In this document: piece after piece, positions 1-40,008 of the stretch
Numbering within the stretch: position 1 is the first letter of the stretch
Layout of the letters: every line of letters begins with the position of its first letter
Source: Clostridiales bacterium
GTDB taxonomy: Bacteria > Bacillota > Clostridia > Lachnospirales > Lachnospiraceae
DNA length: 40,008 nucleotides
Direction of reading: 5' to 3'
Assembly (NCBI GenBank): GCA_023663185.1
Contig: JAMPHY010000025.1
Span: forward strand, 1 to 40,008
Notes under the pieces: model-generated
Told to the model about the DNA's origin: nothing
What the model saw: the letters and a program-made list of their open reading frames with translations, nothing else
Database searches by the model: none
Made by a program: the position numbers and the translations under genes

Positions 1-40
1 GCCGGGAGACCTGCCTGAATGCTGTACGGAAACATTTGTT
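1..40 (+). promoter_or_regulatory. Cobalamin riboswitch, 3' end only
   Basis: Bases 1-15 (GCCGGGAGACCTGCC) match the highly conserved B12 box near the 3' end of cobalamin riboswitches. The rest of the aptamer lies upstream of the window, so the left edge is truncated and the right edge is approximate. It sits in front of the whole cobalamin locus, which fits feedback control by adenosylcobalamin. A long imperfect hairpin follows (arms 74-82 and 125-133, inner arms 88-94 and 113-118), then an intrinsic terminator, which together look like the expression platform. Confidence 0.85.
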
Positions 41-151
41 TCAGACCACGAGTAATTGGTTGTACGTTTTTAACTTGTAGAAAGTATGAGGGACTTTTGT
101 CTGTACTGGCGCGTCCTTAGTGTATTCTACAGGCTTATTTTGTGTATGAAT

Positions 152-191
152 CCTTTACCGTAGTTGAATTATGGTAGAGGATTTTTATTTT
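152..191 (+). terminator. Intrinsic terminator of the riboswitch expression platform
   Basis: CCTTTACC (152-159) pairs with GGTAGAGG (173-180) with one G-U pair across a 13-base loop. It is followed by ATTTTTATTTT. The hairpin lies between the B12 box and the first gene, the expected place for transcription attenuation. Bases 125-130 (TTCTAC) can pair either with 77-82 or with 174-179. The second pairing would break this terminator, so a ligand-controlled switch is plausible, though inferred. Confidence 0.65.
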
Positions 192-239
192 ACAAAAATA
201 TTATCCCCAATAAATAACAGGGAAGAAAAGAGGAGAAAA

Positions 240-1457
240 ATGAAAAAGAAATTAGTAGTTGCTTTATTAACAAGTATGCTTATCTGTGCTTTTGCCCTGA
301 CAGGCTGTGCAAATGAGGCTGAGCAGACGTCGGGGAATACAGGACGGACAGATGGTGAAGCAGGCGCAGATGTATCAGTCAATTCTGATAAAGAAGCGGC
401 GGATGCGGTTGCTGAAATGATTGACGCTATTTATGTTCAGGAGAGGACGGAAGATACGGACAAGCAGTGTGAGCAGGCAAAAGCCGGCTGGGACGCTTTG
501 ACGGACGCTCAGAAAGAGTTGGTTGAAGGTGAAAATGCAGATTATGATTATTTTGGCAGGGACACAGGCGACGCCTCAAAAGATGATGCGAGAAATCAGG
601 ACGATATAGGAGAAAATGAAATTCTGGTAGTAAGTTTCGGAACATCTTTTAACGGCAGCCGTGTTGATGATATTAAAGGAATTGAGGACGCTATTCAGGC
701 TGCAAATCCCGAATGGTCGGTAAGAAGGGCTTTTACGGCACAGATTATTATTAATCATGTGCAGGCAAGAGACGGGGAAAAGATTGATAATGTGCAGCAG
801 GCATTGGAGCGCGCGGTGGCAAACGGAGTAAAAAATCTGGTAGTTCAGCCTACGCATTTGATGCACGGTGCGGAGTATGATGAATTAATGGAAGCCGTTG
901 ATTCATACAGGGATAAATTTGAGACTGTTAAAGTTGCCGAACCGTTGCTGGGTGAAGTCGGCGCAGACGCCTCGGTTGTCAATGCGGACAAGGAAGCGGT
1001 TGCAAATGCGATTCTTGACGCGGCAGTAGCGGACGCCGGTTATGGAAGTTTGGTGGAAGCGCAGGAGGACGGTACGGCGTTTGTATTTATGGGACACGGC
1101 ACTTCCCATACGGCAAAGGTAAGTTACAGCCAAATGCAGACGCAGCTTACTGATATCGGCTGCACTAACGCATTTATCGGAACTGTTGAGGGCGAACCTG
1201 AGGAAACTTCATGTGAGGCGGTTATCGAGGCGGTAAAGCAGGCAGGCTATAAAAAAGTAATCTTACGACCGCTGATGGTTGTAGCGGGAGACCATGCGAA
1301 TAATGATATGGCAGGAGAAGACGAGGAATCATGGCTTAGCATGTTTAATGCTTCCGGAAATTTTGAAAGCGTGGACGTACAGATTAAAGGACTTGGTTCT
1401 ATCGAAGCGATTCAAAAGCTCTATGTAGAGCATACAGCGGCTGCGCTGAATGATTAA
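240..1457 (+). CDS. cbiK: Exported sirohydrochlorin cobaltochelatase CbiK (lipoprotein)
   Basis: This enzyme inserts Co(II) into sirohydrochlorin, the entry step of the cobalt-early pathway. The ATG at 240 is chosen because AGGAG precedes it and a lipoprotein signal follows (hydrophobic stretch 5-20, LTGC with Cys23). Further upstream in-frame starts fall in the terminator. The CbiK catalytic domain runs from about residue 127 to 405. Likely metal-site histidines are His206 (PTHLMHG), His286 (MGHGTSH) and His352 (GDHANND). Residues 50-105, with a WDALTDAQKELV helix motif, resemble the helical spacer modules of clostridial surface proteins and make this longer than cytoplasmic CbiK (about 260 residues). 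Activity outside the membrane is inferred. The 3' end runs into a tandem repeat. Confidence 0.9.
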   Translation: MKKKLVVALLTSMLICAFALTGCANEAEQTSGNTGRTDGEAGADVSVNSDKEAADAVAEMIDAIYVQERTEDTDKQCEQAKAGWDALTDAQKELVEGENADYDYFGRDTGDASKDDARNQDDIGENEILVVSFGTSFNGSRVDDIKGIEDAIQAANPEWSVRRAFTAQIIINHVQARDGEKIDNVQQALERAVANGVKNLVVQPTHLMHGAEYDELMEAVDSYRDKFETVKVAEPLLGEVGADASVVNADKEAVANAILDAAVADAGYGSLVEAQEDGTAFVFMGHGTSHTAKVSYSQMQTQLTDIGCTNAFIGTVEGEPEETSCEAVIEAVKQAGYKKVILRPLMVVAGDHANNDMAGEDEESWLSMFNASGNFESVDVQIKGLGSIEAIQKLYVEHTAAALND

Positions 1458-1521
1458 CAGATTTGACGAATGGTTAGCATGTATGATGAATAATTAGCAG
1501 ATATAAAGAGTGATTAAAAAG
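1449..1521 (+). repeat. Degenerate 20-bp tandem repeat at the end of cbiK
   Basis: Three and a half units of about 20 bp start at 1449, 1469, 1489 and 1509. Each begins with a variant of AATGATTA followed by a variable AG-rich tail. The cbiK stop codon lies inside the first unit, so the other units look like duplications of the gene's 3' end that decayed afterwards. No function is visible. Confidence 0.6.
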
Positions 1522-1537
1522 TTTGAGGTTATCGGCT

Positions 1538-3499
1538 ATGAAGAAAATTATAGTAATTTTTATGGCAATTCTTTCAACCGCCTTGTTTGGCGGCTGTGGA
1601 AGCGGGGACAATGCGCAGGATACGAATAAACTTCCGGACGGTATTTATACGGCGGAGTTTACGACAGACAGCAGTATGTTCAAGGTCAATGAAACCTGTG
1701 AAGGCAAGGGGACGTTGACGGTAGAAAACGGAGAAATGACAATCCATATTACGCTTGGCTCTAAAAATATTGTCAATCTTTATCCCGGACTGGCGGAAAA
1801 TGCGGCAAAAGACGGGGCAGAGCTGCTTATGCCGACGACGGACACTGTTACATACAGCGATGGCATGACGGAAGAAGTATATGGTTTTGACGTGCCTGTT
1901 CCGGTATTGGAAACGGAATTTGATTTGGCGTTAGTCGGTACTAAGGGAAAATGGTATGACCATAAGGTTAGTGTGTCTAATCCGCTTCCACTGGAAGAAA
2001 CAGAAGATGTGTCGTCTCTTGAAGTTGGTGTCAGAACAGACGGTACGGCATTTCTTGCAGACGGTACATACAGTATGGACATCACTTTTTCAGGTGGTAG
2101 TGGGAAGGCGGAAATTCTCTCTCCGGTATCCGTAACGGTAGCAGGCGGAAAAGCGACGGCAATCGTACAATGGAATAGTCCGAATTATGATTATATGATA
2201 GTGAATGGAGAAAAATATCTGCCGATAAATGCGGAGGGCGATTCCGTATTTGAAATTCCTATCTTTAAGTTTGATGAGCCGATTGATATTATTGGTGATA
2301 CAGTGGCGATGAGCAAGCCCCACGAAATAGAATATACGATTACTTTTCACTTGAATACTTCCAAAACAGAGCCGGACTCGAATTTCGATTCGGGCTCTGT
2401 TTTAAACAACGGCTCTACTTTAAGCAATAGCGCTGCCGCAGGCAACGGCTCCGATTTAGGAGACACTCTTGTCTATGAAGGAAGCATGGAACTACAATAT
2501 GCCGAGAATTTTAAAGTTGATTATTACAATGACGGATACATCATGTTGACGACAACGTTGGACGAAAGACAGTTTTTGATTGTACCCGAAGATAAAAAAG
2601 TACCGCAGGATTTAGACAAAGAAGTTGTGGTGCTTAAGCGTCCGGTTAAAGATATTTATTTAGTAGCGTCTGCGGCAATGGATATCTTTAACGAGTTAGA
2701 CGCACTGGATTCCATTACTTTTTCAGGGCAGAAGAAAGACGGCTGGTATATTGAAGAAGCCAAAGAAGAAATGAGTAAAGGCAATATTCTCTATGCGGGC
2801 AAATATAATAAGCCGGACTATGAACTGTTGGTTTCAAACCATTGTACGCTTGCGATAGAAAACATGATGATTTCCCACTCTCCCGAAGTGATGGAAAATC
2901 TTGAAGGTTTTGGTATTCCTACGATGATAGAATATTCCAGCTATGAGTCGCACCCGCTTGGCAGGGTGGAGTGGGTAAAATTTTATGGAGCGCTGCTTGA
3001 TAAGGAAGAATATGCGAAAAAAATATTTACGGAGCAGACAGAAATTCTTGAGAGGGTAAGCGCAGCAGAAAGAACGGATAAAACCGTAGCTTTCTTTTTT
3101 ATCACTTCAAATGGCATGGTGCAGGTGCGTCAGTCTTCCGATTATGTTCCGAAAATGATAGAGCTTGCGGGCGGAAAATATATTTTTTCTAATCTGGGAG
3201 ATATGGAAACAAAGCGTTCTACCATGAATATACAGGTGGAAGAATTCTATGCAGGAGCAAAAGACGCGGATTTTTTAATATATAACAGCTCCATTGACGG
3301 CGGCGTTGCCAATATGGAGGAGCTGCTTGATAAATGTGAACTGCTGGCTGATTTTAAGGCTGTGAAAAACGGAGATGTGTGGTGTACTACCAATGACATG
3401 TACCAGCAGTCGCTTGCAATAGGATATATGATTGAGGATATCCACAAAATGCTTCAGGGAGAAAATGACGACATGCACTACATATACCGTTTGGATTGA
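1538..3499 (+). CDS. ABC transporter substrate-binding lipoprotein with two extra N-terminal beta-domains
   Basis: This is the extracellular binding component of the importer encoded by the next two genes. The ATG at 1538 has GAGG nine bases upstream and begins a lipoprotein signal ending GGC (Cys20). Two related segments follow, at about 30-150 and 165-275. Each opens with LPDGIYT or LADGTYS and contains a valine-rich 'V.NG.MT' or 'V.GGKAT' strand, resembling NEAT-like or other small beta-sandwich surface domains. A Ser/Asn/Gly-rich linker (about 275-310) leads to a BtuF/FepB-type periplasmic-binding domain (about 311-653). The substrate is probably a corrinoid or tetrapyrrole, inferred from the flanking cbiK and cbiP. 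At 653 residues it is about twice the size of a plain BtuF. Confidence 0.8.
   Translation: MKKIIVIFMAILSTALFGGCGSGDNAQDTNKLPDGIYTAEFTTDSSMFKVNETCEGKGTLTVENGEMTIHITLGSKNIVNLYPGLAENAAKDGAELLMPTTDTVTYSDGMTEEVYGFDVPVPVLETEFDLALVGTKGKWYDHKVSVSNPLPLEETEDVSSLEVGVRTDGTAFLADGTYSMDITFSGGSGKAEILSPVSVTVAGGKATAIVQWNSPNYDYMIVNGEKYLPINAEGDSVFEIPIFKFDEPIDIIGDTVAMSKPHEIEYTITFHLNTSKTEPDSNFDSGSVLNNGSTLSNSAAAGNGSDLGDTLVYEGSMELQYAENFKVDYYNDGYIMLTTTLDERQFLIVPEDKKVPQDLDKEVVVLKRPVKDIYLVASAAMDIFNELDALDSITFSGQKKDGWYIEEAKEEMSKGNILYAGKYNKPDYELLVSNHCTLAIENMMISHSPEVMENLEGFGIPTMIEYSSYESHPLGRVEWVKFYGALLDKEEYAKKIFTEQTEILERVSAAERTDKTVAFFFITSNGMVQVRQSSDYVPKMIELAGGKYIFSNLGDMETKRSTMNIQVEEFYAGAKDADFLIYNSSIDGGVANMEELLDKCELLADFKAVKNGDVWCTTNDMYQQSLAIGYMIEDIHKMLQGENDDMHYIYRLD
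2363..2403 (+). terminator. Terminator-like hairpin inside the binding-protein gene
   Basis: AAAACAGAGCC (2363-2373) pairs perfectly with GGCTCTGTTTT (2393-2403). Within the loop, CGAAT (2379-2383) pairs with ATTCG (2388-2392) around a TTCG tetraloop. The stem is GC-rich and ends in four T, so it resembles an intrinsic terminator. It lies in the linker between the N-terminal domains and the binding domain. Whether it stops transcription cannot be judged here. Confidence 0.45.
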
Positions 3500-3525
3500 A
3501 ATGACGGCAAAGGGGTTATGAGCCT

Positions 3526-4554
3526 ATGCTTAAGAATAGAAAAACTAAAACTATCTTCGCATTTATAATACTTGTAGTCTGCGTGCTTATCTTATTTATA
3601 CTCAATATCTGTATCGGAAGTGTAAAGATTGGCATTGTAGATATCATTGCAGAGGCGGCGAAAGCATTTCGTATACGTGGAAATAGTGAAAATGAAACAG
3701 TAATGCGGATTTTATGGGATATCAGACTTCCGAGAGCGGCGGCGGTACTGATTTTAGGCGGTGCGCTTGCGCTTGCGGGATATCTTTTACAGACATTTTT
3801 CAATAATCCGATTGCGGGACCGTTCGTTCTGGGAATTTCATCGGGCGCTAAAATGATGGTAGCGCTTATGATGGTTTTTCTCATGGGGAATGGAATAAGG
3901 GTAACGTCGTCGGCAATGATTGTGTCGGCGTTTATCGGCGCGATGTTGTCAATGGGGTTTGTATTGTTCATGTCGCGCAGAATAAATAGTGCGTCGATGT
4001 TAGTGGTCAGCGGCGTTATGATTGGCTATATATGCTCGGCGGTGACGGAATTAGTAGTTACCTTTGCCAACGACGCGGATATTGTTAATCTGCATAACTG
4101 GTCGCGGGGCAGTTTTTCGGGTATGACATGGGAGAACGTAAGGGTTATGACGGTGGTGGTTTTAATAGTGTCTATTGCAGTCTTTCTTATGTCTAAGCCG
4201 CTTGCTGCATATCAGCTAGGAGAGGTTTATGCGAAGAATGTAGGGGTTAATCTGCCGTTTCTTAAGGTGTGCATAGTGGTTTTTTCCAGTATTTTATCCG
4301 CGTGTATCGTGGCGTTTGCAGGACCGATTTCTTTCGTGGGAATCGCAGCTCCACATCTTATTAAGAAACTTTTTAACACAACGGAGCCTATTTTAATGAT
4401 ACCGGCTTGCTTTATAGGCGGGAGCGCGTTCTGTCTTTTTTGTGATTTACTGGCAAAATCGCTGCTTGCGCCGACGGAACTGAGCATAAGCACCGTAACG
4501 GCTATTTTCGGCGTGCCGGTGGTGCTTTGGATTATAAAAGGAAAGAAAAGATAA
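3526..4554 (+). CDS. FecCD/BtuC-type ABC transporter permease
   Basis: This is the membrane channel subunit of a type II importer for corrinoids, haem or siderophores. It has 342 residues with about ten hydrophobic segments. The family signature LPRAAAVLILGGALALAGYL is followed by NNPIAGPFVLGISSGA, and the late 'AGPISFVGIAAPHL' loop that contacts the ATPase is present. AAAGGGG precedes the ATG. It lies 26 bases after the binding protein and one base before the ATPase. The cobalamin locus suggests a corrinoid or precursor substrate, but the sequence does not fix it. Confidence 0.9.
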   Translation: MLKNRKTKTIFAFIILVVCVLILFILNICIGSVKIGIVDIIAEAAKAFRIRGNSENETVMRILWDIRLPRAAAVLILGGALALAGYLLQTFFNNPIAGPFVLGISSGAKMMVALMMVFLMGNGIRVTSSAMIVSAFIGAMLSMGFVLFMSRRINSASMLVVSGVMIGYICSAVTELVVTFANDADIVNLHNWSRGSFSGMTWENVRVMTVVVLIVSIAVFLMSKPLAAYQLGEVYAKNVGVNLPFLKVCIVVFSSILSACIVAFAGPISFVGIAAPHLIKKLFNTTEPILMIPACFIGGSAFCLFCDLLAKSLLAPTELSISTVTAIFGVPVVLWIIKGKKR

Positions 4555-4555
4555 A

Positions 4556-5359
4556 ATGAACAACTATTATTTTTCCACCAAAAAGATGTGCGTAGGGTAT
4601 GATAATAACCCTTTAATAAAGGATATAGAAATCATGCTGCCTAAAGGGGAAATTCTGTGTCTGATAGGACCGAACGGTGCAGGAAAATCTACGGTGCTAA
4701 AAAGCATTGCAAGGCAGCTTGAACTGATTGGCGGCACGGTATATCTTAGCGAAGATGTTCTTTCTGAAATAAAGCCGGAAGAACTGGCAAAAAGAATGTC
4801 TGTTGTATTTACAGACAGGATAAGGGCGGAACTTAAAAGCTGCAGGGACGTGGTTGCGACAGGGCGTTATCCTTATACTAACTGGTTTGGCGTACTGTCA
4901 AAAGAAGATTGGAAAGTTGTAGATGAGATAATGGAGCTTACCTATATAGCAGATATCGGGGATAAAGATTTTGATAAAATAAGCGATGGACAAAAGCAGA
5001 GGGTGATGTTGGCGCGTTCGCTTTGTCAGGAGCCGGAGATTGTGATATTGGACGAGCCCACGTCTTATCTGGATATCAGACATAAGCTTGAGTTTTTGCT
5101 TTTATTACAGGAAATGCGGGAAAAAAGGAATTTGACGGTTATTATGTCTTTACACGAATTGGAGCTTGCAAAGATTGTCGCAGATAAAATACTTTGTCTA
5201 AAAGGCGAGTATGTGCAAAGATACGGAACGCCGGAGGAAATTTTTGCAGCGGATTTTATAGAACTGTTATTTGATATTGAGGAAAAGAATTTTGCGGGAA
5301 ATGAAAAAATTCTTGACTATATCAGGAAATTGTCTGGAAATAGCCCGAACAATTCCTGA
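4556..5359 (+). CDS. ABC transporter ATP-binding protein, FecE/BtuD type
   Basis: This ATPase energises the preceding FecCD permease. Walker A is GPNGAGKST, the signature motif ISDGQKQRVMLARSL is followed by Walker B VILDEPTSYLD, and the switch histidine is in SLHELELA. The signature Ser-Asp-Gly replaces the usual Ser-Gly-Gly. Its 267 residues are normal for FecE-like subunits. The ATG lies one base after the permease stop with an AAAGGAAAG site, so the two are translationally close. Confidence 0.9.
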   Translation: MNNYYFSTKKMCVGYDNNPLIKDIEIMLPKGEILCLIGPNGAGKSTVLKSIARQLELIGGTVYLSEDVLSEIKPEELAKRMSVVFTDRIRAELKSCRDVVATGRYPYTNWFGVLSKEDWKVVDEIMELTYIADIGDKDFDKISDGQKQRVMLARSLCQEPEIVILDEPTSYLDIRHKLEFLLLLQEMREKRNLTVIMSLHELELAKIVADKILCLKGEYVQRYGTPEEIFAADFIELLFDIEEKNFAGNEKILDYIRKLSGNSPNNS

Positions 5360-5385
5360 CAGGTTGAAAAATATGAGAGGTAATT

Positions 5386-6867
5386 ATGGCTAAGGTTATT
5401 ATGATTCAGGGCACTATGTCCGGCGTGGGCAAGAGTCTTTTAGCAGCGGGAATATGCAGGATTATGAAACGGGACGGATACAGGGTGGCTCCGTTTAAAT
5501 CTCAAAACATGGCGCTTAATTCTTTTGTCACGAAGGAAGGTCTTGAAATGGGAAGGGCGCAGGTGATGCAGGCGGAGGCGGCAGGGATAAGTCCGCTTGT
5601 ATGTATGAATCCGATATTGCTTAAACCGACGAGTCACACGGGTTCGCAGGTGATTGTAAACGGACAGGTTATCGGCAATATGAGCGCGAGGGAATATTTT
5701 TCATATAAAAGAGAATTGATTCCTGATATCAAGAGAGCCTTTAGAAAATTGGAAGAAATGACGGATATCATCGTGATAGAGGGTGCGGGAAGCCCCGCGG
5801 AGATTAATCTGCGCGAGAATGACATTGTCAACATGGGCTTAGCCGAAATCGTGGACGCGCCGGTATTGCTGGCGGGTGACATTGACAGGGGCGGGGTATT
5901 TGCGCAACTTCTGGGGACGTTGATGCTTTTAACAGAAGAAGAGAGAGCGCGCGTCAAAGGTCTGATAATTAATAAATTCAGGGGCGACATATCTTTGTTG
6001 GATTCCGGTATCGAGATATTGGAGCAAAGGGGCGGTATTCGTGTGACAGGGATAGTGCCTTATATGGATATACAATTAGAAGACGAGGACAGTCTGACGG
6101 GGCGCTTTGAAAAGAGAAAGAAGAAAGAGATAGATATAGCTGTAATAAGATATCCGAGAATTTCTAATTTTACGGATTTTAATGTGTTTGAACAGATACC
6201 GCAGGTATCGGTGCGCTATGTTGACTCGCTCTCAAGGTTAGGCGCTCCAGATATGATATTTTTACCGGGCAGCAAAAATACTATGGGCGACCTTGAGTGG
6301 CTTAGGCAAAGCGGACTTGAAGAAGCGGTGAAAAAAATGTCTGAGACAATATCAATCTGCGGTATCTGTGGCGGATATCAGATGTTAGGAGAGCAGATTT
6401 TTGATTGGGAAGGAATTGAAAGAGGCGGAACTATAAAAGGAATGGGACTTCTGCCTATCGTAACAAATCTTAAGCGTGAAAAAGTGCGCAAGCAGGTGCA
6501 TGGAAAGATTAATAAAGTCGAAGGGATTTTTTCCGCGCTTTCGGGGCTTGAGTTTGAAGGATATGAAATACATATGGGCAGCAGCGTGGACCAAGCTAAA
6601 GAGTCATTTTCGGAAGGGGCGTTTATAACGGGAAAAAATAAAAACGTCTACGGAACGTATATTCATGGAATATTTGATAAAGCGGAGATTGTGAAAGCCG
6701 TAGTGGAGGCGCTTGCTAAGAATAAGGGAGTAACGCTCGAATACGAAGCATATATGGATTATAGAGAGTTTAAGGAGAAGCAGTACGATAAGCTGGCGGA
6801 TACTTTAGAAGAATATCTGCATATGGAGGAAATATATGGAATGCTTAGAGAAGCGCATCTTAGTTGA
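5386..6867 (+). CDS. cbiP: Cobyric acid synthase CbiP
   Basis: CbiP amidates four side chains (b, d, e and g) of adenosylcobyrinic acid a,c-diamide using glutamine and ATP. The N-terminal dethiobiotin-synthetase-like ATPase half begins [16 protein letters not shown] and is followed by [13 protein letters not shown]. The C-terminal glutaminase half has the nucleophile in [12 protein letters not shown] and the histidine in YIHGIFD. At 493 residues it is full length. The ATG is preceded by GAGAGGTAATT. It opens the late-pathway gene block, and its 3' end overlaps cobT by 32 bases. Confidence 0.95.
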
Positions 6868-7927
6868 ACGCACGGAAGAAACCCTGCGTGGGATAGTTTT
6901 GGATAAGCCGGACGATGATGTATATAGGAAGGTACTTAAGAATTGGGATTCCATAGCCAAGCCGCTTGACAGCTTGGGAAGGTTAGAAACCATTATTGCT
7001 AAGATTGGTGGGATTTGCGGTACGGATAAGATTGATATTGCAAAGAAAGCAGTAATTATCATGTGCGCGGATAACGGAATAGTAGCGGAAGGCATCAGCC
7101 AATCGGGGCAGGAAATTACTGCGGCGGTGGCAGAGCAGATGGGAAAGGGAATGTCTTGTGTAGGAAAAATGGCGGCAGCAGTCGGAGCCGATACTATTCC
7201 AATAGATATAGGAATTAATACTGATAAGCAGATAGAAGGGGTGCTTGATAAGAAAGTCCGCCGTGGAACCAGAAATTTTCATAAAGAACCGGCAATGACA
7301 AAGGAAGAAGCTCTTAAGGCGATATTTGCTGGTATTGAAACCGTAGCCGAATGTAAGAAAAAAGGATACCGGATTCTTGCTACCGGTGAAATGGGTATCG
7401 GAAATACTACGACAAGCAGCGCGGTGGCAGCGGCGTTGCTAAAATGCAGTATAGATAAAGTGACCGGAAGGGGTGCGGGGCTTGATGATGAAAAGCTACG
7501 CCGTAAGAAACAGGTTATAGAGGAGGCTGTTAAGAAATATAAACTGTATGAAGCGGAGCCTCTTAACGTACTTAAAACAGTGGGCGGATTGGACATTGCC
7601 GGACTTGCGGGAGTCTGTATCGGCGGGGGGATTTTTCATATACCGATAGTGCTTGACGGAGTCATAAGCATGACGGCGGCGTTGGTGGCAGAAAGAATTA
7701 CAAAGGGCGTTATACAATATTTAATTCCGTCGCATAGGGGAAAAGAGCCGGCGGTAGATGAACTGGTTAAAGAACTTAAACTGGAACCTGTGATTGACGG
7801 TAGGTTAGCGTTAGGTGAAGGAACAGGCGCGGTTATGATGTTGTCGCTGTTGGATACGGCGTTGCGCGTTTATGATAGCAGGACTCTGTTTGAGGATATC
7901 AAGGCGGAGCCGTACAAAAGGTATTAG
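6836..7927 (+). CDS. cobT: Nicotinate-nucleotide-dimethylbenzimidazole phosphoribosyltransferase CobT
   Basis: CobT transfers the phosphoribosyl group of nicotinate mononucleotide to the lower-ligand base, giving an alpha-ribotide. It has 363 residues. The catalytic glutamate is in [10 protein letters not shown] (Glu328), and [16 protein letters not shown] is the conserved phosphate-binding loop. The start is set by GGAGGA six bases before the ATG, which lies inside the end of cbiP, so the two are probably translationally coupled. The base used (dimethylbenzimidazole, adenine or a phenol) cannot be read from the sequence. Confidence 0.95.
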
Positions 7928-7942
7928 GGCGGGGGAATCGTT

Positions 7943-8476
7943 ATGATGGTATTAGTTATCGGAGGGAGTGGAAGCGGCAAATCTTTTTATGCTGAGGACG
8001 TGACTCTTGATTTGGCAAAAACTGATATGAAAAAATATTATCTTGCAACAATGCAGGTCTATGACGAAGAAGGCAGGCAGAAAGTTAAGAAGCATAGGAA
8101 ACTAAGAGATGGCAAAGGTTTTGTTACAATCGAGCAGCCGATTGAAATTGACAGGGCGATTGAGAAAATGGAAGATGGGGAGAAGAGTGTGCTGCTTGAA
8201 TGTATATCCAATCTGACAGCAAATGAAATGTTTGCGGAAGGAGAACCTAAAACGGAGGTTCAGACTGCGGAAAGCATTATAAGAGGCGTAAAGATGATAA
8301 AAGAGAAGACAAGCAATCTTATTGTGGTAAGCAATAATGTATTTGAAGATGGAGAGGTTTATGACGAAACCACGAGGGAATATATTCAGGCGATGGGAAG
8401 AATTAACATAGAGCTTGCGAAGCTAGCCGATAAAGTTGTGGAAGTTGTGGCGGGGATTCCGGTAAGGATAAAATAA
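7943..8476 (+). CDS. cobU: Adenosylcobinamide kinase / guanylyltransferase CobU
   Basis: CobU phosphorylates adenosylcobinamide and then attaches GMP to give adenosyl-GDP-cobinamide. The P-loop is GGSGSGKS (residues 7-14), the probable guanylylated histidine is His51 in KKHRKLR, and LLECISNLTANEMF matches the CobU core. The C-terminus ends VVAGIPVRIK as usual. It has 177 residues. Two adjacent ATGs (7943, 7946) both follow GGGCGGGGG. The family's typical VSNEVG loop is altered to VSNNVFEDGEVY. A second, shorter CobU relative lies at 9486. Confidence 0.9.
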   Translation: MMVLVIGGSGSGKSFYAEDVTLDLAKTDMKKYYLATMQVYDEEGRQKVKKHRKLRDGKGFVTIEQPIEIDRAIEKMEDGEKSVLLECISNLTANEMFAEGEPKTEVQTAESIIRGVKMIKEKTSNLIVVSNNVFEDGEVYDETTREYIQAMGRINIELAKLADKVVEVVAGIPVRIK

Positions 8477-8486
8477 TTGCAAAACA

Positions 8487-8665
8487 GAACTCTTTCATAT
8501 GTTACGTTGTACAATATATACAAAACAACGTAGGGCACGCTTCCGCTGCATTGCCGCCAGTAGCGGTACTAAGCTCGAAAAAACCTCGCTAAGTACCGAC
8601 GCCGGCAGAGCACCCTGCGTTATTTTGTATATATTGTACAACTTACGCTGTGAAATATGAAGTTC
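8487..8665 (+). repeat. Nested palindromic repeat element, copy A
   Basis: This fills the cobU-cobS gap. Outer arms begin GAACTCTTTCATATG on the left and end CATATTTC-like on the right. A perfect 20-bp inverted repeat occupies 8506-8525 and 8623-8642. The core is CGGTACT (8564-8570) facing AGTACCG (8592-8598) around CTCGAAAAAACCTCG. The core and the GGCACGCT segment recur in copies B and C. No coding potential is apparent. It could be a non-autonomous (MITE-like) element or an RNA processing or attenuation signal. Confidence 0.75.
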
Positions 8666-8706
8666 ATAGTTATATAAATGCTGATTGATTATGAAAGGAA
8701 GCATAC

Positions 8707-9480
8707 ATGGGAATAATAAAATCTTTTTTTATAGCGGTATCTACATATTCAATAATTCCGGCGCCGCAATTTGAATGGAAGGAAGAAGATATGAAATATA
8801 TTTTCTGCTTCTTTCCGTGGATTGGCGCTTTGATTGGCGTCTGCATTTATTTCTGGAATTGGGTATGCGATGTCTATTATATAGGTACATTATGTCGCAG
8901 CGCGGTATCGCTTGCGATTCTGCTTATAATTACCGGCGGGCTTCATGTGGACGGGTTTATGGATACGATGGACGCCGTACATTCATACAGTCCGAAGGAA
9001 AGAAAGCTGGAAATATTAAAGGATTCTCATATTGGGGCTTTTGCCGTTATTATGCTTATTGCTTATGGATTAATTGTTCTGGGAGCGTTTTCAGAGATAG
9101 ACAATAAAGCGTTGTTGAAAATTGTATGCGGAGGATTTTTCCTCTCGCGCTGTCTGTGCGGTATCAGCGCAGTTTCTTTTCCGTTGGCAAAAAAGGACGG
9201 TATGCTGTATACCTTTACGGACAGCTCGCATAAAAAAATTGTCAATTTTTCACTATACATACAAAGCGCGTTATGTATAGGGCTAATGTGCTATTGGTCG
9301 TTTCTGGCAGGTTTGATTGTGGCAGCGGCGGCGATTTTGGCGCTTGTCTATTATTTTTATAAGAGCAGAAAAGAATTCGGCGGAGTCTCCGGTGATACGG
9401 CGGGATATTTCATACTTCTTAGTGAAGGCTGTATTATGCTGGTTGTGGCATTTATTAATATTTTTATATGGAGAGCGTGA
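8707..9480 (+). CDS. cobS: Adenosylcobinamide-GDP ribazoletransferase CobS
   Basis: This membrane enzyme joins adenosyl-GDP-cobinamide to the alpha-ribotide, the last assembly step. It has 257 residues with five to six hydrophobic segments. GGLHVDGFMDTMDAVHSYSPKERKLEILKDSH contains the family's conserved acidic DGxxDxxD-type motif (residues shown in two parts: GGLHVDGFMDTMDA, then KLEILKDSHIGAFA). GAAAGGAAG precedes the ATG. It follows repeat copy A and ends five bases before the CobU-like gene. Confidence 0.93.
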   Translation: MGIIKSFFIAVSTYSIIPAPQFEWKEEDMKYIFCFFPWIGALIGVCIYFWNWVCDVYYIGTLCRSAVSLAILLIITGGLHVDGFMDTMDAVHSYSPKERKLEILKDSHIGAFAVIMLIAYGLIVLGAFSEIDNKALLKIVCGGFFLSRCLCGISAVSFPLAKKDGMLYTFTDSSHKKIVNFSLYIQSALCIGLMCYWSFLAGLIVAAAAILALVYYFYKSRKEFGGVSGDTAGYFILLSEGCIMLVVAFINIFIWRA

Positions 9481-9485
9481 AGAAA

Positions 9486-9872
9486 ATGAGATTAATAATA
9501 GGCGGAAGGGCGCAGGGAAAATTAGAATATGTGCTTTTAAACTATGATGTGCAGGAAAGTGTTGTATATGACGGAACGCTTCCGAATGATTCTGACGATA
9601 CAGGGAGTAAGACTGTGGTGATTAATCACTTTCACCAGTGGGTTAGAAACCGCATATTAAACGGTGGCGCGCCGGAGAGCGAGATTCAGTCGTATGTGGA
9701 TAATAATGAGAACTGTATCATTATATGTGACGAGATTGGAAACGGAATCGTTCCGATAGAACCTTTTGAAAGAGAATACAGGGAGCGTGTAGGACGGATT
9801 CTCGTGCAGCTTGCCAAAAGAGCAGAGGGGGTAGAGCGCGTTATATGCGGGATTGGACAGAAAATAAAGTAA
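9486..9872 (+). CDS. Short CobU-like protein (adenosylcobinamide kinase/guanylyltransferase family)
   Basis: This 128-residue protein resembles CobU at both ends but lacks the middle. The N-terminus has GGRAQGKLEY, where the P-loop Ser/Thr after Lys is Leu. The C-terminus IICDEIGNGIVPIEPFEREY matches the VSNEVGxGIVP region of CobU, and the end is GIGQKIK. The ATG at 9486 is chosen because GGAGAG precedes it by ten bases; that site lies in the end of cobS. The full CobU is 1 kb upstream, so this may be a regulatory or specialised partner. Loss of the guanylylated histidine region makes full CobU activity unlikely. Confidence 0.75.
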   Translation: MRLIIGGRAQGKLEYVLLNYDVQESVVYDGTLPNDSDDTGSKTVVINHFHQWVRNRILNGGAPESEIQSYVDNNENCIIICDEIGNGIVPIEPFEREYRERVGRILVQLAKRAEGVERVICGIGQKIK

Positions 9873-10492
9873 CGCTTATATTGATTCGGCATGGTGCGAC
9901 GAAAGCGAACGAAGAGCATAGATATCTAGGGAAAACCAATGAACCGCTTGCGGAAAAGGGAAGAGAAATTTTGAAATCATATAAGGCGAAGAAGCTTTAT
10001 CCCGATGTGGATTATCTGTTTAGCAGCCCGATGAGAAGGTGTATCGATACGGCAAAAATTATTTATCCCTCGCTTACGCCGATTGTTATTCCCGAATGGG
10101 AGGAGATTGATTTCGGGCGGTTTGAATATAAAAATTACGAAGAATTAAAAAACGATGCACAGTATCAGAAATGGATTGATAGTCAGGGTGTGCTGGATTT
10201 CCCAGAGGGTGAGCGTAGAGCGGACTTTATGCAAAGATGTAAAAGCGGATTTATAAAGATGTGTAATGAATTGAACAAAGCGGCAGTTAAAGATGGGAAA
10301 AAAGATATCATGGCGGGTATGGTGGTCCACGGTGGAACTATCATGTCGATAATGAGTCTGTATGCGGGTGGTAATTATTTTGATTATCAGGTCTTAAACG
10401 GTAGAGGGTATGTATGCAGTATGGAAAATATTAATGGTGGTGAAATGCTTGATGTGGAGAATTTAAGTTTAAAGGTGCAGATGGAAATATAG
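9845..10492 (+). CDS. cobC: Histidine phosphatase family protein, probable alpha-ribazole phosphatase (CobC-like)
   Basis: This is expected to remove the 5'-phosphate from alpha-ribazole phosphate or from adenosylcobalamin phosphate. The phosphohistidine motif is LILIRHGATKANEE, followed by LFSSPMRRCIDTAKI. The conserved acid is in WEEIDFGRFEYKNYEEL and the second catalytic histidine is in MVVHGGTIMSIMS. It has 215 residues. The ATG lies inside the CobU-like gene (28-base overlap) with only a weak binding site, suggesting coupling. The family also contains phosphoglycerate mutases, but the position supports CobC. Confidence 0.85.
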   Translation: MRDWTENKVTLILIRHGATKANEEHRYLGKTNEPLAEKGREILKSYKAKKLYPDVDYLFSSPMRRCIDTAKIIYPSLTPIVIPEWEEIDFGRFEYKNYEELKNDAQYQKWIDSQGVLDFPEGERRADFMQRCKSGFIKMCNELNKAAVKDGKKDIMAGMVVHGGTIMSIMSLYAGGNYFDYQVLNGRGYVCSMENINGGEMLDVENLSLKVQMEI

Positions 10493-10583
10493 AAATTGCC
10501 GGTGTGAATAAAGGTATGTGCTACAGGATATTTGTGCTGGCATTGTAGATGTCTTGGATATAATTCGCAGATGAGGAAGGGGT

Positions 10584-11582
10584 GTGGCTATTGATATGCG
10601 ATATCACATAATTGCTTTTTTTACAGGATTTCTGCTGGATTTGATATTTGGGGACCCGCATTTTCTTCCGCACCCGATTAGGCTGATTGGAAAATTGATA
10701 ACGGAAACCGAAAGAATATTAAGGGGAACGAATGCGCAGATAGATAAAAATAAAGTTGATAGCGATACAAGGGAATTTCGGCAGGGGCTTGCATTGACGC
10801 TCATTGTCATTATATGTGTGGTGACAACTGTGTCATTTATTCTGCTTGCGGCATATAGAATACACATATATTTGGGAATAGCGGCAGAGTGCATTATGAC
10901 CTATCAGATACTTGCGGTAAAATGCTTAAAAGTGGAGAGCATGAAGGTATATAAATGCCTGAAAGATGATGATATAGAACAGGCAAGGAAAGCCGTCTCA
11001 ATGATTGTGGGAAGGGATACAGAATGTCTTGACAGCGAGGGAATTACAAAGGCGGCGGTTGAAACGGTAGCGGAGAATACTTCCGACGGCGTAATTGCGC
11101 CGATGTTGTATCTGGCGATTGGTGGTCCGATACTTGCCTTCTTATATAAAGCGATAAATACAATGGATTCCATGATTGGATATAAAAATGACAGATATCT
11201 GTATTTTGGCAGGGCGGCGGCAAAGCTGGACGATTTGGTAAATTTCATTCCGTCAAGAATAAGCGCGTATCTTATGATTGCGGCAACTTTTTTTGCCGGC
11301 AGCGATTTTTCTACCAAAGGCGCATATGAAATTTATAAAAGGGATAGAAAAAAACATGCCAGCCCCAATTCCGGACAGACAGAAGCGGTGTGCGCAGGCG
11401 CGCTTTCTATCAGGCTTGCAGGGGATACCAGCTACTTTGGAAAAATAGTAAAAAAACAGTATATAGGCGATATGATTCGCAAGGCGGAATATGAAGATAT
11501 CAGACGTGTGAACAGGCTTATGTATATTACTGCATGGTTGTGCGAGGGGTTGTGTGTGCTGGTGATATTGATACTGTGGTAA
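10584..11582 (+). CDS. cbiB: Adenosylcobinamide-phosphate synthase CbiB
   Basis: This membrane protein attaches aminopropanol phosphate (or threonine-derived linker) to adenosylcobyric acid. It has 332 residues. LLDLIFGDPHFLPHPIRLIG near the N-terminus and TVAENTSDGVIAPMLY in the middle are family hallmarks, and PNSGQTEAVCAGALSIRL is also conserved. The GTG at 10584 is favoured because GAGGAAG lies five bases upstream. The ATG at 10596 is an alternative. It lies directly before cobD, which makes its substrate. Confidence 0.92.
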   Translation: MAIDMRYHIIAFFTGFLLDLIFGDPHFLPHPIRLIGKLITETERILRGTNAQIDKNKVDSDTREFRQGLALTLIVIICVVTTVSFILLAAYRIHIYLGIAAECIMTYQILAVKCLKVESMKVYKCLKDDDIEQARKAVSMIVGRDTECLDSEGITKAAVETVAENTSDGVIAPMLYLAIGGPILAFLYKAINTMDSMIGYKNDRYLYFGRAAAKLDDLVNFIPSRISAYLMIAATFFAGSDFSTKGAYEIYKRDRKKHASPNSGQTEAVCAGALSIRLAGDTSYFGKIVKKQYIGDMIRKAEYEDIRRVNRLMYITAWLCEGLCVLVILILW

Positions 11583-11627
11583 CAGTTCCGTCTGAGAACT
11601 GAACTGCTACATAATGGAGGAAAGTAA

Positions 11628-12668
11628 ATGGGTATTCATGGCGGCGATATTTATAGAAATCATGTGAATATTGATTTTTCGATTAATGTAAATCCGCTTG
11701 GAACGCCGGAAACTGTGAAGGAAGCTCTTCACCGAGCGGTTGAGATGTGCGGAAGGTATCCGGATATAGAGGCGGAAAAGTTAAAGACTGCGGTTAGTGG
11801 ATTTCTTGGAGTGCCAAAAGAATATTTACTGTTTGGAAACGGAGCGTCAGAACTTTTGCTGGCTGCTGTCAACGGGATAAATCCGCGCAGGACGGTGATA
11901 CCCGTACCGTCTTTTTACGGCTATGAGCATGCGGCAAAGTCAGTCGGCGGAGAGATTATTTATTATGAAATGAAGAAGGAAAACGGTTTCTGTCTTACGG
12001 AAGATATAAAGCGGATTTTGACGCAGGATATAGACCTTCTTTTCCTTGCCAATCCCAATAACCCTGTGGGAAATCTTGCAGATAAAGAGATGTTAAAGGG
12101 GCTGCTTGTGCATTGCAGGGACAGAGGAATTTATGTGGTAATGGACGAATGTTTTATTGAGTTTTGTGAAAATCGCTTTTCGCTGATTTCAGAAATTGAA
12201 GAGTTTGAAAATCTCATACTTGTGAGAGCGTTTACGAAGATTTTTTCTATTCCGGGAGTGCGGCTTGGATATCTGGCATGTAAAAATAAATCGCTCTGCA
12301 TTCAAATAGCAGACAAACTTCCCGAATGGAATCTTTCGTGCTTCGCGCAGGAAGCAGGTTGTGTGTGTGCAAGAGAGAGGGCGTTTATTGAGGAAACAAG
12401 AAGATATATTGAGAAAGAACGAGAGTTTATGGAAAGCGGATTTAAGGACAGAGGCTTTAAAGTATTTCCGTCCACAGCGAATTTTATTATGGTTTACAGT
12501 GATATTCCGTTATATGAAAAGCTGCTTAAAGAGGGGATTTTAATAAGAGACTGCAGTAATTTCAGAGGGCTTGGGAAGGGTTATTGCAGAATTGCTATAA
12601 AGAGCAGGGGGGAAAATGAGATGTTGCTTAAGGCGATATGCGGTATGAACTCATATGTTTACTCTTGA
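11628..12668 (+). CDS. cobD: Threonine-phosphate decarboxylase CobD (PLP-dependent)
   Basis: This decarboxylates L-threonine O-3-phosphate to (R)-1-aminopropan-2-ol phosphate for CbiB. It is a fold-type I aminotransferase relative with 346 residues. NPNNPVG (142-148) is conserved, and Lys204 in RAFTKIFSIPGVRLGY is the probable PLP lysine. GGAGGAAAG precedes the ATG. The last seven residues (MNSYVYS) and the stop codon are encoded by the left arm of palindromic repeat B, so the original C-terminus has probably been replaced. Histidinol-phosphate aminotransferase is the main alternative, made unlikely by context. Confidence 0.9.
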   Translation: MGIHGGDIYRNHVNIDFSINVNPLGTPETVKEALHRAVEMCGRYPDIEAEKLKTAVSGFLGVPKEYLLFGNGASELLLAAVNGINPRRTVIPVPSFYGYEHAAKSVGGEIIYYEMKKENGFCLTEDIKRILTQDIDLLFLANPNNPVGNLADKEMLKGLLVHCRDRGIYVVMDECFIEFCENRFSLISEIEEFENLILVRAFTKIFSIPGVRLGYLACKNKSLCIQIADKLPEWNLSCFAQEAGCVCARERAFIEETRRYIEKEREFMESGFKDRGFKVFPSTANFIMVYSDIPLYEKLLKEGILIRDCSNFRGLGKGYCRIAIKSRGENEMLLKAICGMNSYVYS

Positions 12669-12790
12669 GGCCCTTGGAAAACGCCGGTCCTTAGTGAAAA
12701 AGGCGCAAAAGCGGCTTTTGAACTTAGTACCGCTGCGATTTTCCACGGAGCGAGAGCGTGCCTCAAAAGTAAACATATGAGTTCATGCCG
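12641..12790 (+). repeat. Nested palindromic repeat element, copy B
   Basis: Terminal arms of 31 bp (12641-12671 and 12760-12790) differ at two positions and begin CGGTATGAACTCATATG. Read on the minus strand, the interior gives GCACGCTCTCGCTCCGTG, then GCAGCGGTACTAAG, an AAAAGC-rich loop and CTAAGGACCGGCGTTTT, matching copy C in the same order. It is therefore inverted relative to C. It overlaps the end of cobD and separates cobD from cbiC. Confidence 0.8.
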
Positions 12791-12845
12791 CCCCCGACAT
12801 CATACTGAACAATTAATATATACGCTGAAAGGATTGGTTATTAAA

Positions 12846-13499
12846 ATGGATCATACAATAGAATATCTTCCACCGGACGAAATTGAAAAGAAAAGCTTTG
12901 AAATCATTAGCGAAGAACTAGTAAAAAGGGGCGTAAGTCTGCCGAAAGAGGAAGAGCTGATTACAAAGCGGGTGATACATACGAGCGCGGACTTTGATTA
13001 TGCTGAAACATTGCGCTATTCAGATAGAGCCGTGGAAATATTGAAAGGGCTTATAAAAAATGGCGCCGATATAGTAACGGATACCAATATGGCGTTAGCG
13101 GGGATTAATAAAAAGACGCTTGCCAAATTTGGCGGGCAGGCTCATTGTTTTATGGCGGATAAGGACGTGGCGCTTTTAGCAAAGCGGAAAAATGTGACAC
13201 GTGCGTCAGTTAGTATGGAAAAGGCAGCAGGAATTAATAAACCTGTGGTTTTTGCAATCGGCAACGCACCTACAGCGCTGCTTAAGTTGTATGAGTTGTA
13301 TGAAATGTCAAAGGAAGACGGTGCGAGTAATTGGAAGCCTGCTTTTATTATAGGCGTACCGGTAGGCTTCGTCAATGTGGAGGCGGCAAAGGAACTTATA
13401 TTAAAAACGGATATTCCTTATATAATTAACAGGGGGCGAAAGGGTGGAAGTAATATTGCCGCGGCAATTTGTAATGCAGTATTATATCAAATCACATAA
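12846..13499 (+). CDS. cbiC: Cobalt-precorrin-8 methylmutase CbiC
   Basis: CbiC moves the C-11 methyl group to C-12, giving cobyrinic acid. It has 217 residues. The active-site histidine is His45 in KRVIHTSADFDYAETL. GADIVTDTNMALAGINK and FAIGNAPTALLKLYEL are conserved. The ATG at 12846 is chosen. It follows GAAAGGA and begins the conserved part, whereas the in-frame ATG at 12777 lies in the right arm of repeat B and would add 23 unrelated residues. Confidence 0.93.
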   Translation: MDHTIEYLPPDEIEKKSFEIISEELVKRGVSLPKEEELITKRVIHTSADFDYAETLRYSDRAVEILKGLIKNGADIVTDTNMALAGINKKTLAKFGGQAHCFMADKDVALLAKRKNVTRASVSMEKAAGINKPVVFAIGNAPTALLKLYELYEMSKEDGASNWKPAFIIGVPVGFVNVEAAKELILKTDIPYIINRGRKGGSNIAAAICNAVLYQIT

Positions 13500-13517
13500 A
13501 AAGAGGAGAAACTTAAG

Positions 13518-14633
13518 ATGCGATATGGTTTTACAACCGGAAGCTGCGCGGCAGCCGCAGCAAAAGCCGCCGCGTATATGCTGTTGACCGGATTAAAGAA
13601 AACGGAAATCACAATAGAGACTCCGAAGGGGCTTGAATATAAGGCGAAAATTCTTGATATCATGCAAAGCGAGAATGAAGTAAGCTGCGCCGTGGAAAAA
13701 GACGGCGGGGACGATCCCGACATTACAACAGGCGCATGGATTTACGCCAAAGTTTCATATGCAGAAGGAAGCGGAGATGAAAGAATAATCATTGACGGCG
13801 GTGTAGGAGTAGGCAGGGTGACAAGACCGGGACTCGACCAGCCCGTAGGCAATGCCGCAATCAATCATGTGCCGAGAGAAATGATAATGACAGAAGTGTC
13901 AGAAGTATGTAGAATAGCGGATTATAAGGGGAGTTTAAGGGTGGAAATCTCTGTGCCAGAGGGCGAAGCGTTGAGCGAACATACTTTTAATTCAAGACTC
14001 GGTATCGTGGGCGGCATTTCTATATTAGGGACGAGCGGTATCGTGGAACCTATGAGTTCTCAGGCGCTTTTAGAGACTATACGGTTGGAACTGCGTCAAA
14101 GAAGGGAATTAGGGTTTGACTATGTTGCAGTCTCACCGGGCAATTATGGCTTGGATTTTATGAAAAAGACCTACAATTATGATTTAGATAAAAGTGTAAA
14201 ATGCAGCAACTTTATTGGGGCGGTAATTGATATGGCGGTGGAATTAGGATTTAAGAAAATGCTGATAACAGGGCATATCGGCAAACTGATTAAAGTCGCC
14301 GGTGGAATTATGAATACACATTCTAAAGAGGCGGACTGCCGCATGGAACTTCTGGCGGCGTTTTCCCTAGCGGAAGGCGTGGAAGTTGAACTGGTTCGGA
14401 AAATATTAGAATGCGTTACTACGGAAGAAACGATACCTATTTTGGCAGAAAGCGGGAAAATGAATCAGGTCATGGAAAAGATAGCAGAGCGGATTTGCTT
14501 TTATATGGAAAACCGCGCAGGCGGAAAGTTGAAGATTGATTGTATCCTATATGCAAATGAATATGGTGAGTTGGCAAAAAGTAAGGGGGCGAGATATTGG
14601 TTTATTTTATTGGAGCGGGAACAGGCGCAGTAG
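13518..14633 (+). CDS. cbiD: Cobalt-precorrin-5B C1-methyltransferase CbiD
   Basis: CbiD methylates C-1 of cobalt-precorrin-5B using S-adenosylmethionine. The N-terminus RYGFTTGSCAAAAAKAA is diagnostic. DGGDDPDITTG, GGVGVGRVTRPGL and TGHIGKLIKVAGG are further conserved blocks. It has 371 residues with an AGAGGAG binding site. It lies 18 bases after cbiC, and its end overlaps the start of cbiF by 37 bases. Confidence 0.95.
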   Translation: MRYGFTTGSCAAAAAKAAAYMLLTGLKKTEITIETPKGLEYKAKILDIMQSENEVSCAVEKDGGDDPDITTGAWIYAKVSYAEGSGDERIIIDGGVGVGRVTRPGLDQPVGNAAINHVPREMIMTEVSEVCRIADYKGSLRVEISVPEGEALSEHTFNSRLGIVGGISILGTSGIVEPMSSQALLETIRLELRQRRELGFDYVAVSPGNYGLDFMKKTYNYDLDKSVKCSNFIGAVIDMAVELGFKKMLITGHIGKLIKVAGGIMNTHSKEADCRMELLAAFSLAEGVEVELVRKILECVTTEETIPILAESGKMNQVMEKIAERICFYMENRAGGKLKIDCILYANEYGELAKSKGARYWFILLEREQAQ

Positions 14634-15352
14634 ATTTAATAACGGTCAGGGGAATGCGCTTGTTGGAAAGTGCAGATGTGATTATTTACGCAGGTTCTTT
14701 AGTGAATCCGGAACTGCTTGCGTATGCGAAGCAAGACTGCCGCGTGCATAATAGTGCAAAATTAACGTTGACGGAAGTAATAAATATTATGAAAGAAGCG
14801 GAAGCCGAAGGAAAAACTACCGTGCGTCTTCATACAGGTGAGCCGAGCATTTATGGGGCGGTCAGGGAGCAGATGGACGAGCTTGATAAACTTGGCATTG
14901 CTTATGAGAGTTGTCCGGGCGTGAGCGCATGTTTTGGCGCGGCGGCGTCTTTGAATCTCGAATACACGCTGCCGGGGATTTCGCAGTCCCTTATTATTAC
15001 GAGAATGGAAGGAAGGACTGCGATGCCGGAGAAAGAAAGCATTGAGAGTTTTGCGGCGCACAATGCGTCTATGGCGATTTATTTAAGCGCGGGAATGATT
15101 GAGGAATTAAGCAGGCGGCTCATAGAGGGCGGATATGCGAAGACCACGCCGGCAGCGTTAGTATACAAGGCGACATGGGAAGAAGAGCAGGCATATGTCT
15201 GTACTATCGAGACCTTGTATGATACGTCTATAGAGCATGGGATTACGAAAACGGCGTTAATATTGGTGGGAGATGCGATAGCACATAGGAATTATAGGAA
15301 ATCAAGGTTATATGCGGCGGATTTTTCAACGGGATATAGGAATGCGGAATAG
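14597..15352 (+). CDS. cbiF: Cobalt-precorrin-4 C11-methyltransferase CbiF (TTG start)
   Basis: CbiF methylates C-11 of cobalt-precorrin-4. The N-terminus VYFIGAGTGAVDLITVRG holds the SAM-binding glycines, followed by YAGSLVNPELL, LHTGEPSIYGAVREQMD and the PGVSACFGAAASL segment. It has 251 residues. The start is a TTG, set by AAGGGGG seven bases upstream and by the immediate start of the conserved strand. No ATG is available before it is too late. The stop codon lies in a 16-bp tandem repeat. Confidence 0.94.
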   Translation: MVYFIGAGTGAVDLITVRGMRLLESADVIIYAGSLVNPELLAYAKQDCRVHNSAKLTLTEVINIMKEAEAEGKTTVRLHTGEPSIYGAVREQMDELDKLGIAYESCPGVSACFGAAASLNLEYTLPGISQSLIITRMEGRTAMPEKESIESFAAHNASMAIYLSAGMIEELSRRLIEGGYAKTTPAALVYKATWEEEQAYVCTIETLYDTSIEHGITKTALILVGDAIAHRNYRKSRLYAADFSTGYRNAE

Positions 15353-15400
15353 GTTGAATGCGGGATAGACTGAATGCAGGATAGGTTGAATACGGCATGG
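15341..15400 (+). repeat. 16-bp tandem repeat at the end of cbiF
   Basis: Units start at 15341, 15357, 15373 and 15389 (the last partial), with consensus AATGCGGGATAGGTTG. The cbiF stop codon lies in unit one, so the array looks like repeated duplication of the gene's 3' tip. It runs into the left arm of palindromic repeat C. Confidence 0.75.
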
Positions 15401-15580
15401 ACTCATATGCTTCCGCTTGAGGTACGCTCTCGCTCCGTGTATAAACAAACGAATGCCACGCTACGCGGACATTCTTATTGTTACGCAGCGGTACTAAGCT
15501 CAAAAGCTAAAAAACAAGCTTTTTCGCTAAGTACCGGCGTTTTACAAGGACCTCAAGCGGAAGCATATGAGTCCATGCCG
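15393..15580 (+). repeat. Nested palindromic repeat element, copy C
   Basis: Perfect 31-bp terminal inverted repeats (15393-15423 and 15550-15580) begin CGGCATGGACTCATATG. The interior carries ACGCTCTCGCTCCGTG (from 15424), GCAGCGGTACTAAGCTC (from 15485), a self-complementary AAAAGCT...AGCTTTTT loop and CGCTAAGTACCGGCGTTTT (from 15525). It lies in the cbiF-cbiG gap and is the most intact of the three copies. A 78-codon open frame crosses it but is composed only of the repeat. Confidence 0.82.
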
Positions 15581-15624
15581 CCCAACGCTGTGGAAAGTGT
15601 CAATGGGTAGGTTGAGGAGCAGAT

Positions 15625-16704
15625 ATGAGATTAAGTATAATAAGTTTTACGGAGAGCGGAAAAGTGCTTTCGGCAAGCATTGCGGAAACTATCGAAAATG
15701 ATTTGGACATAGAAGTCTACCTTTATACAAAATGTCATAACTATGTAGATAAAGCTGTGTCTTTGATGTCGCCGCATGTAGAGTATGTAGAAAGTTCACT
15801 TGCGGATTGGACGAAAGAGCGTATGCGGGAAAAAGACGCGCTGCTTTTTATAGGCGCATGTGGAATTGCGGTAAGGGCGATAGCTCCGTTTCTCACGGAC
15901 AAGCTGCATGATGTGCCTGTGCTGGTGATGGACGAAAAAGGGAAATATATCATTCCGATTTTGTCAGGACATATGGGCGGGGCAAATGAACTTGCAAGGT
16001 ATATCGCGGGGAAAATGGGAGCGGAAGCAGTGATTACAACAGCGACCGATATTAATGGAAAATTTGCAGTCGATTTATTTGCCAAAAGAAATAATCTCCA
16101 TATCGTCAATAAGGACGGGATTGTTAAAGTGTCATCAAAAGCGATTGCCGACGAAGAGATTACGATATCAATAGAGACAGGACATGAAATCATCGGTGTA
16201 AGGGACGGCGTGCGGATTGTTCCTTATCCGCCGGAACAATTCACTGACATAGTTGTCACTTCTAAAGATGATAAATTTGATGTCTGTGTCATATTGAAAC
16301 CGCGTGAATATGTGATAGGCTTCGGCTGTAAAAAGGGAAAAGTCATAAAGGAAATCGAGAGCTTTATTTTTGATAAATTAAATGAACTCGGCATTTCAAT
16401 AACGCAGGTTGCGGAGCTTGCGTCTGTGTCTAATAAGCGCGGCGAACAGGGGATAATTGACTGGTGTAAAAAAGAAGGGCTTCCCTTTATAACATATACG
16501 GCGGAGGAATTAGAGAAGGTGGACGGAAACTTTACGGCTTCTACATTTGTTAAGGCGCAGGTGGGCGTAGACAATGTATGTGAGAGGGCGGCTGTAAAAG
16601 GCTGTGGAGAATGCGGCAAACTGATTGCGCCAAAGACGGCGGAGAACGGTATGACAATCGCGGTTGCGAAGAAGGAATGGAAGGTATGTTTTGATGAAGA
16701 ATAG
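15625..16704 (+). CDS. cbiG: Cobalt-precorrin-5A hydrolase CbiG
   Basis: CbiG opens the delta-lactone of cobalt-precorrin-5A and releases the two-carbon fragment as acetaldehyde. It has 359 residues. The central domain carries DALLFIGACGIAVRAIAPFL and ILSGHMGGANELARYIA. The C-terminal CobE-like domain begins YVIGFGCKKGK and contains the ASVSNKRGEQGI block. GAGGAGCAG precedes the ATG. Its last 11 bases overlap cbiH. Confidence 0.93.
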   Translation: MRLSIISFTESGKVLSASIAETIENDLDIEVYLYTKCHNYVDKAVSLMSPHVEYVESSLADWTKERMREKDALLFIGACGIAVRAIAPFLTDKLHDVPVLVMDEKGKYIIPILSGHMGGANELARYIAGKMGAEAVITTATDINGKFAVDLFAKRNNLHIVNKDGIVKVSSKAIADEEITISIETGHEIIGVRDGVRIVPYPPEQFTDIVVTSKDDKFDVCVILKPREYVIGFGCKKGKVIKEIESFIFDKLNELGISITQVAELASVSNKRGEQGIIDWCKKEGLPFITYTAEELEKVDGNFTASTFVKAQVGVDNVCERAAVKGCGECGKLIAPKTAENGMTIAVAKKEWKVCFDEE

Positions 16705-17422
16705 AATTTATATAGTCGGCATGGGACCGGGAAGGGAAGAGCTGATGACACAGGAAGCGTTTCATATATTAAAGGAAGCGGAAGTGATTGTCGGTTATAC
16801 ATTATATCTTAGGCTGCTTGGCGAGCGTTTTGCAGAAAAAGAACTGCTCTCCACGCCGATGCGTCAGGAGAAGGAAAGGTGCAGGCTGTGTTTTATGGAA
16901 GCGCAGAAGGGTAAAAAAGTGGCTATGGTCTGTAGCGGAGATGCAGGAATCTACGGGCTTGCCTCTTTGATGTATGAAATCGGGAAGGAGTATCCGGAAA
17001 TTGAGCTTTATGTTGCCGCAGGAATCACAGCGGCAAGCAGCGGAGCAGCAGTTCTCGGCGCGCCGCTTAACCATGATTTCTGCCTCGTAAGCCTGAGCGA
17101 TTTACTGACGCCGTGGGAAATAATTGAAAAAAGGCTTAGTGCGGCGGCTATGGGGGATTTTGTAATCGTGCTTTATAATCCGTCCAGCCATAAGCGGAAA
17201 GATTATCTGCAAAAAGCGTGTGACATTCTACTTAGAGATATTGAAAAAACGCGGGTATGCGGATATGTAGAGAACATAGGAAGGGACGGAACTGAAGCAT
17301 ATATCTGCACGTTGGAAGAACTAAGAAATAGAGAGGTAAACATGTTTACAACTGTATTTATCGGAAGTTCTGGAACGGAAGTAATAAACGGAAAATTAAT
17401 CACGAGGCGAGGATATAAATAA
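16694..17422 (+). CDS. cbiH: Cobalt-precorrin-3 C17-methyltransferase CbiH
   Basis: CbiH methylates C-17 with ring contraction. It has 242 residues. IYIVGMGPGREELMT is the N-terminal SAM motif, followed by VGYTLYLRL, CSGDAGIYGLASLMYE and the GITAASSGAAVLGAPLNHDF region, then IVLYNPSSHKRKDYL. The ATG at 16694 is chosen because GGAAGGT lies eight bases upstream. Starts further upstream are inside cbiG and add no conserved sequence. Confidence 0.94.
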   Translation: MKNRIYIVGMGPGREELMTQEAFHILKEAEVIVGYTLYLRLLGERFAEKELLSTPMRQEKERCRLCFMEAQKGKKVAMVCSGDAGIYGLASLMYEIGKEYPEIELYVAAGITAASSGAAVLGAPLNHDFCLVSLSDLLTPWEIIEKRLSAAAMGDFVIVLYNPSSHKRKDYLQKACDILLRDIEKTRVCGYVENIGRDGTEAYICTLEELRNREVNMFTTVFIGSSGTEVINGKLITRRGYK

Positions 17423-17449
17423 CATGTTGGTTAGGGTGAAAGCGAGAGC

Positions 17450-19696
17450 ATGATGAAAAAAATACTAATATTTGCAGGAACAACTGAAGGAAGAAAATTA
17501 TCGGAATATTTTACCGGCGCGAAAATAGAGCATACAGTCTGCGTGGCGACGGAGTATGGTGAAATTGTTCTAAATAGAAATCCGTATGTAAAAGTCCATC
17601 GGGGAAGAATGGGTAAAGAGCAGATAGAAGAATTTTTACGCGATAGTAAATATGATGTGGTAATAGACGCTACGCACCCTTTTGCCAAAGAGGTTACTCA
17701 TAATATAAAAGCAGCGTTGGAAAAGTTAAATCAGGTGGGAACGACTATTTTATATCTGCGCTTGAAAAGAGAGGGCATAGCGGGGAGAAACGGTATAACA
17801 GAAAGAAACGGCATAGTTGCAAGAGATGACTTGACAGAAAGAGACGACATGACGGCAGGCGAAGGCGGCATTAAGTATTTTGATACAAATGAAGCGTGCG
17901 CAAGAACCTTAGAGGACATAGAAGGGAATGTGCTTCTTACTACGGGCAGCAAGGAACTGTCTAAGTATTGCGTATCGGAAGAATTGAAGCGCAGACTGTA
18001 TGTAAGGGTGCTTCCAAGTATTGAGAGCCTTTCATTATGTATGGAGCAGGGCATATGTGGAAAACAGATTATCGCGATGCAGGGACCGTTTACTATGCAG
18101 ATGAATGAGGCAGTTATACGCCAATATGGGATATCATGTCTGGTGACAAAGGAAAGCGGCGTTTCCGGCGGATATCAGGAAAAAATAGACGCGGCAAAAA
18201 GCGCGGGAATACCAGTGTTCGTAATCGGCTGTCCTGAAAAAGACGAAGGCTATTCATTTGATGAAGTTTGTATGAAATGTGAAGATATCATAGGTGGGGA
18301 TTTTTTAAAGGAAAATTGTGTAGACAAAAATCATGCAGAAGGTAATCATGTAGGAGGGAAACATGCAGAGAAAAATCGTATAGAGGAAAATCGTGCAGGA
18401 GGAAATTATACAGAAGAAAATCTGGAGATTGTTCTTGCTGGAATCGGCATGGGGAATATTAACTCTATGACAAAAGAGGTTGAGAAAGCAATTAACACGG
18501 CGGACATTATATTTGGTGCTGAGAGAGTGCTTAAGGCGGTAACTGATAATGAGATAATTGCTAATACATCAACTGCCAATACGGAGAAGCATTCTTTTTA
18601 TCAGGCGGAGCAGATTATACCATATTTATATACTATGCAGGATAAAAATCCGTTTACGGAGAAGAAAAAAGCAGTCGTACTTTTTTCTGGAGACAGTGGA
18701 TTTTACAGTGGGTGCAAGGCTTTATATAAGGCGCTTAAAACAGAAATCGAAAAAGGCTCTCTTAAGGCTTGTGTACGTGTTTTGCCGGGAATTTCTTCTG
18801 TGGCATATCTTGCGTCATGCGTGGGCGAAAGTTATTCGGACGCGGCGATTTACAGTACGCATGGAAAAGAGCTGAAGAATCTTGTACACAGAATTAAAAG
18901 CAGCCCGAAAACATTTCTGCTTACTTCCGGAGTAAAAGATATAAACTGTCTCGGAGAACAGCTTACAGAGGCAGGAATGACGGACTGTAAAATTATAATC
19001 GGATATCAGCTATCCTATAAGGAACAGCGGATAGAGAAACATACGCCTAAGGAGTGCATTGAACTTAAGGAAGAAGGCTTATATACCTGTCTTATTAAAA
19101 ATCCGTATGCCACACCACGAAGATTGACGCATGGCATTAAGGACGAAGAATTTATTAGGGAAAAAGTACCGATGACAAAAGAAGAAGTCAGAGAGGTAAG
19201 TATCTGCAAGCTGCGATTATGCGAAAATGCTGTGGTTTACGACATAGGCAGCGGAACCGGCTCAATAGCAATAGAAATAGCAGGCATATCAGATGATTTG
19301 CAAGTGTATGCGGTGGAGCGCAATAAAGAAGCAACCCGTTTAATTGAAAAAAACAAAGAGAAGTTTGGATTGCAGAATATAACGGTAGTAGAGATGGAAG
19401 CTCCGCAGGGTTTAGACACTCTGCCGACTGCCACACACGCATTTATAGGCGGAAGCGGCGGAAAACTTAAAGAAATACTGACGGCTCTTAGGAGGATTAA
19501 TCCTAAAATGCGGGTTGTCATCAATGCCGTAAGTATGGAGACTATCTGCGAAATAAAGGAAATTCTCTCAAGCGGCATGATAAGTGAAGAAGAGGTCGTA
19601 CATCTCCAAGTAGGCAGGGTAAAAGAAATGAAGGGACATCATTTGATACAGTCTGAGAATCCGGTCTGGATATGTGCGTTTAATTTTTGTGGGTAA
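17450..19696 (+). CDS. cbiJET: CbiJ-CbiE-CbiT triple fusion
   Basis: One 748-residue protein covers three consecutive steps. Residues 1-280 are cobalt-precorrin-6A reductase CbiJ (IFAGTTEGRKLSEYF, DATHPFAKEVT, TGSKEL). Residues 325-535 are the C5-methyltransferase CbiE (IVLAGIGMGNINSMTKEVEK, FSGDSGFYSG, LPGISSVAYLA). Residues 545-748 are the C15-methyltransferase/decarboxylase CbiT (YDIGSGTGSIAIEIA, FIGGSGGKLKEIL). Two low-complexity stretches, at 109-138 and 289-323, are degenerate tandem repeats; the second is the CbiJ-CbiE linker. Tandem ATGs at 17450 and 17453 have only a weak GCGAGAG site. CbiET fusions are common, but adding CbiJ is unusual. Confidence 0.92.
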   Translation: MMKKILIFAGTTEGRKLSEYFTGAKIEHTVCVATEYGEIVLNRNPYVKVHRGRMGKEQIEEFLRDSKYDVVIDATHPFAKEVTHNIKAALEKLNQVGTTILYLRLKREGIAGRNGITERNGIVARDDLTERDDMTAGEGGIKYFDTNEACARTLEDIEGNVLLTTGSKELSKYCVSEELKRRLYVRVLPSIESLSLCMEQGICGKQIIAMQGPFTMQMNEAVIRQYGISCLVTKESGVSGGYQEKIDAAKSAGIPVFVIGCPEKDEGYSFDEVCMKCEDIIGGDFLKENCVDKNHAEGNHVGGKHAEKNRIEENRAGGNYTEENLEIVLAGIGMGNINSMTKEVEKAINTADIIFGAERVLKAVTDNEIIANTSTANTEKHSFYQAEQIIPYLYTMQDKNPFTEKKKAVVLFSGDSGFYSGCKALYKALKTEIEKGSLKACVRVLPGISSVAYLASCVGESYSDAAIYSTHGKELKNLVHRIKSSPKTFLLTSGVKDINCLGEQLTEAGMTDCKIIIGYQLSYKEQRIEKHTPKECIELKEEGLYTCLIKNPYATPRRLTHGIKDEEFIREKVPMTKEEVREVSICKLRLCENAVVYDIGSGTGSIAIEIAGISDDLQVYAVERNKEATRLIEKNKEKFGLQNITVVEMEAPQGLDTLPTATHAFIGGSGGKLKEILTALRRINPKMRVVINAVSMETICEIKEILSSGMISEEEVVHLQVGRVKEMKGHHLIQSENPVWICAFNFCG
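17774..17863 (+). repeat. 18-bp in-frame tandem repeat inside the CbiJ domain
   Basis: Five 18-bp units encode GIAGRN, GITERN, GIVARD, DLTERD and DMTAGE. They form a surface-loop-like insertion in the reductase part, at a point where other CbiJ proteins have no such stretch as far as I can recall. The units are diverged, so this is not recent slippage. Confidence 0.7.
18314..18418 (+). repeat. 15-bp in-frame tandem repeat in the CbiJ-CbiE linker
   Basis: Seven 15-bp units encode NCVDK, NHAEG, NHVGG, KHAEK, NRIEE, NRAGG and NYTEE, a charged, Asn/His/Glu-rich spacer between the reductase and methyltransferase domains. The repeat probably grew by slippage and now works as a flexible tether. Metal binding by its histidines is possible but unsupported. 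Confidence 0.75.
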
Positions 19697-19711
19697 GGCA
19701 GAGCGCAATAG

Positions 19712-19790
19712 GCATAGAGGATATGTTATATAGAAGATTTAATAATGCAGATAAGATATTGTGAAGGTTAATAATGTAGAGTGAGGAAAG
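19712..19790 (+). repeat. Weak degenerate repeat in the cbiJET-cbiA gap
   Basis: The 107-base gap between cbiJET and cbiA holds two and a half poorly matching units starting near 19712, 19747 and 19776. Each runs GCA/GTAGAT-type purine-rich sequence into GAAG(A/G)TTTAATAAT. Unit lengths differ (about 35 and 29 bases), so the call is tentative. It resembles the better repeats after cbiK and cbiF. Confidence 0.35.
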
Positions 19791-19803
19791 GCATGATATT
19801 TAC

Positions 19804-21282
19804 ATGAAAATTAAAAGAGTTATGATTGCCGCGCCTAAAAGCAGTAGTGGGAAAACGGTAGTTACATGTGCGTTGCTTAAAGCGCTTAAAGATATGGGAA
19901 GGAACGTGGTTTCCTATAAGTGTGGTCCTGATTATATTGATCCGATGTTTCATGAGAAGGTAATAAATGTTCCCGCCGAAAATCTGGATACTTTTTTTAC
20001 AGATGAAGAAACGACGATGAAGCTTTTTCAAAATAGTGCAAAAGGAGCGGATTTTGCTGTATTGGAAGGAGTTATGGGATTGTACGATGGGCTGGGCGGA
20101 GTCAGGGAAGAAGGTTCTTCCTACCATCTTGCTAAAGTGACCAAAACGCCGATTGTGCTGGTCGTAGATAGCAAAGGAATGGGACGCTCTGTAATATCTT
20201 TGATAGCGGGATTTCTTGACTATGACGATAAACATCTGATAAAGGGAGTTATATTTAACAGAATATCCAAAGGATATTATGAAATTCTGAAACCGTTAAT
20301 AGAGAAAGAACTGCAAATTAAGGTAATCGGTTTTCTGCCAGAGAATGATAAGCTACATATTGAGAGCAGGCATTTAGGTCTTGTTTTGCCAAACGAAGCA
20401 AGCGGCGTGGCGGACTCTGTCAATGCGAAAGATTTAATAAGTGAAAAATTACACGCGGCGTCGGAGTTTTTTGCATTGAACGTCTCCATAGAAGGTATAG
20501 AGAAAATTGCGGAAGATGCGGAAAGTATAGAAAATGCAGAATATTGCGAAGAGGCAGAGGCGTCGGAACAACAGAATAACATGCTGTGTGAAAAAATGAC
20601 AAATGTGTCGGAAATTTGTAGAACGGAGCAAGGGAAAAAGCCGTATACTGCCGCTGACACTCCCGTCATTGCAGTAGCAAAAGATGAAGCCTTTTGTTTC
20701 TATTATAAAGACAATATCCGCTTGCTTGAAAAATATGGAGCAAAGATAAGTTACTTTTCACCAATAAGGGACGAGGAACTCCCGCAGGGCTGCCATGCCC
20801 TGTTAATCGGCGGCGGATATCCGGAATTGTATGCAGGAAAACTTAGCGCCAATACAAAAATGCTTACTACGGTAAAATGCGCGGCGGAAAATAAAATGCC
20901 GATAGTGGTGGAGTGCGGCGGCTTTATGTATCTGCATTCATGTTTGAAAGACCAAGCCGGTATATGTTATAATATGGCAGGAGTTGTTCCGGCGACATGT
21001 TTTTATACCGGAAAATCAGTTCGCTTCGGTTATATAGAACTAAAAGAAAAGCGAAGTTATTTTTTGCCGGAGGGCGATAGGATAAAAGGTCATGAATTTC
21101 ATTATTATGACAGCACATGTAACGGAGAGGACGCAATGGCGCGAAAACCTGTGACGGAGAAAGAATATTCCTGCATCATAGAGAATGAGACGCAATGGCT
21201 GGGGTTTCCACATTTATATTATCCGTCAAATCCTGCGTTTGCGAAAGCGTTTGTGGATAAGGCGCGGTTATGGAGGATATAA
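19804..21282 (+). CDS. cbiA: Cobyrinic acid a,c-diamide synthase CbiA
   Basis: CbiA amidates the a and c side chains of cobyrinic acid with glutamine and ATP. The N-terminal ATPase half has APKSSSGKTVVTCALL and YKCGPDYIDPMFH. The C-terminal glutaminase half has LIGGGYPELYA, the nucleophile in VVECGGFMYLHS, and the end histidine in GFPHLYY. It has 492 residues, somewhat long, because of an acidic insertion at about 229-279 between the halves. The ATG at 19804 lies 12 bases after GGAAAGG. A four-codon frame (19793-19807) fits the binding site better and overlaps the start. Confidence 0.94.
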   Translation: MKIKRVMIAAPKSSSGKTVVTCALLKALKDMGRNVVSYKCGPDYIDPMFHEKVINVPAENLDTFFTDEETTMKLFQNSAKGADFAVLEGVMGLYDGLGGVREEGSSYHLAKVTKTPIVLVVDSKGMGRSVISLIAGFLDYDDKHLIKGVIFNRISKGYYEILKPLIEKELQIKVIGFLPENDKLHIESRHLGLVLPNEASGVADSVNAKDLISEKLHAASEFFALNVSIEGIEKIAEDAESIENAEYCEEAEASEQQNNMLCEKMTNVSEICRTEQGKKPYTAADTPVIAVAKDEAFCFYYKDNIRLLEKYGAKISYFSPIRDEELPQGCHALLIGGGYPELYAGKLSANTKMLTTVKCAAENKMPIVVECGGFMYLHSCLKDQAGICYNMAGVVPATCFYTGKSVRFGYIELKEKRSYFLPEGDRIKGHEFHYYDSTCNGEDAMARKPVTEKEYSCIIENETQWLGFPHLYYPSNPAFAKAFVDKARLWRI

Positions 21283-21288
21283 AATAGT

Positions 21289-21537
21289 ATGGAAAATTCA
21301 TATCGTTTTTTTGAAAACAGGGATTGTAAATATTTTCCATGTCATAAGGGGCTGGAAGATTTTAACTGTTTATTTTGCTATTGTCCGATGTATCTAAGGC
21401 AGAACTGTCCGGGCAATCCTGCATACATAGAGAAGAACGGACGAAGGATAAAAGACTGCACCAACTGTACTTTTCCGCACCAGCCTGAAAATTATGATGT
21501 GGTGATGCGGATTTTAAAAGAACCTGTGGAAAAATAA
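21289..21537 (+). CDS. Cysteine-rich small protein of cobalamin loci
   Basis: This 82-residue protein has eight cysteines in pairs (DCKYFPC, NCLFCYC, NCPGNP, DCTNC). It matches my recollection of the 'cysteine-rich small domain' family (PF04071), often found next to cbiA or other cobalamin genes. The cysteines suggest a bound metal or cluster. Its role is unknown. It starts six bases after cbiA ends and is probably the last gene of the cobalamin operon. Confidence 0.75.
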   Translation: MENSYRFFENRDCKYFPCHKGLEDFNCLFCYCPMYLRQNCPGNPAYIEKNGRRIKDCTNCTFPHQPENYDVVMRILKEPVEK

Positions 21538-21552
21538 ATTTGTGGAGAGTAG

Positions 21553-21573
21553 ACTTGTGCAGACATCACAAGT
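21553..21573 (+). other. Small hairpin after the cobalamin operon
   Basis: ACTTGTG (21553-21559) pairs perfectly with CACAAGT (21567-21573) around a seven-base loop. There is no T-run after it, so it is not a standard intrinsic terminator. It lies in the 84-base gap that ends the cobalamin block. Confidence 0.3.
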
Positions 21574-21621
21574 GTTCTGAACGCGCAAGTTCGCATACTA
21601 AGAAAGGGTAAGGAATTATTA

Positions 21622-22476
21622 ATGAAAAATAAAATTAAGATTGCAACTAATCAAAATGAAATACAGTGCTTATATTCGCAGGATTGGGAGTATTATGATT
21701 ACGGAAATTGCAAGAGACATTTACAGATAATTTTCCCATATAAGCCGGAAATGAATGAGAATGAAAAGTATCCGCTCATTTTGTTTATTCCCGGTTCTGC
21801 ATGGCATAAACAGGAAATGTATAACGATATCCCGCAATATGCAATGCTTGCCAAAAGAGGATTTGTGGTTGCCGCAATGGAGTATCGGGAATCTGATATT
21901 GCAGCTTTTCCGGCGCAGATTGAAGATGTGTATAACGCGCTGAATTTCATTCCGAGTATTGCAAATAATTTTCATATTGATACAGATAAAATCTTTCTTA
22001 TGGGAAATTCTTCCGGCGGACATATTGCTATGATGTCAGTTCTTTTTAATGCGCATGGATTATGCAATGCTTTACCTAAGATATCCGGTGTTATTTGTGA
22101 AAGCGGTTCAACGGATTTATTAATCTGTGCAAAGGAAAAGCTTCCGCCATGGTTGAAAATTCGCCCATCGGCTGTACTTCTTGGCGTTGATAAAATCGAA
22201 GGCAATGAAGAACTTGCTAAGAAGGCTTCTTGTTCTATGTATATTTCAGAGGATATTGAACTCCCGCCGATATTGCTTATACACAGTGAACATGATCCGG
22301 TTGTGTCCGTGGAAAACAGCAGGACGTTATATGACAAACTTGCTGCCTGCCATCACCATGTTTTTTATTATGAACTTGAAGGAAGTGATGCGCACGGCGG
22401 AGTCACTTTTTATGATAGCGCGATATTGGATATTATTCAGGAATTTTGCATAAAGGGTATGCCGAAAGAAAAATAA
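21622..22476 (+). CDS. Alpha/beta hydrolase, acetyl-esterase-like
   Basis: This is a probable cytoplasmic esterase or peptidase-like hydrolase of 284 residues. The nucleophile elbow is GNSSGGH with Ser130. The acid is probably the Asp in HSEHDPVVS and the histidine is in SDAHGGVTFYD. LILFIPGSAW provides the oxyanion-side strand (His-Gly replaced by Pro-Gly). AGAAAGGGTAAGG precedes the ATG. There is no signal peptide. The substrate is unknown, and there is no obvious link to the cobalamin genes. Confidence 0.8.
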   Translation: MKNKIKIATNQNEIQCLYSQDWEYYDYGNCKRHLQIIFPYKPEMNENEKYPLILFIPGSAWHKQEMYNDIPQYAMLAKRGFVVAAMEYRESDIAAFPAQIEDVYNALNFIPSIANNFHIDTDKIFLMGNSSGGHIAMMSVLFNAHGLCNALPKISGVICESGSTDLLICAKEKLPPWLKIRPSAVLLGVDKIEGNEELAKKASCSMYISEDIELPPILLIHSEHDPVVSVENSRTLYDKLAACHHHVFYYELEGSDAHGGVTFYDSAILDIIQEFCIKGMPKEK

Positions 22477-22498
22477 ATTTAAAATATTAATTTTAGGG

Positions 22499-22527
22499 TT
22501 GACAGATATTAACTTCTGATATATCAT
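22499..22527 (+). promoter_or_regulatory. Sigma-70-type promoter for the 244-residue gene
   Basis: TTGACA (22499-22504) and TATCAT (22522-22527) are separated by 17 bases. The -35 is perfect and the -10 matches five of six. It lies 37 bases before the ATG at 22564, which has AGGAGG. Confidence 0.7.
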
Positions 22528-22563
22528 ATAAGACACATACCAAATATGATACAGGAGGATTGA

Positions 22564-23298
22564 ATGAACGAAACAGCTTATATTTATTTAAAATTAGAGA
22601 ATATGGGAGAAGAAGAGCAGGAAGAACTGATTAGAAAAATGGACGATATGCTTTTGCCGTTAGGACTTAAGTATAGCGGATTCCAGAATATGTATATTCC
22701 ACAGGATAGTAAAAAGCGTGACGACATTGTATTCGACGCAGTTCATAAGTTGAAAACATGTGATTGGCTGAAAGGCATTTATGATTATACAGTGACGGGG
22801 AATATGTGTTTCGATAAGGGCTTAGATGCTATTGATTGTTCTCATATGACGTTGCCGAAAAAGTCCAAGATGGCATATTATGAAGAGTATTATTTGAGGA
22901 CACATGAGTTTCCGCATGATATCTTGGTTGATGAGAATGATTGTCTTGCAGACGGATATGTTTCATTTCTACTTGCTAAAAAGTATAATATAAAGCATAA
23001 TATGTATAAAGGGTTTTCAATTTATCAGGTGGAAAGTGATGTCCCATATAAGAAAGTTGTCATAGGAAGACATGTTGCGTTTGAGAAAGATAACATTACC
23101 ATAAAAAGTGAAAAGTATTACAAGTGGATTTATGATATAAAGTCGCCTGTTGTTCCAGGGGATATATTGCTTGTAAAAACAAAGAAAGGTAAAGATTTTA
23201 TGGTTGTGGATAAGATTTCTTATGACGCTGGCAGGAAATATTTAAACCAATATAAAAAAGTATTAAAGCATACAGGAAAAAAGATGAAAACGCTGTAA
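22564..23298 (+). CDS. Protein of unknown function (244 residues), paired with XRE regulator
   Basis: I do not recognise this protein. It is soluble, without a signal peptide or membrane segment. The first 90 residues form an alpha/beta unit (AYIYLKLENMGEEEQEELI, then GLKYSGFQNMYIP). A second part from about residue 115 contains EFPHDILVDENDCLADGYVS and ends with a beta-rich, Lys-rich region (VVPGDILLVKTKKGKDFMVV) that could bind nucleic acid. It has its own consensus promoter and AGGAGG, and an XRE-type gene starts 18 bases later. A regulated two-gene module is inferred. Confidence 0.6.
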   Translation: MNETAYIYLKLENMGEEEQEELIRKMDDMLLPLGLKYSGFQNMYIPQDSKKRDDIVFDAVHKLKTCDWLKGIYDYTVTGNMCFDKGLDAIDCSHMTLPKKSKMAYYEEYYLRTHEFPHDILVDENDCLADGYVSFLLAKKYNIKHNMYKGFSIYQVESDVPYKKVVIGRHVAFEKDNITIKSEKYYKWIYDIKSPVVPGDILLVKTKKGKDFMVVDKISYDAGRKYLNQYKKVLKHTGKKMKTL

Positions 23299-23316
23299 AG
23301 CAGATAGGAGTCAATT

Positions 23317-23586
23317 ATGAGTAGAATGGATTATATTGTCAATGTTGAAGGAGAGAAAGTTTTGATAGAAACACAGCAGAATGAAGCGCGTAAAGAAGTT
23401 ATTGAGCTGTTTAAAAATTATCGGAAAGAACTAGGTATGACTCAAACAGAACTTGGCAGACGAATTGGAATCCCGCAGTCTAATGTTACGCGGTTTGAAA
23501 GCGGCAACTATAATCCGACTCTGGAATTTTTGGTGAAAACAGCGGCAGCTATGGGGAAAAGGGTTAAGGTTTCGTTGGAGGATTAA
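23317..23586 (+). CDS. XRE-family helix-turn-helix protein
   Basis: This 89-residue DNA-binding protein has a Cro/C1-type HTH at about 30-85: YRKELGMTQTELGRRIG, then IPQSNVTRFESGNYNPTLE. The size and layout match antitoxins of HigA type or small autoregulators. It follows the 244-residue gene by 18 bases. It may repress the consensus promoter at 22499, but no palindrome is evident there. Confidence 0.8.
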   Translation: MSRMDYIVNVEGEKVLIETQQNEARKEVIELFKNYRKELGMTQTELGRRIGIPQSNVTRFESGNYNPTLEFLVKTAAAMGKRVKVSLED

Positions 23587-23666
23587 TCATTGAACTTTTT
23601 AACTAGTGTTTTTAAATGGTTCTTTAGTTTATGAAAAGATAATCGAAGAAAAATAAAGGGAAGCTC

Positions 23667-23675
23667 TGATATAAT
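23667..23675 (+). promoter_or_regulatory. Extended -10 promoter for the JAB gene
   Basis: TGATATAAT (23667-23675) combines the extended -10 TG with a perfect TATAAT. The -35 is poor, as usual for this promoter class. It lies 38 bases before the GTG start at 23714. Confidence 0.55.
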
Positions 23676-23713
23676 ACAGTTGAATAGATGATTTTGTAAA
23701 GGGGCTGATACTA

Positions 23714-24331
23714 GTGGATACATTGGATAAGCCGGTAAATTTGGAATCTCTGGAAATGGCAAAGAATCGTAATAAGAAGGTATATATTACTGATATTGCG
23801 ATAGATAAAGTTCCATTTATTCAATATAAAGGATTTACAGATAATCAAAATGCTATTATGAGAGAACTGGCACAGGAAGTATTGATAGTTTCCAGAGATG
23901 AAAATGATAGTAATGAGGTCGCAATAACTTGTGATCTTGGTGTGGAGAATCCGCTTGAAGTGTATGGTGTTTCTTTTGGAACGGAGCATGAAGTAGATGT
24001 TAGGTCAGATACCTTGTCAAACCATATACTTGTTTCACAAAAATCCGTAGCAGTAGTAATTTTACACAATCACCCTTCCACACAGACATTTTCAATACAA
24101 GATATACAGTTTTTTATTGAGTTTTCCACTTTAGAGATTATGGTAGTAGTTTCAAATCAGGGAACGGTTCACTATTTGGTGCGGGAGGATAGTTATGATT
24201 TGAAAAAGGCAACAGCCTTATTTAAAGAGTGTATAGAGAACTTGAAAAAAGATTCTCCGCTAACAGAAGTTTATCTTGCTGCGTTGTCGTTTTTAGCAAA
24301 AAGCAGTGAAGTGGGAATATATTATCGTTAG
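23714..24331 (+). CDS. RadC-like JAB/MPN domain protein
   Basis: This 205-residue protein has a JAB (JAMM) metalloprotease-like domain: His118 and His120 in HNHPS, Ser122 and Asp130 give the HxHPSx7D zinc site. RadC-type proteins share the VILHNHPS strand but lack a confirmed protease role. The GTG start at 23714 follows AAAGGGG by nine bases. The N-terminal 50 residues are not recognised. A 57-residue gene begins 12 bases later, so the two are probably co-translated. Cargo of a mobile element or a defence or toxin context is possible. Confidence 0.75.
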   Translation: MDTLDKPVNLESLEMAKNRNKKVYITDIAIDKVPFIQYKGFTDNQNAIMRELAQEVLIVSRDENDSNEVAITCDLGVENPLEVYGVSFGTEHEVDVRSDTLSNHILVSQKSVAVVILHNHPSTQTFSIQDIQFFIEFSTLEIMVVVSNQGTVHYLVREDSYDLKKATALFKECIENLKKDSPLTEVYLAALSFLAKSSEVGIYYR

Positions 24332-24343
24332 GAGGTCGATAGC

Positions 24344-24517
24344 ATGGAGAGTTATGTTTTAAATGATGTGGAATATAATTTTAAACCATTGGAAATTTTT
24401 GTTCCTGATCCGAATTATAAGGTGGACGAAAAAGAGTTAGCAAAAAGTATAGAAAAGAATAAGGCTATTATAGAAAGGGCAAGAGAGAGTCGGAAAAGGC
24501 GTTTGCAGAAATTATAG
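24344..24517 (+). CDS. Small protein of unknown function (57 residues) after the JAB gene
   Basis: This short gene reads MESYVLNDVEYNFKPLEIF at its start and ends in a Lys/Arg-rich helix (ERARESRKRRLQKL). AGGAGG lies eight bases before the ATG, overlapping the end of the JAB gene, which supports real translation. The N-terminal half looks extended and the C-terminal half a basic amphipathic helix. It could be a partner or substrate of the JAB protein; that is inference from position only. Confidence 0.65.
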   Translation: MESYVLNDVEYNFKPLEIFVPDPNYKVDEKELAKSIEKNKAIIERARESRKRRLQKL

Positions 24518-24578
24518 TATTTCCAAAAGGAATTATCAATTCGCAATGCTGCATTCAAATTTTAAATAGCGAAATCGG

Positions 24579-24607
24579 TTGTATTTGCCGTAAAGATTGC
24601 CTATATA
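24579..24607 (+). promoter_or_regulatory. Possible promoter for the lectin-like lipoprotein
   Basis: TTGTAT (24579-24584) and TATATA (24602-24607) are 17 bases apart in the 153-base gap before the lipoprotein gene. Both are imperfect, so this is tentative. Nothing else is evident in the gap. Confidence 0.35.
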
Positions 24608-24670
24608 TAGAAACAGAAGTGGAGATATCGCTGAGCAGCATGTTAATAATTGAAGATAAAGGAAATTAAT

Positions 24671-25885
24671 ATGAAAAAAGCAATAGCAATCATATTCACA
24701 AGTGCTATTCTGATATTATTATGCGCCTGCGGAAAAGAACAGTTCATGCAGGAAAAACCTGAAAGCCGCAGTATAGCGGATTTGTCAGATAAGATAAATG
24801 AGTTTAGTGTTAGTAAAAGGCAAAGCTCTATTGATGTTTGTCAGTCTGTTGATTTGGAGCTTGAAGATTGGGAAGCTGCTTATCTTTCTTATCTTTCTTA
24901 TTTAAATGGTTTAGAACATGCGGATAGATATACATACAGCCTGATTTATGTAGATGAAGACGAGATACCTGAATTGGTGATAGACACAGGATATGAGGCA
25001 GGCGGCTGCCGGATTGTGACATTCCATGATGGTATTTTAGACGAATGGCAGTCCGACAGACTTAATGTAACTTATATCGAAAAAGGGAATCTTATATGTA
25101 ATTGGGATGGAAACATGGGATATTACTACCATAATGTTTATACAATCCAAGATGGAAAATGGCGCTTTGTTGAAGGCGGGCAATGGGGTGATGGTCCTGG
25201 CGGTATGCAATTTGACGAAAATGAGAATTGGCTTGTTGTACATTACTGGAATGGAGAAAATGAAAATGCAGAATGGTGGAGTGGAGATAAGGTAAGTAAA
25301 GAAGAATATGATGCGCGTTTAAACAATGTGTATCCAATGCAGCAGGCAGTATATCCTGAAAGATATTATATTTTTAAAGAAATTTATTCAATTCTGGAAA
25401 CAGACAATGTTTCTTCCGCAGGACATAGATATGAGTTAGTCATAGAAGATTTAACATGGACAGAGGCGGAAAGCGCATGTCGGGAAAAGGGCGGATATCT
25501 GGCGTCTATTACTTCATGGGAAGAGCTTGAGTGGATTCAGGAGCAGATGATTGCGGAAAATAAGACCGATATTACATTTTTTGTAGGCGCAAACAATTCA
25601 AAGGAAAATGGGGGACAACATGGTTTTTGCTGGATTGAAGCGGAAAGCGGGACTTATTATAACATGCTTGATTTACATAATGCGTTATTTGGATTTTGGC
25701 TGAAAGGAGAGCCGAGTTATATAGGACTGACAGAAGCAGGCGTGGAAGTTAGGGAAGACAGTGTGGTTTTATTTTATGAAAGTTCAGATAAGTGCTGTTA
25801 CATAAACGATGTTCCGAATGATATTTTGTCCGCTACACCGTCTTATTCAGGTAAAATGGGATATATTTGTGAATATGATGATTAG
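24671..25885 (+). CDS. Lipoprotein with C-type-lectin-like domain
   Basis: This is a predicted surface lipoprotein of 404 residues. The signal peptide ends LLCAC (lipobox). The middle region is a Trp/Tyr-rich domain of a type common in clostridial lipoproteins. Residues from about 255 to the end form a C-type-lectin-like fold: HRYELVIEDLTWTEAESACR, GGYLASITSWEELEWIQ, TFFVGANN, FWLKGEPSY and GYICEYDD. It may bind carbohydrate or protein at the cell surface. The ATG at 24671 follows AAAGGA by seven bases; an in-frame TTG at 24650 is rejected. A 9-bp repeat (24879-24903) encodes YLSYLSYL. Confidence 0.82.
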   Translation: MKKAIAIIFTSAILILLCACGKEQFMQEKPESRSIADLSDKINEFSVSKRQSSIDVCQSVDLELEDWEAAYLSYLSYLNGLEHADRYTYSLIYVDEDEIPELVIDTGYEAGGCRIVTFHDGILDEWQSDRLNVTYIEKGNLICNWDGNMGYYYHNVYTIQDGKWRFVEGGQWGDGPGGMQFDENENWLVVHYWNGENENAEWWSGDKVSKEEYDARLNNVYPMQQAVYPERYYIFKEIYSILETDNVSSAGHRYELVIEDLTWTEAESACREKGGYLASITSWEELEWIQEQMIAENKTDITFFVGANNSKENGGQHGFCWIEAESGTYYNMLDLHNALFGFWLKGEPSYIGLTEAGVEVREDSVVLFYESSDKCCYINDVPNDILSATPSYSGKMGYICEYDD

Positions 25886-25891
25886 CAAGAA

Positions 25892-25921
25892 AAAGAGGCT
25901 GCCAATATGAACAGCTTCTTT
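25892..25921 (+). terminator. Bidirectional intrinsic terminator
   Basis: AAAGAGGCTG (25892-25901) pairs with CAGCTTCTTT (25912-25921), ten pairs with one G-U, around a ten-base loop. A-rich sequence on the left and T-rich on the right serve both strands. It lies between the lipoprotein gene (plus) and hicB (minus), which converge. Confidence 0.75.
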
Positions 25922-25928
25922 ACTTAAT

Positions 25929-26330
25929 TTATTTTGCCTGTGCCATTGAAAGTAAGGCATCTTGTAGAATTTTAGAGAAATTGATATTGTTTTTTTCAGC
26001 ATAAGTATTTAACCATGCGGGAATGGTAAGGTTTTTTCTTACTGCCTTTTCGCCGTATTTTTCTTCATAAGAATCAATGTCTAGTAATAACATATTTACC
26101 ATACAGCCATTTTCAGTAGTTATTTCCGAATAGTCAGAAGCGTTTGGTATTTGCTCTCCGTCCTCAAGCTCTCCTAATATCCAACCGCTTGCCGCGTCAA
26201 TTCCCATTTCAATTGCCTGTTCTAAGTCTTTGCCTTCTGTTACGCAGCCGGGTAAGTCGGGAAATTCTACCACATATCCTCCACTGTTATCTGAAAAGGG
26301 CTTAAATATAGCCGGATAAATTAATTTCAA
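25929..26330 (-). CDS. hicB: HicB-family antitoxin, apparently orphan (TTG start)
   Basis: This 133-residue protein has the HicB fold (KLIYPAIFKPFSDNSGGYVV, EFPDLPGCVTEGKDLEQAI) and a C-terminal ribbon-helix-helix-like DNA-binding part (RKNLTIPAWLNTYAEKNNIN, then FSKILQDALLSMA). The TTG at 26330 is preferred. GGAGGTG lies six bases upstream, and the in-frame ATG at 26345 sits on the far side of that site. HicB normally neutralises the RNase HicA encoded just upstream, but only a ten-codon frame remains there. Its promoter carries a palindrome it could bind. Confidence 0.85.
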   Translation of the reverse strand: MKLIYPAIFKPFSDNSGGYVVEFPDLPGCVTEGKDLEQAIEMGIDAASGWILGELEDGEQIPNASDYSEITTENGCMVNMLLLDIDSYEEKYGEKAVRKNLTIPAWLNTYAEKNNINFSKILQDALLSMAQAK

Positions 26331-26370
26331 TATTTCCACCTCCATTTATAAGTTTTAACAGATAGGGCTT

Positions 26371-26403
26371 TTAAAGTCCTACATGTTGCTCTCTAAATTT
26401 CAT
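26371..26403 (-). pseudogene. Ten-codon remnant at the hicA position
   Basis: On the minus strand AAGGAGG is followed by ATG and MKFREQHVGL, then a stop, 40 bases before the hicB start. HicA proteins often begin MKxxE-like (for example MKSRE), so this may be the deleted remnant of hicA with its strong binding site. A short leader peptide is an equal possibility. Confidence 0.4.
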
Positions 26404-26460
26404 GCAATACCTCCTTATTCATTCATGGCATCGCTCCTTTTCTGTTAGTATTCTAAAAAT

Positions 26461-26489
26461 ATTATAATGCGCATTATGCGCATTGTCAA
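26461..26489 (-). promoter_or_regulatory. Consensus promoter with spacer-filling palindromic operator
   Basis: On the minus strand TTGACA (26489-26484), a 17-base spacer and TATAAT (26466-26461) form a perfect sigma-70 promoter. The spacer is almost all one palindrome: AATGCGCAT, a central T, then ATGCGCATT (26466-26484, plus strand), perfect nine-base arms. Such placement suits repression by the ribbon-helix-helix domain of HicB, which is inferred. Confidence 0.8.
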
Positions 26490-26529
26490 TAAACTTCTTC
26501 ATTCAAATTATTTGCTTGAAATTTTTTCC

Positions 26530-26558
26530 TTGACACCACCCAAATCTTATTATATACT
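26530..26558 (+). promoter_or_regulatory. Promoter of the GntR-ABC operon
   Basis: TTGACA (26530-26535) and TATACT (26553-26558) are 17 bases apart, 50 bases before the regulator start. It diverges from the hicB promoter, so the two share a 40-base control region. YtrA-type regulators usually repress their own operon. Confidence 0.75.
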
Positions 26559-26607
26559 AACTGTACTACACAAAGCAATACAGATAATACAGAAAGGAAA
26601 CAGTCAT

Positions 26608-26979
26608 TTGATTAATCTTGATTATCACAGTAAGAAACCAATCTACGAGCAAATAATTGAAGAGATTAAACTGCTTGTTGTCAAAGGGCATTTAAGCCCC
26701 GGAGATTCCATTCCGTCTGTGCGCAAGATGGCGCAGACTTTAAACATTACGCCAAGCACTGTAGCAAAGGCGTATCAGGAGTTAGAACGTCAGAAAGTGA
26801 TTGAGACTATTCGGGCAAAGGGAACTTTTATCAGCGATACGCCCCAAATAGAACCTAATGAGGAGTCATTAGAGAAAATCCGCAGAAAAATCCAAAGCGA
26901 AATTATTGAGCTTAAGCGCATGAATTATTCCGAGGCGGACGTGGAGGCGTTGGTAAAAGAAATTTATCATTCCATATAG
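26608..26979 (+). CDS. GntR-family regulator, YtrA subfamily (TTG start)
   Basis: This 123-residue regulator has a winged helix: PIYEQIIEEIKLLVVKGHLS, then PGDSIPSVRKMAQTLNITPS and TVAKAYQELERQKVI. The short C-terminal helical tail is typical of YtrA-type members that control ABC transporters. The TTG at 26608 is chosen because AGAAAGGAAA lies eight bases upstream. The long in-frame extension to 26467 would cover the promoter and is rejected. It precedes an ATPase and a permease, probably one operon responding to antibiotics or cell-envelope stress. Confidence 0.85.
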   Translation: MINLDYHSKKPIYEQIIEEIKLLVVKGHLSPGDSIPSVRKMAQTLNITPSTVAKAYQELERQKVIETIRAKGTFISDTPQIEPNEESLEKIRRKIQSEIIELKRMNYSEADVEALVKEIYHSI

Positions 26980-27036
26980 ATTGGCTTAAAATGTAGCGAG
27001 GATAGTTTGAAATGTAACAGAAGGGAAGGAAAACAA

Positions 27037-27972
27037 ATGTTAGAGATAAAGAATCTGCAAAAAGGCTATAATAAAAAGCCGGTGCTACATGATATCAATA
27101 TATCCGTTAAACGTGGGGAAATACACGGTCTGATTGGTGCAAACGGCGCCGGTAAGACTACTTTATTGAAATGCGCAGCGGGAATTTATAGGTCTGATAA
27201 AGGAACGGTGCAGTATGATGAGCAGGATATTTATGACAATCCGGAAGCAAAGAAGAGGGTAGCATATGTGTCGGAGCAGCTTGATTTTATCAATCTTTAT
27301 TCAGTGTCGGGGTTAGCAGGATACTATCGGAATTTTTATGATACATTTTCTGTGGAAAAATTTGCAGATTTAGTGCAACGGTTTGGACTTAATCCCAAAA
27401 AGAACATAGGCAGTCTTTCTAAAGGACAGCGGGCAAAACTTAACTTCACATTGGCGGTTGCGCAGCAGCCGGAATATATAATAATGGACGAGCCCGAAAG
27501 CGGCATGGACGCAGAAGGGAGAAGTTTGTTTCGGGATATTCTGATAGAAGAAGTGGAGCAGGGGAAGATTGGCGTACTCTTTTCCAGCCATGATTTGACA
27601 GATATAGAGAAAATATGCGATAGCGTAACAATGATGGAGTTAGGAGAGATTTTTGCCGAAAAATCCGTGGACGAACTTATGCAGAGCGTGCAGAAATGGC
27701 GGGGCATCATACCGCGGAGTGCCGCGGACGGGCAAGCATCAGTTGTGATGGATACCAAAGATGAGCAAGCCTCAGTCGTGGTTATTCATGAAAATTATAA
27801 AATCGGCGACTTATCCGAGTTCTACACGGTCGGGGACAGGGACGCTAATGAGCGCACTTTGAAAAAAATGGATATCACGGAATATTCCGCGCAGCAGATT
27901 ACGCTTGAGGAGATTTACACACTCTTAAAGAAAATCTATATACAAAACAAGAGCAGGGTTTGTGAAAGGTAA
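27037..27972 (+). CDS. ABC transporter ATP-binding protein
   Basis: This ATPase has 311 residues. Walker A is GANGAGKTT, the signature is LSKGQRAKLNFTLAVA, and Walker B is IIMDEPESGMD, followed by the switch His in SSHDLTD. A C-terminal accessory region of about 90 residues follows. The ATG at 27037 follows GAAGGGAAGGA by seven bases. It lies between the GntR regulator and a membrane protein, the layout of YtrB-type exporters. The substrate is unknown. Confidence 0.88.
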   Translation: MLEIKNLQKGYNKKPVLHDINISVKRGEIHGLIGANGAGKTTLLKCAAGIYRSDKGTVQYDEQDIYDNPEAKKRVAYVSEQLDFINLYSVSGLAGYYRNFYDTFSVEKFADLVQRFGLNPKKNIGSLSKGQRAKLNFTLAVAQQPEYIIMDEPESGMDAEGRSLFRDILIEEVEQGKIGVLFSSHDLTDIEKICDSVTMMELGEIFAEKSVDELMQSVQKWRGIIPRSAADGQASVVMDTKDEQASVVVIHENYKIGDLSEFYTVGDRDANERTLKKMDITEYSAQQITLEEIYTLLKKIYIQNKSRVCER

Positions 27973-27988
27973 AAGGAGATGGAAAACT

Positions 27989-28873
27989 ATGAACGATATA
28001 AAAAGATTATTTAAAAGGGACTGTTTTTATTGGCTGATGGCAGCAGTTATTATATTTTTGCTGGGAGTAACAACTCATTTGGCATTAAGGACGATAGGGC
28101 TGCGTCTGAATGAAATAGGCGGAAATTTCTATGATTTATTCTACAATTTATCATATGATATAATGAAATTGTTGACGACGCCGTGGATATTGTGGACGGC
28201 GTTTGCAGTACAGGCGCTTAAGTTATTAATTCAAGAGACGAAAAACCGTGCGGAAGTGATAAATCTTTTTCCAATAAAATCAAGGAATATATTAACTTAT
28301 CATTATATAAGCGGTCTGCTTATAGTGGGAGCGGCTATCTTAACGCCTGCGCTCATTATACGGCGGCATTGCATATCTATGGAAATAAGGACTGGCATTG
28401 CTTTTGAGGACGCGGACATATTATGGTCTTATGTTACAAAGGCAGTAATAATATTTATGCTGTTTTATTCGCTGTTGATATTATGCAGAAGGTTGACAAA
28501 CCATGTGGCAGGAACGGTTTTTACATTTATTCTGTTTAAGCTGGTAATGGAGATATTAGCAGGTCGTTATCTTGGCATGTATTGGGATAATATGGCTGAT
28601 GAAAGAATCCAGAACTGGCTGTTTTGGGCGGCGTTAGCAGCAGTTTTTATTTTACTGTCTTATATTACGGAAGAGAAAAAGGATTATGCGATGGGCGGAT
28701 TTTATGCGTTTCCCGTGGTGCACTGGCTGGTAATGGGAATTATTTTCGTGGGAACGTGCTGTATCTTTTATGATTTATGCGGCGATATACCTAGGATATC
28801 GGCATGGAGTCTGATAATTACAGCCGCCTTACTGATTACCGCAGCGGTGGACTATATTGTAAAAGCAAAGTAG
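27989..28873 (+). CDS. ABC transporter membrane protein
   Basis: This 294-residue protein has about seven hydrophobic segments (for example CFYWLMAAVIIFLLGV and the WLFWAALAAVFILLSYI region), fitting an ABC-2-like permease. The ATG at 27989 follows AAAAGGAGA by nine bases. The in-frame GTG at 27962 overlaps the ATPase and has no good binding site. No family motif fixes the substrate. It is the last gene of the GntR-ABC operon. An imperfect hairpin (AGTCCA/TGGACT) lies in the 38-base gap before the convergent AraC gene. Confidence 0.75.
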   Translation: MNDIKRLFKRDCFYWLMAAVIIFLLGVTTHLALRTIGLRLNEIGGNFYDLFYNLSYDIMKLLTTPWILWTAFAVQALKLLIQETKNRAEVINLFPIKSRNILTYHYISGLLIVGAAILTPALIIRRHCISMEIRTGIAFEDADILWSYVTKAVIIFMLFYSLLILCRRLTNHVAGTVFTFILFKLVMEILAGRYLGMYWDNMADERIQNWLFWAALAAVFILLSYITEEKKDYAMGGFYAFPVVHWLVMGIIFVGTCCIFYDLCGDIPRISAWSLIITAALLITAAVDYIVKAK

Positions 28874-28911
28874 CAGCAATGTAATAGTCCATGCGTCTGT
28901 AGGCTGGACTG

Positions 28912-29736
28912 TCATATATATCTATTGCTTTTCCGATATTTTAAAGGAGAGATACCTTTTGTCCTTTTAAACGCATTGCCAAAATAATCGCTATCATTAA
29001 AGCCGCATTTTAAGGCAATCTCGTTAATGGATTCATTTGTTTCAAGCAGCATATTCGCTGCTTCCTGAATCCTTACATTTATAAGATATTCTTTATAACC
29101 GAAGCCTGTAGAAGACTTGAATTTGCGTGAAAAATAGGTGGGGCTTATGTTGAAATGAGCTGCCACTGTCTCAAGGCTAAGTTCTTCCATATAGTTGTTT
29201 CTTATATATCTGGCAGCTTTTTGCATAAGAGTATCCGCCATATCTATGTTTTGGATATGCTCGCTGTTTTTGTGCTGTTTATAGCGTATCAGAAATATTA
29301 TAAGCTCCTGAAGGCAATTTTTAATATTTATATCAGAATAATCGTCGCCCTGTTCATATTCAGACAGCATTCTATTCAAAAGTCCTTCTATGTAATCCCT
29401 GTGTATATTTGCAATGTGTATAACGGGTTCAGAGTAGAATATTTTTTTGAAGGATACCTGAGAAGTAGAGGATTTTATGTCAGGTACAGCTTCATCATTA
29501 AAAATTATAGTAGTTCTTTCGTGGGCTTTATCATTTACATATGAGGTTTTATGTATGGTATTCATAGGTATGAAAACCATATCTCCCTTATCCAGAATAT
29601 AAATAGAATCGTCAAGAAAAATCTTCCTTGTGCCGTTTTGTAGGTAATATATTTCATACATAGGGTGTAAATGCGCGGAAGGCATATTAAAATATGGATC
29701 ACGGCGTATTTTAGAGATTTTAAATGTTTTGGACAA
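28912..29736 (-). CDS. AraC-family transcriptional regulator with cupin sensor
   Basis: This 274-residue regulator has an N-terminal cupin-like ligand-binding part (HLHPMYEIYYLQNGTRKIFL, GDMVFIPMNTIHKT) and a C-terminal double HTH: LETVAAHFNISPTYFSRKFK, then INEIALKCGFNDSDYFGNAF and FKRTKGISPLKYRKS. AAAGGAGCC precedes the ATG on the minus strand. It is divergent from the MATE gene and the two oxidoreductase genes. Control of those genes, perhaps by a sugar or polyol, is inferred from position. Confidence 0.9.
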   Translation of the reverse strand: MSKTFKISKIRRDPYFNMPSAHLHPMYEIYYLQNGTRKIFLDDSIYILDKGDMVFIPMNTIHKTSYVNDKAHERTTIIFNDEAVPDIKSSTSQVSFKKIFYSEPVIHIANIHRDYIEGLLNRMLSEYEQGDDYSDINIKNCLQELIIFLIRYKQHKNSEHIQNIDMADTLMQKAARYIRNNYMEELSLETVAAHFNISPTYFSRKFKSSTGFGYKEYLINVRIQEAANMLLETNESINEIALKCGFNDSDYFGNAFKRTKGISPLKYRKSNRYI

Positions 29737-29780
29737 GAGTTCCGGCTCCTTTCAAATTTTTCTATGGCATACCTAAAGAT

Positions 29781-29808
29781 AGTATAATATAAAGAGGCAA
29801 AAAATCAA
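29781..29808 (-). promoter_or_regulatory. Possible promoter of the AraC gene
   Basis: On the minus strand TTGATT (29808-29803) and TATACT (29786-29781) are 16 bases apart, 44 bases before the start. This is tentative. The other half of the 177-base gap, toward the MATE gene, shows a TATACAAT-like -10 near 29860 without a clear -35. Confidence 0.4.
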
Positions 29809-29913
29809 GGTTTTCAATGAAATATGTCAAGAATTAGATGGAAAACACTTTTTATTTGTTATACAATAGTGACACTAAAGATATAAATTTAAAAAAGAAA
29901 GTGTGCTTTAGCA

Positions 29914-31263
29914 ATGAAACAGAAGAAAATAGATATGACGACAGGCCCGATTATGAAGAATGTATTTCTCTTTGCCATTCCGATTGTGCTTGGAAATATA
30001 TTACAATATCTGTATACTACGGTGGACACGCTGGTTATCGGAAATTATTGTGGTGAGACTTCTTTAGCGGCGGTAGGAACCAGCTCTCAGCCGGTGGAAG
30101 TGCTTATGTGTGTGTTTCTTGGAATAGGCACAGGGGTATCCATCTTAATCTCTCAGTATGCGGGTGCCAAAGACATGGAAAAAATGCGGCGGGCAGTAGA
30201 TACGGCTACATTTTTCGTATTTGTATGCGGCATTCCGCTTTGTGTGGTCGGATATTTTGTAGCGCCGATAATCTTAAAATTGATGGGCGCGCCTGCGGAT
30301 ACATGGGCTGCTGCAGTGGCGTATACGCGGATTGTCTTCTTTGGAGCCCTCGGAAATATAGGCTATAACATGAATGCAGGAATCCTTCGGGGCATGGGGG
30401 ATAGTAAGGCATCTTTGTGGTTCTTGGTAGTATCCTGTATCGCCAATATCGTGCTGGATATTTTGTTCGTTGCCGGATTGGGAATGGACGCGGGCGGCGC
30501 GGCGCTTTCCACCACCATTGCCATGTATTTGTCATGGATTATAAGTATCGTCTATATCAGAAAGAAATTTCCTGAGTTGGAATTACCATATTTTCCTAAA
30601 AAAGTTGATTGGAAAGAATTGAAACAGATTGTTAAAATCGGTCTTCCTATCGGTTTGAACAATTCCTTGTACTCTCTTGGACATGTGGCAATACAGACGC
30701 TGGTAAATGCGCAAGGTTCTGTTTTTATGGCAGGTAATTCGGTTGCAGGCAGGGTGACGGGACTGACTAATATAGCGATTACCGCGTTGTCTTCTGCGGC
30801 AACCACTTTTTCGGGGCAAAATTATGGCGCGGGGAATTTTGACAGGCTTAGGAAGGGCTATATTCGGATTCCTGTGATTTCCGGCATTGTTACACTGACT
30901 TTCGGCTTATGTATGATTTCTTTTCGTACCCCAATATTACGGATATTTACAAGAGATGAAGCAGTACTTATGTACGCAGGCAGATATGTTGTGGTCATAC
31001 TGTTATCACAATGGTTTTATGCGATATTTAATGGCATTATCTGTATAGTAAACGGCGTGGGGTTGATTCGCTATACAACGATTGTGAATATCCTGATGCT
31101 TTGGGCGGTGCGTATTCCCAGCGCTCATTTGATAGCGCGTTATTATGATGGGACTTATATTATGTTCTGCTTCCCAATCAGTTTTAGTTTTGGTATGATT
31201 ATGATGCTTGGCTATTATGTGTTCTCAAAGAAGTGGAAGAAGATTATCAGGACCGGTTTGTGA
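29914..31263 (+). CDS. MATE-family multidrug/cation antiporter
   Basis: This 449-residue membrane protein has about twelve hydrophobic segments in two homologous halves. The N-terminal MTTGPIMKNVFLFAIPIVLG and the LQYLYTTVDTLVIGNYCG segment are typical of the DinF/NorM group, and GLPIGLNNSLYSLGHVAIQT opens the second half. It exports organic cations or other compounds using a Na+ or H+ gradient. The ATG at 29914 has a weak site. An oxidoreductase gene starts 30 bases later. Confidence 0.9.
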   Translation: MKQKKIDMTTGPIMKNVFLFAIPIVLGNILQYLYTTVDTLVIGNYCGETSLAAVGTSSQPVEVLMCVFLGIGTGVSILISQYAGAKDMEKMRRAVDTATFFVFVCGIPLCVVGYFVAPIILKLMGAPADTWAAAVAYTRIVFFGALGNIGYNMNAGILRGMGDSKASLWFLVVSCIANIVLDILFVAGLGMDAGGAALSTTIAMYLSWIISIVYIRKKFPELELPYFPKKVDWKELKQIVKIGLPIGLNNSLYSLGHVAIQTLVNAQGSVFMAGNSVAGRVTGLTNIAITALSSAATTFSGQNYGAGNFDRLRKGYIRIPVISGIVTLTFGLCMISFRTPILRIFTRDEAVLMYAGRYVVVILLSQWFYAIFNGIICIVNGVGLIRYTTIVNILMLWAVRIPSAHLIARYYDGTYIMFCFPISFSFGMIMMLGYYVFSKKWKKIIRTGL

Positions 31264-31293
31264 TTTTAAATGAGCGGAAAGGAAGGATAATAT

Positions 31294-32448
31294 ATGCTAA
31301 AGACAGCGGTAATCGGAGTAGGAAATATGGGGAGCAAATACGCCTCTATCATACAAAGCGGCACGATTCAGGGCATGGAACTTAAAGCTATCACAAGGGT
31401 GCGCGGTACATATAGAGAGATGCTCCTGCCCACCATTGAGGCGGGCGTTCCCGTATATGAAACGGCGGATAAGCTTTTTACGGCTGTAGAAAATAAAGAG
31501 TTGTCGATTGACGCTGTTGTGATTGCAACGCCGCACTATTCACATGAGGAATTGGCGGTGAGGGCGTTTAAGAATGGGCTGCATGTGCTATGCGATAAGC
31601 CCTCAGGCGTATATAGCAGGCAGGCACGGAACATGGAAGCCGAAGCTGCTCGGTCAGGCAGGGTATTTGGTATGGTGTTTAACCAGAGGACGCTTCCAAT
31701 TCATATACAGTTGCATGAGTTGGTAAACAGCGGAAAATATGGTGCTCTGAAAAGGGTAAACTGGGTTGTCACGGACTGGTACAGACCGGAACAATATTAT
31801 ACTTCAAGTTCATGGCATGCAACATGGGATAAGGACGGAGGCGGCATTTTATTGAACCAATGTCCGCACAATCTTGATCTTTTGCAGTGGATATGCGGTA
31901 TGCCCGCTAGAGTCCAATGCTTTTGCAAAGAAGGACATTTTCATAATATCGAGGTAGAAGATGATGTGACCGCGTATTTTGAATGGGAAAACGGAGCGAC
32001 AGGGACATTTATCTCTTCAACCGGAGATGCGCCGGGCATAAACCGTTTGGAAATATCGTTAGAGGAAGCGTTGATTGTCTGTGAGAACGGAAAACTGCGA
32101 ATCGGGGAACTTGTTCAAGAGATGGGCGGCAAAGAGGCGGATTATCGCAAAAGCTCCACCGATTATTTTAGGAAAATAAAGGGAACATGGACGGAAATAA
32201 CACCGGAGAAGGAAGAGAAGCCCTACGAAAAAGTTTTACAGGGCTTTGCTGATGAGTGTATGGGTAGCGGAAAATGTATTGCCAAAGGCGCAGAAGGCAG
32301 AAAAAGTCTGCTGCTTTCTAATGCGGCTTATCTGTCCTCATGGGAGAAAAGAATGGTGGATATTCCGCATATAGAAACTGACGAGGAACTTGAATTTGAG
32401 CGCTTATTTGAGAAATGGCTGGAACAAAAAAGAGGGACGGGGAATTAA
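31294..32448 (+). CDS. Gfo/Idh/MocA-family oxidoreductase
   Basis: This is an NAD(P)-dependent dehydrogenase of 384 residues. The Rossmann motif is TAVIGVGNMGSKYASII, followed by the CDKPSGVYSRQARNME segment (EKP-type motif as DKP) and the substrate-binding half with GGGILLNQCPHNLDLLQWIC. Substrates are often sugars, inositols or their amino derivatives. GGAAAGGA precedes the ATG. The following gene starts one base after its stop, so the two probably act together. Confidence 0.87.
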   Translation: MLKTAVIGVGNMGSKYASIIQSGTIQGMELKAITRVRGTYREMLLPTIEAGVPVYETADKLFTAVENKELSIDAVVIATPHYSHEELAVRAFKNGLHVLCDKPSGVYSRQARNMEAEAARSGRVFGMVFNQRTLPIHIQLHELVNSGKYGALKRVNWVVTDWYRPEQYYTSSSWHATWDKDGGGILLNQCPHNLDLLQWICGMPARVQCFCKEGHFHNIEVEDDVTAYFEWENGATGTFISSTGDAPGINRLEISLEEALIVCENGKLRIGELVQEMGGKEADYRKSSTDYFRKIKGTWTEITPEKEEKPYEKVLQGFADECMGSGKCIAKGAEGRKSLLLSNAAYLSSWEKRMVDIPHIETDEELEFERLFEKWLEQKRGTGN

Positions 32449-32449
32449 A

Positions 32450-33571
32450 ATGGATAAAATCAAGTTTATCGTGGTAGGCTCCGGCTGGCGCTCATTATAT
32501 TATGTCAGGGTAGCGAAAGCCCTGCCGGACGTCTTTGAGTTATGCGCAATGTACTGCAGGACTGAGGAAAAAGCGCAAATGATGGCAAAAGAACATCATA
32601 TTCATACGACCACGTCCATAGATGAATGTATGGATTATAAAGCGGATTTTGCAGTTGTTGTCGTGAATAAGGCGTCTATTGCCGAAGTCAGTATGGAATG
32701 GCTGCGGCGTGGGTTCACTGTGCTTTGTGAAACGCCGGCGGCGTTGGATATAGAAACTCTGAATAAACTGTGGGATATGCACGAACAAGGATATAAGTTA
32801 ATCGTGGCGGAGCAGTATACAAATTATCCGGAATACAGCGCTTTATTGAAGGTGGTTGAGCGAAATATAATCGGGGAATTGTGCTGCCTGAATATTTCCC
32901 TTGCGCATGAATATCATGGTGCAAGTCTTATGCGGGCTTTGTTAAAAGTGCCCTCGGATATGGATTTTACGGTGTCTGCTAAAACCTATCAATTTCCGAC
33001 AACTGAGACGCTTACAAGGTACGCTTCATATCACGACGGCAGGATTGCGGATAAGAAGAGGTGTGTTGCAACATTTGAATTTGCAGACGGAAAAGTTGCA
33101 CTGTATGATTTTGATTCGGAGCAATATCGTTCGCCTATTCGCAAAAATACGCTGAAATTACAGGGGAGCCGCGGGGAAATCATTGACCATACAGTGTATT
33201 ATCTGGATTGTAAGAATGAACCTGTAACATCAAAAATTCAGGTGGAGAAAAGAAAGATTGAAACGGAGTACGAGAATCCGAATCTGCACTATGTAGAAGA
33301 AATCACGGCAATAACCTTTGAGGACGATAGTGTGTATACTCCTGAATTTAGTCTGTGCGGTCTTGCACAGGACGAAACAGCGATTGCAACATTGATGAGG
33401 CGAACTGCGGCATACTCTAGGGGAGATACAACAGAACCGTATCCGTTAAAAGACGCATTACAGGACGCATATATGGCGATATTATTACGGGAAGCGGACA
33501 TATCGCAAAAGAAAATCAGCAGCTTGAAGCAGGCTTGGCATAATGAAGCTTCTGCCAAAAGCTTTCCATGA
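32450..33571 (+). CDS. Gfo/Idh/MocA-family oxidoreductase, second member
   Basis: A second, diverged family member of 373 residues. The dinucleotide motif is IVVGSGWRSLYYVRVAKAL. The EKP-type motif is CETPAALD (Glu-Thr-Pro), and AEQYTNYPEYSALL follows. Loss of Lys in this motif may mean altered or lost catalysis, leaving it as a partner subunit. The ATG at 32450 follows ACGGGGA; the longer in-frame start at 32390 lies inside the previous gene. A consensus promoter lies 18 bases after its stop. Confidence 0.82.
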   Translation: MDKIKFIVVGSGWRSLYYVRVAKALPDVFELCAMYCRTEEKAQMMAKEHHIHTTTSIDECMDYKADFAVVVVNKASIAEVSMEWLRRGFTVLCETPAALDIETLNKLWDMHEQGYKLIVAEQYTNYPEYSALLKVVERNIIGELCCLNISLAHEYHGASLMRALLKVPSDMDFTVSAKTYQFPTTETLTRYASYHDGRIADKKRCVATFEFADGKVALYDFDSEQYRSPIRKNTLKLQGSRGEIIDHTVYYLDCKNEPVTSKIQVEKRKIETEYENPNLHYVEEITAITFEDDSVYTPEFSLCGLAQDETAIATLMRRTAAYSRGDTTEPYPLKDALQDAYMAILLREADISQKKISSLKQAWHNEASAKSFP

Positions 33572-33589
33572 TTCCAGATATTCCCCATA

Positions 33590-33619
33590 TTGACAGCGCA
33601 TACATTTAAAAGGTATAAT
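33590..33619 (+). promoter_or_regulatory. Consensus promoter of the thioesterase-IorAB block
   Basis: TTGACA (33590-33595) and TATAAT (33614-33619) are both perfect, with an 18-base spacer, 78 bases before the thioesterase start. It marks a new transcription unit. Confidence 0.8.
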
Positions 33620-33697
33620 ATATTGGTATTTTGCATAATGTCAGTATGACTAATCAAAGATAGGGCTTGCAAGTTGGAAAGGAGCATGGATATAAAC

Positions 33698-34144
33698 ATG
33701 CCGACGCTTGAAGAAATCAAAACAAGTTTTGCACATGACCGCTTTGCTGTGGAGACTACCGGAGTAGAGATTGCAGAAGCAGAACCGGGGCATGCTGTAT
33801 GCAAATTAAAGCTGTGTCCGGGGCATTTGAATAAAAACGGTGTTCCTATGGGCGGCGCGTTATTTACTCTGGCGGATTTTGCTTATGCGGTTGCATCTAA
33901 TGCTTATAGCGAGTCAGTCATCGTATCCCAGCAAGCAGACATAGCATTTTTAGCGCCCGCTAAGGGAGAGGTGCTTACGGCTGAAGCTTCATGTATCAGG
34001 GAAGGGCGGCGTATCTGTCTATATGAGGTCAGAATTACAGACGATACCGGAGTTCTGGTAGCATATGTGACAGTCAACGGATATAAGACAACTTCACCAA
34101 AAGAAACTGATAAAGGAAAAAATTCCGGAGCAGTGGAAAGTTAA
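33698..34144 (+). CDS. PaaI-family (hotdog) acyl-CoA thioesterase
   Basis: This is a hotdog-fold thioesterase of 148 residues. LNKNGVPMGGALFTLADFAY is the characteristic PaaI segment (HxG-like loop with Asn and the catalytic Asp), followed by SQQADIAFLAPAKGEVLTA. PaaI enzymes hydrolyse phenylacetyl-CoA and related aryl-CoA esters. ATGs at 33686 and 33698 are possible: AAAGGAG (33678-33684) is one base from the first and 13 from the second. The second matches the usual family start. An intrinsic-terminator-like hairpin overlaps its stop codon. Confidence 0.85.
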   Translation: MPTLEEIKTSFAHDRFAVETTGVEIAEAEPGHAVCKLKLCPGHLNKNGVPMGGALFTLADFAYAVASNAYSESVIVSQQADIAFLAPAKGEVLTAEASCIREGRRICLYEVRITDDTGVLVAYVTVNGYKTTSPKETDKGKNSGAVES

Positions 34145-34162
34145 TCTCCCTGCTCCGTTTTT
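34126..34162 (+). terminator. Intrinsic terminator after the thioesterase
   Basis: CGGAGCAG (34126-34133) pairs perfectly with CTGCTCCG (34150-34157) around a 16-base loop, followed by TTTTT. The left arm codes for the last residues of the thioesterase. It could end that transcript or allow partial read-through into the CoA ligase gene 38 bases later. Confidence 0.7.
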
Positions 34163-34199
34163 AAAATAGCTGCTTGAGGCGGCGGAATGAGAGGAAAAT

Positions 34200-35837
34200 A
34201 TGGTTATTACGGATTTTTTGGAGAGAAATGCCAGACTGTACGGTTCGGAGACTGCGCTGGTAGAAATCAACCCTTCCGAAGAAAGAGACAGGGCGGTAAC
34301 ATGGAGGGATTTCAGTCTGATTGAAGGACCTAACGCTAGCGCACCATACAGAAGGGAGCTTAGCTGGGCGGATTTTGACAGGCGCGCCAACCGCTTTGCT
34401 AATCTGCTTCTTAGCAGGGAATTGGAGAAGGGTACGAAGGTCGGTATTCTGCTGATGAATTGTCTTGAATGGCTGCCGATTTATTTCGGAGTGTTGAAAG
34501 CAGGGTGTATCGCCGTGCCGATGAACTTCCGTTATTCTTCCGATGAGATTAAATATTGTTTGGAGCTTGCAGATGTAGAAGTGCTTGTATTCGGCGTTGA
34601 ATTTGTCGAGCGTATAGATGCGATTGCAGACAGTATATCTGGCGTGCGGTTTAAGTTTTTCGTCGGAGCGGATAAGCCGAAATATACGGAGGATTTACTT
34701 AAGTTGGTAAATTTCTGCTCATCAAGCGCACCGCCGGTAGCTTTGATGGAAGAAGATTACGCCGCGATTTATTTTTCTTCGGGAACGACGGGTTTCCCTA
34801 AGGCAATCTTACATAATCACCGTGCGCTTGTTTCTTCCTGCGAGACAGAGCAGACGCACCACGGACAGACAAGAGAAGACGTATTCTTGTGTATTCCGCC
34901 GCTTTATCATACGGGCGCTAAAATGCACTGGTTCGGAAGTCTTATTTCCGGCAGTAAGGCGGTGTTGTTAAGGGGCGTTAAACCGGAGTGGATACTGCGG
35001 GCGGTTACGGAAGAAAAGTGTACTATCGTCTGGCTGTTGGTTCCGTGGGCGCAGGATATGTTAGACGCTATCGATAGCGGAAGGATTAATTTGGACGATT
35101 ATCTGTTAGAACAATGGAGATTAATGCACATCGGGGCTCAGCCGGTTCCGCCGAGTCTGATTCGTCGATGGAAAAAATATTTCCCACATCATAAATATGA
35201 TACAAATTATGGTCTTTCAGAATCCACGGGACCGGGCTGCGTGCATTTGGGCGTAGACAATATACATAAAGTGGGCGCTATCGGCGTGCCGGGCTATCAT
35301 TGGAAAACGCGCATAGTGGACGAGCAGGGCGTGGACGTTAAACAGGGCGAAGTAGGCGAGCTGCTTGTTCAAGGTCCCGGCGTTATGTTGTGTTATTATA
35401 AGAATCCGGAGGCTACAGCGGAGACGATAAAGGACGGCTGGCTTTTTACCGGAGATATGGCGCGAATGGACGAGGACGGTTTTATTTATCTGGTAGACAG
35501 GAAAAAAGACGTAATTATTTCCGGCGGGGAAAATCTTTATCCGGTGCAGATTGAGGACTTTATCAGAGGGTTTGATAAGATTAAAGATGTAGCGGTTATC
35601 GGACTGCCGGATAACAGGCTGGGCGAAATCGCCGCGGCGATAATTGAAATCAAAGAAGGCATGTCATGTACGCAGGAGGAAGTAGAGCAGTTTTGCAGCG
35701 AACTTCCGCGCTATAAACGTCCGAGAAAGATTATATTTGACACTATTCCGCGCAACCCTACCGGCAAGATAGAAAAGCCGGTATTGCGTGAAAAATACTG
35801 TCATGGTCGTCTTGTGGAAAGCCAGACGACTCACTAA
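34200..35837 (+). CDS. AMP-forming acyl-CoA synthetase/ligase
   Basis: This enzyme activates a carboxylic acid to its CoA thioester through an acyl-AMP. It has 545 residues. The phosphate loop is YFSSGTTGFPKAILHNH, the A5 motif NYGLSESTGPG, the A7 motif WLFTGDMARMDEDGFIYLVD, the hinge DRKKDVIISGGENLYPVQ, and the catalytic Lys in NPTGKIEKPVL. GAGAGGAAAAT precedes the ATG. Its neighbours (thioesterase, symporter, IorAB) suggest an aryl-acetate or similar acid as substrate. Short- or medium-chain fatty acids remain possible. Confidence 0.9.
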   Translation: MVITDFLERNARLYGSETALVEINPSEERDRAVTWRDFSLIEGPNASAPYRRELSWADFDRRANRFANLLLSRELEKGTKVGILLMNCLEWLPIYFGVLKAGCIAVPMNFRYSSDEIKYCLELADVEVLVFGVEFVERIDAIADSISGVRFKFFVGADKPKYTEDLLKLVNFCSSSAPPVALMEEDYAAIYFSSGTTGFPKAILHNHRALVSSCETEQTHHGQTREDVFLCIPPLYHTGAKMHWFGSLISGSKAVLLRGVKPEWILRAVTEEKCTIVWLLVPWAQDMLDAIDSGRINLDDYLLEQWRLMHIGAQPVPPSLIRRWKKYFPHHKYDTNYGLSESTGPGCVHLGVDNIHKVGAIGVPGYHWKTRIVDEQGVDVKQGEVGELLVQGPGVMLCYYKNPEATAETIKDGWLFTGDMARMDEDGFIYLVDRKKDVIISGGENLYPVQIEDFIRGFDKIKDVAVIGLPDNRLGEIAAAIIEIKEGMSCTQEEVEQFCSELPRYKRPRKIIFDTIPRNPTGKIEKPVLREKYCHGRLVESQTTH

Positions 35838-35893
35838 ACGCTTATGTTTCGCACGACGTCACCAATAAATTTTGAGATAGGAGAAAATAGATT

Positions 35894-37456
35894 ATGGGAG
35901 ACCTTATTATAAAAATTGTAATGCTTGTGGTATTTTTCGGCGTGATGGTAGGCATAGGATTATACTGCCGCCGCCATACCACAGATGTGAACGGATTTGT
36001 ATTAGGCGGACGTTCTGTAGGTCCGTGGCTTACGGCATTTGCCTATGGCACAAGTTATTTTTCCGCGGTTGTATTCGTAGGATACGCAGGACAGTTCGGC
36101 TGGAAATATGGTATCGCGGCGACTTGGGCGGGACTTGGCAACGCCTTCTTAGGCTCGCTTCTTGCATGGGTAGTGCTTGGTAGGAGGACCCGTATCATGA
36201 CGCAGCATTTGGACAGCGCAACCATGCCGGAATTTTTCGGCAAACGCTTCAGCAGCCGTAGTCTGAAATTATCGGCGTCCGTGATTATTTTTATCTTTCT
36301 TATCCCTTATACCGCGAGTCTCTATAACGGACTGAGCAGGCTGTTCGGTATGGCGTTTGATATCGACTATTCGCTGTGCGTTATAGTCATGGCTGTGCTG
36401 ACGGGAATCTATGTTATTGCCGGCGGTTATATGGCTACGGCGATTAACGATTTTATACAGGGTATTATTATGATAGTCGGCATTATCGCAGTTATCGCAG
36501 CGGTGTTAAAAAGTCAGGGTGGGCTTATAGCGGCGCTTGATGGACTTTCACGTGTAAGCGATCCCTTAGTTTCCGATTCGCCGGGTGTGTTCAATTCATT
36601 TTTAGGTCCTGATCCTGTGGGGCTTTTGGGCGTGGTACTGCTTACCAGTCTCGGTACATGGGGACTGCCGCAGATGGTTCAGAAGTTCTATGCGATAAAA
36701 AGCGAATCGGCAATCAGCAAGGGTACAGTTATTTCTACGATTTTTGCAGTTATAGTTTCCGGCGGCTGTTATTTCTTAGGCGGTTTCGGAAGATTATTTT
36801 CAGATAAGATGGACGTAGTAAACGGAGTGCCGGCTGGCGGTTATGACGCGGTAATTCCTACCATGCTTTCAGGGCTGCCGGTTATTCTGATTGCGCTGGT
36901 AGTGATTTTGGTGTTGTCCGCTTCCATGTCAACCCTTTCATCTTTGGTGCTTGCCTCAAGCTCTACACTGACTTTGGATTTTATTAAGGATATTTTTATA
37001 AAAGATATGGACGAGAAGAGACAGGTTCGTTTTATGCGCGCTCTGGTTGTAGTGTTTATTGCTATCAGCGTAGTATTGGCGCTTATTCAATATCGTTCCA
37101 GCGTTACGTTTATTGCTCAGCTTATGGGCGTGAGCTGGGGGGCGCTCGCAGGCGCGTTTCTTGCCCCCTTTCTTTATGGTCTTTATTGGAAAAGAACTAC
37201 TAAAGTTGCGTGTTGGGTAAGTTTTGTTTTCTCTACGGTGGTAATGCTTTTAAACATCGTAGCGCGAAGCGCATTCCCTACGCTTTTACAGTCGCCCATT
37301 AACGCCGGAGCATTCTGTATGCTGGCGGGACTTGTAATTGTGCCTGTGGTAAGTATGTTTACTAAAGCGCCGGATAAAAAGTATCTGGAGGAGACGTTTG
37401 CATGTTATGAGAAGAAAGTTACCGTACCTGTGAAGGATTCAATCGGGGATATGTGA
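35894..37456 (+). CDS. Sodium:solute symporter (SSS family)
   Basis: This 520-residue membrane protein has about thirteen hydrophobic segments. VNGFVLGGRSVGPWLTAFAY and AYGTSYFSAVVFVGYAGQ form the family's N-terminal signature, and IVIAGGYMATAINDFIQG-like sequence (YVIAGGYMATAINDFIQG) follows. SSS proteins take up sugars, amino acids or carboxylates with Na+. GATAGGAGA precedes the ATG. It lies 56 bases from each neighbour, between the CoA ligase and iorA, so uptake of the ligase's acid substrate is likely. Confidence 0.9.
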   Translation: MGDLIIKIVMLVVFFGVMVGIGLYCRRHTTDVNGFVLGGRSVGPWLTAFAYGTSYFSAVVFVGYAGQFGWKYGIAATWAGLGNAFLGSLLAWVVLGRRTRIMTQHLDSATMPEFFGKRFSSRSLKLSASVIIFIFLIPYTASLYNGLSRLFGMAFDIDYSLCVIVMAVLTGIYVIAGGYMATAINDFIQGIIMIVGIIAVIAAVLKSQGGLIAALDGLSRVSDPLVSDSPGVFNSFLGPDPVGLLGVVLLTSLGTWGLPQMVQKFYAIKSESAISKGTVISTIFAVIVSGGCYFLGGFGRLFSDKMDVVNGVPAGGYDAVIPTMLSGLPVILIALVVILVLSASMSTLSSLVLASSSTLTLDFIKDIFIKDMDEKRQVRFMRALVVVFIAISVVLALIQYRSSVTFIAQLMGVSWGALAGAFLAPFLYGLYWKRTTKVACWVSFVFSTVVMLLNIVARSAFPTLLQSPINAGAFCMLAGLVIVPVVSMFTKAPDKKYLEETFACYEKKVTVPVKDSIGDM

Positions 37457-37511
37457 CAGATTGAAGCGAAGGCATGTAACGGTAATGCTGAAATATTGAG
37501 GAGGAATTACG

Positions 37512-39251
37512 ATGAGAACTTTAATGCTCGGCAACGAAGCGGTTGCAAGAGGATTATATGAGGGCGGGTGTTCATTTGTATCGAGTTATCCCGGAACGCC
37601 CAGCACGGAGATTACAGAGAGTATCGCGAAATATGAAGAGGTCTATGCTGAGTGGGCGCCTAATGAGAAAGTGGCTCTGGAAGCGGCTTTCGGCGCGTCA
37701 TTGGCAGGAAAGAGAAGCTTCTGCGGCATGAAGCATGTAGGGTTGAATGTTTGTGCCGATCCGCTTTTTACCATCTCATATACAGGCGTAAACGCGGGCT
37801 TAATAATAGCGGTGGCGGACGACGCGGGAATGCACAGTTCACAGAACGAGCAGGACTCAAGACATTACGCGATGGCTTCAAAGGTTCCCATGATGGAGCC
37901 AAGCGATTCAGAAGAGGCGCTTGAGTTTACTAAAATCGCCTATGAGCTTTCGGAGAAATTTGACACGCCGGTGCTAATGAAAATGTGTACGCGCGTCAGC
38001 CATTCACAGAGCGTAGTGGAGACGGGCGAGCGCATTATGCCGGAGCAGAAGGAATATAAAAAAGATACGGTAAAATATATCATGATGCCGGGCAACGCCA
38101 TAAAACGCCACCCTATTGTCGAAGAGCGTACACACAAACTTATCGAGTGGGCGGAAACGGCGAAGGTCAATCGCATAGAGTCAGGAGAAAATAATAAAAT
38201 CGGCATTATTACTTCTTCCACCTGTTATCAGTATGTAAAAGAAGCACTGGGAAATACATACCCCGTGCTTAAGCTGGGTATGGTTTGGCCAGTTCCGGAG
38301 AAAAAAATCCGCAGCTTCGCCGCTTCTGTAGAAGAATTAGTGGTAGTAGAGGAGCTTGACGGTTTTCTGGAAAGCAGGTGCAGGGATTTAGGGCTTAAAG
38401 TTAAGGGGAAGGAATTATTCTCACCATTAGGCGAGATTAACCAGAATATCGTCGCAGAAAGACTGGCGGCTCCGATTAAAGAAGGCGTGAAGCTTGACGT
38501 GGCAATTCCGGCAAGACCGCCTGTGATGTGCGCAGGCTGCCCGCACAGGAGTTTGTTCTTTGTCCTTAAAAAGTTAAATCTCACTGTACTTGGCGATATC
38601 GGCTGCTATACTTTGGGGGCGGTGCCTCCGCTTAGCGCTATCGACACTACTATATGTATGGGCGCTTCCGTATCGGGACTGCATGGTTTTAATAAGGCAG
38701 GAGGCGGAGAGGGAGAAGGAAAAACCGTGGCGGTAATAGGCGATTCCACTTTTATTCATTCAGGTATTACAGGGCTTGTCAATATCGCATATAACGAGTC
38801 CAATTCTACTGTAATAATATTGGATAATTCCATCACGGGAATGACCGGACATCAGCAAAATCCTACCACGGGATATAACCTTAAGGGCGATCCTTGTACT
38901 AAGATAGACTTAGAGACTCTATGCCGCGCCGTAGGGATAAGACGGGTAAGGGTAGTAGATCCTTATAATTTGGAAGAATGCGAGACTACTGTAAAAGAAG
39001 AGCTTGCGGCTGCCGAGCCGTCTGTCATCATAGCCCGCAGACCTTGCGCGCTGCTTAAGTATGTGAAACACCCCGGACCTATTACGGTCGATACCGATAA
39101 ATGCGTAGGCTGTAAGGCGTGTATGAAAATAGGCTGTCCGGCGATAAGCGTGCAGGACGGTAAAGTGAAGATAGACACTACACTTTGCGTAGGCTGTAAC
39201 GTATGTAAGCAGTTGTGTAAATTTGGCGCATTAGATGCGAAGGAGGAGTGA
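37512..39251 (+). CDS. iorA: Indolepyruvate:ferredoxin oxidoreductase, alpha subunit
   Basis: IorA with IorB oxidatively decarboxylates aryl-pyruvates to aryl-acetyl-CoA, reducing ferredoxin. It has 579 residues. The pyrimidine-type domain has YPGTPSTEITE and EAAFGASLAGKRSFCGMKH. VMCAGCPHRSLFFVLKK begins the C-terminal part. The TPP domain has VIGDSTFIHSGITGLVNIAY and LDNSITGMTGHQQNP. Two Cys clusters near the end (CVGCKACMKIGCP, CVGCNVCKQLCKFGA) bind [4Fe-4S] centres. GAGGAGGAATT precedes the ATG. Confidence 0.95.
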   Translation: MRTLMLGNEAVARGLYEGGCSFVSSYPGTPSTEITESIAKYEEVYAEWAPNEKVALEAAFGASLAGKRSFCGMKHVGLNVCADPLFTISYTGVNAGLIIAVADDAGMHSSQNEQDSRHYAMASKVPMMEPSDSEEALEFTKIAYELSEKFDTPVLMKMCTRVSHSQSVVETGERIMPEQKEYKKDTVKYIMMPGNAIKRHPIVEERTHKLIEWAETAKVNRIESGENNKIGIITSSTCYQYVKEALGNTYPVLKLGMVWPVPEKKIRSFAASVEELVVVEELDGFLESRCRDLGLKVKGKELFSPLGEINQNIVAERLAAPIKEGVKLDVAIPARPPVMCAGCPHRSLFFVLKKLNLTVLGDIGCYTLGAVPPLSAIDTTICMGASVSGLHGFNKAGGGEGEGKTVAVIGDSTFIHSGITGLVNIAYNESNSTVIILDNSITGMTGHQQNPTTGYNLKGDPCTKIDLETLCRAVGIRRVRVVDPYNLEECETTVKEELAAAEPSVIIARRPCALLKYVKHPGPITVDTDKCVGCKACMKIGCPAISVQDGKVKIDTTLCVGCNVCKQLCKFGALDAKEE

Positions 39252-39253
39252 GC

Positions 39254-39826
39254 ATGGAAACAAAGAGTATGATGATTGTAGGCGTTGGCGGACAGGGAAC
39301 GCTGCTTGCCAGCAAACTCCTCGGACGTATGCTTCTTAGCAAGGGCTTTGACGTGAAGGTAAGCGAGGTTCATGGAATGAGTCAGCGCGGCGGAAGTGTC
39401 GTTACATATGTGCGCTGGGGCGATAAGGTCTATTCTCCCATTATCGATAAAGGGCAGGCGGACTATATCGTATCGTTTGAAATGCTGGAAGCGGCACGTT
39501 ATACGGAGTATTTAAAAGCAGACGGCAAATTAATAACTAATATACAAGAGGTAAATCCCATGCCGGTTATTGCCGGTACTGCAGTATATCCGGAAAATCT
39601 TAGCGGAAAACTTAAAGACGCCGGAGTGGATTTGGACGCGATAGACGCTGTATCACTGGCAAAAGAAGCCGGCTCAACTAAAGCTGTTAATCTGGTGCTT
39701 ATGGGAAGGCTTTCCAAATATTTTGATTTTACTAAGGAAGAATGGCTGGAAGCCATCGGACAGAGCGTACCGCCTAAGTTTGTGGAGATGAACCGCAGGG
39801 CGTTTGAATTAGGAAGAAACGTCTAA
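39254..39826 (+). CDS. iorB: Indolepyruvate:ferredoxin oxidoreductase, beta subunit
   Basis: This 190-residue gamma-type subunit of the 2-oxoacid:ferredoxin oxidoreductase family opens MIVGVGGQGTLLASKLLGRM and carries VSEVHGMSQRGGSVVTYVRW, both diagnostic. The ATG at 39254 follows AGGAGGAG and lies two bases after the iorA stop, so the pair is coupled. A GTG at 39248 is in frame but overlaps iorA. It closes the operon; no terminator is clear in the 128-base gap after it. Confidence 0.94.
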   Translation: METKSMMIVGVGGQGTLLASKLLGRMLLSKGFDVKVSEVHGMSQRGGSVVTYVRWGDKVYSPIIDKGQADYIVSFEMLEAARYTEYLKADGKLITNIQEVNPMPVIAGTAVYPENLSGKLKDAGVDLDAIDAVSLAKEAGSTKAVNLVLMGRLSKYFDFTKEEWLEAIGQSVPPKFVEMNRRAFELGRNV

Positions 39827-39867
39827 ATACATAATAAAAGTAATTAATATAATTGAAATTTTACCCC

Positions 39868-39896
39868 TTGCCAAATCCGCTTGATTGTGGTAATAT
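39868..39896 (+). promoter_or_regulatory. Promoter for the tRNA gene(s)
   Basis: TTGCCA (39868-39873) and TAATAT (39891-39896) are 17 bases apart, about 60 bases before the tRNA. The transcript leader would contain a GGGCAG/CTGCCC hairpin at 39927-39941 with a three-base loop, without a T-run after it. Confidence 0.55.
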
Positions 39897-39954
39897 GTTG
39901 TTCGTTAGGTTACTACTCAGGCGGCAGGGCAGCGGCTGCCCGTAATAAAAATGC

Positions 39955-40008
39955 GGCTCCGTGGTCAAGAGGTTAAGACATCGCCCTTTCACGGCGGTAA
40001 CACGGGTT
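39955..40008 (+). tRNA. tRNA-Glu(UUC), cut by the window end
   Basis: The sequence begins GGCTCCGTGGTCAAGAGG, has an anticodon stem CGCC/GGCG with loop CTTTCAC, giving anticodon TTC (39988-39990), and runs into ACGGGTT of the T arm. This reads glutamate codons. The 3' part lies outside the window; more tRNAs may follow. Confidence 0.95.

Follow-up and report, generated by a model that had tools for sequence, protein, structure and literature searches.

Three palindromic elements in a cobalamin locus are best explained, with a probability of roughly 0.7, as members of one family of small, non-autonomous, MITE-like mobile hairpins that has expanded in a lineage of Lachnospiraceae and has been shaped by template switching. 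During replication the palindrome would fold into a hairpin or cruciform and one arm would be copied from the other, leaving the arms matched. The same kind of template-switch event would flip the core, while a failed event would delete it, so that a small palindromic remnant or a tandemly duplicated flank stays behind. Insertion of new copies, with formation of direct repeats, would depend on a transposase supplied in trans that works on the outer inverted repeats; the mobilising enzyme may be lost or unusual. Effects on cobalamin expression would be by-products of where copies landed.

Elements of the cobalamin locus

The following features were assigned in the window, which is the whole 40 kb stretch of DNA that was analysed.

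8475–8691, plus strand: copy A, with type 2 arms (TACGTTGTACAATATATACAAAACAACGTAGG); extent judged by comparison with the element-free site of the sister species, ends accurate to within a few nucleotides
8534–8614, plus strand: conserved asymmetric core of copy A, GGCACGCTTCCGCT ... CGGTACTAAGCTC ... CTAAGTACCG ... GCACC
11579–11610, no strand assigned: small palindrome in the cbiB–cobD gap, probably the scar left by a lost element
12640–12791, minus strand: copy B, with type 1 arms (CATATG type); the core reads on the minus strand
15340–15395, plus strand: tandem array, 3.5 copies of a 16-nt unit, that extends into copy C at its left end
15393–15580, plus strand: copy C, with type 1 arms; outer arm pairs matched at 31 of 31 positions
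15441–15483, plus strand: extra hairpin module within copy C, AAACAAACGAATGCC...GGACATTCTTATTGTT

The three copies were found where a preliminary description of this DNA had placed them, and they share the order that it had given, a GCACGCTNNCGCT block followed by CGGTACTAAG, a loop and CTAAGTACCG (8564–8598 for CGGTACTAAG to CTAAGTACCG in copy A). The bounds given there for copy A were 8487–8665. As had also been described, the arms were complementary inside each copy and unlike from copy to copy, the CGGYATGRACTCATATG terminus was common to copies B and C, and the 40 kb held no further intact copy detectable with a covariance model or with the core pattern at up to 2 mismatches. A CATATG-containing outer arm had been attributed to every copy; the CATATG of copy A was not equated with that of B and C because its arms are of another type (TTGTACA). 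The copies had further been placed between co-directional genes. The cobalamin neighbours do share one orientation, but copy B is oriented opposite to A and C, and its first bases coincide with the final 29 nt of the cobD ORF (11628–12668). Fold z-scores relative to shuffled sequences were -8.7, -12.7 and -14.5 for copies A, B and C, respectively. Type 1 and type 2 cores were compared by eye, among the copies listed.

Each of these sites differed in the sister species (G036). The site of copy A was element-free in the sister (L121), with the sequence GATAAAATGAAAGG; the gap of copy B held a type 2 element and a hairpin of a second family (family 2) instead; and the right arm was the sole remnant at the site of copy C. 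The equivalent of the palindrome at 11579–11610 was occupied in the sister by a full element (L121:5811–5964), and on this sequence comparison the palindrome is probably the scar of a lost copy. Tandem duplications like that beside copy C were also present to the left of the copy at L004 and to the left of the copy that the sister has at the L089 site. The right end of the extra module of copy C occurred seven times in the retrieved sequence of the own genome, always near a core. Three weaker matches to its left end lay away from a core and resembled chance matches.

Family size, arm pairing and comparison with the sister species

Contrary to the earlier proposal, the family is not confined to the cobalamin locus, since the 13-nt core (up to 1 mismatch) gave 87 matches in the own genome (G000) against 1 for a reversed-pattern control, and covariance-model matches were spread genome-wide as singly dispersed copies. 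At least 83 copies were counted in this genome, and 186 core matches (control, 5) in the sister. Elements are 150–190 bp long, non-coding and almost always intergenic, and a crude ORF caller placed 0 of 81 own and 2 of 52 sister copies within an ORF. Own copies lay in co-directional gaps in 54 of 81 cases, in divergent gaps in 11 and in convergent gaps in 12. Among the co-directional copies 39 followed the gene direction and 15 opposed it, a bias not predicted by a pure insertion model; the sister had no such bias (17 versus 16).

The exact core was present in 48 of the 77 genomes of the genus, own included, and was not found in the nearest relative after the sister (G060, identified with a cbiD search). 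A strict pattern search across the family returned at least 4 of 397 genomes, own included. The match in G368 resembled chance. The same architecture with changed letters was also seen at the G400 loci and in L114, representing two other genera, and family 2, although unrelated, has the same hairpin design. In a check for carriage by phages or plasmids, no match was obtained to a core pattern in viral_contigs, to copy C in a plasmid database or to copy A in a phage database, and no account of the hairpin family was found among the matches listed from the open-licence PubMed Central literature.

Every copy consists of a conserved asymmetric core (a mini-hairpin, an A.A mismatch and an AG bulge) enclosed by variable, self-pairing arms, and the 2-bp mini-hairpin itself covaries. 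For 20 copies, changes on both sides were observed in 70 cells and changes on one side only in none. Across 98 aligned copies, 94.9 % of 4005 pair cells were paired, with both-side changes in 596 cells; 0 of 500 shuffles reached as much. Arms pair by Watson-Crick rules within each copy, whatever their sequence. Read in the orientation of the element, G.T and A.C were equally rare among the 4005 cells (70 versus 64), and similar values were obtained over whole arms (105 versus 121 and 96 versus 83) and on the transcribed strand (54 versus 55; 75 of 87 co-directional copies, both species). Because G.T was no commoner than A.C, arm pairing appears to be kept at the DNA level and not by RNA folding. 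Selection on DNA pairing, by an enzyme reading folded DNA, would be an alternative source of matched arms without a G.T excess. The core mismatches were kept although the arms were homogenised, which suggests that they are probably a recognition signal.

The sister is approximately 90 % identical; at its orthologous sites some copies were present, while others were missing, had been replaced or survived as scars. This difference in presence supports the earlier suggestion of MITE-like elements. In 10 orthologous copy pairs, 23 changes affected both arms and 28 one arm, of which 9 come from a single pair whose alignment was upset by an inserted module; L009 and L023, where the species differ in arm type, were excluded from this count. 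Concerted change at orthologous sites agrees with the proposal that selection or gene conversion acts on pairing rather than on sequence, but some of these differences may have arisen because another copy took over the site, and not by homogenisation. At two sites (L016/L189 and L057/L224) the core was inverted within unchanged arms. An apparent inversion at L199/L242 was rejected, as two neighbouring copies were present there instead. The other species lacked a typical core at 7 of 23 own sites and 16 of 33 sister sites, numbers that include the copy B gap and the L079 gap, where it has different hairpins.

Three types of outer inverted repeat were distinguished (GTTACTRTTCACAG, GGTAATTGCGAAAC and GYAACAGTTCAGCC). 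Inner arms pair in most copies; both outer repeats were detected in 21 of 145 (pattern search, up to 3 mismatches). The three best direct repeats within 3 nt of the outer inverted repeats were 25 bp (23 matched), 13 bp (12 matched) and 8 bp (8 matched) long. A direct-repeat score of at least 8 was reached by 3 of the 21 two-repeat copies, compared with 1.0 % of shuffled pairings. For the 112 copies passing a flank filter, scores of at least 13 were obtained in 6.2 % versus 0.9 %, and of at least 10 in 25 % versus 12 %. Classical transposition is not proven by these data because so few copies carry both repeats and only three to five direct repeats, of inconstant length, are convincing. The T1 repeat pattern with 2 mismatches occurred 82 times in the genome against 39 for the reversed control, an approximately twofold excess. 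Among 18 stretches around isolated T1-like matches in the own genome, inspected by eye, at least 8 resembled core-deleted scars, which favours the main reading, and about 6 resembled chance.

Mobilising enzyme and alternative explanations

An autonomous transposase with matching ends, which the preliminary description had suggested looking for, was found neither through Pfam families nor through facing repeats. In the search for a partner transposase, PF01797, PF00078, PF00665 and PF00872 had no match in the own genome or the sister, and none of the PF01609 genes (one in the own genome, two in the sister) had matching ends. A search for facing pairs of outer repeats no more than 4 kb apart, over approximately 1.6 Mb of retrieved own and sister sequence, returned core-bearing copies, the L216 hairpin and two pairs 3.5–3.8 kb apart (L233 and L255). 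The left ends of these two pairs lie within short palindromes resembling scars. No transposase was recognised by eye among genes adjoining the element at eight loci of other species, five of them from single-match genomes. A retroelement origin (retron or group II intron) was rejected, given that PF00078 (reverse transcriptase) had no match in the own genome; it was likewise without a match in the sister, G033 and G034, with 2 matches in G056.

It is unlikely that the elements act within operon transcripts as structured RNAs (attenuators, mRNA stabilisers or processing sites) whose arms are kept paired by selection on the RNA fold. That reading draws on the very stable folds, on the 54 of 81 own copies in co-directional gaps, 39 of which follow the gene direction, and on a core recognisable in other species. 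However, neither the arms as a whole nor their transcribed strand had a G.T excess, divergent gaps were about as frequent as convergent ones, copy B has the antisense orientation within its operon and many orthologous sites lack conserved presence. The elements also had no Rfam match at the gathering score: in the window, the single such match was a partial tRNA at 39955, and up to an E-value of 5 two weak matches below the gathering score appeared, neither over a core. The earlier suggestion of RNA structures setting processing or stoichiometry is accordingly disfavoured. A cobalamin-specific regulatory RNA was rejected on the genome-wide copies and the balance of G.T and A.C on the transcribed strand. 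A terminator scan of 8400–15700 gave 9 sites versus 5.9 in shuffles, and intrinsic terminators were rejected since a single site, inside the insert of copy C on the minus strand, touched an element.

Chance duplication of an operon spacer, with no wider meaning, has next to no probability and was refuted by the core count, the copies throughout the genome and covariation beyond all 500 shuffles; both further copies and compensatory changes in relatives, whose absence would have pointed to chance, were found. REPINs moved by a RAYT-type Y1 transposase are also small, high-copy intergenic hairpins with compensatory arm changes, according to passages of PMC3116915. This reading was rejected as very improbable, since PF01797 (Y1/RAYT), matched in 30 of the 77 genomes of the genus, had no match in the own genome, the sister, G033, G034 and G056, all with many copies. 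On analogy with attC, the bulged core might be a folded single-strand DNA recombination site that is read by a recombinase, with arms that need only pair. The A.A mismatch, the AG bulge and the covarying mini-hairpin kept amid free arms are consistent with such a site, as are the same architecture in two other genera, the parity of G.T and A.C, and the unrelated second family of the same design. Against this, the copies are single and dispersed, form no cassette arrays and have no recombinase found tied to them, and template switching alone explains homogenisation and inversion; this reading is rather doubtful. A broader version, tentative and with a small but appreciable chance of being right, would make the elements structure-coded mobile hairpins of an undescribed class, in which a recombinase reads the folded single-stranded core, arms are free if paired, and hairpins nest and swap outer repeats and cores (types 1 and 2 and family 2).

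Relation to known systems and significance

The elements share features with several systems, as portrayed in passages of the papers cited here. Like bacterial MITEs (PMC10969869), they are shorter than 200 bp, non-coding, intergenic and high-copy, and form strong hairpins; in some copies outer inverted repeats were detected, a few of them with direct repeats alongside. Unlike MITEs, their arms differ between copies and match within them, the core can be inverted, outer repeats are common to different cores and no insertion sequence with matching ends was found. REPINs (REP-RAYT; PMC3116915) are likewise intergenic mobile hairpins with compensatory stem changes, but the present elements exceed them in length, carry a conserved bulged core and come from a genome with no Y1 match. 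Pneumococcal BOX elements (PMC3049150, which also names the composite repeats ERIC and Correia) are short, modular intergenic repeats with optional modules, whereas the modules here are nested hairpins whose arms vary freely and stay paired. Integron attC sites (PMC2727003) also hold conserved unpaired bases in a hairpin of otherwise little-conserved sequence; the elements here, however, have no cassettes or arrays. Arm homogenisation and spacer inversion are a mark of template switching in the portions of PMC8604942 drawn on here, and both were encountered at orthologous sites in the present data, with the differences that a whole mobile family is affected and that core mismatches are kept.

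Dozens of dispersed copies with matched yet differing arms, core flips and scars preserve a record, left in nature, of template switching driven by hairpins, all of it visible in one comparison of sister species. The 596 double changes without a G.T preference indicate that covariation alone is no proof of a functional RNA. Should the retained core mismatches serve for recognition, common gut bacteria would harbour an enzyme able to read DNA in folded form.

Palindromes of the cobalamin operon and their relatives

The genome under study (3.83 Mb in 54 contigs, the window being contig 17) carries three palindromes in its cobalamin operon, with the core on the following strands:

8475..8691 (ends to within a few nt), plus strand, copy A
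12640..12791, minus strand, copy B
15393..15580, plus strand, copy C

Each folded far better than shuffled sequences. Gene calls agreed with the preliminary description in placing them between co-directional genes, as the flanking cobalamin genes all run in one direction. By CobD protein comparison, the nearest named relative (88 % identity) was the MAG Butyrivibrio sp. NALB_7823_4; other matches had mostly Lachnospiraceae-type labels and one was labelled Bacillus sp., all taxonomy being that of MAG labels. A tRNA gene truncated by the contig end (39955-40008) was matched by Rfam and not listed by ARAGORN.

The element had been described as confined to this locus, which proved incorrect, with core and covariance-model matches found throughout the genome. 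The core, CGGTACTAAGCTC, had 87 matches with at most one mismatch versus 1 for the reversed pattern. A covariance model built from 20 copies also detected copies all over the genome (150 of 1205 candidates scored, giving 142 rows, in which many copies appear once for each strand). At least 83 copies are present, 84 distinct places having been gathered, among them one chance match (L098). Further copies also occurred in related Lachnospiraceae: the exact core was present in 48 of 77 genomes of the genus, including this one, with counts per genome from 0 to 150 (78 here). G060, the closest genome after the sister species in a cbiD search (78 %), had zero exact cores. A stricter pattern, applied to other genera, gave ten matches in G400 and one each in G162 and G368. 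Loci of G400 and G162 kept the element architecture with changed letters, while the G368 match looks like chance.

By simple ORF calls, 54 of 81 own copies lay in co-directional gaps (39 along the gene direction, 15 opposite); convergent gaps held 12 and divergent gaps 11, and four copies had only one flank called. For the sister species, the same calls placed 33 of 52 in co-directional gaps (17 with the genes versus 16 against), seven in convergent and seven in divergent gaps and two inside an ORF, with one flank called for three.

Architecture and arm pairing

Parts of the element
Outer inverted repeat: outermost, three types, in only some copies
Arms: next inward, about 30 bp
Mini-hairpin: GC(TNNC)GC, in the left arm only
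Stem inside the arms: interrupted by a G.A mismatch and two bulges (T and AG)
Inner stem: CGGTAC/GTACCG
Internal loop: TAA/TAA, containing an A.A mismatch
Apical loop: variable

Both pairs of the mini-hairpin covaried among 98 copies (GC to AU in 10, CG to UA in four). Among the 84 own copies, 76 had CGGTACTAAG as the left apical strand and 78 had a right strand starting with CTAA; the corresponding counts among the 59 sister copies were 53 and 54. Optional hairpin modules occupy fixed places in the element. In the fetched own sequence, all 14 occurrences of a 20-nt module, all seven of the right end of a left-arm module and three of four of a 49-nt module were near a core. At one orthologous site the own copy had two modules and the sister copy neither.

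Arms complementary within each copy, though different between copies, had been noted for the three palindromes, and covariation in larger alignments bore this out. With a hand-made structure for 20 copies, 70 cells were changed on both sides and 0 on one side only. Among 98 copies from both species, 94.9 % of 4005 cells were paired and 596 double-changed, with shuffles nowhere near; because the alignment had been fitted to the structure, it is biased in favour of pairing. Arms were matched as well in a model-free alignment. G.U should be favoured under selection on RNA, not under DNA pairing or arm-to-arm copying. G.T and A.C mismatches were equally frequent: 70 versus 64 in the 98-copy alignment, 105 versus 121 (own) and 96 versus 83 (sister) in the model-free alignment and, for 75 copies in co-directional gaps, 54 versus 55 on the transcribed strand.

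Change since the split from the sister species

In the sister cobalamin operon, site A is empty, site B has other hairpins instead and only the right arm remains at site C. The gap from cbiB to cobD holds an additional copy; its counterpart in the window is a palindrome of 32 nt (11579-11610), probably the deletion scar of the element that the sister still has. Near the end of cobS, the sister also has another long palindromic insert (L121:3411-3607), which the window lacks.

The wider comparison used 781 kb of sister and about 777 kb of large own stretches, around one-fifth of each genome, and both flanks could be placed for 23 own and 33 sister copies, in overlapping lists. Own sites comprised 12 with the same core orientation, two inverted, two with both orientations and seven without a typical core; sister sites comprised 14 with the same orientation, three that the automatic label gave as inverted and 16 without a typical core. 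On reading alignments, core inversion within unchanged arms was found at only two sites (L016/L189 and L057/L224). Ten same-orientation pairs had both-arm changes at 23 positions and one-arm changes at 28, nine of the latter from a single pair misaligned by an inserted module; two further such sites were excluded because arm types differ between species. Without the misaligned pair, 22 both-arm and 19 one-arm changes remained in 270 positions, for which independent arm change would predict, by our arithmetic, fewer than four double changes.

Clean insertions were also present (e.g. sister L194 versus own L238). Both outer repeats occurred in 21 of 145 copies. Direct repeats within 3 nt of them were few and inconstant in length: three of the 21 scored at least 8, with repeats of 25, 13 and 8 bp, against 1.0 % of shuffled pairings, and five scored at least 5, against 9.6 %. 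One 194 bp locus (L216:12636-12829) had a T1-pattern repeat pair around a different hairpin, and T2-pattern repeats enclosed an unrelated hairpin (family 2), clearly in L214 and less clearly in L223. This indicates past mixing of outer repeats with cores.

An autonomous transposase with matching ends, the usual partner of a MITE-like element, was not found in searches for five Pfam families. Profile searches for PF01797, PF00078, PF00665 and PF00872, families matched in 25 to 37 of the 77 genus genomes, gave zero matches in the four genomes with most exact cores (G036, the sister; G000, this genome; G033; G034). PF01609 matched one own and two sister genes, one of the latter resembling IS1182, none with ends matching the element.

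Probable template switching and a second hairpin family

Template switching between inverted repeats, as described in PMC8604942, homogenises arms and inverts spacers, and both effects are seen in this family. Two other features are compatible with the same hairpin trouble: scars left by deletion, seen at the L093 site of the sister and at L273, L275 and L278 of the own genome, and tandem duplications of left flanking sequence. Survival of the core mismatches is outside what template switching explains; the simplest inference is that selection keeps them for the sake of a folded form or of a protein that binds there. Compensatory stem changes are also reported for REPINs (PMC3116915), so on that account this feature alone is not new.

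Family 2 has the core ACGGRGCTCC(AA)TGCCTGAAAAGCGGTAAGTCGCYCCTTA and arms of GAGTTT, about 7 free nt and ATGAACAAAA. It was found at L163, L198, L208, L210, L211, L212, L215, L216 and L223 in the sister and at L004, L035, L240 and L246 in the own genome; the set of 33 rows includes at least one false (L280) and a few broken members. Many copies differ in the free part of the arms, whose two sides mostly match each other within the hairpin, with 13 G.T versus 20 A.C mismatches. That two unrelated hairpins share this design points to a process that is general in these genomes.
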